Assembly: GCA_025808555.1 (NCBI GenBank)
Contig: CP075526.1
Span: 1,256,712 to 1,320,711, forward strand
Reading direction: 5' to 3'
Source of the DNA: Anaerolineales bacterium
Lineage (GTDB): Bacteria > Chloroflexota > Anaerolineae > Anaerolineales > UBA11579
Length of the DNA stretch: 64,000 nucleotides
Under the pieces are notes generated by a model that had not been told where the DNA came from, did not search any database, and saw only the letters and a list, made by a program, of their open reading frames with translations. Of this stretch, positions 1 to 64,000 are shown piece by piece (positions within the stretch are counted from its first letter, which is position 1; every line of letters begins with the position of its first letter). Made by a program: the position numbers and the translations under genes.

Positions 1-1
1 G

Positions 2-1369
2 GCTGAGGGAGTGCTGCAGCCAGCCGGCTACACTGTTACCCTGGTGCACAGTGGCGCCGAATTGCGCCGTCGGCTGGGCGCTGGCAAACTGGACCTGTTG
101 TTCCTGGGGGATTTTGCAGACATTGATTCTTTCCAGTTAGCCCAGAACCTCAAGACCGATCAACCCACTTTGCCCATCATCTTCCTGGCAAATCAGGCCT
201 CGCAAGAGCAGTTATTGCGCGGGGTCCAGCTGGGCTTTGTGGAGTATCTGACCCTGCCAGTTGAGCCTGAAGCGCTGTTGGAGGCAGCCAGCCGCGGCCT
301 GGAGCACAAGCACCGCTGGGAGGGCTGGTTGCGCCGGGAGACCGGGCGCATCACCGGCCCCTTGGCGCGCCGCCTGGCCGAGCTTGAGAGCATCTTGCAG
401 CAGGTCAATGATGGTGTCATTCTGGTTGACGGCGAGCACAAAGTGCTGATGGTCAACCGCGCCTTCCGCAAGGCATTTGCGCTGGGTAGCAAAGATCCGG
501 CCGGCCGCCGCCTGCAGGATGTGCTGCCGAATAAGGAGCTGCAGGACTTGCTGCAGAAGCCAGCCACGGCTGAAGCCCGTGCTGAGATCAAGAACCCGTC
601 TGGCCGCACCTACAACGCGCGTTTGTCGGTCATCCAGGATCTGGGCACGGTGATCAGCCTGCACGACATTACCAACTTGATCGAGCTGGACCATTTGCGT
701 AAGGACTTTGTCAATACGGTTTCGCATGACCTACGCTCACCGCTCACTGCCATCCTGGGCTACGTGGAACTTATCGAGCGCGCCGGGCCGGTCAACCCCC
801 AGCAGGCCGAATTCATCCGCCGTGTCAAGACCAGCGTGCATACAACCACTGAATTGATCGACGATCTGCTTGACCTTGGCCGGGTGGAAGTAGGCTTGAT
901 CGATGAGCTTGCCCCGGTAGATATGCGCGCGATTGTTGAGAAGACGATCGACGCGTTCCAGGCACAGATCGAAGATAAAAAGCTGTCTCTACGAATTGCC
1001 CCCGCAGATGATCTGCCAGCCGTGCTGGGCAGTCATACCCAACTGGGCCAGGTGGCGGCCAACCTGATCGGCAATGCTATCAAGTACACGCCGGCTGGCG
1101 GCGAAGTGCGCATCATGTTGCGCCATGAACAGAAGCAACTCATTTTGCATGTGGCCGATAGCGGTCCGGGTATCCCGCTCGACGAGCAGACCAAGATCTT
1201 TGACCGCTTCTACCGCGCCACCAATGCGCTACCCAGCATCCCCGGCACCGGTTTGGGTCTGGCGATCGTCAAGACCATCGTGGAAAATCACCGCGGCCGT
1301 ATTTGGGTGGATTCGAAACTGGGCGAAGGCAGCATTTTTACCGTCGTGCTGCCGCTGGCAAAAAGTTAA
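2..1369 (+). CDS. PAS sensor histidine kinase with altered N-terminal receiver domain (5' end outside window)
   Basis: The reading frame is open from base 2, so the true start lies before the window; the first in-frame GTG at 11 is mid-domain. Counting from there, residues 1-105 look like a receiver (REC) domain, 125-230 like PAS, then a HisKA domain with VSHDLRSPL (phospho-accepting His near 239), and an HATPase domain with N box NLIGNAIKY, G1 DSGPGIP and G2 GTGLGLAIVK. It should autophosphorylate on His and pass phosphate to an unseen response regulator. The REC part looks degenerate: the usual Lys of strand 5 is replaced in TLPVEPEAL, and the Asp-bearing loop is short. No transmembrane segment is visible, so it is probably cytoplasmic. 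Its end overlaps the convergent gene by 4 bases. Confidence 0.9.
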   Translation, partial: AEGVLQPAGYTVTLVHSGAELRRRLGAGKLDLLFLGDFADIDSFQLAQNLKTDQPTLPIIFLANQASQEQLLRGVQLGFVEYLTLPVEPEALLEAASRGLEHKHRWEGWLRRETGRITGPLARRLAELESILQQVNDGVILVDGEHKVLMVNRAFRKAFALGSKDPAGRRLQDVLPNKELQDLLQKPATAEARAEIKNPSGRTYNARLSVIQDLGTVISLHDITNLIELDHLRKDFVNTVSHDLRSPLTAILGYVELIERAGPVNPQQAEFIRRVKTSVHTTTELIDDLLDLGRVEVGLIDELAPVDMRAIVEKTIDAFQAQIEDKKLSLRIAPADDLPAVLGSHTQLGQVAANLIGNAIKYTPAGGEVRIMLRHEQKQLILHVADSGPGIPLDEQTKIFDRFYRATNALPSIPGTGLGLAIVKTIVENHRGRIWVDSKLGEGSIFTVVLPLAKS

Positions 1370-1794
1370 CTTAGATTTGCAAGGAAGTTGCGTACGACCT
1401 CGATGGCTTCGCGCTCGTTGGCGTATTCGGCCACCTGCAGACCCGGCATCGTGTTGCCCGTGATCATCTTGGAGACGCGTACCCCCTTGCGAAAAATACA
1501 CAACACTGGCCTTTGGTGCTCCAGGGCATAGCCGATCTCGTAGCCAACGCCGTGGGAGGGTGTGCTGACCTCGGCGATCAGCGTATCGCTCTCATCGATC
1601 CAGCCAGTATCACGGCTGTAGACCGCCACCGGGTCCATGTCCGGCTCCAGACCGGTATGGCCTGTGCCCACGATGCCGGCATTGCCGGCGGTGGGCACCT
1701 CGTGCCCATCGTCCAGCATGGCCTGCACGATGTGACGGTAGGCGGTCTCATCCTGTCGGCCGCCCATGATGGAACAAGCGAAGTAGATCTTCAT
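1366..1794 (-). CDS. Nucleoside 2-deoxyribosyltransferase-like protein (DNPH1/Rcl family)
   Basis: This 142-residue protein has the compact Rossmann-like fold signature of 2'-deoxynucleoside 5'-monophosphate N-hydrolases: MKIYFACSIMGG at the N-terminus, then IAEVSTPS and GVGYEIGYA. Asp70, Glu75, Ser80 and Glu86 match the acidic and phosphate-binding residues of the family. The expected reaction is cleavage of the N-glycosidic bond of deoxynucleoside monophosphates, a housecleaning or salvage role. Its ATG overlaps the end of galE by 4 bases, so it is translationally coupled as the last gene of the pcrA-galE operon. A nucleoside 2-deoxyribosyltransferase is the alternative reading; the family is clear but the substrate is not. 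Confidence 0.8.
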   Translation of the reverse strand: MKIYFACSIMGGRQDETAYRHIVQAMLDDGHEVPTAGNAGIVGTGHTGLEPDMDPVAVYSRDTGWIDESDTLIAEVSTPSHGVGYEIGYALEHQRPVLCIFRKGVRVSKMITGNTMPGLQVAEYANEREAIEVVRNFLANLS

Positions 1795-2771
1795 GCGGGG
1801 TTGTAGCCGCGCGGGTGGCTTTGGTGCCAGGCCCAGGCGCTGCTCATGATGTTCTCCAGGCTGGAGTGTACAGTCTGCCAGCCCAGCTCGCGCTGGATCA
1901 GCGCCGGCGAGGCCACCAGGCGGGCGGCGTCGCCCGGGCGGCGCGGGCTGTGCACGGCCGGGATCGGGTGCCCGGTGGCTTTGCGGGCCGCCTCAATGAC
2001 TTCGAGCACCGAATAGCCGCGCCCACTGCCCAGGTTGTAGATCAGGCGGTCGCGCTCTGCCAGCGCATCCAGGGCCAACATGTGGGCGGATGCCAGATCA
2101 GCGAGGTGAATGTAATCACGGATGCACGTGCCGTCCGGCGTGTCGTAATCATCGCCATAGACCGCGATGCTCTCGCGCTGGCCCTGGGCCACCTGCAGCA
2201 CCAGAGGGATGAGATGGCTCTCGGGTTGATGGCCCTCGCCGCGGTCAGGGGCTGCGCCTGAGGCGTTGAAATAGCGCAGTGCCGCAAAGCGCAGGCCATG
2301 CGCTCTGCGATACCAGTCCAGGGCTTGCTCTACCATCAGCTTGGTTTCGCCGTAGGTGTTCTCAGGGCCAAGTGGCGACTCTTCGCTGAGCGGCTCATCA
2401 CTGCTGCGGTACACCGCAGCAGTGGATGAGAACACAAAGCGCTGCACTCCTGCTTGCTGCGCGGCTTCGATCAGCTTGAATGAGTTGGTTACATTGTTCT
2501 CGAAATACTTGCCGGGGTCCTTCATGCTTTCGCCAGCTTCGATAAAACCGGCAAAATGCAGCACGGCCTCGAACTTGCTGTCATTGAGTGCCCTGCGCAG
2601 CGCGGCTTCGTCAGCCAAGTCGGCTTGCACAAATGCTGCGCCAGCTGGCACCGCCTGGCGGTGACCTGTGACCAGCGAGTCGTACACGGTGACCTGATGC
2701 CCGGCAGACAGTAGCTCGGCTGCAACTACTGAGCCAATGTAGCCCGCACCGCCGCTTATGAAAATATTCAT
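1791..2771 (-). CDS. galE: UDP-glucose 4-epimerase
   Basis: At 326 residues this has the standard length for GalE, an extended short-chain dehydrogenase that interconverts UDP-glucose and UDP-galactose using bound NAD. The NAD-binding motif GGAGYIGS is at residues 7-14, and the catalytic pair is Tyr140/Lys144 in YGETK, preceded by FSSTAAVY. The C-terminal half carries RYFNASGA and the conserved CIRDYIHLADLA. It starts 2 bases after the pcrA stop and overlaps the next gene by 4 bases, so the three are one operon. It probably supplies sugar nucleotide for cell-surface glycans. Confidence 0.95.
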   Translation of the reverse strand: MNIFISGGAGYIGSVVAAELLSAGHQVTVYDSLVTGHRQAVPAGAAFVQADLADEAALRRALNDSKFEAVLHFAGFIEAGESMKDPGKYFENNVTNSFKLIEAAQQAGVQRFVFSSTAAVYRSSDEPLSEESPLGPENTYGETKLMVEQALDWYRRAHGLRFAALRYFNASGAAPDRGEGHQPESHLIPLVLQVAQGQRESIAVYGDDYDTPDGTCIRDYIHLADLASAHMLALDALAERDRLIYNLGSGRGYSVLEVIEAARKATGHPIPAVHSPRRPGDAARLVASPALIQRELGWQTVHSSLENIMSSAWAWHQSHPRGYNPA

Positions 2772-2773
2772 CG

Positions 2774-4954
2774 TTACTTGCCTTTGGGTAGAGGTTGCAG
2801 GTTGGCGAAGGCCGCCATGACCTTCTTGAGCCCAACATCCTGAAAGAAAATGTCCACCATCTCATCATCATCCTGAATGCGGCTGTTGAGCACCATGCCT
2901 TCGCCCCAGGTGGGGTGCAGCACATTCATGCCTGGCTTGAACTGCGTTTGCAAGATGGGCGCGCTGCGTTGGCGTGGGCTTTCCCAGCGGTCAGGGCGAT
3001 TGGGGTGCTCCAGGCGGCTTTGGTTGCCGCCCTCGATCAACTCGTCAGGCAGGTCATCCAAAAAGCGCGACGGCAGCGTGCCCTCGGCATAGCCATAGCT
3101 GCTCTTGTACATGTTGTGCACGAGCACCAGTTGGTCTTTGGCGCGCGTAATGCCTACATAGAATAGGCGGCGCTCTTCTTCCATTTCTTCGGGGTCATCC
3201 AGAGCGCGTTGGTGCGGCAGCGTGCCATCGTTCAAGCCGGTGATGAATACCGTGGGGAACTCCAGGCCTTTGGCAGCGTGCAGCGTCAGCAGTGTGGGCA
3301 CTTCGCCAGATTCATCAATGGTGTCCTGGTCAGACACCAGGGCGATGTTCTCTAGGAACTCCGGCAAAGTCTTGCCGGCGTACTCGGCGGCCAGGCGGCG
3401 CAGCTCCTGCACGTTGTCCCAGCGGTCTTGCGCCTCGTCGTCAGAGCCATCCGCCATCAGGTATCCGTGATAGTCCACATCGTTGAGGATGCGATCCATC
3501 ATTTGCATGGGCTCGGCGCCGGCTTGCGCCATCTCATGCCAGCGTGCCAGCAGCTGGCCGAATTTGGCCATGGACTGGGCAGTGGGCGTGGAGATGGGCG
3601 CAAACAGCGGGTCTTCTGGGTTGGCGCCCATATGCATCAGCAGCGCGCCCGGCGTGGTTTTGTTTTGCAGCGCAATGGTGCGCAGGACCGCCTGGCTCTT
3701 GATGCCAATGCGGCGGGTGGGCACATTGATCACGCGGCCCAGGCTGATCTCATCGTTCGGATTGAAGACCAGGCGCAGATAGCTCAGCACATCCTTGATC
3801 TCGCGGCGGCCATAAAAGCGCTGTGCACCCACGAGCTTGTAGGGCAGGTTAGCGCGCAAGAAAGCTTCTTCGATCAGGCGGGATTGGGCGTTGGTGCGAT
3901 ACATCACGGCAAAGTCGCCTGGGCGCGCTCCGCGCTCGGCGATGGTTGAAGCAATGCAATCCACCACAAATTTGCCGGTCTCTTCTTCGTTTAGCGTTTG
4001 CTGGTAGACCACTTTGCTGCCGTGGCCGCGGTCAGTGAACAGATGCTTGCGCGTGCGGTGCGGGTTGCGGTCGATCACCGCCATGGCAGCATCCAGGATG
4101 CGCTGGGTGGAGCGGTAATTCTGCTCCAGCAGAATTACCTGCGCGTCCGGGTAATCTTCCTCGAAGCGCAGTACGTTGCGATAATCCGCGCCGCGCCAGC
4201 GGTAAATGGATTGGTCGGTATCCCCGACCACATAGATATTGCGGTGCAAGGAAGCCAGATGCTTGAGCAGGCTGTATTGGGCTTGGTTGGTGTCCTGAAA
4301 CTCGTCCACCAGAATGTGCTCGTAGCGCGTGGCATAGCGTTTGCGCACCTCGGGGTTGTCTTCCAGCAGCCGGGCTGACCACAGCAGCAGGTCGTCAAAA
4401 TCCACCGCGTTATTGGCCATCAAGGCCTGCTGGTAGCGCTGATAGACGCGCGCCACCACCTCGTCGCGGTAGCTATTGATCGGCATATCTTCCGGCAGAG
4501 CCAGCTCGTTCTTGGCGGCTGAAATGCTGGCGTGCACGCCGCCGGCGCGGTGCATCTTTTCATCAATGTTCAGGTCCTTCAGCGCCTGGCGCACCAGCGC
4601 CACCTGGTCATCCGAATCGTAGATCACGAAGTTCTTGTTGACCGGTAGGTTGTCGGCCTCCTGGCGCAGCAGGCGGGCGCAGGTGGAATGGAACGTGCCC
4701 AGGGTGAGGCCGCGCGGGCGGCCACCCAGCAGGGCCTCTACACGGGAATTCATCTCTTTGGCGGCTTTGTTTGTGAAAGTAACCGCGAGGATGTTATAGG
4801 GGTTTACGCCCAATTCGCTGATCAGGTGGGCAATGCGGTGGGTCAGCACACGAGTTTTGCCCGAACCAGGGCCTGCCAGCACCAAAACCGGCCCCAGGCC
4901 GGCGTGTAAGGCTTGTTGCTGTTGCGGGTTGAGCCCCGCAGCAAGGTCTACCAT
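2774..4954 (-). CDS. pcrA: ATP-dependent DNA helicase PcrA/UvrD, superfamily 1A
   Basis: This 726-residue UvrD-type 3'-5' DNA helicase acts in nucleotide excision repair, mismatch repair and replication restart. Visible motifs are the Q-motif region LNPQQQQAL, Walker A AGPGSGKTRVL near residue 30, motif II VDEFQDTNQ near 215, motif III GDTDQSIYRWRGAD, motif IV QNYRST, motif V TLHAAKGLEFPTVFI and motif VI FYVGITRAK. The C-terminus ends in a Tudor-like segment (VLHPTWGEGMVL) that in PcrA binds RNA polymerase. The ATG is only 6 bases after a TACAAT -10 box, so the mRNA is probably leaderless. It heads the operon with galE and the DNPH1-like gene. Confidence 0.96.
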   Translation of the reverse strand: MVDLAAGLNPQQQQALHAGLGPVLVLAGPGSGKTRVLTHRIAHLISELGVNPYNILAVTFTNKAAKEMNSRVEALLGGRPRGLTLGTFHSTCARLLRQEADNLPVNKNFVIYDSDDQVALVRQALKDLNIDEKMHRAGGVHASISAAKNELALPEDMPINSYRDEVVARVYQRYQQALMANNAVDFDDLLLWSARLLEDNPEVRKRYATRYEHILVDEFQDTNQAQYSLLKHLASLHRNIYVVGDTDQSIYRWRGADYRNVLRFEEDYPDAQVILLEQNYRSTQRILDAAMAVIDRNPHRTRKHLFTDRGHGSKVVYQQTLNEEETGKFVVDCIASTIAERGARPGDFAVMYRTNAQSRLIEEAFLRANLPYKLVGAQRFYGRREIKDVLSYLRLVFNPNDEISLGRVINVPTRRIGIKSQAVLRTIALQNKTTPGALLMHMGANPEDPLFAPISTPTAQSMAKFGQLLARWHEMAQAGAEPMQMMDRILNDVDYHGYLMADGSDDEAQDRWDNVQELRRLAAEYAGKTLPEFLENIALVSDQDTIDESGEVPTLLTLHAAKGLEFPTVFITGLNDGTLPHQRALDDPEEMEEERRLFYVGITRAKDQLVLVHNMYKSSYGYAEGTLPSRFLDDLPDELIEGGNQSRLEHPNRPDRWESPRQRSAPILQTQFKPGMNVLHPTWGEGMVLNSRIQDDDEMVDIFFQDVGLKKVMAAFANLQPLPKGK

Positions 4955-4960
4955 AGCGTG

Positions 4961-4966
4961 ATTGTA
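4961..4966 (-). promoter_or_regulatory. -10 box of pcrA operon, leaderless arrangement
   Basis: TACAAT on the minus strand ends 6 bases before the pcrA ATG. Transcription starting about 6-7 bases downstream of the box would begin at or next to the A of the start codon. No Shine-Dalgarno sequence is present. I see no convincing -35 box. Confidence 0.6.
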
Positions 4967-4984
4967 CTGTAGCGATTCTTGGCG

Positions 4985-5013
4985 TTGAAAGCCCCCTTCA
5001 CATGATGTATAGT
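4985..5013 (+). promoter_or_regulatory. Sigma-70-type promoter of the EF-Tu-like/lysine-tail gene
   Basis: TTGAAA at 4985-4990 and TATAGT at 5008-5013 are separated by exactly 17 bases, a good housekeeping promoter. The inferred start near 5020 gives a leader of about 30 bases that contains the GGAGGAG ribosome site at 5037-5043. Confidence 0.7.
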
Positions 5014-5049
5014 AATTTCATCATTCCAGCAGTCTTGGAGGAGAAATAA

Positions 5050-5820
5050 ATGGACAACGAGAAGAAAATTGGTGTGGTCACGCATTTTTTTGGCGGCCCC
5101 AGCGCGGCTGTGCTCAGCCTCAGCGCCCCGCTGAAGGTGGGTGATGAGATCCATATTGTGGGCTCCAGCACAAACCTTGTCGAGTTGGTCAGCTCCATGC
5201 AGATCGAGCACAACAACGTGGAGGAGGCCCACCCTGGGGATGATGTTGCCATTCTGGTCAGCGATGCGGTGCGCGCCGGAGACGAAGTCTTCCTGCGGGC
5301 AGACGAACCTGCTGAAATGGGAGCAGCCGCTGAGGCGGACGATATGGGGTACGACGCAAGTTCCAGCGATTCATCAGACTGGATGAGCAGCGAGCCTGAA
5401 CCCGCACCTGAGCCGGAAGCCGAACCAGAGCCGGAAGCGGAACCTGAGCCCGAGCCCGAGCCAATCACGCCCACGCTCCCGGTTGTGGAGGCGCCCTCTG
5501 CCCTGATCGCAGCGGCCGCACCCAAGCCAGAGGCTAAGGCGAAAGCCAAGACGAAAGCGAAACCAAAGGCTAAGGCGAAAGCTAAGCCCAAGGCAAAGGC
5601 CAAAGCCAAGACAAAAGCAAAGACCAAGGTGAAAGCTGCGCCAAAGTCCAAAGTAAAGACCAAGGCTAAAGCCAAGGCGAAAACCAAAGCCAAGGTTGCG
5701 CCGAAGAGCAAGGCCAAAGCGAAAGCCAAACCAAAGGCCAAAGCGAAAGCTAAGCCCAAGGCAAAGGCCAAAGCCAAGACAAAAACAAAGAGCAAGGCGA
5801 AAGCTAAGAGCAAGCGCTAA
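5050..5820 (+). CDS. EF-Tu domain-2-like beta-barrel protein with Glu/Pro linker and Lys/Ala-rich tail
   Basis: Residues 1-85 read as a translation-factor domain-2 beta barrel (KIGVVTHFF, LKVGDEIHIVG, SMQIEHNNVEEA, GDDVAILV, VRAGDEVFL), the form found alone in small 'translation elongation factor-like' proteins. Residues 115-138 are an alternating acidic Glu/Pro linker, and 159-256 are almost only Lys and Ala with some Pro and Thr, like histone H1 or bacterial DNA-binding tails. No GTPase domain is present, so it is not an elongation factor. The tail probably binds nucleic acid or the ribosome; the function is unknown. The GGAGGAG site 7 bases before the ATG fixes the start. The gene stands alone between the divergent pcrA operon and holB. 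Confidence 0.85.
   Translation: MDNEKKIGVVTHFFGGPSAAVLSLSAPLKVGDEIHIVGSSTNLVELVSSMQIEHNNVEEAHPGDDVAILVSDAVRAGDEVFLRADEPAEMGAAAEADDMGYDASSSDSSDWMSSEPEPAPEPEAEPEPEAEPEPEPEPITPTLPVVEAPSALIAAAAPKPEAKAKAKTKAKPKAKAKAKPKAKAKAKTKAKTKVKAAPKSKVKTKAKAKAKTKAKVAPKSKAKAKAKPKAKAKAKPKAKAKAKTKTKSKAKAKSKR
5575..5784 (+). repeat. Internal direct repeat in the Lys/Ala tail
   Basis: A 42-base segment at 5575-5616 is repeated without change at 5743-5784 within the tail-coding region, and near-copies of its AAG/GCN units fill the space between. Identity at synonymous positions points to recent duplication by slippage or recombination. Tail length is probably variable between strains. Confidence 0.85.
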
Positions 5821-5848
5821 GCTCAACCCTTAATCAGCCAGGAGTAAA

Positions 5849-5875
5849 ATGGGTGCTTCCAATGGAAGCACCCAT
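5849..5875 (+). promoter_or_regulatory. 12-13 bp perfect hairpin across the holB start region
   Basis: Bases 5849-5860 and 5864-5875 are perfect inverted repeats around a 3-base loop; A48/T76 can extend the stem to 13 bp. The hairpin contains both candidate holB starts (GTG 5853 and ATG 5862) and lies just after AGGAG at 5840-5844. No clear T-tract follows, so it is a poor terminator for the upstream gene, although that remains possible. Confidence 0.6.
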
Positions 5876-6878
5876 TGCTTTAAACACCAACTGGGGCATG
5901 TTGGGCCACGAATGGGCGGTTAGCCTGCTACGCCGCCAGATCGCAGATGGCCGTCTGGGCCACGCATACCTTTTCACCGGCCCGCTGGGCGTTGGCCGCC
6001 GCAGCCTAGCCCTGCGCCTGGCGCAGGCGGTCAACTGCACGCAGCCGCCGGCGCCAGGCGAGCTATGCGGCGAATGCCGTGCCTGCCGCGGCTTTGGCCG
6101 CGGCCAGCACCCGGATCTGCTGTTGGTCGAACGCCAGGAGGGCGACCGCGAGATCAAGATCGATGCGCTGCGTGGGCTGACCCGCTCGCTTTCGCGCACT
6201 CCGCTGGAAGCACGTTTCCAGGTGGCGCTGATCTTGAACTTTCACCATGCCAGCGAGGAGGCTGCCAATGCCTTGCTCAAGACGCTGGAGGAGCCCAACC
6301 CATCGGTCATCCTGTGCCTGACCGCGCTGGATGCAGACAGCATCCCTGCTACGGTCGTCTCGCGCTGTGAAGTGCTGCGCCTGCGGCCGCTGCCTTCGGC
6401 GAAATTGGCGCCTACTTTGCAAACCAGCCTGGGCGTAGATGCTCGGCAGGCCAACCTACTGGCCTCCGTGAGCCAGGGTTTGCCGGGCTTGGCGATCCGC
6501 ATGCAGCAGGTTCCTTCGCTTTTGGAGAGCCGTTCGGCCTGGCTGGATGGGTTGCAGCGTCTGCTGCCTGCCAACCGCGTCCAGCGCTTTGCGTTTGCAG
6601 ACAAGGCCAGCAAAGACCGGCCTGAGCTCAGAAATATGCTTTTGGTGTGGCTCTCCTACTGGCGGGATGTGCTGGTGAGTGCTTCGGGGGCTTCAATACC
6701 CCTGGCAAACACCGATCGCGCTGCCGAGATCAGCTCTTTGGGCCAGAAAATTGGCTTTGCTGACGCTGCCAATGCCTTGCAGGCGGTGGAAAAGGCGATT
6801 ACCCAGCTTGAAACCAATGTAAATGCCCGCCTGGCGCTGGAAGTTCTGTTGCTGGAATTGCCCTCACTGCCTTCCTAA
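5853..6878 (+). CDS. holB: DNA polymerase III delta-prime subunit
   Basis: This AAA+ clamp-loader subunit (341 residues from GTG 5853) has the delta-prime layout: LGHAYLFTGPLGVGRRSLA, where the P-loop Lys is replaced as in non-hydrolysing delta-prime subunits, a four-Cys zinc cluster (C-GEC-AC type) after VNCTQ, and NALLKTLEEPNPSVILCLTA with the arginine-finger region VVSRCEVLRL. It helps load the beta clamp at the replication fork. The start is uncertain: GTG 5853 is 8 bases after AGGAG, ATG 5862 is next, and ATG 5898 (MLGHEWAV) begins at the conserved region. A strong hairpin covers the first two. It is followed by its own promoter-bearing gap. Confidence 0.9.
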   Translation: MLPMEAPIALNTNWGMLGHEWAVSLLRRQIADGRLGHAYLFTGPLGVGRRSLALRLAQAVNCTQPPAPGELCGECRACRGFGRGQHPDLLLVERQEGDREIKIDALRGLTRSLSRTPLEARFQVALILNFHHASEEAANALLKTLEEPNPSVILCLTALDADSIPATVVSRCEVLRLRPLPSAKLAPTLQTSLGVDARQANLLASVSQGLPGLAIRMQQVPSLLESRSAWLDGLQRLLPANRVQRFAFADKASKDRPELRNMLLVWLSYWRDVLVSASGASIPLANTDRAAEISSLGQKIGFADAANALQAVEKAITQLETNVNARLALEVLLLELPSLPS

Positions 6879-6897
6879 GCGGCTTATGCCGCTATGC

Positions 6898-6940
6898 TAT
6901 ACTGACTTAATCTGTCGCGGCAACGAGGTTGGGTTGCCGC
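6898..6940 (+). promoter_or_regulatory. -10 box and 5' leader hairpin of the GAF histidine kinase operon
   Basis: TATACT at 6898-6903 is a good -10 box giving a transcript start near 6910. The leader then holds an 8-bp inverted repeat, GCGGCAAC at 6917-6924 and GTTGCCGC at 6933-6940, with an 8-base loop. It has no T-tract and could be a leader stem or an operator. Confidence 0.5.
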
Positions 6941-6955
6941 TCCTCGTGTGAGCCA

Positions 6956-9076
6956 ATGGCCGCTATCACCGCAGCCTCTGAGGGTGACGCCGTACGCGGC
7001 GCCAACCCGCAATCCTCGTTAGATTTATTGGTGCATGTCAGCCGTGAGCTGGCCTCCGCCTTAGACCTGCGCCTGGTATTGGAGCGGGTCATCAAGCTTT
7101 GCCTGCAGAATGTGGGCGGCAGCAGCGGCACAATCATCGTGTTGGATGACAATGGCTTGCCGCTCGATTCCATCATTATTGTCAAAGACAAAGTAATTCA
7201 AGAGACCACCGAGCAACTCAAGTTCACGCTGCAAGACGGCCTGGCTGGCTGGGTGCGCAAGAACCGCCAGGCGGCGCTGGTGGCAGACACAAGCGCAGAT
7301 GCGCGCTGGCAGGCCGCCCCCAGCGGCAAGCCTGCCAGCCCCAAGTCTGTGGTCGCCGCGCCGCTGCTGGCGCGTGAGCGCCTGGTGGGCGTGCTGACCC
7401 TCACCAACCCTGAACCCGGCTTCTACACCGAAGATCATCTGAGCCTTGTAAAGATCATTGGTGAGCAGGCTGCCTTTGCGGTACTGAATGCGCGCCTGTA
7501 TGCCGAGAGCCAGCGCAACGCCGGCATCATGACCGCCATTGCGCAAAGCGCCTCCGCCATCAACGCCAGCTTGCAGCTCGACCAGGTATTGCAGACCATT
7601 CTTGAGCAAACAACTGAGGCATTGGATGTTGAGGCAGTTTCTCTGGCGCTGCTGGATGCGCCAGGCAAAACGCTCGCCTTCCGCGCCGCCACCGGCAAGC
7701 GTAGCAAGCAGGTGCTCGGCATGCAAATTCAGCTGGGCCAGGGCATTGCCGGCTGGGTCGCCCAACAGGGCGAAGGCGTAGTGGTGCCAGATGCACAGGC
7801 CGACCCGCGTTTTTACGCCGCCGTGGATGAGCTTACCGGATACAACACCCAGGCTGTAGCCTGTGCGCCGATCCGCGCCCGCGGGCACGTCATCGGCGTC
7901 ATCGAGGCGCTCAATCCCAGCGGCGGCGTGTTCGATGCGGCGGATCTGCCGGTGCTCGAAGGCATCGGCACGCTGGCCGGCACGGCTATCGAGCACGCTC
8001 AACTGTTTGCGCGGATGGAATCGGCTCGCGCGCGCTACCGCGAGCTGTTTGAAGACAGCATTGACGCCCTGTTCGTGACTGATCTGCAAGGGAATATCCT
8101 CGAGGCCAATCGCCAGGCCGAACTGTGGATAGGCTTTGACGAAGAAAGCCTGCACAGCATGAATGTGCATCATTTCCACCAGGCGGATTACAAGGCCCTG
8201 GGGAAAGAAATGGCAAATCTCAAAGATGGCCGCACAGTGTCCTATGAGTCGGTATTGCAAGGCCAGGGCAATACCCAAATTGCGGTCGAAGTATTCATTC
8301 ATTCGATCATTGTGGAAGGTGTGGAGCAACTGCAGTGGATCTTGCGCGATATTGCCGAGCGCAAACGCCTGGACCAACTGCGCGAAGACCTGGCCTCCAT
8401 GATCTATCATGACCTGCGCTCGCCATTGGCGAATGTGGTCTCCGGCCTGGATGTTTTGCAGATGATGCTCCCGTCTGACCAGGACCCGACGATACGTTCA
8501 GTGCTCGACATTGCCATGCGCTCCACGGAACGTGTGCAGCGCCTGGCCAACTCCCTGCTCGACACCTCGCGCATGGAAGCCGGCCAGCGCATCGGCAACC
8601 CTGAGCCGAATGCCGTGGCCGATATTGTGCAGGCCGCTCTGGAGGCGACTTCGCCCGGCGCCCAGGCCAAGGAAATTGTGCTTGATCCCGCCGTGGTCAA
8701 GGGCCTGCCGCGCGTGATGGCTGACGCCGAAATGATCCGTCGTGTGCTGATCAACCTTGTCGAGAACGCTCTGAAGTATTCCGAGCAGGGACAAAAGATC
8801 ACCGTTGGCGCCAAACGCAGCGGGGATTTTATTGAACTGTATGTGCAAGACCAGGGCCGTGGCATTCCCAAAGCCGATCAGGATCGTATCTTTGAGAAAT
8901 TTGCCCGCGTGCAGATAGGCGCCACCGGCAACACCAAGGGACTAGGTTTAGGCTTGGCTTATTGCAAGTTAGCGGTTGAGGGGCACGGCGGCAAAATATG
9001 GGTGGAAAGTGAACTTAGCAAGGGCTCGCGCTTTATCTTCACTTTACCCATCGCACGCACGGGTGAACTGAAGTAA
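6956..9076 (+). CDS. GAF-GAF-PAS sensor histidine kinase
   Basis: This 706-residue soluble sensor kinase (from ATG 6956) has two GAF domains (about 25-175 and 190-350), a PAS domain (about 360-470), HisKA with IYHDLRSPL (His near 486) and an HATPase domain with NLVENALKYS, DQGRGIP and GLGLGLAYCK. No membrane span is visible, so ligands are probably cytoplasmic small molecules or redox signals. There is no clear ribosome site; TTG at 6929 is an alternative start adding nine residues. The stop codon overlaps the next start (TAATG), placing the kinase first in an operon with the MBL-like, asparaginase and nth genes. No response regulator is adjacent. Confidence 0.92.
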   Translation: MAAITAASEGDAVRGANPQSSLDLLVHVSRELASALDLRLVLERVIKLCLQNVGGSSGTIIVLDDNGLPLDSIIIVKDKVIQETTEQLKFTLQDGLAGWVRKNRQAALVADTSADARWQAAPSGKPASPKSVVAAPLLARERLVGVLTLTNPEPGFYTEDHLSLVKIIGEQAAFAVLNARLYAESQRNAGIMTAIAQSASAINASLQLDQVLQTILEQTTEALDVEAVSLALLDAPGKTLAFRAATGKRSKQVLGMQIQLGQGIAGWVAQQGEGVVVPDAQADPRFYAAVDELTGYNTQAVACAPIRARGHVIGVIEALNPSGGVFDAADLPVLEGIGTLAGTAIEHAQLFARMESARARYRELFEDSIDALFVTDLQGNILEANRQAELWIGFDEESLHSMNVHHFHQADYKALGKEMANLKDGRTVSYESVLQGQGNTQIAVEVFIHSIIVEGVEQLQWILRDIAERKRLDQLREDLASMIYHDLRSPLANVVSGLDVLQMMLPSDQDPTIRSVLDIAMRSTERVQRLANSLLDTSRMEAGQRIGNPEPNAVADIVQAALEATSPGAQAKEIVLDPAVVKGLPRVMADAEMIRRVLINLVENALKYSEQGQKITVGAKRSGDFIELYVQDQGRGIPKADQDRIFEKFARVQIGATGNTKGLGLGLAYCKLAVEGHGGKIWVESELSKGSRFIFTLPIARTGELK

Positions 9077-9924
9077 TGCGCAAGATCAAGCGCAATATCT
9101 ACTTTGAAAGCAACTACGCCGGCGTGTCCGTCGGCGCCTTTTTGTTCTCTGGGCATACCGTGTTGGTCGACGCGCCGCTCAAGCCCGAAGACGGCCGCGC
9201 CTGGCTGGCGACCCTCAAGGATGCCGGCGCCAGCCCGTACATGAGCCTGGTGCAGCTCGACGCTCACCCTGATCGCACGCTGGGCGCCCAGACCCTGCAG
9301 GCGGACGTGCTGGCCCACGAAGAGATCGCTCGCCAGTTCCGCCGCCGCGCCGCGGTCTTCAAGACCGTTCGCCAGGAAAGCGGCGCCGAGTGGGAGAGCA
9401 CGCCGGGGCTCACCGGCCTGCGCTGGATTCTGCCGCGCATCACTTTCTCACACACGGCGCAGATGCACTTTGACGACACCCAGCTGCATATCCAACCCCG
9501 GCCCGGGCCAGGCCCGGATGCGTGTTGGCTGCTGGCTCCCAACGAGGGCGTGCTATTCATAGGGGATGTCCTCACGATCGATCAGCCGCCCTTTATTGGC
9601 CAGGCAGATATCCCCCAGTGGATGGAACAGCTAGAAGAATTGCAATCGCGCCAGTACAAAGACTATACGATCATTGCCGGGCGGGGTGGCAAAGCTGAAG
9701 CGCGTGACGCCAAACAAATGCACAACCTTTTGAAAGACATGCACGGAAAGTTGCGCGGCATCAGCCGCAGCAAAAATGCATCCGCTGAAATTGAAAAGCT
9801 GGCCGCGAAATATGCTGATCGCTACAAGCCCAGCTCAAAACTGCGCCCACTCTACATCCAACGCTTACGTTACGGCATGCAAGAGTACGCGACCCGTATG
9901 CTGGCCAACGCCAAACGCAAATAG
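9076..9924 (+). CDS. Metallo-beta-lactamase-fold protein with degenerate metal motif
   Basis: This 282-residue protein follows the metallo-beta-lactamase fold order: SVGAFLFSGHTVLVDAP for the first strands, SLVQLDAHPDRTLG where HxHxDH should lie, then EGVLFIGDVLT and a final YTIIAGRGG. In the metal motif only the middle His and the Asp survive; the first His is Asp and the last is Arg, so a normal two-zinc site is unlikely. The C-terminal 70 residues are Lys/Arg-rich and helical. It is coupled to the upstream histidine kinase (TAATG overlap) and followed after 3 bases by the asparaginase. It may be a non-catalytic or one-metal relative; its role is unknown. Confidence 0.7.
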   Translation: MRKIKRNIYFESNYAGVSVGAFLFSGHTVLVDAPLKPEDGRAWLATLKDAGASPYMSLVQLDAHPDRTLGAQTLQADVLAHEEIARQFRRRAAVFKTVRQESGAEWESTPGLTGLRWILPRITFSHTAQMHFDDTQLHIQPRPGPGPDACWLLAPNEGVLFIGDVLTIDQPPFIGQADIPQWMEQLEELQSRQYKDYTIIAGRGGKAEARDAKQMHNLLKDMHGKLRGISRSKNASAEIEKLAAKYADRYKPSSKLRPLYIQRLRYGMQEYATRMLANAKRK

Positions 9925-9927
9925 CTG

Positions 9928-10977
9928 ATGGGTGAACCTGGCTTTCGCCCAGTCTTTAGCCTTAGCCGCGGGGGTCAGCAGGAATCGCTGCACTATGGCG
10001 CCATTGCCGTTGTCAGCCTCAATGGGGACCTGATCGCCTCGTGCGGCGATCCATATCTAAAAGCCTTCCTCCGTTCAGCAGCCAAGCCGTTCCAAGTCAT
10101 GCCTTTTGTGCTGGCGGGCGGTTTGAGCCATTATGGCATCACTCCACAGGAGCTGGCGCTGATGTGTGCGTCCCACTCCGGCACAGATGAGCATGTGGCC
10201 GTCCTGCATGGGCTGATGAAAAAGACCGGCGTTGCCGAGGCGCAATTGCAATGCGGTACACACCCGCCGTATCACGCCCCCACCGCCGAGCGTTTGCAAC
10301 GAGATGGCAAGCGCGCCACCCCTGAGCGGCATAACTGCTCAGGCAAGCACACCGGCATGCTGGCCTATGCGCGCATGCGCGGCTGGGACGCGGATAGCTA
10401 TGTGGAACTTGAGCACCCGTTGCAGCAGGAAATTCTCGGCCTGTTTGCTGAGATGGCCGGTATGCAGATCAGCGAGATTGCCATTGGCATTGACGGCTGC
10501 TCGGCGCCCAACTGGGCCGCGCCGCTGTACAACACCGCATTGGCCTATGCCCGCCTGGCTGACCCCAGCGGCTTGTCTGCAGAGCGTGCCGAGGCCTGTG
10601 TGCAGATCGCTGACGCCATGCGCGCCCATCCCGATATGGTCGGCGGCCCGGATCGGTTTGACACCAGCCTCATGCAAGTGACTGCAGGCCAAATGGTCAC
10701 CAAGGTCGGCGCCGATGGCTTTCAGGCCATCGGCCTGGCGCCTGGTGTGCTCGGCCCCGGCGCGCCCGCGGCTGGCATTGCCCTCAAGATCGCCGATGGG
10801 GATGCGCGCAAGTGGGCTAACCATGCCGTAGCGCTGGAAGTGTTGCGCCAGCTCGGCGTCCTAAGCCTTGAGCAATTATCCGCTCTCAGCAGTTACGGTC
10901 CGCAGCGCCCCGTCACCAATTGGAGCGGCATCACCGTTGGCATGGCTGAACCGGTCTTCACGCTGGAGCGTGCATGA
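9928..10977 (+). CDS. Asparaginase, type II thermolabile (ReAV-like) family
   Basis: This 349-residue protein belongs to the asparaginase family typified by Rhizobium etli ReAV, unrelated to E. coli AnsA/AnsB. Family signatures are RSAAKPFQ (the Ser-x-x-Lys catalytic pair), CASHSGTDEH, NCSGKHTGML and IDGCSAPNWA with the two Cys that flank a zinc site, and MVGGPDRFDT. It hydrolyses L-asparagine to aspartate and ammonia, probably in the cytoplasm as no signal peptide is seen. The ATG is 3 bases after the preceding stop and its own stop overlaps nth by 4 bases, so it is mid-operon. Confidence 0.88.
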   Translation: MGEPGFRPVFSLSRGGQQESLHYGAIAVVSLNGDLIASCGDPYLKAFLRSAAKPFQVMPFVLAGGLSHYGITPQELALMCASHSGTDEHVAVLHGLMKKTGVAEAQLQCGTHPPYHAPTAERLQRDGKRATPERHNCSGKHTGMLAYARMRGWDADSYVELEHPLQQEILGLFAEMAGMQISEIAIGIDGCSAPNWAAPLYNTALAYARLADPSGLSAERAEACVQIADAMRAHPDMVGGPDRFDTSLMQVTAGQMVTKVGADGFQAIGLAPGVLGPGAPAAGIALKIADGDARKWANHAVALEVLRQLGVLSLEQLSALSSYGPQRPVTNWSGITVGMAEPVFTLERA

Positions 10978-11660
10978 AGGCTCTGGCGCGCCGCGCTGTG
11001 GCTATCCATGAGCGTCTCCTTGATTTCTTCGGAGAGCCGGAGTGGCGCACTCCGCTGCCCGCCCTGGACGAGCTGGTCTCAACCATCCTTTCGCAGAACA
11101 CCAATGACGTCAACAGAGATGTCGCCTTCTTTGCGCTCAAGGACAAATTCGCCACCTGGGAAGAGGTGCGTGACGCACCCGCTAAGTCCATCATTGCCGC
11201 CATTCGCCCAGCCGGGCTGGCCAATCAAAAAGGGCCGCGCATCAAAACCGTGCTACAGGCCATCACCAAAGAGCGCGGTGAGCTCTCACTGGATTTCTTG
11301 AAAGACTATACGGCCGATGATGCTCGCAACTGGCTGACCCAGTTCAACGGCGTTGGCCCCAAGACCGCCGCGATTGTCTTGCAATTCTCGCTGGATATTC
11401 CCGCCTTCCCCGTGGATACGCACGTCTATCGCGTCTCAGGCCGCCTGGGCCTGCGCCCGGCCGGCATGAACGTAGAGAAAGCACATCCATATCTGGAATC
11501 ACTCTTCCCCCCAGATACGTACTATGCTGCCCACTTGAACATCATTCGTCTGGGGCGCGAGATCTGCATGGCGCGCAAACCCAATTGCCCTGCTTGCCCC
11601 GTAAAAGATCTGTGCGATTATTACGCCGCAAATTACAAAAACGGTAAGCCGCTGAACTAG
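10974..11660 (+). CDS. nth: Endonuclease III, iron-sulfur DNA glycosylase/AP lyase
   Basis: The 228-residue protein has the HhH-GPD fold of base-excision repair glycosylases: LVSTILSQNTND, the helix-hairpin-helix LTQFNGVGPKTAAIVLQF with catalytic Lys, and FPVDTHVYRVSGRLGL with catalytic Asp. The C-terminal CMARKPNCPACPVKDLC provides the Cys-x6-Cys-x2-Cys-x5-Cys ligands of a [4Fe-4S] cluster. It removes oxidised pyrimidines and nicks abasic sites. Its start overlaps the asparaginase stop (ATGA), and the operon ends just before the TPP riboswitch promoter. It is somewhat longer than E. coli Nth (211), mainly at the N-terminus. Confidence 0.93.
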   Translation: MKALARRAVAIHERLLDFFGEPEWRTPLPALDELVSTILSQNTNDVNRDVAFFALKDKFATWEEVRDAPAKSIIAAIRPAGLANQKGPRIKTVLQAITKERGELSLDFLKDYTADDARNWLTQFNGVGPKTAAIVLQFSLDIPAFPVDTHVYRVSGRLGLRPAGMNVEKAHPYLESLFPPDTYYAAHLNIIRLGREICMARKPNCPACPVKDLCDYYAANYKNGKPLN

Positions 11661-11670
11661 GCAAACACGA

Positions 11671-11676
11671 TATACT
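11671..11676 (+). promoter_or_regulatory. -10 box of the thiamine operon
   Basis: TATACT lies 10 bases after the nth stop and about 15-20 bases before the first aptamer bases, giving a transcript start near 11683. No strong -35 box is seen. Confidence 0.55.
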
Positions 11677-11689
11677 AGAAGTAACAACT

Positions 11690-11806
11690 TAACGCTCGGG
11701 GAGCTTGCGAACACGTTTGGCTGACGCCAAACTGCGCTCGCGTTGGCTGAGAGGCAGACCCAGGTCTGCGACCCGTACACCTGATCCGGATCATGCCGGC
11801 GGAGGA
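11690..11806 (+). promoter_or_regulatory. TPP riboswitch (THI-box) aptamer
   Basis: The conserved thiamine pyrophosphate aptamer is readable: the GCTCGGGGAGC entry, a long P3 with an extra stem (GTTTGG/CCAAAC), CTGAGAGG near 11748-11755, a short P4 hairpin (CAGAC/GTCTG), GACCC, and ACCTGATCCGGATCATGCCGGCGGAGG at its 3' end, the last run being the family's most conserved pyrophosphate-sensing part. It precedes thiN, thiB, thiP and thiQ, the exact genes expected under TPP control. Ends are approximate by about 5 bases. Confidence 0.95.
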
Positions 11807-11828
11807 AATGCGCAGATGCAGTACCCAA

Positions 11829-11849
11829 CCTCCGGCATCACGCAGGAGG
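11829..11849 (+). promoter_or_regulatory. Ribosome-site sequestering hairpin (expression platform of the TPP riboswitch)
   Basis: CCTCC at 11829-11833 can pair with GGAGG at 11845-11849, which is the thiN ribosome site; flanking AA/TT at 11827-11828 and 11850-11851 extend the stem to 7 bp. The same CCTCC can instead pair with GGAGG at 11801-11805 in the 3' arm of the aptamer (plus C11800-G11834). The two pairings exclude each other. TPP binding, which holds the aptamer arm, should free CCTCC to block the ribosome site. No T-tract terminator is present, so control is probably translational. Confidence 0.75.
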
Positions 11850-11857
11850 TTTTTGTT

Positions 11858-12493
11858 TTGCACGCACTGATCTTTGCCAACGGTGAATTGGAGTTGCCCG
11901 CCAGTGGCTTGCCTGCTGCTGACTTGCTGATCGCAGCGGATGGCGGCTCGCGCCACTGCCGTACGCTAGGGGTATATCCGCACCTGTTGGTTGGCGATCT
12001 GGATTCGCTGGAGCCTGCGCTCCAGACGGACCTCAAAGCCCATGGCGTGCAACTGCTCGCCCACCCGGCCCGCAAAAATGAGACTGACTTTGAGTTGGCG
12101 TTGCTGTATGCGCAGGAGGCTGGCGCCAATGCCGTTACCGTCATCGGCGGCTTGGGCCGTCGTTGGGATCACAGCCTGGCTAACCTGTTGCTGGCCGCGG
12201 ATGCGCGCTTTACTGATCTGCCCATCACCTTCCTGCACGGCCCTCAGCGCCTATTCCCTGTTCGCCGCCATGTGCAGCTGGATGCGCCGTTGGGTAGTCG
12301 CGTTTCGTTGATCCCTCTGGCGGGCGATGCGCTGGGCGTAACCACGCACGGGCTGGAATATCCCCTGAACGCCGAGCGGATCCCGTTCGGCAGCAGCCGT
12401 GGCGTCAGCAATGTAGTGGCCGCTGGCGATGCACACATCACACTTGAAGGTGGGCTGCTGCTGTGCGTGCTCACGCCCGCCGACTATGACTAA
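11858..12493 (+). CDS. thiN: Thiamine pyrophosphokinase, TTG start
   Basis: This 211-residue enzyme transfers pyrophosphate from ATP to thiamine to make TPP. It shows the family motifs ADLLIAADGGSRH, LLVGDLDSL, the N-E-T-D-F segment after HPARK that binds substrate and metal, and GGLGRRWDHSLANLL. The best start is TTG 11858: it is 8 bases from AGGAGG (11844-11849) and gives the normal length and N-terminus (LHALIFANGE), whereas longer in-frame versions would run through the riboswitch. It is the first gene of the TPP-regulated operon, combining salvage kinase and transporter. Confidence 0.92.
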   Translation: MHALIFANGELELPASGLPAADLLIAADGGSRHCRTLGVYPHLLVGDLDSLEPALQTDLKAHGVQLLAHPARKNETDFELALLYAQEAGANAVTVIGGLGRRWDHSLANLLLAADARFTDLPITFLHGPQRLFPVRRHVQLDAPLGSRVSLIPLAGDALGVTTHGLEYPLNAERIPFGSSRGVSNVVAAGDAHITLEGGLLLCVLTPADYD

Positions 12494-12502
12494 GGAGTAA
12501 TA

Positions 12503-13543
12503 ATGGCTAAGAAACTTGTATTCGCCACTCTGGCCCTGCTGCTGGCTGCGTGCAGCGCAGCCGCGCCGCAAGACCCGCGCACCCTTACTGTAATGACGCA
12601 TGACTCCTTCGCCGTCTCGGAAGAAGTCGTCGCCGCCTTCCAGGATGAGCACGATGTCACCGTAACTTTCCTCAAGATGGGCGACACCGGTTCCGCTACC
12701 AATGCCGCTGTATTGGCGGGCGATCAACCTCTGGCAGATGTCTTCTACGGCGTGGACAACACTTTCCTCAGCCGCGCTTTGGATGGCAATATCTTTGAAC
12801 CCTACGAGTCGCCGCTGCTGGCCGAGATTCCCGACTACTTTGAACTCGACCCAGAGCACCGCGCCCTGCCCGTGGATTTTGGTGACGTGTGCCTGAACTA
12901 TGAGAAAGCCTACTTTGCAGAGGCCGGCATTGCGCCGCCCGCCAACCTGGAAGACTTGCTGAAGCCGGAGTACAAAGATCTGCTGGCCGTGCAAAATCCA
13001 GCCACTTCCTCGCCCGGACTGGCCTTCTTGCTGGCCACCATCGGTCACTTTGGTCAGGATGGCTATTTGGATTACTGGCAGGGCCTGGTGGACAATGGCG
13101 TGAAGGTTGTCAACGACTGGGAGACGGCTTACTACTCTGAGTTCAGCCAGTGGGGCGGGCCGCGCCCCATCATCGTTTCCTATGCCTCCAGCCCGCCGGT
13201 TGAACTGGTATTTGCCGAAGAGCCCATGGACGAACCGCCCACCGCCGCCGTAGTGGCGGATGGTGCCTGCTTCCGCCAGATCGAATTTGTGGGCATCCTG
13301 CGTGGTACCCAGAACCGCCAGTTGGCTGAAGCCTGGGTGGACTTTATGCTTTCCACCACTTTTCAGGAGGACATGCCGATGCAAATGTTCGTTTTCCCTG
13401 TCAATGAGAACGCCCAACTGCAGCCGGAATTTGTAAACTATCTGCAAGTGCCCGACGAAACCTCAGTGGTCAGCCCGGCAGATATTGCCGCCAACCGCGA
13501 GCAATGGATCAATGCCTGGACCCAGGTGGTGTTACGCCAGTAA
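12503..13543 (+). CDS. thiB: Thiamine ABC transporter substrate-binding lipoprotein
   Basis: The 346-residue protein begins with a lipoprotein signal (MAKKLVFATLALLLAAC, lipobox LAAC, acylated Cys16), so it is membrane-anchored outside the cytoplasmic membrane. The body resembles ThiB/TbpA: RTLTVMTHDSFAVSEE, PLADVFYGVDNTFLSRAL and the closing AWVDFMLSTTFQEDMPMQMFVFPVN. It captures thiamine or its phosphates for ThiPQ. The AAGGAG site precedes the ATG, 9 bases after thiN. The riboswitch and the following permease genes support thiamine as the ligand; iron-binding proteins of the same fold are a less likely reading. Confidence 0.9.
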   Translation: MAKKLVFATLALLLAACSAAAPQDPRTLTVMTHDSFAVSEEVVAAFQDEHDVTVTFLKMGDTGSATNAAVLAGDQPLADVFYGVDNTFLSRALDGNIFEPYESPLLAEIPDYFELDPEHRALPVDFGDVCLNYEKAYFAEAGIAPPANLEDLLKPEYKDLLAVQNPATSSPGLAFLLATIGHFGQDGYLDYWQGLVDNGVKVVNDWETAYYSEFSQWGGPRPIIVSYASSPPVELVFAEEPMDEPPTAAVVADGACFRQIEFVGILRGTQNRQLAEAWVDFMLSTTFQEDMPMQMFVFPVNENAQLQPEFVNYLQVPDETSVVSPADIAANREQWINAWTQVVLRQ

Positions 13544-13552
13544 AGGAGACCT

Positions 13553-14029
13553 ATGAAAGCCAGCCGTCCCCACATGCCTGGCTATGGCATCCAGCCCGCT
13601 GCCAAAGGCGGGCTGTTGCCGTGGTCTTTTGTATCTGATCAGATGTTGGCCGCGCGCAACTACTGGGTCAACACCGTGCGTGAAGATGGCCGTCCGCATG
13701 CCGCTCCGGTATGGGGTCTGTGGCATGCGGATAGTTTCTTCTTCAGCTCTGGATGGGACTCGCGCAAAGCGCGCAACCTGGCTGCCAACGCCGCCGCGGT
13801 AGTCCACCTTGAAAGCGGTGACGACGTCATCGTCCTGGAAGGCGAGATGGAAATTGTCTCGCCAGAGGGCGAGACAAAACTGCTGGCCGACTTGGATAAG
13901 CTCTACAAAGCTAAATACGGCTTCCCCTTCCTTGGCCTGGGGAATATCTATCGATTCAAGCTGCAACAAGCCTTCGCCTGGAAAGAGGCCAACTTCCCCC
14001 AGACCGCCACGCGTTGGCAGGCTGAATAG
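13553..14029 (+). CDS. PPOX-class flavin-binding protein (pyridoxamine 5'-phosphate oxidase family)
   Basis: This 158-residue split-barrel protein has the PPOX-like pattern: NYWVNTVREDGRPHAAPVWGLW, SFFFSSGWDSRKARNL and AAVVHLESGDDVIVLEGEMEI. Members bind FMN or F420 and act as oxidoreductases or simple flavin carriers; the exact cofactor and substrate cannot be read here. The AAGGAG site 5 bases before the ATG and the 2-base gap to thiP place it firmly inside the TPP-controlled operon, between the binding protein and the permease, an unusual position. It may modify a thiamine or vitamin B6 compound, but that is inference. Confidence 0.8.
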   Translation: MKASRPHMPGYGIQPAAKGGLLPWSFVSDQMLAARNYWVNTVREDGRPHAAPVWGLWHADSFFFSSGWDSRKARNLAANAAAVVHLESGDDVIVLEGEMEIVSPEGETKLLADLDKLYKAKYGFPFLGLGNIYRFKLQQAFAWKEANFPQTATRWQAE

Positions 14030-14031
14030 CT

Positions 14032-15708
14032 GTGCACAGACTGGCTCATTGGCTTTGGCTGCCGCCGCTGGTCTTTTTAGCGGTTTTCTATCTTTACCCG
14101 CTGGGCAGTATCTTCGCGCTCAGCTTTCAGCAAGGCTGGCAGCCAGCCTTGCTGCAGTTGCTGAATGACAGCGCCATCCATCGCGTATTGGGGTTTACCC
14201 TGTGGCAAGCCTTGCTGTCTACAGTGTTAACTCTGGCATTGGGCCTGCCGGCGGCCTACCTTTTGGCTCGCTATGACTTCCCTGGCAAGCGCTTGCTACG
14301 CGCCATAAGCGGCGTACCTTTTGTGCTGCCTACTTTGGTGGTCGCTGCAGCCTTCAACGCGGTGTTGGGGCCGCGCGGCTGGTTCAACCAGGCCTTGGTT
14401 GCCATGGGTCAGCAGCCGCTTGAGTTAATCAATACCTTCACTGCCATTCTTGTGGCGCATGTGTTTTACAACACCACCATCGTGCTACGCATGGTCGGTG
14501 ATTTCTGGTCGCGCCTCAGCCCGCGCATTGAACAGGCGGCCAGCACGCTGGGGGCCAATGGCTGGCGCGTCTTCACCCGCGTCACTCTGCCTATGCTGGC
14601 CCCAGCGTTGGCCGCGGCCGCGCTGCTGGTGTTCATCTTTAACTTCACATCCTTTGGCGTCATTCTGGTGCTCGGCGGCCCGCGTTTTGCCACCCTGGAG
14701 ACCGAGATCTATTACCAGACCGTGGCGCTATTCAACTTGCCCACCGCCGCCCTGCTGGCGATCCTGCAGTTGCTGTGCACGCTGGCGCTTACGATCGTAT
14801 ATACACGCCTCTCGGCACGGGTCTCGCGCCCCGTCGAGCAGCGCGCCCCGCGCCTGCGTTCGCTGAAAGCGCAGCCTGCCCGCTGGCTCAGCGCTGTGTT
14901 CTTAGCGGCGTTGGCGCTCTTCTTCGTTGCGCCGCTGGGCGGGCTGGCCGCCCGCTCGGTCACACGGCTGGAGACGGACCGCCGCCAGGAGGCCGCTGCG
15001 CCAGGTTTTACGCTGGACTATTACCGCGCCCTGGGCGATGACCCGCGCAACAACATCTTCTTTGCCCCACCGCTGCGCGCCGTGCAGACTTCGCTCGTAT
15101 ATGCGGGCGCCACAGTCGCGCTGGCCTTGTTTATCGGCCTGCCTGCTTCCTGGCTGCTGGCGAACGAAGCCGCTGCTCGTAGTCGCCTTGTTCGTTTGCT
15201 TGACCCGCTGCTGATGCTGCCGCTCGGCACCTCGGCGCTCACACTGGGGCTTGGCTTCATCGTGGCGTTGGATACGCCACCGCTGGATCTGCGCGCTTCG
15301 CCTTTGTTAGTCCCGCTGGCGCATACGCTAGTGGCGCTGCCCTTCGTGGTACGCAGCCTGGTGCCAGCTCTGCGCAGCATCCGCCCACGGCTGCGCCAGG
15401 CTGCTGCCGTGCTGGGCGCCGCGCCCGCGCAGGTGTTGCGCACCATCGATGTGCCGCTGGTCGGTCGCGCTATTTTGGCGGCCGCGCTGTTCGCCTTCGC
15501 CATCTCCGTCGGCGAATTTGGCGCCACCGCACTCATCGCCCGGCCGGAATATCCCACCATGCCGGTGCTCATTTACCGTCTGTTGGCCCAGCCCGGCGCA
15601 TTGACCTACGGCCAGGCCATGGCGCTCAGCACTTTGTTGATGGTCTTCACTGGCGGCGGTATGCTGCTGATCGAGCGGCTGCGCATTGCAGACGTGGGAG
15701 AGTTCTAG
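14032..15708 (+). CDS. thiP: Thiamine ABC transporter permease, fused two-domain
   Basis: The 558-residue integral membrane protein is a tandem fusion of two permease domains, as in ThiP and FbpB. Each half has about six membrane spans and its own EAA-type coupling loop: QAASTLGANGWRVFTRVTLPML near residue 170 and QAAAVLGAAPAQVLRTIDVPLV near 460. It forms the channel for ThiB-delivered thiamine. The start is GTG 14032, two bases after the PPOX stop; its TAG overlaps the thiQ GTG by one base (TAGTG), which suggests translational coupling. Confidence 0.92.
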   Translation: MHRLAHWLWLPPLVFLAVFYLYPLGSIFALSFQQGWQPALLQLLNDSAIHRVLGFTLWQALLSTVLTLALGLPAAYLLARYDFPGKRLLRAISGVPFVLPTLVVAAAFNAVLGPRGWFNQALVAMGQQPLELINTFTAILVAHVFYNTTIVLRMVGDFWSRLSPRIEQAASTLGANGWRVFTRVTLPMLAPALAAAALLVFIFNFTSFGVILVLGGPRFATLETEIYYQTVALFNLPTAALLAILQLLCTLALTIVYTRLSARVSRPVEQRAPRLRSLKAQPARWLSAVFLAALALFFVAPLGGLAARSVTRLETDRRQEAAAPGFTLDYYRALGDDPRNNIFFAPPLRAVQTSLVYAGATVALALFIGLPASWLLANEAAARSRLVRLLDPLLMLPLGTSALTLGLGFIVALDTPPLDLRASPLLVPLAHTLVALPFVVRSLVPALRSIRPRLRQAAAVLGAAPAQVLRTIDVPLVGRAILAAALFAFAISVGEFGATALIARPEYPTMPVLIYRLLAQPGALTYGQAMALSTLLMVFTGGGMLLIERLRIADVGEF

Positions 15709-16733
15709 TGCTGGAACTGCGCAACATCACCAAGCGGTATGACAACAAGCCCATCTTGGCGGGGATCGACCTGCGCGTAGAGCAGGGCGAGGTGTTGGCT
15801 TTGCTTGGTCCCAGCGGCAGCGGCAAGTCCACGTTGCTATCCATCGTCGCTGGCTTGGAAACACCAGACAGCGGCCAGGTGCTGTGGGACGGCGTGGATG
15901 TCACCCACACACCGCCGCACCGCCGCGGCTTTGGGCTTATGTTCCAGGATTATGCGCTCTTCCCCCATCGGGATGTGTTCGGTAATGTGGCCTTTGGTTT
16001 GCAAATGGCCGGGCACTCTGTCGAGAAGATCACTGACCGCGTTGGCCAGGTATTACATCTTGTCGGCCTCGATGGCTTTGAGCGCCGCGATGTCACCAGC
16101 CTCTCCGGCGGCGAGCAGCAGCGCGTGGCGCTAGCGCGGGCGCTGGCGCCCGCGCCGCACCTGCTGATGCTGGACGAGCCGCTCGGCTCGCTGGACCGCG
16201 CCTTGCGCACGCGCCTGCTGGCGCAACTGGCCGAGATCCTGCGCGGTGAGGGCCTAACCAGCTTGTACATCACCCATGACCAGGAGGAGGCCTATGCCAT
16301 CGCCGACCGAGTGGCGATTTTGAATGCAGGCCAACTGGCACAACTTGGCAAGCCCGAGGAGCTGTATCGCCAGCCCGCAACTGAGTTCGTGGCGCGCTTC
16401 CTGGGTATGCAAAATCTCTTCCCAGCCCGCATCCAAGACGGGCTGGCGCACACGCCGTTCGGAGCGGTGCCGGTTGGCGATCAGCCGCCGGGCGAAGCCA
16501 CGCTTCTGCTGCGGCCCGACAGCCTACGCCTGGGCGCGGATGGCTCGTACGCTCTGCATGGCACCCTGCAGCGTAAGCAGTTCCGCGGCAGCCAGTGGCT
16601 GGCGGAAGTGGCGGTGCAAGATGCTACGCTTGCACTAGAATTGCCATCCAGTGCAAAACTGCCTGCCGTCGGCGAAGCGATCGATCTGAGCTTTGACCCG
16701 GCCGAAGCGCTGCGCATTTTCCGCAATGACTGA
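15708..16733 (+). CDS. thiQ: Thiamine ABC transporter ATP-binding protein
   Basis: This 341-residue ATPase has Walker A GPSGSGKST, Q-loop FQDYALFP, signature LSGGEQQRVALARAL, Walker B LLMLDEPLGSLD and the switch His in YITHDQEEA. After residue 240 it has a TOBE-like C-terminal extension (LLLRPDSLRL), as in iron and sulfate/molybdate importers; E. coli ThiQ lacks it, so this is a longer variant. It powers ThiBP uptake. The start is GTG, overlapping the thiP stop; its end overlaps the DUF402 start by 8 bases. Confidence 0.92.
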   Translation: MLELRNITKRYDNKPILAGIDLRVEQGEVLALLGPSGSGKSTLLSIVAGLETPDSGQVLWDGVDVTHTPPHRRGFGLMFQDYALFPHRDVFGNVAFGLQMAGHSVEKITDRVGQVLHLVGLDGFERRDVTSLSGGEQQRVALARALAPAPHLLMLDEPLGSLDRALRTRLLAQLAEILRGEGLTSLYITHDQEEAYAIADRVAILNAGQLAQLGKPEELYRQPATEFVARFLGMQNLFPARIQDGLAHTPFGAVPVGDQPPGEATLLLRPDSLRLGADGSYALHGTLQRKQFRGSQWLAEVAVQDATLALELPSSAKLPAVGEAIDLSFDPAEALRIFRND

Positions 16734-17181
16734 TATCAAGGTATTGAAACAAAACCCGGCTGGCCAGTTGATGTACGAATGGAACGGCCAGTTGATTAGC
16801 TATACCGATCACGAAGCTGTGGTCGAGGCGCTCTTCAACGCGGAGAGCGGCCAGATGGTGGATATTTCGCTGAGCAAAGGCGACCATTTTCTGGAAAGCT
16901 ACTACGATGATCGTTGGTACAACATCTTTGAGGTGCGCGACAAGGATGATGGTCATCTCAAAGGCTGGTACTGCAATATCTCTGCGCCGGCAGTGATCAC
17001 GCCGGCGCAGATCATCTTCCGGGATTTTGCGCTGGATCTGCTGGTCTACCCTGACGGGCGTCAGGTGGTTCTTGACGAAGACGAGTTCGAAGCGCTGGAG
17101 TGCACAACTGAGGAGCGGCGGCTAGCCCTGCAAGGGCTAGCCGCGCTGCAAGCGCACTTCAGGCAACGCTTTGACAAATAA
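16726..17181 (+). CDS. DUF402 (FomD/Ntdp-like) protein, putative phosphatase of the thiamine operon
   Basis: This 151-residue protein matches the DUF402 family: RWYNIFEVRD, KGWYCNISAP, FRDFALDLLVYPDG and VVLDEDEFEAL hold the aromatic and acidic residues that bind metal and nucleotide in FomD and in staphylococcal Ntdp, which hydrolyse nucleoside di/triphosphates or CMP-phosphonates. ATG 16726 overlaps thiQ by 8 bases and the operon terminator follows at once, so it is co-transcribed under the TPP riboswitch. That context suggests hydrolysis of TPP or thiamine phosphates, which is inference only. A 12-residue longer start (16693) is less likely. Confidence 0.82.
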   Translation: MTDIKVLKQNPAGQLMYEWNGQLISYTDHEAVVEALFNAESGQMVDISLSKGDHFLESYYDDRWYNIFEVRDKDDGHLKGWYCNISAPAVITPAQIIFRDFALDLLVYPDGRQVVLDEDEFEALECTTEERRLALQGLAALQAHFRQRFDK

Positions 17182-17184
17182 AAA

Positions 17185-17206
17185 AACGCCGGCAGCTGCC
17201 GGCGTT
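17185..17206. terminator. Bidirectional intrinsic terminator
   Basis: A perfect palindrome (AACGCCGGCAG and its complement) is flanked by A-runs on one side and TTTTTT on the other. It ends the thiamine operon on the plus strand and the two-gene membrane operon on the minus strand. Confidence 0.9.
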
Positions 17207-17227
17207 TTTTTATTTATACGATGTTGG

Positions 17228-17644
17228 TTATTGCAGCTGGCGCAGGATCTCCATCGCGCTGTCGCCCATGAACCAGGCGGCCAGGAAGGTGACGATGCAG
17301 CACAGGAATAAAATACCCAGGATCACAAGGACCCACGGGAAGCGGCGGCCGCTGTTGTTGCTGTAGCCAGGGGTCTGCTGCACACCGGCGGTACCGCCGG
17401 AGAGACCACGGCGAGAGACGCCGCCACGCGCGCCGGACAGGCCGGTCTTGGTGGGGGCGTTGCTGCCAGAGCTGCGGCGAGCGGCGCCGGCGGAGCCACG
17501 GCTGGGCAGCCCGGTGCTGCGTGAACCGCCGCCGGAGGAGCTGGTGCCACGCCCGCTGCGGCTGCCGCCGCCACTGGTGGAACGAGCGCCGGAGCTGGAG
17601 CGGCCGGATTTATTGCGGCCGCCGGAAGAACCTCGAAGAGCCAT
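17228..17644 (-). CDS. Single-span membrane protein with Ser/Gly/Arg-rich cytoplasmic-type region
   Basis: I do not recognise this 138-residue protein. Residues 1-98 are low complexity, nearly all Ser, Gly, Arg, Thr and Ala, so disordered and strongly basic. One membrane span follows (FPWVLVILGILFLCCIVTFLAAWF, about 102-125) with a short tail MEILRQLQ. The basic region before the span predicts an N-in orientation. A ribosome site (AGAGGAAAG) precedes the ATG, 18 bases downstream of the DUF4126 gene, so the pair is an operon. The region might bind nucleic acid or acidic lipid at the membrane; no function can be assigned. Confidence 0.75.
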   Translation of the reverse strand: MALRGSSGGRNKSGRSSSGARSTSGGGSRSGRGTSSSGGGSRSTGLPSRGSAGAARRSSGSNAPTKTGLSGARGGVSRRGLSGGTAGVQQTPGYSNNSGRRFPWVLVILGILFLCCIVTFLAAWFMGDSAMEILRQLQ

Positions 17645-17662
17645 AATTTCTTTCCTCTTACT

Positions 17663-18244
17663 TTAGCTAGTGGTTGGTTGTACCGCATTGCGGTTGGCGC
17701 GGCGCCACAGCATCCAGATCACCAGAGCCAGCAATGGGATAAAGACTATACCAATGATCAGGGGGATGAGCACGGCGATCAGGGATACCGAGATGGCCGC
17801 CACATCCTCCACCAGGCCGACGGCCACATTGGCCGTGCCGCCGCTTACTCCAGTGACGGCCGGGCGCATGACGCCAGCCTTGGCCACGTGCACCGTGCCG
17901 GCGATCAGCAGGCCGGCGGCCAGGGCCACCACCGGGTTGATGCCATCAATGACCTGGGTGCTGGCGGCGAAGGCGATGGCGCCGGCTGCCGGCCGCACAA
18001 AGGTCTGGATGGCGTCGTTCAGGTGGTTGACGATTGGGGCCTTGTCTGCGAAGAATTCGATCGCAGAGAGGGCCACCAGCAGGCCGATGATCCAGCCGTT
18101 GGTCAGCGTGTCCCAGGGGGAGTTCAGCTCAATGAGTGAGGTGTAACGCCCCAGCAGGGAAACGACCAACAGCGGGATGTAGGCGTTCAATCCCGCGCTG
18201 GCTGAAAGGCCAAAAGCAGAAAAGATACCGCTCAAAACGTCCAT
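17663..18244 (-). CDS. DUF4126 family membrane protein
   Basis: This 193-residue hydrophobic protein matches the DUF4126 family by its start (IFSAFGLSASAGLNAYIPLL), the glycine-rich GLLIAGTVHVAKAG and ATGVSGGTANVAVGLVED-like segment, and a closing pair of spans (VSLIAVLIPLIIGIVFIPLLALVIWML). About five or six membrane spans are visible. The family has no established function. AAGGAG lies 9 bases before the ATG, and a 15-base perfect inverted repeat sits just upstream. It heads an operon with the Ser/Gly/Arg-rich membrane protein. Confidence 0.85.
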   Translation of the reverse strand: MDVLSGIFSAFGLSASAGLNAYIPLLVVSLLGRYTSLIELNSPWDTLTNGWIIGLLVALSAIEFFADKAPIVNHLNDAIQTFVRPAAGAIAFAASTQVIDGINPVVALAAGLLIAGTVHVAKAGVMRPAVTGVSGGTANVAVGLVEDVAAISVSLIAVLIPLIIGIVFIPLLALVIWMLWRRANRNAVQPTTS

Positions 18245-18267
18245 TGTCTTATCGTTCTCTCCTTAGA

Positions 18268-18282
18268 TGCACAATCTGTGCA
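18268..18282. promoter_or_regulatory. Operator-like inverted repeat upstream of the DUF4126 gene
   Basis: TGCACA-ATC-TGTGCA is a perfect 6-bp dyad with a 3-base spacer, 24 bases before the start codon. It could be a repressor site, but no regulator gene is nearby. Confidence 0.45.
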
Positions 18283-18344
18283 CTTAACTACGATTTTAGC
18301 ACCCAAAGGTTTTGCGACATTGTTAATCATTTATCAATATGGAA

Positions 18345-18389
18345 GATGAGAATGATCTGCGGCGGGGGGAGCGCTTTAGTCATTCTCAT
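18345..18389. repeat. 11-bp perfect inverted repeat in the DUF4126/surE gap
   Basis: GATGAGAATGA at 18345-18355 is exactly complementary to TCATTCTCATC at 18379-18389, separated by 23 bases that include a G-run. It lies in the 241-base gap between surE (whose transcripts enter it) and the DUF4126 promoter region. No T-tract follows, so it may be a 3' mRNA stem or an operator. The rest of the gap shows nothing recognisable. Confidence 0.5.
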
Positions 18390-18485
18390 CAATGTCCTTG
18401 ACAGCGTGCTGGGTGTGTTGCATGCGGATGAGATACCACAGCAACATAGACTAAGGACAGACTGGGTGCGGATGTCAAGCCAGAG

Positions 18486-19250
18486 CTACCACTGCCAGGT
18501 GGCGAGCTCGGGCAGCAGATTGTAGGCGGTCATATCCATTTGCAGCGGCGTTATCGAGACGTAGCCGGCTTGCAATGCGCCCACCTCGGTGCCTTCATCC
18601 GGCTGGCCGGTAGGCGCCTCGCCGCCGATCCAGTAATACGGGTTGTGCTGCGGGTCAGTGCGGCGTACCAGCTCATCGCGATAGACGCGCAGCCCCAGGC
18701 GGGTGACCTGCATGCCTTTGATCTGCTCGAGCGCCAGGTAGGGAATGTTGACATTGAGCAGGGTGTGGCGCGGCAGGCCGCCGGCTGCCACGCGCATGGC
18801 GACGCGCTGGCAAATGGCGGCGGCGGCGCTGAAATCTCGCTGGCTGTTGAGGCCAATGGGCGAATCGAGCGAGAAGGCCACGCCCGGCAGGCCGCCGATG
18901 GCGGCTTCCATGGCGGCGGTGACGGTCCCGGAGTAGGTGACATCGTCGCCAATGTTGGCGTAGGGGTTGATGCCGGAGACCACCAGGTCAAACGAGTGGT
19001 CGAAGTAGCCCAGCAGAGCCAGGGCAATACAATCTGAAGGTGCCCCGTCGCTCATATGGGCGGGAGTGCCGTCAGGCAGCTGGGTGGGCTTGACCCGCAG
19101 GGGGCGGTGGAGGGTCTTGACGTGGCCGGAGGCGCTCCAGTTGCGGTCTGGGGCGAGTACGGTCACTTCTCCCAGGGGTTTTACGGCGTTCACCAGGGCC
19201 AGAAGGCCGGGATGGGTGATGCCATCATCATTGGTTACCAGTATCTTCAT
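18486..19250 (-). CDS. surE: 5'/3'-nucleotidase SurE
   Basis: The 254-residue protein begins MKILVTNDDGITHPG, with the adjacent Asp pair that binds the catalytic metal, followed by APDRNWSASGH and SGINPYANIGDDVTYSGTVTAAMEA, all SurE signatures. It dephosphorylates nucleoside monophosphates and is linked to stationary-phase survival. ATG 19250 is chosen because it begins the conserved domain; a longer frame to 19319 would run through the inverted repeat. It is divergent from the conserved gene at 19400 with an operator-like repeat between them. Confidence 0.93.
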   Translation of the reverse strand: MKILVTNDDGITHPGLLALVNAVKPLGEVTVLAPDRNWSASGHVKTLHRPLRVKPTQLPDGTPAHMSDGAPSDCIALALLGYFDHSFDLVVSGINPYANIGDDVTYSGTVTAAMEAAIGGLPGVAFSLDSPIGLNSQRDFSAAAAICQRVAMRVAAGGLPRHTLLNVNIPYLALEQIKGMQVTRLGLRVYRDELVRRTDPQHNPYYWIGGEAPTGQPDEGTEVGALQAGYVSITPLQMDMTAYNLLPELATWQW

Positions 19251-19278
19251 AGGAATTTCCGTGTTAAACCCTGTACTG

Positions 19279-19312
19279 TGTGTGATAATTGCTTTGCGAT
19301 TATTATCGCACA
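19279..19312. promoter_or_regulatory. Imperfect inverted repeat between divergent surE and the 19400 gene
   Basis: TGTGTGATAAT at 19279-19289 and ATTATCGCACA at 19302-19312 match as an inverted repeat in 10 of 11 positions around a 12-base spacer. The AT-rich cores and central position between two divergent genes suggest a dimeric regulator site affecting both. Confidence 0.5.
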
Positions 19313-19399
19313 GCGCCATTACCTGGCGCAGGAAACACGCTGCGGAGCAGCAATGCTGCCTGCAGCATAAAAATCCCTCAAATTGTAGAGGTTGAAGCG

Positions 19400-20893
19400 A
19401 TGGATATACCCCAAGAAGCCCTAAAAGTGGCCAACCCGGTGCACTCGTGGTTGCGCCAGATCGAAGTCAGCTTTGTGCCCGGCGATACCCCGGTATCTTC
19501 GGCGATCGAAGAGCTGGCTGACGGCCTGCTGGACAAGTTCCGCCAGCTGGGCCACAAGGTGGTTGAGACGCCCGCCGACAGCACGGACGTGATCCTGACC
19601 ACGGCCCAGTACGGCGACCCGATATCCTGGCGCAAGGCGTTCATGTTCATGGCGCGCCGCCAGTTCGGGCTGAAGGAATCGCCGGTGGTTTACACCATGA
19701 TCCATATGACCGAGCAGGAGTTCAAGGAAAAGATCGATCATTTCCGCTCGGCCCTGGCTAAGCAGCCGCCCGACCCGAAGGATTTTGAGTTTGAGGGCCT
19801 CTCGCCCGAATCGCCGCGAGTGCTGATGGAACAGGGCTTGCGCGGCGGCCCGATCATGTCGCTGCTGCGTTTGCTGCAGGCCCAGGCCAAGAGCATCCGC
19901 GTGCTGCTGACCGTGGGCGATGAGCACCCGGAGCGGGTCTACCATTTTGACCTGGTGGGCGCCTTTCCGGCCTCAATCAACACCACCGCCGACAGCTTTT
20001 ATACCGATATTGCCCTGCGCATGGTGACGACTGAAAGCACGCATGAGATCACCAATCACCAGATAATGGAGCCCAAGGTGACCGCCGAGGAGTGGCAGGC
20101 GATGAGCACCCCCGAGGCAATGCGCCGCGCCGGCCAGGAGCTGGGCAAGCGCAACTTCTTTACCGAAATGGTGCGGATCGAAGACCTGGTGTCTGTGCCG
20201 GCGGTGAATGACTCGATCGCCAGCCAATACAGCGAAGGCTGCTTTGGCACCTGGGACCCGCGTGTGCAAGGCCTGGTGGCGACCATCACCGGCAGCGCCC
20301 GCCCGGTAGACAAAGGCAACATTACCGATGATGACCTGGCGCTGATCGTGGGCGTGCGCCCGGACGGCGCTGGCGCCCAGGTGCGTCATGTGGACGGCAA
20401 ACGCAATGACAAACCGTCTTCTGAGGCGGTGGAAATGATGGACCTGGACGGCCCGCTGCCCTGGATCGAAGTGGCCGCTGGCGCGGTCAAGGCGCAGGTG
20501 CCGGTATCGCGCTCCAAGCTGCACGGCCACCGCGGTGTGAAGGCGTTCAACCCAGACCTGGTGGAATACGTGCCGCTGGATGCTCCCTACTATCATTACC
20601 TGGTGTCGTGCGCTACCGAGGCGCAGGCCAAGGGCATCAAGGGCGCTTTCAGCCGCTCTGAGATCCTGCTGAACCCCAGCGACCCGCGCAAGATCGCCTT
20701 TACGGTGCTGCCGGGCCACGGCCTGGTGATGATCGAGAAGTGGCAGGAGGGTAAGTTGCCCTTCCAGCTCTTCTGGGATGCGATGGATAGCGGCGACCTG
20801 GAAATTGACCCGCATGTGCCGCAGGGCAAGATGAGCTATGAGCCCGGCCCGGATGGGCGTATGCACCTGAAGGAAGAGCAAGTGCCGATGTAG
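19400..20893 (+). CDS. Conserved hypothetical protein, 497 residues
   Basis: I do not recognise this protein. It has no signal peptide or membrane span, is balanced in charge and looks like a folded cytoplasmic enzyme. Distinct segments are DVILTTAQYGDPISWRKA, YHFDLVGAFPASINTTAD, SQYSEGCFGTWDP, GLVATITGSARPVDKG, VSRSKLHGHRGVKAF and FTVLPGHGLVMIEKW; several conserved-looking His, Cys and Gly residues suggest a metal or cofactor site. ATG 19400 follows a GAGG at 19388-19391 and starts the globular region (MDIPQEALKVAN). It is monocistronic, ending in a strong terminator, and divergent from surE. Confidence 0.8.
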   Translation: MDIPQEALKVANPVHSWLRQIEVSFVPGDTPVSSAIEELADGLLDKFRQLGHKVVETPADSTDVILTTAQYGDPISWRKAFMFMARRQFGLKESPVVYTMIHMTEQEFKEKIDHFRSALAKQPPDPKDFEFEGLSPESPRVLMEQGLRGGPIMSLLRLLQAQAKSIRVLLTVGDEHPERVYHFDLVGAFPASINTTADSFYTDIALRMVTTESTHEITNHQIMEPKVTAEEWQAMSTPEAMRRAGQELGKRNFFTEMVRIEDLVSVPAVNDSIASQYSEGCFGTWDPRVQGLVATITGSARPVDKGNITDDDLALIVGVRPDGAGAQVRHVDGKRNDKPSSEAVEMMDLDGPLPWIEVAAGAVKAQVPVSRSKLHGHRGVKAFNPDLVEYVPLDAPYYHYLVSCATEAQAKGIKGAFSRSEILLNPSDPRKIAFTVLPGHGLVMIEKWQEGKLPFQLFWDAMDSGDLEIDPHVPQGKMSYEPGPDGRMHLKEEQVPM

Positions 20894-20910
20894 GCATGAG
20901 TGCGAGATCA

Positions 20911-20939
20911 AAAAGAGCCCGCCATTGGCGGGCTCTTTT
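20911..20939 (+). terminator. Intrinsic terminator of the 19400 gene
   Basis: A 13-bp stem (AAAAGAGCCCGCC and complement) with a 3-base ATT loop is followed by a T-run, 17 bases after the stop. Confidence 0.92.
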
Positions 20940-20954
20940 TTGTTGGATGACGCA

Positions 20955-21009
20955 AACCAGATTGCTTCGTCGCTGCGCGGCTGGCCGCCTCACGTCCTCG
21001 CAAATGACG
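20955..21009 (+). repeat. Dispersed intergenic repeat, copy 1
   Basis: AACCAGATTGCTTCGT starts a 55-base element ending CCTCGCAAATGACGA. It shares its ends and GC-rich middle with the elements at 21201-21254 and 49126-49170. The 420-base gap 20894-21314 is made up of terminators and such elements and holds no gene. Confidence 0.75.
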
Positions 21010-21037
21010 AAAGAATGGCCGCCCTAGACACCACTCG

Positions 21038-21101
21038 TGTCATCCTGAGCGGGTTTTACATTCCACACCAGGTCGCCGAACCCTGGCCAGCGTGAGGATC
21101 C
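21038..21101. repeat. Second intergenic repeat type, long copy
   Basis: The segment opens GTCATCCTGAGCG and closes GCGTGAGGATCC, so its ends are inverted copies of each other. This is the 'catcctgagcg...aggat' type of small palindromic intergenic element seen in many genomes. Confidence 0.55.
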
Positions 21102-21146
21102 TTGCTGGCATGTCTTCTATGCTTGGCTGGTTTTATCTATGTGGCA

Positions 21147-21175
21147 GCGAGGATCCCTCGCTACGCTCGGGATGC
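21147..21175. repeat. Second intergenic repeat type, short copy
   Basis: CGAGGATCCCTCGCTACGCT continues to GGGATG and is itself palindromic. It is related to the end of the element at 21038-21101. Confidence 0.5.
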
Positions 21176-21200
21176 ACATTGTTACATTAGGTAGACGCCC

Positions 21201-21254
21201 AACCAGATTGCTTCGTTGCTCGGCGGCTGCGCCGCCTCACGTCCTCGCAATGAC
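21201..21254 (+). repeat. Dispersed intergenic repeat, copy 2
   Basis: It is the same family and orientation as 20955-21009: the first 16 bases (AACCAGATTGCTTCGT) and the closing CCTCACGTCCTCGCAA are identical. The centre holds a GGCGGC-TGC-GCCGCC hairpin. Confidence 0.75.
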
Positions 21255-21265
21255 AGATGAACAAG

Positions 21266-21294
21266 AAAAAGCCCGCCGTTTCGGCGGGCTTTTT
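21266..21294 (-). terminator. Intrinsic terminator of acnA
   Basis: A 13-bp stem (AAAAAGCCCGCCG and complement) with a TTT/AAA loop and T-runs on both strands lies 20 bases after the acnA stop. Confidence 0.9.
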
Positions 21295-21314
21295 TGTGCT
21301 TTGTGGGTGGCAGC

Positions 21315-24020
<2,706 letters not shown>

Positions 24021-24037
24021 TTATTGCTCCGCGTTTC

Positions 24038-24107
24038 ATTATACCGCCCGCTTTTGGCCCACTTTTTACGCCGCTCATTTTGATTGAAAGGCGTTTGCGT
24101 ATACAAT
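24038..24107. promoter_or_regulatory. Divergent -10 boxes of acnA and the DUF3048 lipoprotein
   Basis: On the minus strand TATAAT (24043 to 24038) serves acnA, with its transcript starting near 24031 and a GGAG site before the ATG. On the plus strand TACAAT at 24102-24107 serves the lipoprotein gene, with AGGAGG at 24118-24123. A TTGAAA at 24084-24089 is too close to the plus-strand box to be a normal -35. Confidence 0.55.
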
Positions 24108-24128
24108 TTTTGCAAGCAGGAGGCTGCT

Positions 24129-26336
24129 ATGAAGAATGTTAGATTGCAATTCATAGTAATTGCATTGTGTTCAGTAATTTTGGCTGGCTGTGTAGGCGCT
24201 GGAAACCTGGTTTGGTTGGATGAGAACGGCAACGGCATTCAGGATTCCGGCGAGCCGGGGGTTGCTGGCGTTGAGATTACCCTGCATTCTGCAGATGGAG
24301 AGGCGCTAACCAGCGCGGTCAGCGACGCGGATGGCGGCTACGCCCTGTCGGTGCAGTCGTCGGGCGGCGTTTTTTATGTTGCCTTCGAACTGCCAGAAGG
24401 CTACACCTTTACGGAGCCCCTTCAGGGCGATGACCCGGCCCTCGATAGCGATGTTGAGCCCGGCACGGGGCGCACCCGCACGCTTAGCCTATCTTCCGTG
24501 GATGAGACGATCGATGCCGGCCTAGTGCTTTTGGAGACTGGGACGGAAGTGGAGCCCATGGTGGAAGAAGGCCCGGCTCGAGCGGCTATCACTGGCCGCA
24601 GCTGGCTCGACGAGAATGCCAATGGCTTGCAGGACGATGGTGAGCCAGGGCTGGAAGGTGTCTTGGTGCAGTTGCTGAATTCCGACGGCGACGCAATGGA
24701 CGAGAAACACACTGGCCCAGACGGCGAATACATTCTGGATGATGTTGTGACCGAGAGTAATTATCAACTGGCCTTTTTCCCGCCAGAGGGTTATGAGATC
24801 ACTCAGATGGACACAGGGGACGATGACAGCATTGACAGCGATGTTGGCCAACTAAGCGGCCAGACTGCCCTGCACACGCTGGATGCGGAGGGCGCCGTGC
24901 TCGACGCAGGCTTTGTGGCTTCTGGGCCTACAAGCATGGGGCCAGACGAGTTCCCGGCGGGCTACAACCCGCTGACAGGCCAGCCGCTGTGCGAGCCGGC
25001 CGCAGTGGATTGGGGCGTCGTGGGCATCTCCATCTCGCAGTTCCCGCCCGCGGCTACCCGGCCGGCCACTGGTCTGCAGTGGGCGGCCTGGGTGAGCGAG
25101 TGGTGGATCGGCGACGGCGACACGCGTCTGTATGCGCAGTTCTACGGCTGCTATCCCGAGATCGATCTGGATGCGACCCTGGGTGACCAGGCTGGCGACA
25201 GCCAGCCGGAAGTGGGCGACGGTGAGTTCCTCATCGGCGATGTCGCCTGGTATGACCTTAACGGCAATGCCCAGCAGGACGCGGGCGAGCCGGGTGTGCC
25301 GGGCATCGGCGTGGAGTTGATCCTGAGCAGCCAGGTGGTGGCGAGCACGACGACCGACGGCGCGGGCCGCTACTCCTTTGTGGTTGAGCCGCAGTACGGC
25401 TTCACGTACCAGGTGCGTTTCACCATCCCCACCCATTTGCAAACCTTCTACTTTGTTAGCGCCAACCTGGCGGCGGATGATGTGGACAGTGACCCCAACC
25501 CCTCCACTGGCCTGACGGACGGCTTCACCCTGGCCGAAGGGGCCAGCGAGAAGCTGGACATTGACGCCGGCCTGCGCCACTCTATCATCATCGAAGGCGT
25601 ACGCTCCGGCCGCCTGGTGTACGAGGTGATGCGCGGCTACTTTGAGGGCTGCACCGTGATCGCCGGGGCTGATCCCACCGTGCTGGCGCAGATCCAGGTG
25701 TGTGCCCAAGCGGCCAACAATGACGCCAACGACATCGGCGCGGCGGGCATTGACGTGACCAAGCTGCAGGAAGTGGCCGCCAACAACATAAGCATCTACG
25801 GCCCGCCCAACCTGACCGGCAACCTGTTCGACGCCAACCCGCCGGACGGCTGCGTGCCGGCCAACTCGCTGACGATGTTCTACAACATCAACAACCAGAC
25901 CTACTGGAGCTATGACGAGGCGTCTGGCGCCTACATCCGCCACCAGAACACGTATCTTGCGCCGGACGTGCAGGAGGTGAGCACCGAAGCCCTGACTGGC
26001 GAACCGCAGGCGTTTGAGAATGTGATCGTGTTCTTTGTGGAGCACGAGGAGCTCAACGCGGCAGGCACGATCATTGACGTGCACATGGAGAGCCGCAGCG
26101 GCCGCGCCAAGCTGCTGCGTGACGGTATGGTGTGCGACCTGAACTGGTCGACGGTGAACGGCGACTACGAGAAGGAGACCGGCCGCACGCGCCCGATCCG
26201 CTTCGAGTATGCCGATGGCACGCCGTTCCCGCTGAAGCCGGGCCAGCTGTTCCTACACATGGTGCACATCAACGCTGACTTCTTTGAGCCTGAGGCAGGC
26301 TCGGGTGATTGGCGGGCACGCTGGTACACCCCGTAA
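24129..26336 (+). CDS. Lipoprotein with SdrD-B-like domains, one apparently inserted in a DUF3048 (YerB-type) domain
   Basis: The 735-residue protein starts with a lipoprotein signal (VIALCSVILAGC). Three SdrD B-like domains open with WLDENGNGIQDSGEPG, WLDENANGLQDDGEPG and WYDLNGNAQQDAGEPG near residues 28, 155 and 370; such domains bind calcium and act as stiff spacers in cell-surface proteins. Residues about 276-355 (GYNPLTGQPL, ATRPATGLQWA, ARLYAQF-like) resemble the DUF3048 N-terminal part, and 485-735 (FENVIVFF, DGMVCDLNW, FEYADGTPFPLKPGQLFL) its C-terminal part, so the third SdrD-B domain interrupts it. No LPxTG sorting motif is seen despite the nearby sortase. AGGAGG 5 bases before ATG 24129 fixes the start. 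Confidence 0.82.
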   Translation: MKNVRLQFIVIALCSVILAGCVGAGNLVWLDENGNGIQDSGEPGVAGVEITLHSADGEALTSAVSDADGGYALSVQSSGGVFYVAFELPEGYTFTEPLQGDDPALDSDVEPGTGRTRTLSLSSVDETIDAGLVLLETGTEVEPMVEEGPARAAITGRSWLDENANGLQDDGEPGLEGVLVQLLNSDGDAMDEKHTGPDGEYILDDVVTESNYQLAFFPPEGYEITQMDTGDDDSIDSDVGQLSGQTALHTLDAEGAVLDAGFVASGPTSMGPDEFPAGYNPLTGQPLCEPAAVDWGVVGISISQFPPAATRPATGLQWAAWVSEWWIGDGDTRLYAQFYGCYPEIDLDATLGDQAGDSQPEVGDGEFLIGDVAWYDLNGNAQQDAGEPGVPGIGVELILSSQVVASTTTDGAGRYSFVVEPQYGFTYQVRFTIPTHLQTFYFVSANLAADDVDSDPNPSTGLTDGFTLAEGASEKLDIDAGLRHSIIIEGVRSGRLVYEVMRGYFEGCTVIAGADPTVLAQIQVCAQAANNDANDIGAAGIDVTKLQEVAANNISIYGPPNLTGNLFDANPPDGCVPANSLTMFYNINNQTYWSYDEASGAYIRHQNTYLAPDVQEVSTEALTGEPQAFENVIVFFVEHEELNAAGTIIDVHMESRSGRAKLLRDGMVCDLNWSTVNGDYEKETGRTRPIRFEYADGTPFPLKPGQLFLHMVHINADFFEPEAGSGDWRARWYTP

Positions 26337-26358
26337 GCTGAGCACTCCAGACATAAAA

Positions 26359-26390
26359 AAAACAAGAGCCGCGTCAGCGGCTCTTGTTTT
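26359..26390. terminator. Bidirectional terminator overlapping the MFS gene end
   Basis: A 14-bp stem (AAAACAAGAGCCGC and complement) with a GTCA loop and T-runs in both directions ends the lipoprotein gene. On the minus strand it contains the last codons and stop of the MFS gene (stop at 26374-26376). Confidence 0.85.
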
Positions 26391-27627
26391 TGGGTCGGGC
26401 GACGGCCTGGGTCATATTGATGATGCGTTGGAACAGCGCCACGACCGGGGTGAGCACCAGGGCCGAGGTGACCAGCGCGGCGCGCATGGAGTACATGCGG
26501 CCCACGCTGCCGAGGATCGGCCCTCCGCCCAGCTCGCCTAGGGCATCGATCTGGCCGGCCATGGAGAGCACCGTGGCGCGGGACTTGGCGGGGATCTGCT
26601 GGTTGATCCAGGTGCGCGTGAGCGGGAAGGTGACCCGGCGCAGGCCGTTGAAGGCCACCATGGCCACGAGGGCCACGGCGAAGCTGCCGGTGAGCGAGAA
26701 CAGCAGCATGGCGAGCACCATGCCGGCGTACAGCAGCTGCAAGCCGCGCGCCACGGCCGGACCGCGGGTGGTATCCACGGCGCGCTTGGCGATCTGGTTG
26801 GCCAACAGGCCGACCAACAGGAAGATGACGTTGAGCACGCCGAACCACTGAACATTGCTGAGCTGCAGCGAGCCCAGCGCCGGGAAGCTGAAGACCTGCA
26901 GCAGATAAGGCTGGGCCAGGCGATCCCAGGCTTCGCTGTACAAACCTACGAACAAGGCCGCTACGGCAAAGACCATGAGGGCGGCGCTGCGCCGGGCGGC
27001 CTGCAGACCGGCGTTGAAAGTTTTTAACATCGTGCGCCAACCCTGGCGCTCTTTGGCGGGCACGGGCTTGAAGCCGCGCTCGGGCATGGCGAAGATGAGA
27101 AAGATGCCCAGCGCGACCATTACACCGCCGCCAAGGAAGTAGGGGAACGAGAGGCCGAAATGCTCAGCGGTCCATACACCGATAGGGATGCCCGCCAGAC
27201 TGCCGAGAATATCCAACTGGTTGCCAGAGATGATGACAGGGCCTACTTTCTTGGCCCCGACCTCATCCGTGATCCAGGCATCCAGCGCTCCACTGATGAA
27301 GGTGTGCCCGAAACCCCAGACGACCTGGGAGAGCAGGATGATGCTGAACACGGGGACCAGGCCTTCGATGGCGTGGCCGATGCCGAACAGGAATATGCCG
27401 ATGATGATGGATAAGCGGCGGCTATAAACATCCGCTACGACGCCGGTTGGGACTTCGAATAGAAAGATACTGACTTCCAGGGCGGTGCCCAGCAGCACCA
27501 GCTGCAGGGCATCCAGTCCCGCCACCTCGACCCGGTAGACCACGTAGGTGGTGTACATCACCATGGTGCTGAAGCCGAAGGCAATGTAGATGAGACGATA
27601 GATCAGGGCGGCGTTGAACTTTGGCAA
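26374..27627 (-). CDS. Major facilitator superfamily transporter
   Basis: This 417-residue membrane protein has about 12 spans in two halves. The MFS loop 2-3 signature appears as GVVADVYSRRLSIIIG near residue 62, and the second half begins after the basic linker PAKERQGWRTMLKTF near 200. It is probably an exporter or drug:proton antiporter, but the substrate cannot be read. It ends the minus-strand operon heparinase-like, GT4, sortase, MFS, which suggests a surface-polysaccharide link. The last codons lie in the terminator stem. Confidence 0.85.
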   Translation of the reverse strand: MPKFNAALIYRLIYIAFGFSTMVMYTTYVVYRVEVAGLDALQLVLLGTALEVSIFLFEVPTGVVADVYSRRLSIIIGIFLFGIGHAIEGLVPVFSIILLSQVVWGFGHTFISGALDAWITDEVGAKKVGPVIISGNQLDILGSLAGIPIGVWTAEHFGLSFPYFLGGGVMVALGIFLIFAMPERGFKPVPAKERQGWRTMLKTFNAGLQAARRSAALMVFAVAALFVGLYSEAWDRLAQPYLLQVFSFPALGSLQLSNVQWFGVLNVIFLLVGLLANQIAKRAVDTTRGPAVARGLQLLYAGMVLAMLLFSLTGSFAVALVAMVAFNGLRRVTFPLTRTWINQQIPAKSRATVLSMAGQIDALGELGGGPILGSVGRMYSMRAALVTSALVLTPVVALFQRIINMTQAVARPKNKSR

Positions 27628-27651
27628 TGCGTCTCCGTGGAATGGCGAATA

Positions 27652-28581
27652 CTAGCCCGCGTCAGAAATGCGGGTCAGTTCGCCCTGGATGATGATGCGC
27701 TGGGTGTTGATGCGGTACGGGAAGCAGCTGATCAGGGTCAGGGTGGCATCCGGCGTGGGGAACATGACCTGCACAAAGGTAGGCGCCACGAAGAGCTGGT
27801 CGGTCACGGTGTAGGTGTAGCTGTTCTGGGCCGTGTGTACGATGATCTCGTCGCCCGGCTGCAGTTGGTCGAGATGGCGAAAGACCTCGCCGTAGATGTC
27901 GTTGTGGCCGCTGAGGACGAGATTGCCGTTCTGGCCGGGGTTGGCGCTGCCAATGTGCTGGCCCACGCCGCGCTTGAGCGCCTCCCAGTCATCGCCCTGC
28001 ACCACAGGGGCGTTGACTCCGATGGCAGGAATGCTGATGGACATGGCCTGCTCAGGGCCAGGCGTGGGCATCACCAGCGCGGCGGTGTAGGCTTGCAGCA
28101 GCGGGCGCAAGTGGTCAGGAATTTCGGCTTCGTTGGGGGCGGCCGGGTTGTTGGCACTGGGGGCGGTGTGGCCGGAAGGCAACACCACCGGGCCTAACAG
28201 CGGTGCGGGGCTGGCGGTGCCGCCGGCAAAGTTGCTGCTGATCTCGCTGTTGAGCTGGCCAAGCAGATCAAGGCCATTGATGAAGATAAAACCGAGGCCG
28301 ACGACCGCCAACAGCTCGACCGCCAGCAGGGCGCGCTCGGCCCAAAGGCGGGAGCGCTTGTTCTTGGGTTGGGCGAGACGTAGGTCGGGGTCGGCGTGGA
28401 TGCGCGTACCCGCCAGCGGCTCGACGTCAACGCCTTCGGTATCCTCGGCGTCCAGCGGCAGCAGTTCACCTGACTGACTGAAGGCATCGACGCGGCGCTT
28501 GCGATCCGCGGCACGGCGATCCAGCAGCATGCGGCGCAGTTCGCCTTCTTCCAGATTGAGGGTCTTGCTCTTTTTTGCCAT
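27652..28581 (-). CDS. Sortase, class D/E-like transpeptidase
   Basis: The 309-residue protein has a basic N-terminal region of about 90 residues, one membrane span (ALLAVELLAVVGLGFIFINGL, about 95-115), a spacer, and a sortase domain with catalytic His in VLSGHNDIYGEVFRHL, Cys in LTLISCFPY and Arg in NTQRIIIQGEL. It should cleave a sorting motif and join surface proteins to the envelope or to each other. No LPxTG-type substrate is coded in this window, although an SdrD-B lipoprotein lies two genes away on the other strand. It is 15 bases downstream of GT4 and 24 bases upstream of MFS. Confidence 0.9.
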   Translation of the reverse strand: MAKKSKTLNLEEGELRRMLLDRRAADRKRRVDAFSQSGELLPLDAEDTEGVDVEPLAGTRIHADPDLRLAQPKNKRSRLWAERALLAVELLAVVGLGFIFINGLDLLGQLNSEISSNFAGGTASPAPLLGPVVLPSGHTAPSANNPAAPNEAEIPDHLRPLLQAYTAALVMPTPGPEQAMSISIPAIGVNAPVVQGDDWEALKRGVGQHIGSANPGQNGNLVLSGHNDIYGEVFRHLDQLQPGDEIIVHTAQNSYTYTVTDQLFVAPTFVQVMFPTPDATLTLISCFPYRINTQRIIIQGELTRISDAG

Positions 28582-28596
28582 CGACTAAGCGGAATT

Positions 28597-29832
28597 TTAC
28601 TGTCCTTGGGTGGCAACCATTTCCAGCAGCATGGCTTCCAACTGGGAGGCCAGTTGTGGGCGGTTGAAGTGCGCTTCAAGAAAGGCGCGGCCGGCCGCAC
28701 CCATGGCGCGCCCTTGCTCCGGCTGCGTGGAAAGGTGCAACAGCGTAGCGGCCATGGCCTGCGGGTCGCCCGGCGGCACAAAGACGCCAGCGTTGGCATC
28801 CGCCACCACCTGGCGGATCACGCCATCAATGGCCAGGGCTACGGCGCGGCCGGCGGCCAGGTAATCGAAGACCTTGTTGGGGTACACAGTGGCGTACAGC
28901 GGAAGCGGCTTCAGGATGGCGATACACACATCCGCGGCGGCCAGGGCGGTTGCCATGTCCTCTTTGGCCAGCGGCGGGATGAAGCGCACGTTGGGCAGCT
29001 GCATCGCAGCGGCCTGTGCCTGCAAGGCGGACTTGTCTTTGCCATCACCCACCAGCACCAGCTGGATGTTTTCGTGAGCCCGAAGCTGCTCGGCGGCTTG
29101 CAGCAGCACGCCGAGATCATTTGAGAGGCCGTGCGCACCGGCGTAGAGAGCGACGAACTTGCCCTGCAGGGCGTGCTGGGCGCGGAAGGCCGCGCCATCT
29201 GCCTGCGGGTCGAACATGGCCGCATCGGCGCCGTTGGGCACCAGGCGCACGCGGCGTGCGCCGCGGGCCTGCACATGGGCTGTGAAACCGGGCGAGTTGA
29301 GCAGCACAGTGTGTGCGCCGCGGTAAAGAAGACGCTCCAGCCATTCGGAAGCGGCGATCAGTAGAGGATTATGCAGCACGCCCACGGCGATGGCGAAAGC
29401 CGGCCACAGGTCGCGCACCTCCAGCATGAGCGGAGCGCGCTTGAGGCGCGCCAGCGCCCAGGCGCCGGCCGCCTGGAAGATGGGCGGGGTGGTGCCCCAC
29501 ACCACGTCCACGTCCTTGACGCGCAGACCGGCCCAGAAAGCGTTCCACGTGAAGCTGAAGAAGTTGAGGATGCGGCGGGCGAAGCTGCGATGCAAGCCTG
29601 GCAGAGTACGCACGCGCAAAATATTCAGACTGCCGCCGCCGTCAAAGGCGGTGATCTCAATGCCTTTGTTGGCGTCTGTGCCGGTGAGGTAGCTGGTCTG
29701 GCTGGCGATCACGGTCACGCGGTGGCCGTGCTGGGCCAGATAGCGCGCAAATTCATAATGGCGCGTGCCGCCCGCTTCATCCAGGGCCACAAAAGCCTGG
29801 TGCACCAGCAGAATGTGAAGAGATTTGCTCAT
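28597..29832 (-). CDS. Glycosyltransferase family 4
   Basis: This 411-residue GT-B fold protein has the N-terminal LLVHQAFVALDEAGGTRHYEFARYLAQHGHRVTVIAS pattern of WbuB/WcaI-like GT4 enzymes, and in the C-terminal half FVALYAGAHGLSNDLGVLLQAAE, VLVGDGKDKSALQ and KVFDYLAAGRAVALAIDG, the nucleotide-sugar site. It probably adds a sugar to a lipid-linked glycan in the cytoplasm. Its ATG overlaps the heparinase-like gene by 4 bases and sortase follows closely, so it belongs to an envelope-glycan operon. Confidence 0.9.
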   Translation of the reverse strand: MSKSLHILLVHQAFVALDEAGGTRHYEFARYLAQHGHRVTVIASQTSYLTGTDANKGIEITAFDGGGSLNILRVRTLPGLHRSFARRILNFFSFTWNAFWAGLRVKDVDVVWGTTPPIFQAAGAWALARLKRAPLMLEVRDLWPAFAIAVGVLHNPLLIAASEWLERLLYRGAHTVLLNSPGFTAHVQARGARRVRLVPNGADAAMFDPQADGAAFRAQHALQGKFVALYAGAHGLSNDLGVLLQAAEQLRAHENIQLVLVGDGKDKSALQAQAAAMQLPNVRFIPPLAKEDMATALAAADVCIAILKPLPLYATVYPNKVFDYLAAGRAVALAIDGVIRQVVADANAGVFVPPGDPQAMAATLLHLSTQPEQGRAMGAAGRAFLEAHFNRPQLASQLEAMLLEMVATQGQ

Positions 29833-31718
29833 TTTGGAAACACGAAGCGGGTGGTGACGGCTTGCAAGGCGTCACCTTCCAGCTCGACGACCAATGCTAA
29901 TGCAGGTTGCTTGCTGGCATAGGTAGGCGAGATCCAGCCCGCGGTGGGGCTGGCGGCGGCTGTGCCATACACGCGCTTTCCGGCGCGCAGCAGGCTCAAC
30001 GCGTGACCCGCCACCTGGATGCTGATGCGGCCTTGGGGGCTGCGTAGATGCAGCGTATCGCCAGCCACGCGCCAGGGCCAGTCTGGCAGCAGCCAGTGCA
30101 GCCGAGCGCGATGGTTTGTAACATCGCCCAGCACTTCGTCCTTCACTATCCATTCGTGCTTGCTTGCTTGCACGCTGCGGCGGTGGGTCAGGCAGCGGCG
30201 GCGGTAGCCGTTGTGCTGTGCCACGGCGCGCTGCGGGCTGTGCTGTAGCACGGTGGCCTGGGCCCAGTCCAGCCATAGGAAGCGGCCGGCGCGGCTCATT
30301 TGCTCGGCATCGTCGAGCATGAGCGTGTTGTGGACTTCCGTGCCCGCCAGGGCGTTGTTCCATGGGTTGGGCGCGTTATATAAGTACGTACCCGCATCCT
30401 GCGCAATGTTGAAGCCACGCCACCACAGGTCGAGATGCAACTGGTCGGCATGGCCGGGGCGACCGTCAAAATGGGCGGCGCGCAGATAGGCCCATGAATC
30501 TCTGTTATCCAATCGCAGTGGAGCTTTTGCTTTGCCTGCTCGTTTGCTGACTGTCTTCAGCTTGCCTTGCAAGCCAAGCCAGAGGCGCAGCTCATCCCAC
30601 GCGCCAGGTTGCAGGCCAGGCAAGTTTAGCGCCGCAGCGGCGGCTTGTAGCGCGGGGCGGTAGTCGTGGAAGGCCAGCACGCTGAACGGCAGGATGTACG
30701 CGCCGTCATTGGGACCGAGGTTGGCGGCCTGGCCACTGTCTTCGTCTAGCAGGCCGAACAGCCAGGTGCAGGCGGCGCGCAGCGATGTCAACGTGTGGCC
30801 GGGCAGCGGCTGGCCTTCGGCAGCCGCCAGCTGCATGGCCCAGACGGCGAGTTGCAACATCAGGCGCTGATAATTGGCGCTGTGCTGGCTGTAGGCGCCA
30901 TCTGCCGCCACCTGGTGGCGGATGCCTTCTATAAAGTTGGCGCGCCCTGTGGCGCGCCACGCGCTGGCCTTGGGGTGCTGGGGCAGCATCAGCCCGGCAG
31001 TCCATAAGCCCACCGCTTCGCTCAGCAGGTGATTGTTGTTCTGTGCACGAGCATAGCTGAGGCTGGGCGGGATGCGCTCGGCGTGGCCGGCCAAAGCCTG
31101 GCTGAGCCAGGCTGCTCGCTCTGGCGTGCTGGCCTTGGCTTGGGATATCAGGATGTAGCTGAAACTGAGCGAGATCAGGCGCAACGCCACTTCCTGGGCT
31201 GATGACCAGTGTGGGCCAAGATTTGGGGGGTTGTGGCGGACAAAATGCTCTACGCGCCGCCATAACCCCTCGGCGTAGCGTTCTTCACCGCTCAGCCAAT
31301 AAGCGCGTGCCAACAAAGTGGCCCAGCCCAGACGGCCCACCTCCCAGACCAGCTTGATGTCGCTGCCGTCTGGCATGGCACGGGTGTAGGCGCTCCAGTG
31401 CTTGAGCACACCGCTGAGCTTGACCTTGAGCGGGCGCGGTTCACCGCCAAACAGGCGTACTCGGTTGCGAAGCACTGCGTCCGCCTCGGCCAGCACGGCT
31501 TTGGCCTGCTGGCCGAGCAGCTTGCGCAGCGCGGCCGGCTGGGCCGGCTGCAGGAGGCGTACGAGCGGCCCGCTGGGCTGCGGCCGCCCACCCGGCGGGG
31601 TTTGGGCACGCAGCCAACCGCTGCGCAGCTGCAGCGCATACAGCCCGTACTGCGCCAGGGCGCGCGGGCCTAGCTGCCACAAGGCTTTGAAGATGGTTGC
31701 GGGGCTGCGGGCGGCCAT
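29829..31718 (-). CDS. Heparinase II/III-like polysaccharide protein
   Basis: This 629-residue protein has the two-part layout of heparinase II/III family proteins often found beside GT4 genes: an alpha-helical toroid (LGPHWSSAQEVALRLISLSFSY, ARAQNNNHLLSEAVGLW, HSANYQRLMLQLAVWAM) and a C-terminal beta region (PGHADQLHLDLWWRGFNIAQDAGTY, with His and Tyr as candidate catalytic residues). It may cleave or process an acidic polysaccharide. No signal peptide is evident. ATG 31718 is preferred over the much longer open frame because it starts the recognisable sequence and follows TACAAT by 10 bases; it heads the operon. Confidence 0.85.
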   Translation of the reverse strand: MAARSPATIFKALWQLGPRALAQYGLYALQLRSGWLRAQTPPGGRPQPSGPLVRLLQPAQPAALRKLLGQQAKAVLAEADAVLRNRVRLFGGEPRPLKVKLSGVLKHWSAYTRAMPDGSDIKLVWEVGRLGWATLLARAYWLSGEERYAEGLWRRVEHFVRHNPPNLGPHWSSAQEVALRLISLSFSYILISQAKASTPERAAWLSQALAGHAERIPPSLSYARAQNNNHLLSEAVGLWTAGLMLPQHPKASAWRATGRANFIEGIRHQVAADGAYSQHSANYQRLMLQLAVWAMQLAAAEGQPLPGHTLTSLRAACTWLFGLLDEDSGQAANLGPNDGAYILPFSVLAFHDYRPALQAAAAALNLPGLQPGAWDELRLWLGLQGKLKTVSKRAGKAKAPLRLDNRDSWAYLRAAHFDGRPGHADQLHLDLWWRGFNIAQDAGTYLYNAPNPWNNALAGTEVHNTLMLDDAEQMSRAGRFLWLDWAQATVLQHSPQRAVAQHNGYRRRCLTHRRSVQASKHEWIVKDEVLGDVTNHRARLHWLLPDWPWRVAGDTLHLRSPQGRISIQVAGHALSLLRAGKRVYGTAAASPTAGWISPTYASKQPALALVVELEGDALQAVTTRFVFPK

Positions 31719-31728
31719 GACTGCACAG

Positions 31729-31802
31729 ATTGTAGCCGCCGGAGGCATGGCGGCTGCCTTAATCGCGTACACACATTGCGGGCGCAAAGCTCGGGTTAGA
31801 AT
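31729..31802. promoter_or_regulatory. Divergent -10 boxes of the heparinase operon and VWA-FHA gene
   Basis: Minus strand: TACAAT (31734 to 31729), 10 bases before ATG 31718. Plus strand: TAGAAT at 31797-31802, 7 bases before GTG 31810. Neither gene has a Shine-Dalgarno sequence, so both mRNAs look leaderless. The two genes share this 91-base region. Confidence 0.6.
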
Positions 31803-31809
31803 GCCGCAA

Positions 31810-33624
31810 GTGAAGCGCATTCTCATTGCGCTGACCCTGCTGCTGGCGGCGGTGCCCTTCAACGCCGCGGCGCAGACCGGGGCGCGCATCACACTCCGTT
31901 CAGTACAGACCGACGCCTTCCCCGCTATCACGGGATATTTTGACGCGCAGGATGCCAGCGGGGCGCGCATCACTGACCTGGCGGCCGAACAGCTGCAAAT
32001 GCTGGAGGATGGGGTGGCCCAGCCGATCCAGCAACTGCGCAATGTGCAGATCGGTTTGCGCGTGATCATGGTTGTGACCCCGGCCGAGCCCTTCGGCATT
32101 CGGGATGGTCAGGGGACACCACGTTTTGACTATATCAAACAGGCCATTGGCGATTGGGCCAGCACCCTCTCCTCCACCAGCGATACCTTGCTGACCCTGG
32201 TGACCCCCGAAGGTACATTGGTGAACAATGGGATCGTCAGCGAATGGCAGGCCGCCCTGGATGGACTGCAGGTGCCGGCTGGCACACTGTTCCCTGATCT
32301 GCAGGCGCTCTCGAACGCGCTGGCGATTGCGGCCCAGCCGGCCCAAGATGACGCCAACACCGCCATCTGGTGGGTGACCAGCACGCCGCGCCTGGCGGAT
32401 ATTGAGGCGGCCGCGCCGGATCTGATGGCCCAGTTGGATGCGCTGGGCGTGCCGTTGGTCATCTGGCAGGTGGATTCGCCGTCTTTGTTCGAAAACGAGG
32501 CTTCGCAATTGCTGCTGGGCATGGCTGAAAACTCGGCCGGGCAGCGGCTGCAATTCTCGGGCGCAGAGGCGCTCGACTCTCCGGAGCCATTCTTCGCGCC
32601 GTTGCGCAACGCGTATTTCTTCCAATACTATTCACAGCTGCGCCGCAGCGGCGAACACGAGCTGGTCATGCAGGCCCAGGCGGACGGCCTGACCTCGCAG
32701 CCGTTCACCATCACACTGGCGATCCAGCCGCCCAATCCTATTCTGGTGAGCCCGCCCGCACAAATTGCGCGCGGCCCGGCGGCGATCGACCCGCAGCTGC
32801 TTTCACCGTTCAGCCAGCCGATCGAGCTGCTGGTCGAGTTCCCGGATGGCTTTCAGCGTAATCTGGTGCGCAGCACCCTGTACGTCAATGATGAGATCGT
32901 GGCGGAGAACACCACCGCTCCGTTCACCCACTTTGCCTGGGACCTCAAGCCGTATACGCAAAGCCAGCAGATCTTCCTGCGAGCCGAGGTGGAGGACGAG
33001 CTGGGCCTGATCGGCGAAAGTATCGACTTCCCGGTGGAGATCAGCGTGCAGGCGCCCGCCACCTGGTTCCAGGCATTGCTCTCGCGGGCGGGCTCCACGC
33101 TGGCGTTCTCGGTGGTGCTCATCGCGGCTGGCGCCTTCTTTTTGGTGATGGTGCTCTCCGGGCGGCTGGACCCGGTGCGGCTTAACCACATCTTCAGGCG
33201 AGACCGGCGCAGCCGCAGCGTGCCGCGCCCCGTGGTGGACCCCCTGCGCGACTCGCCGCTGGGTATGGATGAAGTACCGCATTTGCAGGATGAGCCAGAA
33301 GAGGAGCCTGTGGTCCCGGCCACCCTGCAGCGGCTGGCCATGCAAGACCCGGCCCAGCCGGCCCAGGTGTTGCCGCTGAGCCTGGCTGAGATCACGGTCG
33401 GTTCCGGCCCGACCTGCACGCTGATATTGTCTGAACCCTCGGTGGATAAGCAGCACTCGCGTATCACGCAGGACGAGATGGGCGAATTCCACATTGCAGA
33501 CATGGGCTCGCACGCCGGCACCTGGGTCAACTATGCGCCCGTTTCGCTTGAAGGCAGCCGCCTGCAGGACGGCGACATTGTGCACATTGGGCGGGTCGCT
33601 TTCCGCTTCCTGCTTACGAAGTAG
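31810..33624 (+). CDS. VWA-like/FHA-domain membrane protein
   Basis: The 604-residue protein begins with a signal peptide (VKRILIALTLLLAAVPFNAAAQT), followed by an extracellular region with VWA-like features (VIMVVTPAEPFG, DTLLTLVTPEG, IWWVTSTPRL), one membrane span near 430-452 (STLAFSVVLIAAGAFFLVMVL), a basic and acidic linker, and a cytoplasmic FHA domain (ITVGSGPTCTLIL, SVDKQHSRI, MGSHAGTWVNY) at 527-604. FHA domains bind phosphothreonine, so this may link an outside signal to Ser/Thr kinase signalling. The GTG start, 7 bases after TAGAAT, fits the signal peptide best; ATG 31801 overlaps the -10 box. Confidence 0.85.
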   Translation: MKRILIALTLLLAAVPFNAAAQTGARITLRSVQTDAFPAITGYFDAQDASGARITDLAAEQLQMLEDGVAQPIQQLRNVQIGLRVIMVVTPAEPFGIRDGQGTPRFDYIKQAIGDWASTLSSTSDTLLTLVTPEGTLVNNGIVSEWQAALDGLQVPAGTLFPDLQALSNALAIAAQPAQDDANTAIWWVTSTPRLADIEAAAPDLMAQLDALGVPLVIWQVDSPSLFENEASQLLLGMAENSAGQRLQFSGAEALDSPEPFFAPLRNAYFFQYYSQLRRSGEHELVMQAQADGLTSQPFTITLAIQPPNPILVSPPAQIARGPAAIDPQLLSPFSQPIELLVEFPDGFQRNLVRSTLYVNDEIVAENTTAPFTHFAWDLKPYTQSQQIFLRAEVEDELGLIGESIDFPVEISVQAPATWFQALLSRAGSTLAFSVVLIAAGAFFLVMVLSGRLDPVRLNHIFRRDRRSRSVPRPVVDPLRDSPLGMDEVPHLQDEPEEEPVVPATLQRLAMQDPAQPAQVLPLSLAEITVGSGPTCTLILSEPSVDKQHSRITQDEMGEFHIADMGSHAGTWVNYAPVSLEGSRLQDGDIVHIGRVAFRFLLTK

Positions 33625-33636
33625 CCCGCTTTCCAC

Positions 33637-33642
33637 TATCAT
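33637..33642 (+). promoter_or_regulatory. Possible -10 box of the CCA-type nucleotidyltransferase gene
   Basis: TATCAT ends 6 bases before GTG 33649, resembling the leaderless arrangement of other genes here. The match is weaker and read-through from the VWA-FHA gene, 24 bases upstream, is possible. Confidence 0.35.
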
Positions 33643-33648
33643 TATTTG

Positions 33649-34980
33649 GTGTCCAAACCTGTTCGATTGCTGAACCAGTTACAAGCAGACGCGCCTCGCC
33701 TGCCCTTGGCGCGCGCCCTGGCGCCGTTGCCGCCAGCCAGCCGCCGGCTGCTGCGCCAGGTGGCGGCAGCGGCGGAGGCGCGCAAGCTGCCGCTCTATGT
33801 AGTGGGCGGCTATGTGCGCGACCTGCTGCTGGGCCGGCCCAGCCTGGATCTGGACCTGGTGGTGGAGGGCGACGCCATCGCTTTTGGGCGCAGCCTGCAG
33901 CGTGCCTTGGGCGGCGAATTGTTGCCGCACAAAGCATTTGGCACGGCGGTGTGGCGCCTGGCGCCTGGCCGCGGGCTGCCTGAATTTGTGGACCTGATAT
34001 CGGCGCGGCGCGAAAGCTATGCGCGGCCCGGCGCCTTGCCTGCGGTGCAGTTCTCGCACATTGCCGATGACCAGTTCCGGCGTGATTTCACCATCAACAC
34101 CCTGGCGCTGCGGCTTGACGGCGCGCAGGCGGGCGTCATTCTGGATGCATGGGGCGGCCTGACTGATCTGCGCGCCGGCGTCATCCGCGTGCTGCATGAC
34201 CAGTCATTCATAGATGACCCCACGCGCATATTCCGTGCGTTGCGCTTCAGCGGCCGGCTGGGTTTTAAGCTCGAGCGCAAGACGCTGCAGCAACTGCGCG
34301 CGAGCGTGGGTACGCTGGATCGTGTATCGGGTGAGCGCATCTATAGTGAGCTGGAGCTGACCTTGTTGGAGCCGCAGCGGGCGGCCATCCTGCACTCGCT
34401 GCAGCGTTATGGAGTGCTGCGCGCCACTGGCACGCAAATGCGCTTTGATGCCCGCATTGCCGCTGGGTTGGCGCGCGCCAGGCTGCCTGGGCCGGAGTGG
34501 GGCTTCAGCACCACTCCGGTGCCGTTGGGGTTTGTGCTGTGGTTCGCGCAGATGCTGCCCGTCGTTGCGACAGCTGCCGCGCAGCGTTTGCGCTTCAACG
34601 CCAACCTGGCGGCGGTGGCGAGCGCCGCGGCCGGGTTGCGCCAGGCCGCCCGGAAGTACGAGGCCCTGCCAAACAGCGCCTTCACGCATCATTTGGATGC
34701 TTTGCCGCTGCTTGCGGTCTATGCGGTGTATTTGCTGCAGCCGGCGGGCAAATTCCGCAGCCGTTTGCTGCGCTATGCGCGCCAGTGGCGGCATGTTCAG
34801 GGGTATACCCGCGGCGAGCAACTGATGCAACGTGGCCTCAAGCCCGGCCCTGCCTACAAATACATCCTCTACCAGCTGCGCGCCGCCTGGCTGGATGGCA
34901 AGGTCAAGACGCGCCAGCAGGAGGGTGCCTTGCTGGATAGACTGCTGAGCGATCACATTGTTGGAGAGGGTGGAGCGTGA
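33649..34980 (+). CDS. CCA tRNA nucleotidyltransferase/poly(A) polymerase family protein
   Basis: This 443-residue class II nucleotidyltransferase has the head-domain signature LYVVGGYVRDLLLG near 50, the metal-binding D-x-D in LDLDLVVEGD, RDFTINTLALRL, and the neck motif DDPTRIFRALRFSGRLGF near 190. It adds or repairs the CCA end of tRNA; an A-adding or CC-adding specialist cannot be excluded from sequence alone. The C-terminal part is unlike the E. coli HD domain. The start is GTG 33649, or TTG 33646 three bases earlier, with no ribosome site. Its stop overlaps the GNAT start (GTGA). Confidence 0.88.
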   Translation: MSKPVRLLNQLQADAPRLPLARALAPLPPASRRLLRQVAAAAEARKLPLYVVGGYVRDLLLGRPSLDLDLVVEGDAIAFGRSLQRALGGELLPHKAFGTAVWRLAPGRGLPEFVDLISARRESYARPGALPAVQFSHIADDQFRRDFTINTLALRLDGAQAGVILDAWGGLTDLRAGVIRVLHDQSFIDDPTRIFRALRFSGRLGFKLERKTLQQLRASVGTLDRVSGERIYSELELTLLEPQRAAILHSLQRYGVLRATGTQMRFDARIAAGLARARLPGPEWGFSTTPVPLGFVLWFAQMLPVVATAAAQRLRFNANLAAVASAAAGLRQAARKYEALPNSAFTHHLDALPLLAVYAVYLLQPAGKFRSRLLRYARQWRHVQGYTRGEQLMQRGLKPGPAYKYILYQLRAAWLDGKVKTRQQEGALLDRLLSDHIVGEGGA

Positions 34981-35510
34981 GCAACGCTGAGACCCAGCAG
35001 ATCGCCCTGCCGGCGGGCTACAGCATCCGCCCGTTGCAGGCGGTGGATGCGCCCGCGCTGGAGTGGGACGGCGAGTTCGCTCACTTCCGGCGGGTATATG
35101 CCCTGGCGTTTGAGCGCGCCCAGGTAGGCAATGCCATGCTATGGGGCGTGCAGGCGGCTGACGGCGAGCTGGTGGGCCAGCTGTTCGTGCTGCTGAATGC
35201 GGAGAACGATCCGCAGACCGCAGATGGCCGCCAGCGGGCCTTCATTCACTCGTTCCGTGTGCGGCCGGAGCACCGCAACCGCGGCCTGGGCAGCGGGCTG
35301 CTGCAGCACGCCGAGGCTGACCTGCGGGCGCGCGGCTTCAGCTGGGTGGCTCTGAACGTGGCCGAGGACAACCCGGACGCCATGCGCCTGTATCTGCGCC
35401 ACGGCTACAGTGAACTGCACCGGGTCACGGGCTACTGGAGCTTCCTTGACCATGACGGCCAGCAGCGCCATCTGCATGAGCCCGGCTGGCGCATGGGCAA
35501 GCCTCTCTAG
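34977..35510 (+). CDS. GNAT family N-acetyltransferase
   Basis: The 177-residue protein has the GNAT acetyl-CoA site in FRVRPEHRNRGLGSGLLQHAE (motif A, R-x-x-G-x-G/A near 95) and the closing VALNVAEDNPDAMRLYLRHGY typical of ribosomal or small-molecule acetyltransferases. The substrate is unknown. The GTG start overlaps the upstream stop by 4 bases, so it is coupled to the nucleotidyltransferase and might act on tRNA or a tRNA-linked enzyme, which is speculation. A promoter for nusA follows. Confidence 0.88.
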   Translation: MSNAETQQIALPAGYSIRPLQAVDAPALEWDGEFAHFRRVYALAFERAQVGNAMLWGVQAADGELVGQLFVLLNAENDPQTADGRQRAFIHSFRVRPEHRNRGLGSGLLQHAEADLRARGFSWVALNVAEDNPDAMRLYLRHGYSELHRVTGYWSFLDHDGQQRHLHEPGWRMGKPL

Positions 35511-35535
35511 CTCACGGTTTCCTTATCCACCGCGC

Positions 35536-35564
35536 TTGCCTTTTCCAAATCCGGGTGCTAGAAT
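35536..35564 (+). promoter_or_regulatory. Promoter of the nusA operon
   Basis: TTGCCT at 35536-35541 and TAGAAT at 35559-35564 have the ideal 17-base spacing. The transcript would start near 35571, leaving a leader of about 90 bases. Confidence 0.65.
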
Positions 35565-35600
35565 ACTCAAGCTTCGTAACCGCATAGTAATGGCGACGGA

Positions 35601-35622
35601 AGTGGGCAACCCCCACTTTTTT
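35601..35622 (+). promoter_or_regulatory. Leader hairpin with T-run before nusA (attenuator-like)
   Basis: AGTGGG at 35601-35606 pairs with CCCACT at 35612-35617, followed by six T. It looks like a small intrinsic terminator within the nusA leader and resembles the hairpin seen in front of rimP in other bacteria (rimP leader). It may tie nusA operon expression to NusA-dependent termination. Confidence 0.6.
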
Positions 35623-35660
35623 GCTTATATAGTATTGGTTGCAATATCAGGAGTTTACGG

Positions 35661-37526
35661 ATGAAGAAAGAATTTGCTCTGGCATTCAATGAAGTTCTGG
35701 ATGACAAGCAGCTGCCGCGCGATGTGATCATCGGCGCGCTGGAGGCTGCGCTCGTCTCCGCCTACCGCAAGACGGTCAATGCCTCCACGGCGCAGCAGAT
35801 CGAAGCGCGCATCAATGAGGCTACCGGCGAGATGCAGATCTACGCCGAAAAAGAGGTCGTCGAAGAGGTGTTGGATCAGCGCACTGAAGTGACGCTGGAA
35901 GATGCTCATAAGGAAAATCCCGAAGCGCAGCTCGATGACATCGTCATGGTCGAGAGCACGCCCGAAGACTTCGGCCGCGTGGCCGCCCAGGCCGCCCGCC
36001 AGATGATCCAGCAGCGCATTCGCGAGGCCGAGCGCCTGGCGCAGAAGGACCACTTCTCCACGCTGGAGGGCGAGATCGTCAACGGCGTGGTGCAGGCTGC
36101 CAACCCGCACATGATCACGATCGGTCTGGACCGCAAGGCCGAAGGCAAGATGCCGCGCAGCCAGCAGATCCCGGGTGAGCGCTTCCGTGTGCATGACCGC
36201 GTGCGTGCCCTGCTGCTGGAAGTGAAAGACACCACCCGCGGGCCTGAGATCATCCTGACCCGCGCTCACAAAGACTTTCTGCGCCGCCTGCTGGAAGACG
36301 AAGTGCCTGAGATCTATCAGGGCTTGGTTGAGATCCGCTCGATTGCGCGCGAGCCCGGCTATCGCTCCAAGGTGGCCGTCTCCGCCCTGCAAGCCGGCAT
36401 TGACCCGGTGGGCGCCTGTGTAGGCATGCGCGGTGTGCGCATCCAGGCCATTGTGCGCGAGCTGCATGACGAGAAGATCGACGTGATCGAATGGAGCTCT
36501 GACCCTTCGCAATTCATTGCCAAGGCGTTGAGCCCGGCCCGCGTGACCGGTGTGTATCTTGAAGAGCAGACCGGGGGCGGCAAGACCGCAACCGTAGTGG
36601 TGCCCGAAGACCAGCTGAGTCTGGCGATCGGCCGTGACGGGCAGAACGCCCGCCTGGCCGCCAAGCTGACCGCCTGGCGTATTGACATCAAGAGCCTGCC
36701 CGAGGCTGCCTCGGATGCGCTGGCCAAGGCCCAAGCCGATGCCGCCTTCCTGGAGCAGAACCCCGAATGGGCGGAGCAGCTGCCCCTGGTGGAAACCGCC
36801 CTGGCCAAGAAAGCCGAGGGGCGCCCACTTACGCCCGAGGAGTACACCCTGTTGGGCCGCTTTGTGGACCGCATCGAGAGCGGCGCACAGTCTCAGCGTG
36901 AAGCCATTCTGGATGCTGAACGCCAGAAGCGGGCTGACGTTGAAGCTTCGCTGCCGGAGACCGCCTTTGACATCCCGCTGGATGATCTGGGTCTGGCTCC
37001 CAGTCTGGCCATCAAACTGAGCGGTGAAGGCTACTCCACGATTGGTGAGCTGATGACTCAGTTGAAGCTGGACAGCGATGTGCTGCTGGCCATGGAAGGC
37101 ATTGGCCCCGAGACCCTGAAGACCATTCAGAGCGCGATCGACACCTTTGACTTCCCGACCCCCGCACCCAAGGCCGAGCCGGTCGTGGTGGAAGCCGAAC
37201 CTGAGCTGGAGCCCGAAGTCGTCGAGACTGCGCCGGTGGAAGAGACTGCGCCGGTAGCCGAATTGACGGATGCCCCGGTTCAGCTTTCTGAGGAAGACGA
37301 AGAACTGCTGGCCGCCATGCAGAGCGAGCGACCCGCGCCCGGCCAATCTCTGGAAGAGATCTTTGCCAAGAGCAGCGCCAAGCTGGGCGCCAAAGCTGCC
37401 AAGCCTGGCACGCCGGCACAGGACGACAAGAAGAAAAAGAAGAAAAAGAAATTCCGCGAGCTGGACTACGATCCGGATACGGACACCACCATTCCGCATG
37501 TGCGCGATGAATGGGAGCAAGACTAA
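35661..37526 (+). CDS. nusA: Transcription termination/antitermination factor NusA
   Basis: The 621-residue protein has the NusA N-terminal RNA-polymerase-binding domain ([27 protein letters not shown]), an S1 domain near 135-205 ([11 protein letters not shown]), KH domains near 230-380 ([42 protein letters not shown]) and a helix-hairpin-helix repeat ([16 protein letters not shown]). It adds a long acidic C-terminal extension of about 110 residues ending in a run of eight Lys before FRELDYD, unlike Bacillus NusA (371 residues). The AGGAG site precedes the ATG. It heads ylxR-infB-rbfA, but rimP, the usual upstream neighbour, is absent. Confidence 0.96.
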
Positions 37527-37551
37527 CTCGCAAGGACTGTATAGGACTTGC

Positions 37552-37848
37552 ATGGCTAAGCCAACCAAGCCTGCACCAGGGCGAACCCGGCATGTGCCCC
37601 AGCGCAGCTGCGTAGCCTGCAGGGAAACTGAAGCCAAGGGCACGCTGGTGCGCCTGGTGCGCACAGGGGAAGGGGTCTTTGCAGACCCAACCGGCAAGCA
37701 GGCCGGGCGCGGCGCCTATTTGCATGCTCAACGCAGCTGCTGGGAGCGCGGCATCCGCCACAACCTGGCGACTGCGCTGCGCACCAGCTTGAGCGAAGCC
37801 GATGTGCAGCGGTTGACCGCCTTCTTTGAAGCGCTGCCGCAGAAATAA
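37552..37848 (+). CDS. ylxR: YlxR/RnpM family RNA-binding protein
   Basis: This 98-residue basic protein has the YlxR signature RSCVACRETEAKGTLVRLVR and the GRGAYLHAQRSCWERG segment. Homologues in this nusA-infB position bind RNA and, in Bacillus, modulate RNase P. ATG 37552 lies 25 bases after nusA and begins the conserved region. The N-terminal 14 residues are Lys/Pro-rich. Confidence 0.92.
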   Translation: MAKPTKPAPGRTRHVPQRSCVACRETEAKGTLVRLVRTGEGVFADPTGKQAGRGAYLHAQRSCWERGIRHNLATALRTSLSEADVQRLTAFFEALPQK

Positions 37849-37900
37849 ATGCTGTAGATGCGCCTTGAGGGCGCATATAACAGCCTACTGAGCAAGTTGG

Positions 37901-37906
37901 TAGAAT
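37901..37906 (+). promoter_or_regulatory. -10 box upstream of infB
   Basis: TAGAAT in the 103-base ylxR-infB gap gives a possible internal start near 37913, with AAGGAG at 37938-37943 before infB. A small 7-bp hairpin (ATGCGCC/GGCGCAT, 37858-37876) precedes it. I see no matching -35. Confidence 0.45.
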
Positions 37907-37951
37907 GTGCTTCGGGGGAAGCAATTCTTATGGATAGAAGGAGATGTAGAC

Positions 37952-39766
37952 ATGGCAGAAAATGTGAAAGCCACCGAGGCCAAATCCATCGAGCTCCCCG
38001 CCAATCTCACCGTGCGTGAGTTGGCTGAAGCCATTGAAGCCAGCCCCATTCAGATCATCAAGACCCTCATGTCCAACGGCGTGATGGCCAACATCAACCA
38101 GCACATCGATTTTGATACCGCTGCTGTTGTGGCCGCCGAAATGGGCTACGAAGCCACCCTGCTGAAAGTGGATGAGCTGGAAAGCAAGCCCGTGGGCGAG
38201 GTGCCCCTGTGGCGCCAGCTGATCGCTAATGAGGATAAGAAAAACCTTCAACCGCGTGCGCCGGTGGTGACCATTCTGGGCCATGTGGATCACGGCAAGA
38301 CCACCTTGCTGGATGCGATCCGCCAAACCTCTGTCGTGAACGAAGAGGCGGGTGGCATTACCCAACATATTGGCGCATACCAGGCATCGCACAAAGACCG
38401 CCTGATCACCTTCCTGGACACCCCGGGCCATGCCGCCTTCACCGCCATGCGCTCGCGCGGCGCCCAGGGCGCAGACGTAGTCATCCTGGTGGTGGCCGCC
38501 GATGACGGCGTGATGCCGCAGACCAAAGAAGCACTGGCGCATGCGCGCGCGGCACGCGTGCCCATCGTGGTCGCCATGACCAAGGTGGACCGCCCGAACG
38601 CCAATCCTGAATTGGTCAAAAAGCAACTGGCCGACAACGGCCTGATCCCGGACGAATGGGAGGGCGACACGATTGTTGTGCCGGTATCGGCCAAACAGAA
38701 GATCGGTTTGGAAGATCTGCTGGAAGCCATCCTGCTGGTGGCGGACAATGTTGAGATCCTGGCCAACCCGGCTGGTGAAGTCATCGGTACCGTGATCGAA
38801 GGCGAGCGCGACCCCTCGCGTGGCGTGATCGCTACGCTGCTGGTGCAGAATGGCACACTCAAGATGGGCGATACCGTGGTGGTGGGCACGGCCTATGGCC
38901 GCTTGCGCGCCATGTTTGATTTTGCCGGCAAGAAGATCGAAGAGGCCGGCCCATCCACGCCTGCTTCGGTGCTGGGCCTGAACGATGTGCCCGTGGCCGG
39001 TGAGCCGTTCCGCGTGGTGGAGAATGAGCGCGAAGCCCGCAACCTCGTGGCCGAGCGCGCCGAAAAGGAAAAGGCTGAGAAAAACTCGCCCTCCGGCGCA
39101 CTGACCCTGGAGAGCATGTTCGAAGCCTTCCAGGCAGGCCATGTGCGCGAACTGCGCCTGATCGTCAAGGCTGACGTGCAGGGCTCATTGGAGCCGATCG
39201 TCTCCTCGTTGGAAGCCATGAAGTCCAAGGACAAAGAGGGCGAGATCGGTGTGCATGTGCTGCACACCGGCACTGGCAACATCAGCGAAAGCGATATCCA
39301 GTTGGCGGCCGCCTCCAAGGCGATCGTGATGGGCTTCAACGTAGTGGCAGATGGCCCGGCGCAGCGCAAAGCTGAAAAAGAGGGCGTATCCATCCGCCTG
39401 TATGACATCATCTACCGCATGACCGAAGACGTTGAGAAAGCGCTGAAGGGCATGCTCAAGCCTGAACTCAAAGAGCGCGTGATCGGCAAGGCTGAAGTGC
39501 TGCAGGTCTTCAAGATCAGCCGCTTTGGCAAGATCGCCGGCTGCCGCGTCACCGAAGGTGAACTGCGCCGTGGCGCGTTCTTGCGGGTCTATCGTGAAGG
39601 CAAGCTGGTCTATGAGGGCGAGCTGACCTCGCTCAAGCACGAGAAGGACGATGTGAAAGAGGTCAAGACCGGCTTTGAGTGCGGTATCAATCTCAAGGAA
39701 TTCGATGATTTCAAAGAAAAAGACGTCATCGAGTGCTACGTGCGCGAGCTGGTAGCCGCGCAGTAG
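37952..39766 (+). CDS. infB: Translation initiation factor IF-2
   Basis: The 604-residue GTPase brings initiator tRNA to the 30S subunit. Motifs are G1 [12 protein letters not shown]2 [12 protein letters not shown]3 [13 protein letters not shown]4 TKVDRP and the later domains ([23 protein letters not shown] at the C-terminus). It is a short form: the N-terminal region before the GTPase is only about 110 residues, with one IF2-N helix ([22 protein letters not shown]), as in many Chloroflexota. ATG 37952 is set by AAGGAG eight bases before it; an upstream in-frame TTG is less likely. Confidence 0.97.
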
Positions 39767-39785
39767 CAGCTATAGGTAGGCGGGT

Positions 39786-40166
39786 ATGGTTTCCCTGGCG
39801 CGGGCGGCACGGATAGGCAAGCGGATGCAAGAGCTGCTCTCAGAGCTGCTCTTGTTCCGCGTGACTGACCCGCGCCTGCAGGGGATATTTGTGACCGATG
39901 TGAATGTGGACCGCGAGCTCTCGGTGGCCAGCATCTTCGTGTCTGCCCTGGAGGGCGTGGAGCGCGAGAAGGAAGTGCTGGCAGGCCTTAAGCATGCCAG
40001 CGGCTTCCTGCGCAGCGAACTGGCCCGTCAGTTGGACTTGCGCACCTTTCCGCGCCTGCGCTTCGTGTGGGACCCTACGCCGGAGCGTGCCCAACGCATT
40101 GAGCAGATCATCTCTGAGCTAAACCAACCTGAGAGCAAACCCAAACCGGGTGCCAAGAAGCCGTGA
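39786..40166 (+). CDS. rbfA: Ribosome-binding factor A
   Basis: The 126-residue KH-like protein matures 16S rRNA in the 30S subunit. It shows RIGKRMQELLSELL, VTDVNVDRELSVASIFVS, LKHASGFLRSELARQLDLRTFPRLRFVWDPTPERA and the basic tail KPKPGAKKP. It lies 19 bases after infB, and its stop overlaps the nrnA GTG by 4 bases. Confidence 0.95.
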   Translation: MVSLARAARIGKRMQELLSELLLFRVTDPRLQGIFVTDVNVDRELSVASIFVSALEGVEREKEVLAGLKHASGFLRSELARQLDLRTFPRLRFVWDPTPERAQRIEQIISELNQPESKPKPGAKKP

Positions 40167-41113
40167 ACACTGAACTATTGCAACAAGCCGCTGCCCGCCT
40201 GCGGGCCGCGCAACGCGTATTGGTAACCTCCCACGTCCGCCCGGATGGCGATGCCGTCTCATCGGTACTGGCCCTTGGCCTGGCTTTGCAGGCCCAGGGC
40301 AAGCAGGTGCAGATGGTGCTGGCCGATGGCGTGCCGGCCGACTTCAAGCATCTGCACGGCTGGGCGGAGGTGGTTCGCTCCGCTGTAGCGCCCGTGGACC
40401 TGGTGGTCACGGTGGACGCGGCCACGCAAGATCGCTGCGGCGAATCGCTGAGCGGCTTTCCAAAAGTGGACATCAACATTGACCACCACATCAGCAACAC
40501 CAATTTTGGCGAACTTAACCTGGTAGACCCGGCGGCCGTGGCCACATGCGCCTTGCTGGCCGAACACTTCCCCACACTCGGCCTGGAATTCTCGCCGCCG
40601 GTTCTGGATGCATTACTTACTGGCATTCTCACCGATACCATGGGCTTCCGCACGTCCAACATGACCCCCAAAGCCCTGCGCCTATCGGCGGACCTGGTGG
40701 AGAAGGGGGCAGATCTGCCGGCGCTGTATGAGCGCGCCTTGTTGCGCCGCTCGTTCCAGGCCATGCGTTACTGGGGTGCCGGGCTCACCAGCCTGCAGCA
40801 GGAGGGCGGCCTGGTGTGGGGTAGCCTGGCCCTGGCTGACCGCAAAGCGGCGAGCTACCCGGGCAATGACGACGCCGAGCTGATCAATAACATCTCCATG
40901 ATCGAAGGGGCCGCCATCACCGTGCTGTTCGTTGAGCAGGCCGACGGCCAGGTCAAGATCAGCTGGCGCAGCCAGGGCGGGCATGATGTTGCGCGCATCG
41001 CCGCCCAATTCGGCGGGGGCGGCCATGTGGCCGCCGCTGGCGCCGTGGTGTACGGTAGCCTGGCTGAGGCGCATGAGCGTGTCCTGGCGGCCACGCGTGC
41101 CGCTTTGCATTAG
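40163..41113 (+). CDS. nrnA: DHH-DHHA1 phosphoesterase, NrnA-like oligoribonuclease/pAp phosphatase
   Basis: This 316-residue protein degrades 2-5 nucleotide RNA and pAp. It has the metal motifs VTSHVRPDGDAVSS, VVTVDAATQDRCG and INIDHHISNTNFG (the DHH motif), LLTGILTDTMGF, and the DHHA1 substrate loop FGGGGHVAAAGAVV. The position between rbfA and truB is standard for NrnA in Gram-positive and Chloroflexota operons. The start is GTG 40163, overlapping the rbfA stop. Confidence 0.93.
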   Translation: MNTELLQQAAARLRAAQRVLVTSHVRPDGDAVSSVLALGLALQAQGKQVQMVLADGVPADFKHLHGWAEVVRSAVAPVDLVVTVDAATQDRCGESLSGFPKVDINIDHHISNTNFGELNLVDPAAVATCALLAEHFPTLGLEFSPPVLDALLTGILTDTMGFRTSNMTPKALRLSADLVEKGADLPALYERALLRRSFQAMRYWGAGLTSLQQEGGLVWGSLALADRKAASYPGNDDAELINNISMIEGAAITVLFVEQADGQVKISWRSQGGHDVARIAAQFGGGGHVAAAGAVVYGSLAEAHERVLAATRAALH

Positions 41114-41230
41114 AAGTTGGGACGAAATACCTATAGTTGATCAGCGTCTATGACGTTAGAAAGAACATAGAAAGGAATTCATCGTTTTAATATGCACGAC
41201 TATCACTCAGAAACTGGGGATAGGGGAACT

Positions 41231-42130
41231 ATGAATCAAGATGTGAACAATCTCGTTTCCGGCGTGTTGGTGGTGGACAAGCCTGTCGGGCTCACCTCGC
41301 ACGATGTAGTCCAGATCATCCGCCGCGGCACCGGCATTCGCCGCGCCGGCCACACCGGCACTTTGGACCCGCGCGCCTCGGGCGTGTTGGTGGTGCTGAT
41401 CGGGCCGGCGGTGCGTCTCAGTGAGTTTGTTTCCGCCGAAGACAAGCGTTACCAGGCCACTATTCGCCTGGGCAGCTCCACTGACACCTACGACGCTGAA
41501 GGAACCCCCAGCGGCCCGGAAGTGCCTGTGAATGTGGAGAAAGAGCAGTTCACCGAATTACTGACCCACTTTGTGGGCGAGATCGAGCAGAAGCCGCCAG
41601 CCTACTCTGCCATCAAGGTGCAGGGTCAGCGTGCCTATGACATGGCGCGCCGCGGCGAAGAAGTCGATCTTGCCCCGCGCATCATCCATGTACACAGTCT
41701 GGACCTGCTGGAATGGGCGCTGCCCGAGGCGGTGGTGGATGTGCATTGCTCCTCCGGCACCTATGTGCGCTCCCTGGCGCACGACATTGGCGAAGAGCTG
41801 GGCGTAGGCGGCCACCTCGTTGGCTTGCGCCGCACGCGTAGCGGCCGCTTTACCCTGCGGGATGCGGTCTCGCTGCGCCGCCTGCGCGAGGCCTTTGAGC
41901 AAGGCAGCTGGGCGCAGTTCCTCATCCCGGCGGCTGAGGCCTTGGCCGATTGGCCGGCGGTCGAGCTGGACGAAGACGCGCTGAAGAAGGTCACCAATGG
42001 CATCCGCATCCCGGCGCCTGAAGGCGCCACGGGTTTGGCACGCGCCGTCAGCCAGCAAGGCGAACTGGTGGCTGTTGTTGAAGTGAAAGACGGGGAATGG
42101 CAGCCGCGTAAGGTCTTCCTGGCTTCCTAA
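41231..42130 (+). CDS. truB: tRNA pseudouridine-55 synthase TruB
   Basis: The 299-residue enzyme makes the universal pseudouridine 55 in tRNA. Motifs include LVVDKPVGLTSHDVV, GHTGTLDPRASGVLVV with catalytic Asp, YQATIRLGSSTDTYDAEG, KPPAYSAIKVQGQRAYDMAR and CSSGTYVRSLAHDIG. ATG 41231 follows AGGGGAACT; an in-frame ATG at 41192 lacks a ribosome site. The 117 bases after nrnA hold a possible TATAGT -10 box (41132-41137) but no gene. Confidence 0.96.
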   Translation: MNQDVNNLVSGVLVVDKPVGLTSHDVVQIIRRGTGIRRAGHTGTLDPRASGVLVVLIGPAVRLSEFVSAEDKRYQATIRLGSSTDTYDAEGTPSGPEVPVNVEKEQFTELLTHFVGEIEQKPPAYSAIKVQGQRAYDMARRGEEVDLAPRIIHVHSLDLLEWALPEAVVDVHCSSGTYVRSLAHDIGEELGVGGHLVGLRRTRSGRFTLRDAVSLRRLREAFEQGSWAQFLIPAAEALADWPAVELDEDALKKVTNGIRIPAPEGATGLARAVSQQGELVAVVEVKDGEWQPRKVFLAS

Positions 42131-42138
42131 AAAGGCGT

Positions 42139-43059
42139 ATGCAGCACAACTCCCTGCAATCGGCCAGCGCGCAGCATGCCTGGCTAACTATAGGCTCGTT
42201 TGACGGCTTGCACGCAGGCCACCAACAGATCATCAAAGAACTGACTGCCGGAGCGCATGCACAGGGCGCCCCGGCAGTTGTTTTAACCTTTGACCCGCAC
42301 CCCGCCGAAGTCTTGCGCGGCCCGCTCACTGGCTTTTACTTATATCAGCCTGAAGAAAAGGCCGAGCTGTTTGCCGCGCTGGGCGTGGATATGCTCATCT
42401 CGCACCCGTTTGATGAGCAGGTGCGCAACACGCCGGCTCGCGAGTTCATTGAGCAGGTGCACAGCCGTCTGGATATTGACAAGCTGTGGATCGGGCATGA
42501 CTTTGCACTGGGGCATGACCGCCAGGGCAATTTTGACGCGCTGCGCCGTTTTGGTGCGGAGCTTGGCTTCTCGGTGCACCAGATGTTGCCCGTGCGCGTG
42601 GACGGCCAGGTGGTGTCCTCGACGCTTATTCGCACCGCCCTGGCCGGCGGCGATGTGAGCCTGGCCGAGCGGCTGCTCGGCCGGCGCTACACGCTGACCG
42701 GCACGGTGGTCGGCGGGGCGAAGCGCGGCCGTAGCATCGGCATCCCCACCGCCAACCTGCGCATCCCCGAGCGGCGCCTGGTGCCGGCCACCGGGGTGTA
42801 TGTCACCTGGGCCTGGCTGGGCGGGCAGCGCCTGCCCAGCGTCACCAACATCGGCCTGCGGCCGACGTTTGAGGACGGTACGCTCGCCCCGGTTGTGGAG
42901 ACGCATATCTTGGATTATGCTGGTGGGGAGTTCTACGACCAGCCGCTCAAGCTGGAATTTGTCTCCCGCCTGCGCGGTGAGCAGAAGTTCGCCGGCGTGG
43001 ACGCATTGCTGGCACAGATCCACACCGATATCGAGCAAGCCCGAGCGACCCTGACCTGA
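42139..43059 (+). CDS. ribF: Bifunctional riboflavin kinase/FAD synthetase
   Basis: The 306-residue enzyme converts riboflavin to FMN and then FAD. The adenylyltransferase half shows [42 protein letters not shown] and [15 protein letters not shown]. The kinase half shows [20 protein letters not shown] and [12 protein letters not shown]. Its stop overlaps the thyA ATG (TGATG), so the two are coupled. No FMN riboswitch is present upstream. Confidence 0.96.
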
Positions 43060-43853
43060 TGCAAGCCTACCTGGACCTGATGCAGCGTGTGTTGCAAGAC
43101 GGCGTGGAAAAGCACGACCGCACCGGCACTGGCACGCGCTCGCTGTTCGGGCACCAGATGCGCTTTGACCTGCAGCAGGGTTTCCCGCTACTGACCACAA
43201 AAAAACTTCATACCAAGTCCATCATCCACGAGCTGCTGTGGTTCCTGCAGGGCGGCACCAACATTGCCTATTTGAAGGATAACGGCGTACGCATTTGGGA
43301 TGAGTGGGCCGACGAGCGCGGCGACCTGGGGCCGGTGTACGGCGCCCAGTGGCGCAGCTGGCCGGCCGCGGATGGGCAGGCGGTGGACCAGATCAGTTGG
43401 GTCATCTCCGAGATCAAGCGCAACCCCGATTCGCGCCGCCTCATCGTCAGCGCCTGGAACGTGGCCGAGCTGCCCAACATGGCCCTGCCGCCTTGCCATT
43501 TGCTGTTCCAGTTCTACGTGGCCGGTGGCAAGCTGTCGTGCCAGCTTTACCAGCGTTCGGCGGATATTTTTCTTGGCCTGCCGTTCAACATTGCCTCTTA
43601 TGCTCTGCTCACTATGATGGTGGCGCAGGTCTCCGGGCTGCAGGCAGGCGACTTTGTCATCTCGCTGGGCGATTGCCACCTGTACAGCAATCACTATGAG
43701 CAAGCCCGCTTGCAGCTCAGCCGCCAGCCGCTGCCGCTGCCGCGCATGCGGCTCAGCCCGGCGGTCAGCGATATCTTCGCTTTCACCTATGAGGATTTCA
43801 CCCTGCAGGATTACCAGGCGCATCCCCATATCAAGGCTCCGGTGGCAGTGTGA
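43059..43853 (+). CDS. thyA: Thymidylate synthase ThyA
   Basis: The 264-residue folate-dependent enzyme methylates dUMP to dTMP. Visible motifs are [52 protein letters not shown] with the catalytic Cys, and [20 protein letters not shown]. The length matches E. coli ThyA, without the insert found in Lactobacillus. It is coupled to ribF before it (TGATG) and to folA after it (GTGA), so dihydrofolate made here is recycled by the next gene product. Confidence 0.97.
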
Positions 43854-44344
43854 TCATTTCGCTGATCGCCGCCGTGGATGAGCACGGGGGCATTGGCCGC
43901 AATGGGCGCATGCCCTGGCATCTAAGCGACGATCTCAAGCATTTCCGTGCCCTCACGCTGGGACATCATGTGCTCATGGGTCGCAAAACGTATGCCACGG
44001 TGGCGGGGCGCCTGCCCGGGCGCAAACTGCTGGTGCTCTCGCATAACCCCGCCTTCCGCGCAGACGATGCTCTTGTTCTGCCCAGTTTCGAAGCTGCTGA
44101 GGCAGAAGCTCGGGCGGCCGGGGAGGAAGAGCTGTTTGTCATCGGCGGCGCCGAGCTATTTGCGCTGGCCCTGCCGCTGGCGCAGCGCTTTTACCTCACC
44201 CAAGTCAAAACCGTTGCAGACTGCGATGTCTTTTTTCCCGAATTCAGCATGGATGAATGGAAATTGCAAAGCCAGCAGCACTTTGCCGCCGGCAACAGGA
44301 ACGACCACGACTTCACCATATATGAATTGACTCGCAAGCAATAA
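43850..44344 (+). CDS. folA: Dihydrofolate reductase
   Basis: The 164-residue enzyme reduces dihydrofolate to tetrahydrofolate with NADPH. Signatures are [29 protein letters not shown] with the active-site Asp in [18 protein letters not shown], and [13 protein letters not shown]. The GTG start overlaps the thyA stop by 4 bases. It ends the operon at a strong terminator. Confidence 0.96.
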
Positions 44345-44370
44345 AAAAACCGGCGAACGCCGGTTTTTTT
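44343..44370. terminator. Bidirectional terminator of folA and the ABC exporter
   Basis: An A-run, ACCGGC-GAAC-GCCGGT type stem and T-run directly follow the folA stop, within 20 bases of the convergent ABC gene end. Confidence 0.88.
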
Positions 44371-44381
44371 AATTGCTTGCA

Positions 44382-46193
44382 TTAGTCCGCAAGTTTGCGG
44401 CTCTCTTCGATATACGCAAGGCTTTGATGGCGGAAGTAGGTGTTGTACAAGGTGGCGTAGTGCCCGCCCTGGCCCAGCAAACCATCATGGTCACCCTCTT
44501 CGATGATCTGGCCTTCTTTCAGCACGATGATGCGGTCAGCCGCTTTCACGGTCGAGAGGCGGTGGGCGATCAGGATGCTGGTACTGTTGCTCAGGATCAG
44601 GTCGAGGGCCTGCTGGATCTGCCATTCGGTGAAGGGGTCAATGCTGGCGGTGGCCTCGTCGAGCACGAAGATGCCCGGCTTTTGCACCAGTACGCGCAGC
44701 AGCGAGACCAGCTGGCGCTGGCCCATGGAGAGCCGCCCGCCGCGCTCGCCCACCTGGGTCTTGAGCCCGTCCGGCAGCGTCTCCAGCCATTCGCCTTTGC
44801 CAATCCTGCGCGCCAGGCGCAGGATGGCCGCGTCCTTCACGCTGGGGGCGGCGTATCGAATGTTCTGCGAGACTGTGCCATCGAACAGGAAGGGAACCTG
44901 GGATACGATGCCCAGCTGGCGGCGATAGTCGGCCAGATCCAGGCTGCGAATGTCCTTGCCGTCGATCAGCAGCTGACCCTCCTGGAACTCGTAGAAGCGG
45001 TTGACCAGCTTGGCGATCGAGGTTTTGCCCGCACCCGTGTGCCCAACCAGCGCCACGGTTTCCCCGGGGCGGATGTGCAGGCTGAAGTTACGCAGGATCG
45101 GCTCGCCTTCTGTGTAGCGGAAGTTGACGTTCTCGAAGCGAATGTCGCCCTTGATGCGCGGCAGGCGCACCTTGCCGGTCTGCACCACGCGCGGCTCGGC
45201 GTCGATCAGCGCGAATGAGCGCTCAGCCGCCGCCAGGCCGGATTGCAACTGTGTCCAGAATGCCGAGAGGTTTAGCACCGGGAACCAGAAGCGGTCGAGC
45301 CCCTGCAGGAATAGGTACCAGGCGCCAGCGGTGATGACGGTGGCGGCCACGTTCATACCTCCCACATATAACAGCAGGGCGGTGCCCAGGGCGGCCATGG
45401 CGTTGAGCACCGGGAAGACCATGCTCAGCACGAAGCCGCGGCGCAGATTCACTTCAAACGAGCCGCGGTTGCCTGTGTCAAATTCCTTGAAGATGGCTTC
45501 TTCCTGACGGAAGTTCTTGGCTACGGCGATGCCGCTGATGGTTTCTTTGATGACCGAGTTGACGTTGCCCATGGCGCGCATGCCGGTGCGCGTGGTGCGC
45601 CGGGCTGCCTCGCGGAACAGGGTCGCCATCCAATACACCAGCGGCAGCATGCCGAACAGGTACAGCGATAGCCGCCAGTTGATGGCGATCAGTACGCCGC
45701 CCACGATCAGCGCCTGGCCGAATTGCGAAATGAGGTCGGTGATTAGCACCACCATGTCGCCGTATTCACGCGTGTCGGAGGTGATGCGCGAGACTACTTT
45801 GCCGGAGGGGTTCTCGTCGTAGAACGAGAGGTCATGCGACATGGCCGCCTGAAAGCCGTCTAGGCGGATGGCCAGGATCACGTCACCGATGGCGCGCGCC
45901 GTCAGGCGGCGGCGCCACCAGTTGGCTGCCCAGCTCAGAAAGCCGGAGAGGAACACCACGCCCACCACCAGCGAGATGCGCTGCTGGGTGAGTTGGGTGC
46001 TGAGTTCGTCCAGGGCGCGGGCCAGCAGCAGCGGCACGGCAGCCGCGGTGACGGCGGTCAGCAGCGCCAGCACGCCGATGGCCCACAATGTTTTCATGTG
46101 CGGCTTGAAGTAGTCCGCCATGCGTTGTAGCAGCTGCTTGTCACTGTATTGGCGGTCGTATTGTTCCGCGTCGAGTCCAGAGAAAAAGCCCAT
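44382..46193 (-). CDS. ABC exporter subunit with canonical catalytic Glu (TM288/BmrD-like)
   Basis: The 603-residue half-transporter has six membrane spans (about 35-320) and an ATPase domain with Walker A GHTGAGKTS, Q-loop VSQVPFLFDG, signature LSMGQRQLVSLLRVLV and Walker B FVLDEATASID, keeping the catalytic Glu, plus switch His in LIAHRLSTV. With the upstream partner it forms a heterodimeric exporter of drugs or lipids. The signature has Met in place of the usual Gly (LSMGQ). An AGGACCT site precedes the ATG; the gap to its partner is 11 bases. Confidence 0.92.
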   Translation of the reverse strand: MGFFSGLDAEQYDRQYSDKQLLQRMADYFKPHMKTLWAIGVLALLTAVTAAAVPLLLARALDELSTQLTQQRISLVVGVVFLSGFLSWAANWWRRRLTARAIGDVILAIRLDGFQAAMSHDLSFYDENPSGKVVSRITSDTREYGDMVVLITDLISQFGQALIVGGVLIAINWRLSLYLFGMLPLVYWMATLFREAARRTTRTGMRAMGNVNSVIKETISGIAVAKNFRQEEAIFKEFDTGNRGSFEVNLRRGFVLSMVFPVLNAMAALGTALLLYVGGMNVAATVITAGAWYLFLQGLDRFWFPVLNLSAFWTQLQSGLAAAERSFALIDAEPRVVQTGKVRLPRIKGDIRFENVNFRYTEGEPILRNFSLHIRPGETVALVGHTGAGKTSIAKLVNRFYEFQEGQLLIDGKDIRSLDLADYRRQLGIVSQVPFLFDGTVSQNIRYAAPSVKDAAILRLARRIGKGEWLETLPDGLKTQVGERGGRLSMGQRQLVSLLRVLVQKPGIFVLDEATASIDPFTEWQIQQALDLILSNSTSILIAHRLSTVKAADRIIVLKEGQIIEEGDHDGLLGQGGHYATLYNTYFRHQSLAYIEESRKLAD

Positions 46194-46204
46194 AGGTCCT
46201 GTGC

Positions 46205-47980
46205 TTACTCGCTAAAGATGCGTTTATAGGCCGGCGATGTCTTGAGCAGTTGCTCGTGGCTGCCGGAGGCCACCACCTTACCGCCGCGCAGCACGATGAT
46301 CAGGTCTGCCCAGCGGATCTGTGAGAGGCGGTGCGTGATGATGAGCGTGGTGCGCCCCTTGGTAGCGGCGTAGATGGCACGTTGGATCTTGTCTTCGGTG
46401 GCGCTGTCAATGGCGCTGGTCGAATCATCCAGGATCAGGATGCGCGGGTCGGTGAGGAAGGCACGCGCCAGCGCCAGGCGCTGGCGTTGTCCGCCAGACA
46501 AGGTGACGCCACGCTCGCCCACGATGGTGTCGTAGCCGTCCTTGAAGTCCATGATGAAGTCGTGCGCCTGAGCCTGCTTGGCGGCTTCCTCGATCTGGGC
46601 GCGAGTGGCATCCTGGTGGCCGAAGGCAATGTTCTCGGCCACGGTGCGCGAGAAGAGGAAAATGTCCTGCTCGATGATGGAGATCTGGCGGCGCAACGCC
46701 TCCAGGTTCCACTCACGCACGTCGATGCCGTCCACCAGCACAGAGCCGGAGCTTACGTCATAGGTGCGGTTGACTAGCTTGGCCAGCGAGGTCTTTCCAG
46801 TACCGGTTTGGCCCACGATGGCTACCGTCAGGCCAGGTTTGACCTTGAAGCTGACTTTGCTCAGGGCAGGCTCCTGATCTTCATAGGCAAAGGTGACGCT
46901 CTTGAACTCGATGGCGCCCTGCATCGCGTCGCCGTAGCCTTCGGCGTTCTGGTCCAGGTCGGTCTCGTTGTTCAGCAGCTCCAGAATGCGGCGCGCACTG
47001 GCCACGCCCAACGACACCTGCGAATAAGCGAACAGCGAAGTGAAGACCGGAAAGCCGAACAGGGCCAGCAGGCCGAAGTAAGCGATCACATCGCCCAGCA
47101 CGATCTGGCCCTGCTGCATCAGCACCAGCGAGTGCCACAAGCCGGCCGCCTGGGCGATCGCCATCAGCAGCATGGGCAGGAAGCGCCCTTCAATGTAGCC
47201 CTGGTGCACATATGCGTCGCGGAAGCGGCGCGCATTACGGCGGAACAGGTTGACCTCGTACTTCTCCTGCGCCATGCCTTTGACGGTCTCGATGCCATCC
47301 AGCGATTCGGAGAGGCGCGCGTTCAGCGTGCCAAAGGCGTTGCGCTGCGTAGCCGCTACTGGGTTCAATTCCCTTAAATACTGCCAAATGGCGGCGAAAT
47401 ACACCAGCGTAAACAGGGTGGGGATGATAGCCAGCGCGGGATGCAGGCCATACCCAGCCGCGATCGGCGTGAACAGGAAGAAGGCGGCGCCAATCACCAG
47501 GTTGAGGCCTGGGTTGAACATGAGATTGATCTCGCGCACGTCGTTGGTGGCGCGTGCCATGGTGTCGCCCACCGACTGCAGGCTATGGAAGGTCATGCTC
47601 TTGCCGAGTAGGTTGGTGTACAGCTCCTCGCGAATGTTGCGCTCAAAAAGCTGGCCCAGCCATTCGGCCGCAAAGTTGCGGGCGAACTGCAGCACAGAAC
47701 GAACCGTCTGGCTGATGATGATCACCCATACAAAGCCCATCAACAGCTGGGTCTGGGGCGGGTCCGCCATGATGGCTTCGAAGGCTTTGCCGATCTCGAT
47801 CGGCACATAGGCTGCCAGGGCGCCGTTGGTGATGGCGCCTACCATCAGCATCAGGCCCAGCGCCCAATGCGGTTTGAAGTGAGACCACAGCCAGCGGCCG
47901 GGGCTTGTGCGGTTGGTGGGGTACCGCTCTGGCAATGTAAATTCAGCCGCGTGGGGTGCGGTTAGTGAAGGTGTGCTCAT
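46205..47980 (-). CDS. ABC exporter subunit with degenerate Walker B (TM287/BmrC-like)
   Basis: The 591-residue half-transporter has six spans and an ATPase domain with Walker A GQTGTGKTS, Q-loop IEQDIFLFS, canonical signature LSGGQRQRLALARAFL and Walker B ILILDDSTSAID. Asp replaces the catalytic Glu, so one of the two ATP sites is degenerate, as in TM287/288, LmrCD and BmrCD. The partner subunit supplies the consensus Glu. AGGACCGG precedes the ATG. Transcription probably starts in the 130-base gap after trpS, where a terminator also lies. Confidence 0.92.
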   Translation of the reverse strand: MSTPSLTAPHAAEFTLPERYPTNRTSPGRWLWSHFKPHWALGLMLMVGAITNGALAAYVPIEIGKAFEAIMADPPQTQLLMGFVWVIIISQTVRSVLQFARNFAAEWLGQLFERNIREELYTNLLGKSMTFHSLQSVGDTMARATNDVREINLMFNPGLNLVIGAAFFLFTPIAAGYGLHPALAIIPTLFTLVYFAAIWQYLRELNPVAATQRNAFGTLNARLSESLDGIETVKGMAQEKYEVNLFRRNARRFRDAYVHQGYIEGRFLPMLLMAIAQAAGLWHSLVLMQQGQIVLGDVIAYFGLLALFGFPVFTSLFAYSQVSLGVASARRILELLNNETDLDQNAEGYGDAMQGAIEFKSVTFAYEDQEPALSKVSFKVKPGLTVAIVGQTGTGKTSLAKLVNRTYDVSSGSVLVDGIDVREWNLEALRRQISIIEQDIFLFSRTVAENIAFGHQDATRAQIEEAAKQAQAHDFIMDFKDGYDTIVGERGVTLSGGQRQRLALARAFLTDPRILILDDSTSAIDSATEDKIQRAIYAATKGRTTLIITHRLSQIRWADLIIVLRGGKVVASGSHEQLLKTSPAYKRIFSE

Positions 47981-48060
47981 CCGGTCCTGTTCGGTGAATG
48001 GTTGGGTGGCGTGCGAGAGCCACCGGGGAGTTTAGGATACCACCTTCTATTGTGTGATGC

Positions 48061-48088
48061 AAAAACGCCCGCTTTTGCGGGCGTTTTT
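48061..48088 (-). terminator. Intrinsic terminator of trpS
   Basis: AAAAACGCCCGC and complement flank a TTTT loop, 23 bases after the trpS stop, separating it from the ABC exporter genes. Confidence 0.9.
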
Positions 48089-48110
48089 TGGTTATCAGCG
48101 TTGCCGAGGT

Positions 48111-49100
48111 CTATCTCAGCCCCATTTTGCGCATCACTTCATCAAACGTGGCTTCCACCAGGGGGCGAGCCTTCTCGGTGCCCTCGTCCAGGATCTTCAC
48201 CACCTTGGCCGGGTCTTTTAGGAACTCGGCGCGGCGCTCGCGGATGGGACGCAGGTACGCGTTCAGCGCTGCTGCCAGGCTCTTCTTTACTTCAACGTCA
48301 CCCACCTTACCCTCGCGGTAGCGGGTCTTGAAGTCTTCCACCTCATCCTTGTTGGGGTTGAAGACATCGTGATACTCGAACACCGGGTTGCCCTCCACGG
48401 TGCCGGGGTCGGTGGCGCGCAGGCGGGTGGGGTCGGTGTACATGCTCATGACCTTCTTAGTGGTTTCTTCTTCGCTCTCGATGAAGCGGATGGCATTGTT
48501 GTATGAGCTGTGCATGGTGCGGTTGTCCACCCCTGGCAGGCGCGCCGTCTTGGTCAGCAGGCCGTCCGGCTCGGGGAAGGTTTCGCCATACAGTGTGTTG
48601 AAACGCCGCGCCACCTCGCGGGTCAGCTCGATGTGCGGCATCTGGTCCTCGCCCACCGGAACCAGGTTCGCCTTGTAGACCAGAATATCGGCGCTTTGCA
48701 GCACCGGGTAAGCCAGCAGCCCCAGCGATGGGTTGAGGCCCAGGTTCTGGATCTGGTCTTTGTAAGTAGGCACGCGTTCGAGCCGCGCCACGGTGGTCAT
48801 CATGCCGAACAACTGCGAGAGCTGGGCATGCTGGGCCAACGCCGATTGGCGCACCAGGGTGGCCTTGGCCGGGTCAATACCGGCGGCCAGCCAATCGGCC
48901 ACCACGTTGACGATGTTCTCCTGAATGCGCTCCGGGTGTTCGTAGTCGGTCGTGAGCACATGCAGGTCGGCGATGAGGAAGTAGCACTCGTAATCATCCT
49001 GCATCTTGGCCCACTGCTCCAGCGTGCCCACCAGATGGCCGATGTGGCGCGGCCCGGTGGGGCGGTGGCCGGTAAGAATGCGTCCTTTGGTTGCGATCAT
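48111..49100 (-). CDS. trpS: Tryptophanyl-tRNA synthetase
   Basis: The 329-residue class I synthetase charges tRNA-Trp. It has GHRPTGPRHIGHLVG with the HIGH motif, DDYECYFLIADLHVLT, PVLQSADILVYKANLVPVGEDQMPHIELTREVARRFN, and the KMSKS-like loop KKVMSMYTDPTR. AAGGAG lies 9 bases before the ATG. A Trp-specific T-box leader with terminator is upstream, and a dispersed repeat lies between that terminator and the ribosome site. It is monocistronic, ended by the terminator at 48061-48088. Confidence 0.97.
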   Translation of the reverse strand: MIATKGRILTGHRPTGPRHIGHLVGTLEQWAKMQDDYECYFLIADLHVLTTDYEHPERIQENIVNVVADWLAAGIDPAKATLVRQSALAQHAQLSQLFGMMTTVARLERVPTYKDQIQNLGLNPSLGLLAYPVLQSADILVYKANLVPVGEDQMPHIELTREVARRFNTLYGETFPEPDGLLTKTARLPGVDNRTMHSSYNNAIRFIESEEETTKKVMSMYTDPTRLRATDPGTVEGNPVFEYHDVFNPNKDEVEDFKTRYREGKVGDVEVKKSLAAALNAYLRPIRERRAEFLKDPAKVVKILDEGTEKARPLVEATFDEVMRKMGLR

Positions 49101-49125
49101 GTTCCTGTACTCCTTAGTTCATATT

Positions 49126-49170
49126 CGTCTTTGCGAGGAGCGCTGCGCAGCAGCGCCGACGAAGCAATCT
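49126..49170 (-). repeat. Dispersed intergenic repeat, copy 3, inside the trpS leader
   Basis: Read on the minus strand it opens AGATTGCTTCGTCG, has a GCGCTGCTGCGCAGCGC hairpin core and closes CCTCGCAAAGACG, matching the ends of copies at 20955 and 21201. It sits between the T-box terminator and the trpS ribosome site, so it is transcribed only on read-through. Confidence 0.7.
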
Positions 49171-49191
49171 CCAAGCCTATGCCCTGGCGAA

Positions 49192-49415
49192 CAAAAAACG
49201 CCCGCCTTCAGAGCAATGTTGATCTGCTCTGAGGACGAGCGCAAGCCCGCGGTGCCACCTCAGTTGCGTGTGCCTTGGCACACGCCGCTTTTATTGTTTC
49301 ACATAGCTGCCATCAGCAGCATTCGGATCCATTCCGCCCTGGCGTGCGGGCCAGGCTCTCAGCAGTGCCCGGCTTTCTGTGCCGTCGTTTCGAGGCGTAC
49401 TCTTCCGTACCGAAT
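49192..49415 (-). ncRNA. T-box leader controlling trpS, tryptophan specifier
   Basis: On the minus strand, Stem I closes with ATTCGG (49415-49410) pairing CCGAAT (49326-49321). The specifier TGG (49331-49329) lies in the loop just before that strand. A 20-base perfect hairpin GCGTGTGCC/GGCACACGC fits Stem III. The T-box consensus AGGTGGCACCGCGG (about 49260-49247) follows; its bulge TGGC pairs with a tRNA ending GCCA, matching the G discriminator base typical of bacterial tRNA-Trp. A long terminator stem (49242-49199) with a T-run (49198-49192) ends it. Uncharged tRNA-Trp should stabilise the antiterminator and allow trpS transcription. Confidence 0.93.
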
Positions 49416-49416
49416 A

Positions 49417-49422
49417 ATTCTA
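49417..49422 (-). promoter_or_regulatory. -10 box of the T-box/trpS transcript
   Basis: TAGAAT on the minus strand ends just before the first Stem I bases, giving a start near 49410. No clear -35 box is seen. Confidence 0.55.
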
Positions 49423-49493
49423 CACGAGCTTTGCAGTTGTTCGTCAAGCAAACACAAAGAAATAGATCAGGTTGATGATGTGGAACCAAAACA

Positions 49494-49521
49494 AAAGAGC
49501 GACCCGAATGGGTCGCTCTTT
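49494..49521 (-). terminator. Intrinsic terminator of the sigma-factor operon
   Basis: A 12-bp perfect stem (AAAGAGCGACCC and complement) with a 4-base loop is followed on the minus strand by TTTTGTTTT, 16 bases after the stop of the small membrane protein. Confidence 0.85.
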
Positions 49522-49536
49522 GCTAGGCTTGATAGC

Positions 49537-49878
49537 CTACATCGTCTCGCCTTCGTCCTTGGCGTCCACGATCTGTTGCTTCAGGCGCTCGCGTTCTTCG
49601 TCGCTCAGGTCCCAGTGCGGGCCGCGCTTGCCCTTGCGGCCGCGGCGGCCCGGGCCGCCCGGCCCGCCGATGCCGCCGAACAGAATGCGGCTTAGCGCCA
49701 GCAGGCCCAGCCCTTGCCAGAAGGTGATCAGGGGCCAACCGAACAGTTCGGGCAACAGCCAGTTCCAGAGACCGCTCACCACAAAGCCGCCCACCAGCAC
49801 AAACAGCGTTGCCCCGATAGCCACCATGATGGCGATCCGAATGCCGCGGGCAATATTGAATTGAATGCGTTGTTCCAT
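49537..49878 (-). CDS. Small two-span membrane protein next to a sigma factor
   Basis: I do not recognise a named family. The 113-residue protein has two hydrophobic stretches (AIMVAIGATLFVLVGGFVVSGL, about 15-36, and LITFWQGLGLLALSRILFG, about 50-68), then a Gly/Arg/Lys-rich linker and a charged helix DLSDEERERLKQQIVDAKDE. AAGGAC precedes the ATG, 14 bases after the sigma gene. Small membrane proteins of this form often follow ECF sigma genes and may act as anti-sigma or as effector, but no anti-sigma zinc motif (HxxxCxxC) is present. Confidence 0.75.
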   Translation of the reverse strand: MEQRIQFNIARGIRIAIMVAIGATLFVLVGGFVVSGLWNWLLPELFGWPLITFWQGLGLLALSRILFGGIGGPGGPGRRGRKGKRGPHWDLSDEERERLKQQIVDAKDEGETM

Positions 49879-49892
49879 CGTTTATGTCCTTC

Positions 49893-50459
49893 CTACGATT
49901 CTTGATAAAGATGCGCCAGCCGTTGCCGCAGATACAGCACGGCGTAGCGCTTACGAGATAGCAGCGTGTTCAGGCTCGCGCCCGCTTCCGCCTGCATCTC
50001 CTTGAAAGTGCGCCTCTCGATCTCGTGCGCCACGAACACGGCGCGTTGTTCCACCGGCAGCTCGCTTAGCGCCTGCTCCAGTTCTGCAAGCAGCGCCGCC
50101 CGCGCAAAGGCTGCCTCTGGCCCGCCGTCTGCCGCCGGCAGTACCTCGGCCAGCAGCAGGCCATCCTCGCCCGTCTCCGCGTCCAGCTCGCTTGTCTCGC
50201 CCGTTTGCTGCCTGCGGAACAGGTCCGTGATGCGGTTGCGCGCCACCTGGAACAGCCAGCCGCTCAGGTGCTCGATCGGCACTAGCAGGCGGTTGGCGCG
50301 GGCCAGCTCGTAGAAGACATCCTGCAGAATGTCTTCGGCGTCCAGCACATCCGGCACACGGGCGCGGATAAAGCCGCGCAGCCGTGATTCGTGCTGCTCC
50401 ACCGCTTCCGTGACGCGTTTGTTGCCAGCCATCAGGGTTTGGATCGCTCCCTCGCTCAT
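49893..50459 (-). CDS. RNA polymerase sigma-70 family factor, ECF-like
   Basis: This 188-residue protein has region 2 (LRGFIRARVPDVLDAEDILQDVFYELARAN, WLFQVARNRITDLFRRQ), an acidic linker, and region 4 (LSELPVEQRAVFVAHEIERRTFKEMQAEAGASLNTLLSRKRYAVLYLRQRL), so it has the two-domain ECF layout without regions 1 and 3. ATG 50459 is preferred over an in-frame start 40 residues upstream because it begins region 2 and lies 31 bases after a TACAAT -10 box. It is cotranscribed with the small membrane protein. The target genes are not evident. Confidence 0.88.
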   Translation of the reverse strand: MSEGAIQTLMAGNKRVTEAVEQHESRLRGFIRARVPDVLDAEDILQDVFYELARANRLLVPIEHLSGWLFQVARNRITDLFRRQQTGETSELDAETGEDGLLLAEVLPAADGGPEAAFARAALLAELEQALSELPVEQRAVFVAHEIERRTFKEMQAEAGASLNTLLSRKRYAVLYLRQRLAHLYQES

Positions 50460-50490
50460 CTTACAGGGAAGACGAGCGAAGGGCAAAGAT

Positions 50491-50496
50491 ATTGTA
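50491..50496 (-). promoter_or_regulatory. -10 box of the sigma-factor operon
   Basis: TACAAT on the minus strand gives a start near 50484 and a leader of about 25 bases. No -35 match is clear, and no obvious autoregulatory element was recognised. Confidence 0.5.
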
Positions 50497-50642
50497 CGGA
50501 CTGCAATATTGGGGCTTGTTGGCTGTGGCTGCCTCGAGGAACTATCCAGCTCTGAACAATTCCTTGATATTTGGCCCAAATGCTTGCCGTCAGCCTCATT
50601 TCATGGCTTATGGCAGATCTGGATCCCTTATGAATGTTGTCA

Positions 50643-50677
50643 AGTTGTAGTGAAGGGCTCCCCCGCTCACTACAACT
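50643..50677. promoter_or_regulatory. 11-bp perfect inverted repeat between the sigma operon and rarA
   Basis: AGTTGTAGTGA at 50643-50653 is exactly complementary to TCACTACAACT at 50667-50677 across a 13-base GC-rich spacer. It lies 35 bases before the rarA -10 box in a 268-base divergent gap. It may be an operator or a leftover small palindromic element. Confidence 0.5.
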
Positions 50678-50711
50678 ACAACCTGCAGGCATACCTCTGG
50701 GGGCGTTGCAG

Positions 50712-50717
50712 TACAAT
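50712..50717 (+). promoter_or_regulatory. -10 box of rarA, leaderless arrangement
   Basis: TACAAT ends 10 bases before ATG 50728, with no Shine-Dalgarno sequence between, so transcription would start within a few bases of the start codon. Confidence 0.6.
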
Positions 50718-50727
50718 CGTTCTACTT

Positions 50728-52158
50728 ATGGATCAAGATCGGTACGATCTATTTGACCACGCCCTCAAGGAGCGCCTGGCTACCGAAAGCCCTCTGGCTG
50801 CCCGCATGCGCCCGCGCCGCCTGGACGAGTACATCGGCCAGGACGATATTGTGGGCGAGGGCCGCCTATTGCGCCGCGCCATTGAAGCGGACCGGCTGTT
50901 TTCCTCGATCCTGCTGTGGGGGCCGCCAGGCTCGGGCAAGACCACCCTGGCCATGGTCATCGCCAACCACACCCAGTCCTATTTCGTAACCCTTTCGGCG
51001 GTGATGACCGGTAAAGCTGATCTAGCCGCCGTCATCGAAGAAGCGCGTGAGCGCCGCCGCCTGCACAATCTGCGCACCATCTTGTTTGTGGATGAAGTGC
51101 ACCGCTGGAACAAGGCCCAGCAGGATGCTTTGCTGCCGCATGTGGAGAACGGCACCATCACCCTCATCGGCGCCACGACCGAGAACCCGTATTTTGAGGT
51201 CAATGGTGCCTTAGTGTCCCGCTCGCGTGTTTTCCAACTGCGCCCGCTTTCTGACGAAGATGTGCGTCGCGTGCTGGAGCAGGCCCTGCAGGACGCCGAG
51301 CGCGGCTACGGCGGCCGCACGATCAAGTTTGACGAAGACGCCGCCCAGCATCTAATCCACGTCGCCGGCGGTGATGCCCGCAATGCGCTTAATGCGCTCG
51401 AGCTGGCGGTGGAATCCACCCCGCCGACGGACGGCGTGGTGCACATCACCCTGCCCGTGGCGCAGGAGTCCATCCAGCGCCGGGCTGTGTTGTATGACAA
51501 AGACGGCGATGCACACTATGACACTATCTCCGCCTTCATCAAGTCTGTGCGCGGGTCAGATCCGGATGCCGCGCTGTACTGGCTGGCTAAGATGCTGTAT
51601 GCCGGCGAAGACCCGCGCTTCATCTTCCGCCGCCTGCTGATCTTGGCCGGCGAGGATATTGGCATGGGCGATCCCATGGGCATGGTGGTGGCCAATGCCG
51701 CCGCACAGGCTTTTGATTACGTCGGCCTGCCTGAGGGTATCTTCCCGCTGGTGCACGCCGTGGTGTATCTCTCTACCGCGCCCAAGTCCAACAGCAGCCT
51801 GGGTTACTTCTCCGCCTATGCCAAGATTGAAGCCGACGGCATGGTGGAAGTGCCCGACCCCCTGAAGGACAAGAACCGCGATGGCAAAGCCCTGGGCCAT
51901 GGTCAAGGTTACGTCTATCCACATAATGCGCCGGAGCATTTTGCGCCGCAGCAGTACCTGCCCAGCGGCGTGCTCGGCACCTATTTCTATACACCGTCTG
52001 AGCAGGGTTATGAGGCCGAGATCAAGGACCGCTTAGCCCGCTGGCGTGAAGCCCAGCGCAAAGCACTTGGCATCACGCGCAGCGAAGAAGTGCCTACGCC
52101 CAGCAAGGAAACGGCAGATGCATTGAAGTCTCGTCACAAAGCCGGAGGAAACCAGTAA
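50728..52158 (+). CDS. rarA: Replication-associated recombination protein A (RarA/MgsA AAA+ ATPase)
   Basis: The 476-residue clamp-loader-like AAA+ protein acts at stalled replication forks. Motifs are RPRRLDEYIGQDDIVG, Walker A LLWGPPGSGKTTLA near 60, Walker B ILFVDEVHRWNKAQQDALLPHVE, sensor 1 IGATTENPYFEV and sensor 2 GGDARNALNALE. The C-terminal tetramerisation region (RGSDPDAALYWLAKMLYAGEDPRFI, GQGYVYPHNAPEHF) is complete. ATG 50728 begins the conserved protein; a longer frame extends through the promoter and is rejected. The next gene starts 2 bases after its stop. Confidence 0.95.
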   Translation: MDQDRYDLFDHALKERLATESPLAARMRPRRLDEYIGQDDIVGEGRLLRRAIEADRLFSSILLWGPPGSGKTTLAMVIANHTQSYFVTLSAVMTGKADLAAVIEEARERRRLHNLRTILFVDEVHRWNKAQQDALLPHVENGTITLIGATTENPYFEVNGALVSRSRVFQLRPLSDEDVRRVLEQALQDAERGYGGRTIKFDEDAAQHLIHVAGGDARNALNALELAVESTPPTDGVVHITLPVAQESIQRRAVLYDKDGDAHYDTISAFIKSVRGSDPDAALYWLAKMLYAGEDPRFIFRRLLILAGEDIGMGDPMGMVVANAAAQAFDYVGLPEGIFPLVHAVVYLSTAPKSNSSLGYFSAYAKIEADGMVEVPDPLKDKNRDGKALGHGQGYVYPHNAPEHFAPQQYLPSGVLGTYFYTPSEQGYEAEIKDRLARWREAQRKALGITRSEEVPTPSKETADALKSRHKAGGNQ

Positions 52159-52160
52159 GC

Positions 52161-52766
52161 ATGCCAACCGTGTTGTTGATCCGTCATGGGGAGAACGATT
52201 ACGTAAAGAAGCAAAGGTTGGCGGGCCGCCTGCCCGGCGTGCATTTGAATGCACGCGGCCGGGCGCAGGCTGCCGCCCTGGCGGCCGCGCTCAAAGCGGT
52301 GCCGCTGGCCGCTGTATACAGCAGCCCGCTGGAGCGGGCTGTGGAGACGGCCCAGCCGCTGGCCGCCGCCCGCAAGCTGCGCATCATCAAGCGCAAAGGC
52401 TTGCTGGAAAGTGATCTTGGCGAGTGGCAAGGCAAGCTGCTCAAGACGCTGCGGCGTGATAAGCGCTGGGCGGTGCTGCAGAACACGCCCTCGCTGTTCC
52501 GCTTTCCGGGCGGCGAAGGCATGCTGGAGCAGCAAGCCCGCCTGGTGAGCGAAGTCGATGCGCTGTGCGCCATGCACAAGGCCAAGGACATCATCGCCTG
52601 CGTGCTGCACGCCGACCCCATCAAACTCATCGTGGCCCACTATGCTGGCATGCCCTTGGACCAGTTCCAGCGTTTGAGCGTGGCGACTGCCTCGGTCAGC
52701 ACCCTCCATATCCAGAATGGCCGTGCCACGTTGGAGCGGCTAAACTGGGTGGCTACGGAAACTTAA
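52161..52766 (+). CDS. Histidine phosphatase family protein, MSMEG_4193-like phosphomutase
   Basis: The 201-residue protein starts MPTVLLIRHGENDYV, with the catalytic His in RHGE, then SSPLERAVETAQPLA, LLESDLGEWQGK and the second active-site His in VLHADPIKLIV. It belongs to the phosphoglycerate mutase-like phosphatases; the order with DUF3090 and the SCO1664-like gene matches the MSMEG_4193 group. The substrate is unknown. It follows rarA by 2 bases and precedes DUF3090 by 45 bases, which contain a separate promoter. Confidence 0.88.
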   Translation: MPTVLLIRHGENDYVKKQRLAGRLPGVHLNARGRAQAAALAAALKAVPLAAVYSSPLERAVETAQPLAAARKLRIIKRKGLLESDLGEWQGKLLKTLRRDKRWAVLQNTPSLFRFPGGEGMLEQQARLVSEVDALCAMHKAKDIIACVLHADPIKLIVAHYAGMPLDQFQRLSVATASVSTLHIQNGRATLERLNWVATET

Positions 52767-52794
52767 TCCGCTCTCCATTCACTATTTTCAGGAC

Positions 52795-52800
52795 TATACT
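52795..52800 (+). promoter_or_regulatory. -10 box of the DUF3090 gene
   Basis: TATACT ends 11 bases before ATG 52812. It allows DUF3090 and the kinase-like gene to be expressed apart from rarA, on an mRNA with almost no leader. Confidence 0.5.
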
Positions 52801-52811
52801 GCGCGCATACT

Positions 52812-53339
52812 ATGACCAAGCTGATCGAACTTCGCCCGGTTGACCATATAACTACCGATGCCATCGGCCCCGCCGGCCAGCGCGTCTTCTACATTCAGGC
52901 CTGGAAGGAAGAGCGCATTGTGGCTGTGATCGTTGAAAAGGTGCAGGTGCAGAGCCTGGCCGTCGCCATTGAGCAGTTCCTGGCTGAACTCAATACCAAG
53001 CATGTTGATCTGCCCAACGCCTCCGCTGATTTTGAGGAAGGGCAGATGCATATTCACCCGCCGGTGGATGCGCTTTTCCGCGCCGCAGAAATTGGCATGG
53101 GCTACGACGCCGAGCAGGATCTGGTGGCGTTGGAGTTGCGTGAAGGTGTTGAGGCGCCGGAAGCCAGCACGGACGACCTGCATGTGGCCCGTTTGTGGTG
53201 CACGCGTTCGCAGATCCGCAGTATGGCCAACTGGGGCATCGAGATCGCCTCGCGCGGCCGGCCAACCTGCCCGCAGTGCGGCGAGCCGATGGACCCCGCT
53301 GGCCATTTCTGCGTCAAAAAGAACGGCCACAAGCACTAG
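52812..53339 (+). CDS. DUF3090 family protein with C-terminal zinc-ribbon
   Basis: This 175-residue protein matches the DUF3090 family (LIELRPVDHITTDAIGPAGQRVFYIQAW, EKVQVQSLAVAIEQFLAEL, WCTRSQIRSMANWGIEIASRGRPTCPQCGEPMDP). The C-terminus CPQCGEPMDPAGHFC with following His residues looks like a zinc ribbon. The family is uncharacterised; in Actinobacteria it is genetically linked to MSMEG_4193 and SCO1664 homologues, often in mycothiol-producing species. The same three genes are adjacent here. Its stop overlaps the region before the kinase-like start. Confidence 0.9.
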   Translation: MTKLIELRPVDHITTDAIGPAGQRVFYIQAWKEERIVAVIVEKVQVQSLAVAIEQFLAELNTKHVDLPNASADFEEGQMHIHPPVDALFRAAEIGMGYDAEQDLVALELREGVEAPEASTDDLHVARLWCTRSQIRSMANWGIEIASRGRPTCPQCGEPMDPAGHFCVKKNGHKH

Positions 53340-53362
53340 AGGCCGGTCTGCACGTTCTGTCA

Positions 53363-54049
53363 GTGCTGCAGTCGGGGGGGCTTGAACTTGAGGGCCAGTT
53401 CACCTCGGGCTCCAACTACACATTCCTGGTGCGCGTCGACGGCCAGCTGGAGGGCGTATACAAGCCGGTGCGCGGCGAGCAGCCGCTGTGGGACTTCCCG
53501 CCCGAGACGCTGGCTGGCCGCGAAGTAGCGGCCTACCTGCTGAGCGAGGCGCTGGGCTGGCATTTGGTGCCACCTACGGTCCTGCGCACGGAGGGGCCGT
53601 TTGGGCCGGGTTCGCTGCAGCTGCGCGTCCAGCACGACCCGGAACAGCACTACTTCACTTTTGAGGACGCCGTGCGCCAGCGTCTGCGTCCAACCGCCGT
53701 ATTCGATCTGCTTGCCAACAATGCTGACCGCAAGGGCGGCCATATCCTACAGGGGGAAGATGGCCATATCTGGCTGATCGACCATGGCATCTGTTTCCAC
53801 GAGGAGCCGAAGCTGCGCACTGTCGTCTGGGATTTTGCTGGCGAGTCCATTCCGCCTGATTTGTTGGATGACGTAAGCGCGTTGCAAGTCAAGCTGGGCG
53901 CTGGCGGCCAACTGAATGAGCAGCTCTCCGCCTTCCTCAGCCCGGCGGAGCTGGCCGCGCTGCGCCAGCGCACGGACGCGGTGCTGGGCCGGCCGGTCTT
54001 CCCGCACCCGCCACAGGATGAGCGCTACATGCCCTGGCCGCCAGTCTAG
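53363..54049 (+). CDS. SCO1664 family protein, PI3/4-kinase-like fold
   Basis: The protein, about 228 residues from GTG 53363, matches the SCO1664/TIGR03843-type family, noted for weak similarity to phosphatidylinositol kinases. Kinase-like elements are LEGVYKPVRGE (ATP-binding Lys), VFDLLANNADRKGGHIL (catalytic loop Asp and Asn/His) and IWLIDHGICFHEE (metal-binding Asp, DFG-like). The start is uncertain: GTG 53363 gives the usual N-terminus (LQSGGLELEGQFTSGSNYTFLV); a longer open frame back to 53195 overlaps DUF3090. No ribosome site is seen, so translation may be coupled. The substrate is unknown. Confidence 0.85.
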   Translation: MLQSGGLELEGQFTSGSNYTFLVRVDGQLEGVYKPVRGEQPLWDFPPETLAGREVAAYLLSEALGWHLVPPTVLRTEGPFGPGSLQLRVQHDPEQHYFTFEDAVRQRLRPTAVFDLLANNADRKGGHILQGEDGHIWLIDHGICFHEEPKLRTVVWDFAGESIPPDLLDDVSALQVKLGAGGQLNEQLSAFLSPAELAALRQRTDAVLGRPVFPHPPQDERYMPWPPV

Positions 54050-54051
54050 GC

Positions 54052-54057
54052 TAGAAT
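54052..54057 (+). promoter_or_regulatory. -10 box of the flippase-like gene
   Basis: TAGAAT ends 9 bases before ATG 54067, with no ribosome site, the same leaderless arrangement as rarA. Confidence 0.55.
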
Positions 54058-54066
54058 CCAAACTTC

Positions 54067-55086
54067 ATGAGCACTGTAAAACCTAAACTCCGTTGGCAAT
54101 TCTGGCTGGGCATTGGCGTCAGTGTTGTGTTTCTTTATCTTGTGCTGCGAAATATGCATTTTGGCGACTTCTGGCAACAGGTGCGCCAGGCGAATTACAT
54201 CTGGCTGCTGCCAGGCATCGGCGTGTATTTCCTGGCCGTGTGGGCACGGGCCTGGCGCTGGCATTACCTGCTGCGCCCGCTGAAAGCCGTGCCCACTCGC
54301 ACCATGTTCCCGATCGTGGCGATCGGCTACATGGGCAACAACGTCTATCCGGCGAGGGCGGGCGAGGTGTTGCGTGCCGTCATCCTGAAACGTAAAGAGG
54401 GCATAGCCGTCTCCGCCTCGCTGGCCACCATCATTGTGGAGCGCATCTTTGATGGCGTGGTCATGCTGGCCTTTATCTTCGTAAATCTTGGTGAACTGGC
54501 TGATATTGGCGGCGGCCTGGTTGCAGGCCTCAGCATTCAGCAGATCGCTTTCTGGGGCAGCCTGGTATTTCTTGGCGCGTTGCTCACTTTCTTGTTGGCG
54601 GCGATGTTCCCCAGCGCCAGCCAGCGTTTGCTGAACTGGCTCACTGCCCGCCTGATGCCCGAGCGCTTCCGCGCCAGCGTGCTGGAGGTGGGCAACCGCT
54701 TCCTGGGCGGCCTGGAGGCGCTGCGCTCTCCGTTTGAAGTATTGATGGTATTCATCAGCTCGCTGGTGATCTGGCTATTGGAGACGGGCAAATACTGGTT
54801 CGTCATGCACGCTTTCAACTTCGAGGTGAGCTTCTTTGCCCTGATGCTGATGAATGGCGTGGTCAACCTGGCCACTACGATCCCATCGGCCCCGGGTTAC
54901 ATCGGTACCTTTGATGCACCAGGCATCGCCATCCTGGAAGCCTACGGCGTGCCGAAGGAAGTGGCTACCAGTTACACCTTTGTGCTGCATATTGCGCTGT
55001 GGCTGCCGATCACGCTGCTAGGCGCGTACTACCTGGCGCGCGAGGGTATTCGCTGGGGCGAAGTGCCCAGTACGGAGGCGGCATGA
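54067..55086 (+). CDS. Flippase-like/lysylphosphatidylglycerol synthase TM-region protein
   Basis: The 339-residue membrane protein has about eight spans and the family pattern of UPF0104/YbhN: VFLYLVLRNMHFGDFWQQV, ARAWRWHYLLRPL, AIGYMGNNVYPARAGEVLRAVIL near 90, and FALMLMNGVVNLATTIPSAPGYIGTFDAPGIAIL near 265. These proteins are proposed to move or modify lipid-linked compounds; no catalytic LPG-synthase soluble domain is fused here. Its stop overlaps the FAD oxidoreductase start by 4 bases, suggesting a shared isoprenoid or glycolipid pathway. Confidence 0.88.
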   Translation: MSTVKPKLRWQFWLGIGVSVVFLYLVLRNMHFGDFWQQVRQANYIWLLPGIGVYFLAVWARAWRWHYLLRPLKAVPTRTMFPIVAIGYMGNNVYPARAGEVLRAVILKRKEGIAVSASLATIIVERIFDGVVMLAFIFVNLGELADIGGGLVAGLSIQQIAFWGSLVFLGALLTFLLAAMFPSASQRLLNWLTARLMPERFRASVLEVGNRFLGGLEALRSPFEVLMVFISSLVIWLLETGKYWFVMHAFNFEVSFFALMLMNGVVNLATTIPSAPGYIGTFDAPGIAILEAYGVPKEVATSYTFVLHIALWLPITLLGAYYLAREGIRWGEVPSTEAA

Positions 55087-56381
55087 AGATCGCCATTATC
55101 GGAGCCGGTTTTGGTGGCATGGCCGCGGCCTACGATCTGCGCAAGGCCGGGTATGAGGTCACGATCTTTGAGGCGGCCGCCCATGTGGGCGGCTTGGCGG
55201 CGGGGTTCAAAGAGCCGCATTGGGATTGGAGCGTAGAAAAGTTCTATCACCACTGGTTTGCCAGCGATAAGCATATGCTGGGCCTGATCGAAGAGCTGGG
55301 TTGGAGTGAACGAGTGCTCTTTCCTCGGCCGTATACCGTGGTGTATCACGAGGGCAAGTTCTATCCGTTCGACTCGATTCCGGCCGCGTTGCTGTATCCC
55401 GGCCTGGGCTGGGGATTGGACAAGATCCGTTTTGGCCTGGTGGGCTTGTTCCTTCGTCTCACCAACAACTGGAAGCCGCTGGAGCGCAGCACGGTGGACG
55501 CCTGGATGCGCAAGTGGGCGGGCAAACGCGTATACGAAAGCATGTGGCTTCCGCTGATCGAAGGCAAGTTTGGCCCTTACGCCCAGCAAGTCAACATGGC
55601 ATGGCTATGGGCGCGCCTGCACGCCCGTACTACGCGGTTGGGCACGTATGAGGGAGGCTTTCAAGCCTTTGCCGACCAATTCGCTGAACGATTGAAGCAG
55701 ATAGGTGTGCGTTTTGAGATGCAGGCCGCGGTAGAGAGCATTGCGCCGGCCGATGGCGGGCTGACGCTGCGCGCCAATGGCGACACTGAGCATTTTGACC
55801 AGGCGCTGGTGACCACATCACCCCAATTGCTCGCCAAGCTGGCCCCGCAATTGAGCGCAGAGTATCTGCGCGGCCTGCTGGAACTGCAAAGCATGGGGGC
55901 GGTGGTGATGACCCTCTCGCTGGATCGCCAGCTTTCACCGCAGGGCTACTATTGGTACAACATTCCCAAAAGCGCCGGCTTCCCGTTCCTGGCGCTGGTG
56001 GAGCACACCAACTATGTTTCGTCGCAGCACTTTGGTGGTGACCACATTGTGTATTGTGGCGATTATTTGGAAACGGGGCACGAGTACTTCTCGCTAAGCG
56101 ATGAACAGCTGCTGGATCGGTTTGTACCCGGCATCCAGCGCGTGAACCCCGCGTTCGACCCTAGCTGGGTCAAGAAGATCTGGGTGCACAAGACCAACTA
56201 TGCCCAGCCTGTGCCGTTGGTCAACCACTCACGTAACATCCCTGATATTCGCACGCCGATGCCTGGCCTGTTCTTTGCCAGCATGAGCCAGGTGTACCCG
56301 TGGGACCGCGGCACAAACTTTGCAGTGGAGATCGGCCGCAAGGCTGCCGCCTTGATGCGCTTAGACGCAGCCGTCAGGTAA
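55083..56381 (+). CDS. FAD-dependent amine-oxidase/UDP-galactopyranose-mutase-like oxidoreductase
   Basis: The 432-residue protein begins MKIAIIGAGFGGMAAAYDLRKAGYEVTIFEAAAHVGGLAAGF, the FAD Rossmann motif plus GG doublet of the protoporphyrinogen oxidase/amine oxidase class. It continues EKFYHHWFASD, GTYEGGFQAFADQFAERL, and ends with PGLFFASMSQVYPWDRGTNFAVEIGRKAA. It probably desaturates or isomerises a sugar or isoprenoid, as similar genes lie in polysaccharide clusters. ATG 55083 overlaps the flippase-like gene by 4 bases. The exact substrate cannot be inferred. Confidence 0.88.
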   Translation: MKIAIIGAGFGGMAAAYDLRKAGYEVTIFEAAAHVGGLAAGFKEPHWDWSVEKFYHHWFASDKHMLGLIEELGWSERVLFPRPYTVVYHEGKFYPFDSIPAALLYPGLGWGLDKIRFGLVGLFLRLTNNWKPLERSTVDAWMRKWAGKRVYESMWLPLIEGKFGPYAQQVNMAWLWARLHARTTRLGTYEGGFQAFADQFAERLKQIGVRFEMQAAVESIAPADGGLTLRANGDTEHFDQALVTTSPQLLAKLAPQLSAEYLRGLLELQSMGAVVMTLSLDRQLSPQGYYWYNIPKSAGFPFLALVEHTNYVSSQHFGGDHIVYCGDYLETGHEYFSLSDEQLLDRFVPGIQRVNPAFDPSWVKKIWVHKTNYAQPVPLVNHSRNIPDIRTPMPGLFFASMSQVYPWDRGTNFAVEIGRKAAALMRLDAAVR

Positions 56382-56406
56382 CGTTGGCGTAATCAAAGTG
56401 ACAAGG

Positions 56407-58263
56407 TTAGTTACATAAAGCGCCATAGCCATAGTTCTCGATATTCTGCAGCAACTCGGCGCCGTTCGTAGCATCAGGATCCAGCCCGCAGAAATCGGGG
56501 CGGGCGGCTACCACGCCATAGGGCACGGCCAGCGGCAACGCCGGCAGTTCCTGTGCGAAGATGGCCTGGGCCGCTTGGTGGGCTTGAGCATAGACAGGGT
56601 CGCTGGCCAGTGTGTTGAGCGCGGTGTGGCAGGCGGCGTCAAAGTTGGCGTTTTGCCAGCCGCTCACATTCCATCCGCCCCAGCCATAACGATTCTGGTT
56701 CCAGTTCGATCCTGGGACAGCATCACCCAGGAAGAGATAGCAGGCAGGCTGTTCACCGAACGGCCAAGAGAATAGGGCCAGGTCGAAATTGCGACCAAAG
56801 ACCACGCTATCCGGGCCGGTGGTGAACAACTCGGCGGCAGGCAGGCTTTCAATGGTTACGGCTGCGCCACAATCGGCCAAACTGGTCTGGATGATCTGGG
56901 CCACGGTCAGTTCTTGGGGATCTTCGCTCACCGCCAAGCGCAATTCCAGCGCCTGGCCGAATAAAGCTCCGGCGAAGCTCTGGCTGCGGCGAATGCCATC
57001 TTCGCTGGTGAGCCAGCCGAGCGCATCCAGGCTGGCGTTGGCGGCTACGGGGTCGTAGTCCGGTAAGGCTCCGCTGGAATTTGCGTAGGGGCTACTGGCG
57101 GGCAGGTAGCCCGCGGCCAGCGCGCCGTTGACGGCGCTGGCAACCGCGTTGCGATCAATGCACTGTGCCAGCGCCTGGCGCATGGCGGGCTCGCCGAAGT
57201 AATTGGCGCGGTCAGCATACAGGTTGAAGCCATCGTCATAGCTTTGGGGTGCGACGCCAAAGACCAGGTGTAGCCATTGGTCCTGAGCGATGACACCGCC
57301 TTGCATGCCGGAGGACTCCAGCGCCTGCAAACCGGTGGAAGGCAACAAGACATCGCAGCGTCCATCTGCCAGCGCATTGAGACTGTTGGCTGCGTCGTTG
57401 CCGATGAAGACAAAGTTAAGTTCGGCAAACTTGGGCGGGCTGCCAGGATAGTTGGCATTGCGCGCCAGTTGAATTCGCTCGCCAGTCACCCACTGCGTCA
57501 GCGTGTACGGCCCCCAACCCAGTGGAGCACGAGCGGCTTGTTCGCTGGTGAGTAGGTCTGCGGCGGACAGGTTGCCCAGCGTATGCTGCGGCAGCGGCTG
57601 CCAGAAGCGCGAGGCCGCCATTGGGTCTACGAAGCCGGGCAGGCCGACCCAGGTGACGGTGCGCTCATCTGCGGCGGTATAGCTAGCCGTTTTTGCAATG
57701 ATGTCTTTGCTTACAGGGGTTGCTTCTGCTGAAGCGATCTGGAATGAGAATGCGGAATCGTGCGCAGTCACGGCCGCCCCGTCTGACCAGCGCAGATCCG
57801 CTTGCACGATAAAGGTGGTGCTCACTTGATCGAGCTGGAGTTCACCTTCGGCATAGGTTTGAATGCAGTCGCCGCTTTGGCAGCCAGCCGGGCGCACCAC
57901 GACACCGGGAGTAAGAGTAGTTACACGGCCATAGGCATCCACCACCAGGTCGCCCTCGCGAACGGTGACTGGCTGAACGCTGGGACTGGGCTGGGTTTCG
58001 AAGATGACACCTTGGGCAATGTGGTTGTGCAGGTCGAACGGGCCATCGAACAAGGCCTGGCGTACGGCGCGAGCGCTGCTGGAATTGTCACCATAGATGT
58101 AGAGCGAGCCAGGCTCATTGGCCATGCAAATGTTCAGCGACTGGGGCACGTCAGGGGTGGGAGTAGCTTGCGGCGTGGGTGTGCCTACCGGGCCGGCGCC
58201 AGCACAAGCGCTCAGAATGATCGCGAAAAGAACAACGGTGATCGCGTAAAGGGTTCGGGGCAT
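56407..58263 (-). CDS. ABC-type peptide/solute-binding lipoprotein, family 5
   Basis: The 618-residue protein has a lipoprotein signal (LYAITVVLFAIILSACAGAG, lipobox LSAC), a Pro/Thr linker, and a family 5 binding-protein body: DLRWSDGAAVTAHDSAFSF, GWGPYTLTQWVTGERIQLARNANYPGSPP and the C-terminal WGGWNVSGWQNANFDAACHTAL. It should bind peptides or another nutrient outside the membrane. No permease or ATPase gene is adjacent, so it is an orphan. The ATG follows TATAAT by 6 bases, another leaderless case. It is convergent with the FAD oxidoreductase. Confidence 0.88.
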   Translation of the reverse strand: MPRTLYAITVVLFAIILSACAGAGPVGTPTPQATPTPDVPQSLNICMANEPGSLYIYGDNSSSARAVRQALFDGPFDLHNHIAQGVIFETQPSPSVQPVTVREGDLVVDAYGRVTTLTPGVVVRPAGCQSGDCIQTYAEGELQLDQVSTTFIVQADLRWSDGAAVTAHDSAFSFQIASAEATPVSKDIIAKTASYTAADERTVTWVGLPGFVDPMAASRFWQPLPQHTLGNLSAADLLTSEQAARAPLGWGPYTLTQWVTGERIQLARNANYPGSPPKFAELNFVFIGNDAANSLNALADGRCDVLLPSTGLQALESSGMQGGVIAQDQWLHLVFGVAPQSYDDGFNLYADRANYFGEPAMRQALAQCIDRNAVASAVNGALAAGYLPASSPYANSSGALPDYDPVAANASLDALGWLTSEDGIRRSQSFAGALFGQALELRLAVSEDPQELTVAQIIQTSLADCGAAVTIESLPAAELFTTGPDSVVFGRNFDLALFSWPFGEQPACYLFLGDAVPGSNWNQNRYGWGGWNVSGWQNANFDAACHTALNTLASDPVYAQAHQAAQAIFAQELPALPLAVPYGVVAARPDFCGLDPDATNGAELLQNIENYGYGALCN

Positions 58264-58269
58264 TGGGAG

Positions 58270-58324
58270 ATTATACAGGCCGCACCTTTGGCCTGGGTGA
58301 GCCTCGCTGCCTGCATGCTACAAT
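58270..58324. promoter_or_regulatory. Divergent -10 boxes of the binding lipoprotein and the exonuclease
   Basis: Minus strand: TATAAT (58275 to 58270), 6 bases before ATG 58263. Plus strand: TACAAT at 58319-58324, 7 bases before GTG 58332. Both look leaderless. The promoters lie within a 68-base divergent gap. Confidence 0.65.
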
Positions 58325-58331
58325 CCCGCGA

Positions 58332-58898
58332 GTGATACCTAGGAAGCCTGTTTACATTTGCATAGATGTGGAAACCGCCGGGCCAAACCCGGCAGACTAC
58401 GCGTTACTCTCGATCGGAGCAGCGTTGGTCAGCGACCCACGGGCTTCGTTCTACGTGGAGTTGCAGCCGGATAAGCCGGGCCAAACGGAGGAAGCCGCCG
58501 CGATCCATAAGCTGGATCTGGCGGAGCTGGCCCGCACAGGGCTAGCTCCCAAAGTGGGCTTGCAGCACCTTGTGGATTGGGTGCAATCGCACGTAGGTGC
58601 GGATGAGCCGGTCTTCGTGGCCTTTAATGCGCCGTTTGACTGGATGTTCGTAAACGACTATTTGCATCATTACCTTGGCCACAATCCCTTTGGGCATCGT
58701 GCGCTGGACATCAAGGCCGTGTTCTTTGGTTTGCGGGGGGTAAGGTGGAGTGAGACCGCCTTTCAGCATGTGAGCAACCACTATGGCCGGCCGGAAGTGC
58801 TTGACCACAACGCCGAGCATGATGCCCGCCAGGGCGCCGAGTTGTTTGCAGATATTCTGAGAGACCTTGAGGAGGCCCGCAATGGAAGATCAAGCTAA
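58332..58898 (+). CDS. DEDDh 3'-5' exonuclease, RNase T/DnaQ-like
   Basis: This 188-residue protein has all exonuclease motifs: Exo I YICIDVETAGPNP (D-x-E), Exo II FVAFNAPFDWMFVNDY (Asp) and Exo III HNAEHDARQGAELF (His and Asp of DEDDh). It probably trims 3' ends of DNA or RNA. GTG 58332, 7 bases after a TACAAT box, fits the leaderless pattern and starts directly at the domain (VIPRKPVYICIDVE). Its end overlaps the next gene by 17 bases, so the two are co-translated. Confidence 0.88.
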   Translation: MIPRKPVYICIDVETAGPNPADYALLSIGAALVSDPRASFYVELQPDKPGQTEEAAAIHKLDLAELARTGLAPKVGLQHLVDWVQSHVGADEPVFVAFNAPFDWMFVNDYLHHYLGHNPFGHRALDIKAVFFGLRGVRWSETAFQHVSNHYGRPEVLDHNAEHDARQGAELFADILRDLEEARNGRSS

Positions 58899-60204
58899 GC
58901 AGGATCTACAGCGAGTTATTGAATCGGCTCAGCGGCTGGGCGTGCAGATCGACGAAGCCGAAGCCATGCAATGGCTGGCTGCAGCAGCGGTGGAAAGTGG
59001 GCAAGACGACGTAGTTGTTGACGTGCGTACGGGAGTTTTCGGCCACCGGCTGAGCATGCTGGACTTTAGCCCCGAAGACCTTGAGCACTTTCGCAAGTTG
59101 GGCAAGCTGGTGGAGTTTTACGATGTGCCGGGCAAGGTGGAAACGGCGTTGGCGCTATCCGGCTCCGCCGCACAATCCAAAATTCAAACATATCCAGGTG
59201 ATGCCGATTACTTTGAGCGAATCAATATCATTGCGGATACGCGGGAAGAAGCCTGCAGCATCCTCGCCAAGCTCATCCGTGAGAAAGCCGACGCGACTTT
59301 GCGCGGGCCGACATACCAGTTGATGGAAATCAAGTTTGGTAGCTATCCACAGGCAGTGTTGCGGGATGGGCGTGAACTGAGCAAAGATTCGCCGATCTCG
59401 TGGAGCGCGGCGGACGTGCGGGCCGGCAAGCTTGACTTGCAGGATGCGGCGGGCCAGCCGCTCACGCTAACCTGGGAGCAGGCGGCAGAGCAGCCGGGCT
59501 GGTGCAAGCTGGATTGGGTCGTCGTGGACCCGGTGCGCAAGCAGCTGGTGAATGCCAGCAATATGCTGGACGTCACCTGGCAGGCGCCGGACGGAACGCT
59601 GACCCCGCTGGATGGCTACCTGGACCCGTATTTTCAAGAAGTGTATTTGGAGGCGGAATCGATCCCCCTGTTCACCAAGCTGGCCAAGCAGGTGGATGGG
59701 GACGCGCTTGACGAATATGTGCGCCAGTTGGAGAAACAAGTGCGTACGTATGTCACCAAAGACCGCAATTTTGGCAAGGCTGCCAAACGCATGTACAACA
59801 TCTTCCGCCTGACGGGGCGATATGGCGATGCAGCCTTCCTGCGTGAACTGTTTGATGAGCCGGCCACGGTGCTCTATCAAGTATGGTCGCTTATTCGCAC
59901 AATCGATGATTGTTTCCACCCCGGCTCGTCTGTGCAGATCGACTATTTGCTGGCGCAGGCCGACCAGTTGATCCTGGCGGTGGTGAAGGTGCTGGAAGGC
60001 GCTGAGGAGCAGGAGATCGTGCGTGAGCTGTTGCAATTGCGAGACATCCTGGCGCGTGAGCACCAGGGCGAGCCGTTGTCTGGCAGGGCGGAAGCGGCGC
60101 GGGCCGAAGTTATCAACCTGGTCAACAACTTCTACTATGACCGCATGAGCGGCGTGCCCAGCATTAAGGCGTATATGGATGAGGTGGCTGGCGCAGCCAG
60201 CTAG
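58882..60204 (+). CDS. Unrecognised 440-residue protein with a possible nucleotidyltransferase motif
   Basis: I do not recognise this protein. It is soluble. Residues 92-112 (LSGSAAQSKIQTYPGDADYF) fit the Pol-beta-type nucleotidyltransferase pattern: Gly94-Ser95, eleven residues, then Asp107-Ala-Asp109 on a hydrophobic strand; Glu149 in LMEIKFG is a possible third carboxylate. A later half (about 280-440) is helical, with EKQVRTYVTKDRNFGKAAKRMYNIFRLTGRYGDAAFL. ATG 58882 is set by GAGGAGG. It overlaps the exonuclease by 17 bases and is convergent with gpgS, overlapping by 4 bases. Confidence 0.75.
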   Translation: MEDQAKQDLQRVIESAQRLGVQIDEAEAMQWLAAAAVESGQDDVVVDVRTGVFGHRLSMLDFSPEDLEHFRKLGKLVEFYDVPGKVETALALSGSAAQSKIQTYPGDADYFERINIIADTREEACSILAKLIREKADATLRGPTYQLMEIKFGSYPQAVLRDGRELSKDSPISWSAADVRAGKLDLQDAAGQPLTLTWEQAAEQPGWCKLDWVVVDPVRKQLVNASNMLDVTWQAPDGTLTPLDGYLDPYFQEVYLEAESIPLFTKLAKQVDGDALDEYVRQLEKQVRTYVTKDRNFGKAAKRMYNIFRLTGRYGDAAFLRELFDEPATVLYQVWSLIRTIDDCFHPGSSVQIDYLLAQADQLILAVVKVLEGAEEQEIVRELLQLRDILAREHQGEPLSGRAEAARAEVINLVNNFYYDRMSGVPSIKAYMDEVAGAAS

Positions 60205-62045
60205 CGACGGCGTTTGCGCAGGCGAGCTTGCGTTTTCTTGTATTCTGGCAGGGTTAGCATGGGCGGGCGTGACTGTTCGTTGATCTCCTGTACGTCCAGA
60301 GAGAAGCGCTCATCGGTGTAGTGGATGAGCTTCATGGTTTTATTCACATCTTCAATGAGCTCGAGGCCTTTGCGGGCTTCAAGCTTGTGAATGACGACCT
60401 GGATGATGGCAAACGACATCATGCTTAAGGCTTCCAGGCTTTGGTTGTGGTGAATACGTTCCATCAAGTCGGTTTGGCCAATCGCCGACAAGCCGAATTT
60501 CTCCAGCATATCGATCAGCAAGCCCGTCTCTACCCCGTAGCCCGAATAGAAGGTGAGGCGCTCCAGGGCGGAGCGGCGGCCGCCGTACTCGCCGGAGAGT
60601 GGCTGCACCACCCCTGACAACTCTGGGTAGAAGAGATTGAGCATGGGGCGGGCGGTGAGCTCCGTGACGCGGCCGCCGCCGCCGGCGGTAAGCTGGCGGC
60701 CAACGCGCAGGGGCCGGCGGTAGAAGCCTTTGATGAACTGAAGGTTCGGGTCCACCAGCAACGGCCCTAGCAAGCCATATACGAAGCGGGGATGGATATT
60801 GACGATATCGGTGTCGATCCAGGCCACAATGTCCCCGCGGGTTGCGTACAAACTCTTCCACAAGGCTTCGCCTTTGCCGCGACGGGCGCCGTACTCGGGC
60901 AAAAGCTCCTGGTGCACATGCACAGGCACGCCCAGTTTCTCAGCAATGGCGCGGGTTCGGTCAGTAGAGCCCGAATCGATGAGCACGAGTTCGTCCACCA
61001 GCGGCACGCGTTCCATGAGTGCGGTTTTGACGGTGCGAATGACTTTACCGACGGTAGCCTCTTCGTTCAATGAAGGCATGGCCAGACTGATGGTGAGTCC
61101 CTGCTGCTCTTTTAGCTTTACGAGCTGCTTCAGGTCAGCAAACTCGTCGGCATGATAGGTGTTCTCGGCGAACCATTTATCGACCAGTACGGAGATGGCC
61201 TTGCTGCCGGCGCTTTCTGTCAGCGTGCCGGTGGGCACGGGCTGGCTGGAGCGCACAAGGATCACGCTGCCGGCGCTCTCTTTGAGCACGCGCTGGACTG
61301 TGCGTCCAAACGAGGAGCCGGTGGCGGGGAAGTGGGCAGCAACGCCCAGAATGGTGAGACTGCTGCGTTGCGAAGTGCGTATGATGGACTGCGCCGGGTC
61401 GCTGCTCTCAATTTGGAGCTGTTCGACTTCCGGCAGGTTCTCGAGCACGCGTTGCAGACCGCGGAAGGCTGCATCTCGCTGGGCGGCGACGCGCTTGGCC
61501 GATGGGATGTCTGGCTTGCGGGTGGAGCGTACGTGCAAAGATTGCACGCGGGCGCCGCTGGCCTGGGAGAGGGTGAGCGCCAGACGCAGCGCTAGTTCGG
61601 CGAACGGGCCGCCGCGTATGGCCACCAGGACCTTGCTGAGCTTGCGCGGCAGCGGGCCGCGGATGAGGGCCAGATCGCAAGGCAGCTCGCGCAGCAGGGT
61701 GTCGAGCGATACCCCCAGGCGCTCCAGCGCGGCAGGGTATTCAAGCACCAGCAAGTCAGGCTCTTCGTCCGCCACTGCGGCCAGCAATTCCTGCCAAGGC
61801 TGGTGCGAGACCAGCATGCGCAGCGGTTGGCCGCCGGGAATGCTGCGCATGACGGCGCGCAACTGGCGGGCCGGTGCTGCGCCGGTGCTGAGCGATTCAC
61901 TTTCCTCTACCGGAACTATGCCAAGCAAGCGCGGCTGTTCGCCCGAAAGGAGATGAGCGAGCGTGCGCGGCATTTCCATGTCGCAGCCGTCGATCACAGG
62001 CACCAGAATATGGCGCAGCAAGTCAGATTTGCGGCTTAGTTTCAT
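60201..62045 (-). CDS. gpgS: UspA-domain/glucosyl-3-phosphoglycerate synthase fusion
   Basis: The 614-residue protein is a fusion. Residues about 10-270 are one or two universal stress protein (UspA)-type domains (HILVPVIDGCDME, VLVAIRGGPFAELALRLALTLSQASGARVQSLHV, SSLTILGVAAHFPATGSSFGRTV, which holds the G-x9-G-S/T ATP-like site). Residues about 310-580 are a GT81/GpgS domain: AMPSLNEEATVGKVIRTV, IDSGSTDRTR, GKGEALWKSLYATRGDIVAWIDTDI and RVTELTARPMLNLFYPELSGVVQPL. GpgS joins UDP-glucose and 3-phosphoglycerate, the first step to the compatible solute glucosylglycerate. The ATG overlaps the preceding GT4 gene by 4 bases. Confidence 0.87.
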   Translation of the reverse strand: MKLSRKSDLLRHILVPVIDGCDMEMPRTLAHLLSGEQPRLLGIVPVEESESLSTGAAPARQLRAVMRSIPGGQPLRMLVSHQPWQELLAAVADEEPDLLVLEYPAALERLGVSLDTLLRELPCDLALIRGPLPRKLSKVLVAIRGGPFAELALRLALTLSQASGARVQSLHVRSTRKPDIPSAKRVAAQRDAAFRGLQRVLENLPEVEQLQIESSDPAQSIIRTSQRSSLTILGVAAHFPATGSSFGRTVQRVLKESAGSVILVRSSQPVPTGTLTESAGSKAISVLVDKWFAENTYHADEFADLKQLVKLKEQQGLTISLAMPSLNEEATVGKVIRTVKTALMERVPLVDELVLIDSGSTDRTRAIAEKLGVPVHVHQELLPEYGARRGKGEALWKSLYATRGDIVAWIDTDIVNIHPRFVYGLLGPLLVDPNLQFIKGFYRRPLRVGRQLTAGGGGRVTELTARPMLNLFYPELSGVVQPLSGEYGGRRSALERLTFYSGYGVETGLLIDMLEKFGLSAIGQTDLMERIHHNQSLEALSMMSFAIIQVVIHKLEARKGLELIEDVNKTMKLIHYTDERFSLDVQEINEQSRPPMLTLPEYKKTQARLRKRRR

Positions 62046-63262
62046 GCTGCCACCAGGCGGGCCAGATGCTGGTTGTAGATTTGCTGCCAGGTGTACTCTC
62101 CGCGCACGCGGGCGCGCAGACGCCAGGTGGGGCTGGCTTGCAGCGTGTTGCTGATGAGAGCGGCTACATCGGTTGGCGCAGAGCTTGGGGAGAAATAGTA
62201 CGCCTCTTCACCACCTAGTTCTTCCAGAGCGGGGATATTGGAACAGAACACGGGTATGCCGGCCAGGCCAGCCTCAAGTACAGGGATGCCAAAGCCTTCA
62301 TCTTTACTCGGTAGAAATAGCGCATCTGCCAGTTGATAGAAATCACTGATCACTTCGTCAGGGATAAAGTCAGCCACATGCTCGGCCAGGAAGTGGGCGG
62401 ACTGCTCAAGCCCAAGCTCTGCGCGCAGTTGCTTCAGCTTTTCGAAGTAGCCGTGGTTGGCTGGGTTGTGCGGGCCGAGCGGGCCAGTGATGAGCAGGCG
62501 AGCATCCGGCATCTGCTTACGGAGCTCAGCCAGGCTGTGCAACGCCAGCTCAATATTCTTGCGAGAGGTGAGGCGTACCGGCATCAGGAGTAGTGGGCTG
62601 GCGGCTAGTAGATTGAGCGAGTTCACCAACTCAATTGAAAGACGACCAAGTTTGAAGAACAAACGCGGGCTGACGCCGTTGGGCACCACCAGTATTTGCC
62701 CCGGGGGGATGTTGAGCAGCCTGGCGAGCTCGGCCTGGCGGGTGGTGGAGATTGTTACTTGCGTAGCTGCAGGCCAGGGAGTGCGCAGCAGGTCCCACGG
62801 CTGGCCAGAATGCAGCTCCTGCCCGTAGCGTTCGGAGCCCCAGGCCAGGTCGTGATGCCAGAGGATGAGGCGCGGGAAGTTTGGCTGCAGTGATAGCTGA
62901 TAGAGCGCAGCGGTGAGCGCCAGATTTTTGTGCAGGGAAGCCACGTTATGGGCGAATAGCACATCAACACCTGCCAGGGCAGTGTGCAGCCGTGTGCTGA
63001 TGTCTGCGACCAAACGCGGCCAGGTGGCGGGCAGCTTGCCGGCATCCAGGAACTGCTTGGCAGCAAGCACGCGCGAGTGGAGCGAATCGATGAGCGGAAT
63101 TTTAGCGAAGGCAATACGGCGGTCAGTCGCCTGGCCGCGGCCGGCAATGATGCGCACGGTGTGGCCGGCGGCGACCATCATGCGGGCATGATGGTCAATG
63201 ACGCTTTCGACACCGCCAACGATGGGCGGTGCGGAATAGTGGAGGATGGCTACATTACTCAT
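62042..63262 (-). CDS. Glycosyltransferase family 4 (possible partner of GpgS)
   Basis: The 406-residue GT-B enzyme has an N-terminal acceptor domain (VAILHYSAPPIVGGVESVIDHHARMM) and a GT4 C-terminal donor site (LLMPVRLTSRKNIELAL, LLITGPLGPHNP, ADALFLPSKDEGFGIPVLEAGLAGIPVFCS, with E-x7-E). Its end overlaps the UspA-GpgS start (ATGA), so the two are translationally coupled; it might add a sugar to glucosyl-3-phosphoglycerate or glucosylglycerate, but it could also act on unrelated surface glycans. ATG 63262 is preferred over TTG 63271, three codons upstream. Confidence 0.85.
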   Translation of the reverse strand: MSNVAILHYSAPPIVGGVESVIDHHARMMVAAGHTVRIIAGRGQATDRRIAFAKIPLIDSLHSRVLAAKQFLDAGKLPATWPRLVADISTRLHTALAGVDVLFAHNVASLHKNLALTAALYQLSLQPNFPRLILWHHDLAWGSERYGQELHSGQPWDLLRTPWPAATQVTISTTRQAELARLLNIPPGQILVVPNGVSPRLFFKLGRLSIELVNSLNLLAASPLLLMPVRLTSRKNIELALHSLAELRKQMPDARLLITGPLGPHNPANHGYFEKLKQLRAELGLEQSAHFLAEHVADFIPDEVISDFYQLADALFLPSKDEGFGIPVLEAGLAGIPVFCSNIPALEELGGEEAYYFSPSSAPTDVAALISNTLQASPTWRLRARVRGEYTWQQIYNQHLARLVAA

Positions 63263-63275
63263 GACTAACAATAGT

Positions 63276-63292
63276 TGCCCACGTTGTGGGCA
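63276..63292. promoter_or_regulatory. Inverted repeat just upstream of the GT4-gpgS start
   Basis: TGCCCAC-GTT-GTGGGCA is a perfect 7-bp dyad 14 bases before the GT4 ATG. It lies in the leader if the promoter at 63377-63382 is used, so it may be an mRNA hairpin or an operator. Confidence 0.45.
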
Positions 63293-63376
63293 GCCTCACG
63301 CGTCTGCGTAGAAGCAAGAGATACGTCTGTGTGGGGATGCCCAGGAATTTCAGGCGGGCACTAAAACTTCAAAAGT

Positions 63377-63382
63377 AGTATA
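63377..63382 (-). promoter_or_regulatory. -10 box upstream of the GT4-gpgS operon
   Basis: TATACT on the minus strand gives a start near 63370 and a leader of about 110 bases that includes the inverted repeat at 63276-63292. The sequence ATTTCAGGCG occurs twice in the gap, near 63347 and 63398. The rest of the 170-base gap shows nothing further. Confidence 0.45.
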
Positions 63383-63432
63383 GCACTTAAGACGCGCATT
63401 TCAGGCGCGCTGCAGAAAAGATTACAAACTAT

Positions 63433-63978
63433 TTACGAAGTGAAAACGGGTAAATGGCCGAGGGCGATCACATGCGCCCACTTGGCGCGGTCGCCCTCGG
63501 TAAAGATGGCGGCCTCGGCCACCACGCTGCCCCCCGCCTTCTCGACCACTGTACGCATGCCCAACTGAGTTGAGCCGGTGCTCACCACATCATCCACCAA
63601 GATGACACGCTGGCCGGCGATCAGCGGAAGGTCCTTGGCGTCAAGATACAGCGTTTGGCTGGAATTGGTGGTGATGGAAACTGTTTCGGCCGAAATTGAA
63701 TCGCCCATATAGGACTTGTAATTCTTGCGCAGCACCACGTAAGGCTTATTGGTTTCTTCGGCCAATGTGTGAATGAGCGGAATGCTTTTGGCCTCTGCGG
63801 TGAGCAGTACATCGTATTCATTCGCGGCAAGCTTGTGCGCCAGTTGCTTAGCGCACGCGCGCACCAGTTCCACATCCCCAAGAATGTTCAAAATGGCAAT
63901 GGTGACGCCGGGGGCGACCTCAAGCAAGGGCAATTCTCGCGTCAACCCTGCTACCTCCACGGTATAAGTACTGCTCAT
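63433..63978 (-). CDS. Purine-type phosphoribosyltransferase (adenine/xanthine PRTase-like)
   Basis: The 181-residue type I phosphoribosyltransferase has the PRPP motif RVILVDDVVSTGSTQLGM and the flexible-loop region VVLRKNYKSYMGDS, closest in layout to Apt/Xpt. It probably salvages a purine base with PRPP. The preceding segment DVLLTAEAKSIPLIHTLAEE matches the family's base-binding side. The ATG follows TATAAT by 6 bases, so the mRNA is probably leaderless. It is separated from the GT4 gene by a 170-base gap with a promoter, so it is not in that operon. Confidence 0.85.
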   Translation of the reverse strand: MSSTYTVEVAGLTRELPLLEVAPGVTIAILNILGDVELVRACAKQLAHKLAANEYDVLLTAEAKSIPLIHTLAEETNKPYVVLRKNYKSYMGDSISAETVSITTNSSQTLYLDAKDLPLIAGQRVILVDDVVSTGSTQLGMRTVVEKAGGSVVAEAAIFTEGDRAKWAHVIALGHLPVFTS

Positions 63979-63984
63979 GGGGTC

Positions 63985-63990
63985 ATTATA
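63985..63990 (-). promoter_or_regulatory. -10 box of the phosphoribosyltransferase, leaderless arrangement
   Basis: TATAAT on the minus strand ends 6 bases before ATG 63978. The window ends 10 bases further on, so any -35 box is out of view. Confidence 0.6.
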
Positions 63991-64000
63991 ATGTCGCCGA

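Follow-up and report, generated by a model that had tools for sequence, protein, structure and literature searches.

A conserved phosphatase, DUF3090 and SCO1664-family kinase cassette in an Anaerolineales genome without an MshC-like protein

A histidine phosphatase, a DUF3090 protein and an SCO1664-family kinase are encoded side by side in the Anaerolineales genome studied here, and the trio is a real, conserved and already known cassette, ordinary in Chloroflexota and not special to this genome. What is new is the structural reading of the kinase and of DUF3090, together with the separation of the cassette from MshC. The genes of the trio, which is widely conserved in actinomycetes and also occurs in mycobacteria, have so far been filed as "possibly mycothiol"; the predicted folds of the kinase and of DUF3090 point to concrete assays, namely of ATP use, of sugar, inositol and protein substrates, and of nucleic-acid binding. 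Our best reading, held tentatively, is that the kinase and the phosphatase work as a pair on a single soluble substrate and that DUF3090 serves as an adaptor. The vertically inherited three-protein module would most likely be cytosolic: a compact PI4KII/FAM20/HipA-branch kinase would phosphorylate the substrate, an acid-phosphatase-type enzyme with an intact active-site motif would take the phosphate off again, and DUF3090, with its predicted PUR/Whirly-like fold and zinc ribbon, would be the adaptor or sensor that brings kinase and substrate together. The substrate would most likely be a soluble hydroxyl compound of sugar or inositol type; a lipid or a dedicated mycothiol step would be less probable. 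The gene identities, order and conservation, the intact active-site motifs, the predicted kinase fold and the absence of MshC are observations, from which we infer the common substrate of the two enzymes, its class and the role of DUF3090.

Locus layout and conservation of the trio

The window, that is, the whole stretch of 64,000 nucleotides analysed, corresponds to positions 1256712-1320711 of a genome of 2.24 Mb in one contig. The trio occupies 52161-54049 on the + strand in the order known from Actinobacteria, and Pfam and NCBIfam models assign all three families, in agreement with the identities, coordinates and order proposed in an earlier note on this DNA. The features are as follows.

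50689..52158, + strand: rarA (MgsA-type AAA+ ATPase), upstream neighbour (PF12002, 2.4e-58)
52161..52766, + strand: histidine phosphatase (branch 1), MSMEG_4193/Rv2135c-like (PF00300; best NCBIfam family TIGR03848)
52795..52800, + strand: TATACT, a -10-like element before DUF3090 (GGACTATACTGCG identical in L035 and L036)
52812..53339, + strand: DUF3090 protein, alpha-beta core with C-terminal zinc ribbon (PF11290, TIGR03847)
53363..54049 (start GTG 53363 or CTG 53348), + strand: SCO1664-family kinase, predicted PI4KII/FAM20-type fold (TIGR03843, AlphaFold model)

Close relatives of the window locus (L001) are the loci of congeneric Anaerolineales MAGs of Chloroflexota (L035, L036). The cassette adjoins rarA, as had been noted earlier, with 2 nt between the rarA stop (52156-52158) and the phosphatase ATG (52161); among 80 named loci this linkage is limited to the own genus (L001, L035, L036), as is the neighbourhood of an LPG-synthase-like membrane protein and an amine oxidase.

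The 80 named loci, which are those found with DUF3090 and come mostly from Chloroflexota and Actinomycetota, carry the kinase within 400 nt downstream of DUF3090 on the same strand in 78 cases and the phosphatase just upstream on the same strand in 73. Two of the seven loci without an upstream phosphatase begin at a contig end, and in Leptolinea and Levilinea the phosphatase does not lie beside DUF3090. Across 201 Chloroflexota genomes, DUF3090 was found in 130, the kinase in 111 and both in 104 (odds ratio 37), leaving 26 genomes with DUF3090 only and 7 with the kinase only. A count by hand from coordinates found the two genes next to each other in about 69 of the 104 genomes with both and apart in about one third. 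This arrangement is far beyond chance, and the genes are not scattered in most genomes; such scatter is what the earlier note had named as counting against its proposal. Its suggestion that the cassette is ancient also holds up: the trio is present across two phyla, and the window kinase groups in a tree with those of other Anaerolineae and of Ardenticatena, as vertical descent predicts.

Since order and strand are alike in two phyla and DUF3090 and the kinase co-occur strongly, the genes probably serve one common process. The pairs that lie apart and the single-gene genomes indicate that each part can function in the absence of the others, and they would fit three independent housekeeping genes that share no substrate and are adjacent by descent only; given the shared order, strand and co-occurrence, we regard this as quite improbable. 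A search of the neighbourhood for hints of the substrate revealed no other gene family that stays with the trio across Chloroflexota, and the neighbours of the actinobacterial trio (mshC, uppP and others) are clade-specific. Compared with the actinobacterial SCO1664/DUF3090/MSMEG_4193 cassette (TIGR03843, TIGR03847 and TIGR03848; the Rv2135c region of M. tuberculosis), the window copy has the same three families, order and strand; it differs in lacking an adjoining mshC or uppP and any MshC in the genome, in a phosphatase that scores just under the TIGR03848 cut-off, and in the genus-specific rarA upstream. Variant arrangements were also seen: the order is turned round (kinase-DUF3090) in one family (G014, G023, G032, G041 and G059; L172, L173), the two genes are divergent in G126 (L174), and a kinase-DUF3090 pair is present twice in G200.

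The earlier note had also credited the cassette with its own promoter. No gap for a promoter of the whole cassette exists, because the phosphatase follows rarA directly; at most, the claim applies to DUF3090 and the kinase. In the 45-nt spacer between the phosphatase and DUF3090, TATACT (52795-52800), the one promoter-like element noticed in the cassette, sits 11 nt before the DUF3090 ATG, within a 13-nt block that is identical in the three species (window, L035 and L036), the rest of the spacer having diverged. The window has a single TATACT-N11-ATG, where 0.07 would be expected, and a sigma-70 scan reported nothing at this site. On this modest evidence, DUF3090 and the kinase would also be transcribed from this element, in a second mRNA with almost no leader. 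A TAGAAT (54053-54058) 8 nt before the ATG of the next gene (54067) is conserved too. The kinase gene has no ATG, and its reading frame is open from within DUF3090; the start candidates are GTG 53363 and CTG 53348, the latter with AGAGG ahead. Within 53339-53366, the CTG and a GAGG/GGAG 5 nt upstream are kept in the two congeners, and GTG 53363 is kept in one only.

The kinase and the phosphatase

The kinase scored 276.4 bits across the full length of TIGR03843 (cut-off 172.4), which places it in the SCO1664 family. Its AlphaFold model (pLDDT 93.7) matched PI4KII-beta best (Z 19.5, 218 residues aligned, 3.1 A), followed by Fam20 (Z 16.2), CtkA (14.2) and HipA (10.6), and a Hydra Fam20 with bound sugar was among the top structural matches. 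A sequence-profile comparison with solved proteins ranked FAM20A first, then PI4KII, FAM20C and FAM20B (glycosaminoglycan xylosylkinase). The score against Pfam PI3_PI4_kinase (PF00454) was 23.2 bits, below the gathering score of 27.1, and 35 of 36 relatives matched this model at E values up to 1. Ten residues (K41, E61, D122, N126, N127, D129, R130, K131, H134 and D147) are invariant in 36 sequences, among them the ATP lysine K41, the catalytic Asp D129 and the metal-binding Asp D147 expected of an active kinase; a lack of conservation at the motif residues, which the earlier note had also named as evidence against itself, was therefore not observed. The His five residues past the catalytic Asp (DRKxGH) is a mark of the SCO1664 family.

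The kinase shares with FAM20A/B/C, its closest sequence relatives among solved proteins (E 1.5e-4), the FKP/YKP, E..AA and PPTV.R blocks, the DR catalytic loop and the fold (Z 14-16). It differs in having no extra domains round the core, in being about half the size of FAM20 and in the His at D+5, and it is not a member of Pfam Fam20C, which one relative matches at E 0.3. Type II phosphatidylinositol 4-kinase, the top structural match, has only 17% identity to a protein that falls under the PF00454 gathering score, and a lipid substrate would here be putative. Taken together, the predicted fold suggests that the protein is a complete, compact member of the PI4KII/FAM20/HipA branch with the full set of catalytic residues, and activity is predicted.

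The phosphatase matched PF00300 at 1.1e-49 (169 bits). TIGR03848 outscored the other families by far and is matched by all 29 relatives examined; the window protein itself scored 190.6 bits, under the cut-off of 203.85. The active-site residues R8, H9, R59, E83 and H150 are invariant in 29 homologues and comprise the RHG motif, second Arg, Glu and His of branch 1. Rv2135c, the M. tuberculosis homologue, is a tetrameric acid phosphatase without mutase activity and with weak activity on small phosphoesters; it acts on glycerol-1-phosphate, fructose-6-phosphate and PEP and is inactive on ADP, glucose-6-phosphate and 3-phosphoglycerate (PMC3866925).

Sugars, lipids and proteins cannot be told apart as substrates from the kinase fold by itself. 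A protein-phosphorylation switch, in which the kinase would act on Ser/Thr of a target protein recruited by the DUF3090 zinc ribbon and the phosphatase would reverse the modification, is possible, if on the unlikely side. Protein kinases of the same fold (CtkA and HipA, with the Z scores above, and Fam20C at 15-16) speak for such a switch, as do the 13 of 36 kinase homologues that touch Pfam HipA_2, and zinc ribbons are common protein-docking elements. However, gene order links no target to the trio, whose further neighbours are not conserved across Chloroflexota, and the closest phosphatases of solved structure have small-molecule substrates, namely phosphoserine and alpha-ribazole phosphate.

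DUF3090

DUF3090 matched PF11290 at 2.5e-44 (151.6 bits; cut-off 27) and TIGR03847 at 137.3 bits (cut-off 117.25). It had been described as a zinc-ribbon protein, and the Cys-Cys-His-Cys set of the ribbon (C153, C156, H165 and C167) is indeed invariant in 37 sequences. The AlphaFold model (pLDDT 90.4) has a beta4-alpha-beta3-alpha arrangement plus the ribbon, and its five top structural matches were PUR repeats I-II at Z 8.8-9.3 (PURA 9.3), a value just above the level reached by models without a clear relative. Lower matches included two cyanobacterial proteins (about 6), Whirly (5.5) and MRP guide-RNA proteins (4.5). The two half-repeats align in register with a score of 19.8, compared with a maximum of 15.3 in 30 shuffles. 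A PUR repeat is composed of beta-beta-beta-beta-alpha (PMC2954813), and the DUF3090 model resembles the PUR domain proteins (PURA, Pur-alpha, Bpur) in its two sheet-plus-helix repeats, the match extending over 113 residues; it differs in its 5% identity, its acidity, the added zinc ribbon and the lack of a profile match. The likeness of DUF3090 to two PUR repeats plus a zinc ribbon is therefore suggestive only. We claim neither homology to PUR proteins nor nucleic-acid binding, because the Z score of 9.3 is marginal and every homologue is acidic.

These matches and the register of the half-repeats would nonetheless be what one expects of a nucleic-acid module, in which DUF3090 binds ssRNA or ssDNA through a PUR-like sheet and the two enzymes modify RNA, a nucleotide or a bound protein. 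The net charge is negative in 37 of 37 homologues (-2 to -21; window copy -9), unlike that of typical nucleic-acid binders; Foldseek with the model returned nothing significant, a sequence search of solved structures gave no match, and profiles of the family members matched, besides DUF3090 itself, mainly zinc ribbons weakly, with no PUR or Whirly family among the Pfam matches listed. We consider such a module improbable. Its bolder form, in which DUF3090 would be a bacterial PUR/Whirly-type protein that acts with a FAM20/PI4KII-like kinase and a phosphatase in a reversible phosphorylation module, predating mycothiol and not depending on it, whose target is a nucleic acid or a ribonucleoprotein, appears very improbable.

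As a phosphate acceptor, DUF3090 was a poor candidate: it has no invariant Ser/Thr/Tyr, and only positions 38 and 131 reach at least 80% Ser/Thr/Tyr. Because neither of these is invariant, the protein is more likely a partner than an acceptor. A lone 20-residue match to DUF3090 in one viral contig was taken as irrelevant.

Relation to mycothiol

A link of the cassette with mycothiol was part of the earlier note, and a review reported that in actinomycetes SCO1664 is invariably found near mshC (PMC4255298). For co-occurrence, 20 named genomes were compared. In several of the actinobacterial loci analysed here, mshC follows closely after the cassette. The window genome has neither MshC nor an adjoining mshC: its only protein of this kind is CysRS (a 538-aa open frame), which a tree places inside the CysRS clade. 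The two congeners, Leptolinea and Levilinea likewise have only CysRS, and DUF3090 and the kinase are also kept without MshC in further genomes, one of them from Caldilineaceae. Since the window genome has both genes without an MshC-like protein, the role of the kinase and DUF3090 must be a different one, at least in this genome.

No protein exceeded the MshC cut-off in the 201 Chloroflexota genomes. About half of them (e.g. L033, L034, L115-L126) encode a CysRS paralogue of 400-450 aa that is MshC-like, scoring as high as 409 bits, and forms a group apart from CysRS in a tree of 31 sequences; for most genomes the two were told apart by score and match number, and 18 ambiguous genomes were left out of the count. 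DUF3090 and this paralogue occur together in 84 genomes, DUF3090 only in 33 (13 families), the paralogue only in 15 and neither in 51, giving an odds ratio of 8.7 that is uncorrected for phylogeny; family counts point the same way, 27 of 40 DUF3090-bearing families having an MshC-like protein too. Given this paralogue, and MshB over its family cut-off in 13 Chloroflexota genomes, a mycothiol-like pathway may exist in the phylum. As a marker, MshB is uninformative because its relatives match almost everywhere.

The proposed link thus stands as an association of DUF3090 with MshC-like proteins across the phylum and fails in the window genome, its congeners, Leptolinea and Levilinea. An accessory role in mycothiol synthesis, for example with the phosphatase supplying the MshA2 activity, the dephosphorylation of GlcNAc-Ins-P, would account for the actinomycete linkage and for the association across Chloroflexota. 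Against it stand the genomes that keep DUF3090 and the kinase without MshC, nine genomes that have an MshC-like protein with neither DUF3090 nor the kinase, and the pathway as described, which has no kinase step (PMC4360819). We hold such a role to be improbable, and it is already disfavoured for the window genome.

Families of the 26 DUF3090 genomes without the kinase (f17, f18, f26, f43 and f44, and f14) carry the MshC-like paralogue, as do most kinase-only genomes. In one locus (L166; G166:C71), the kinase lies about 4 kb downstream of an MshC-like gene on the same strand, the sole linkage this close noticed in the Chloroflexota sample.
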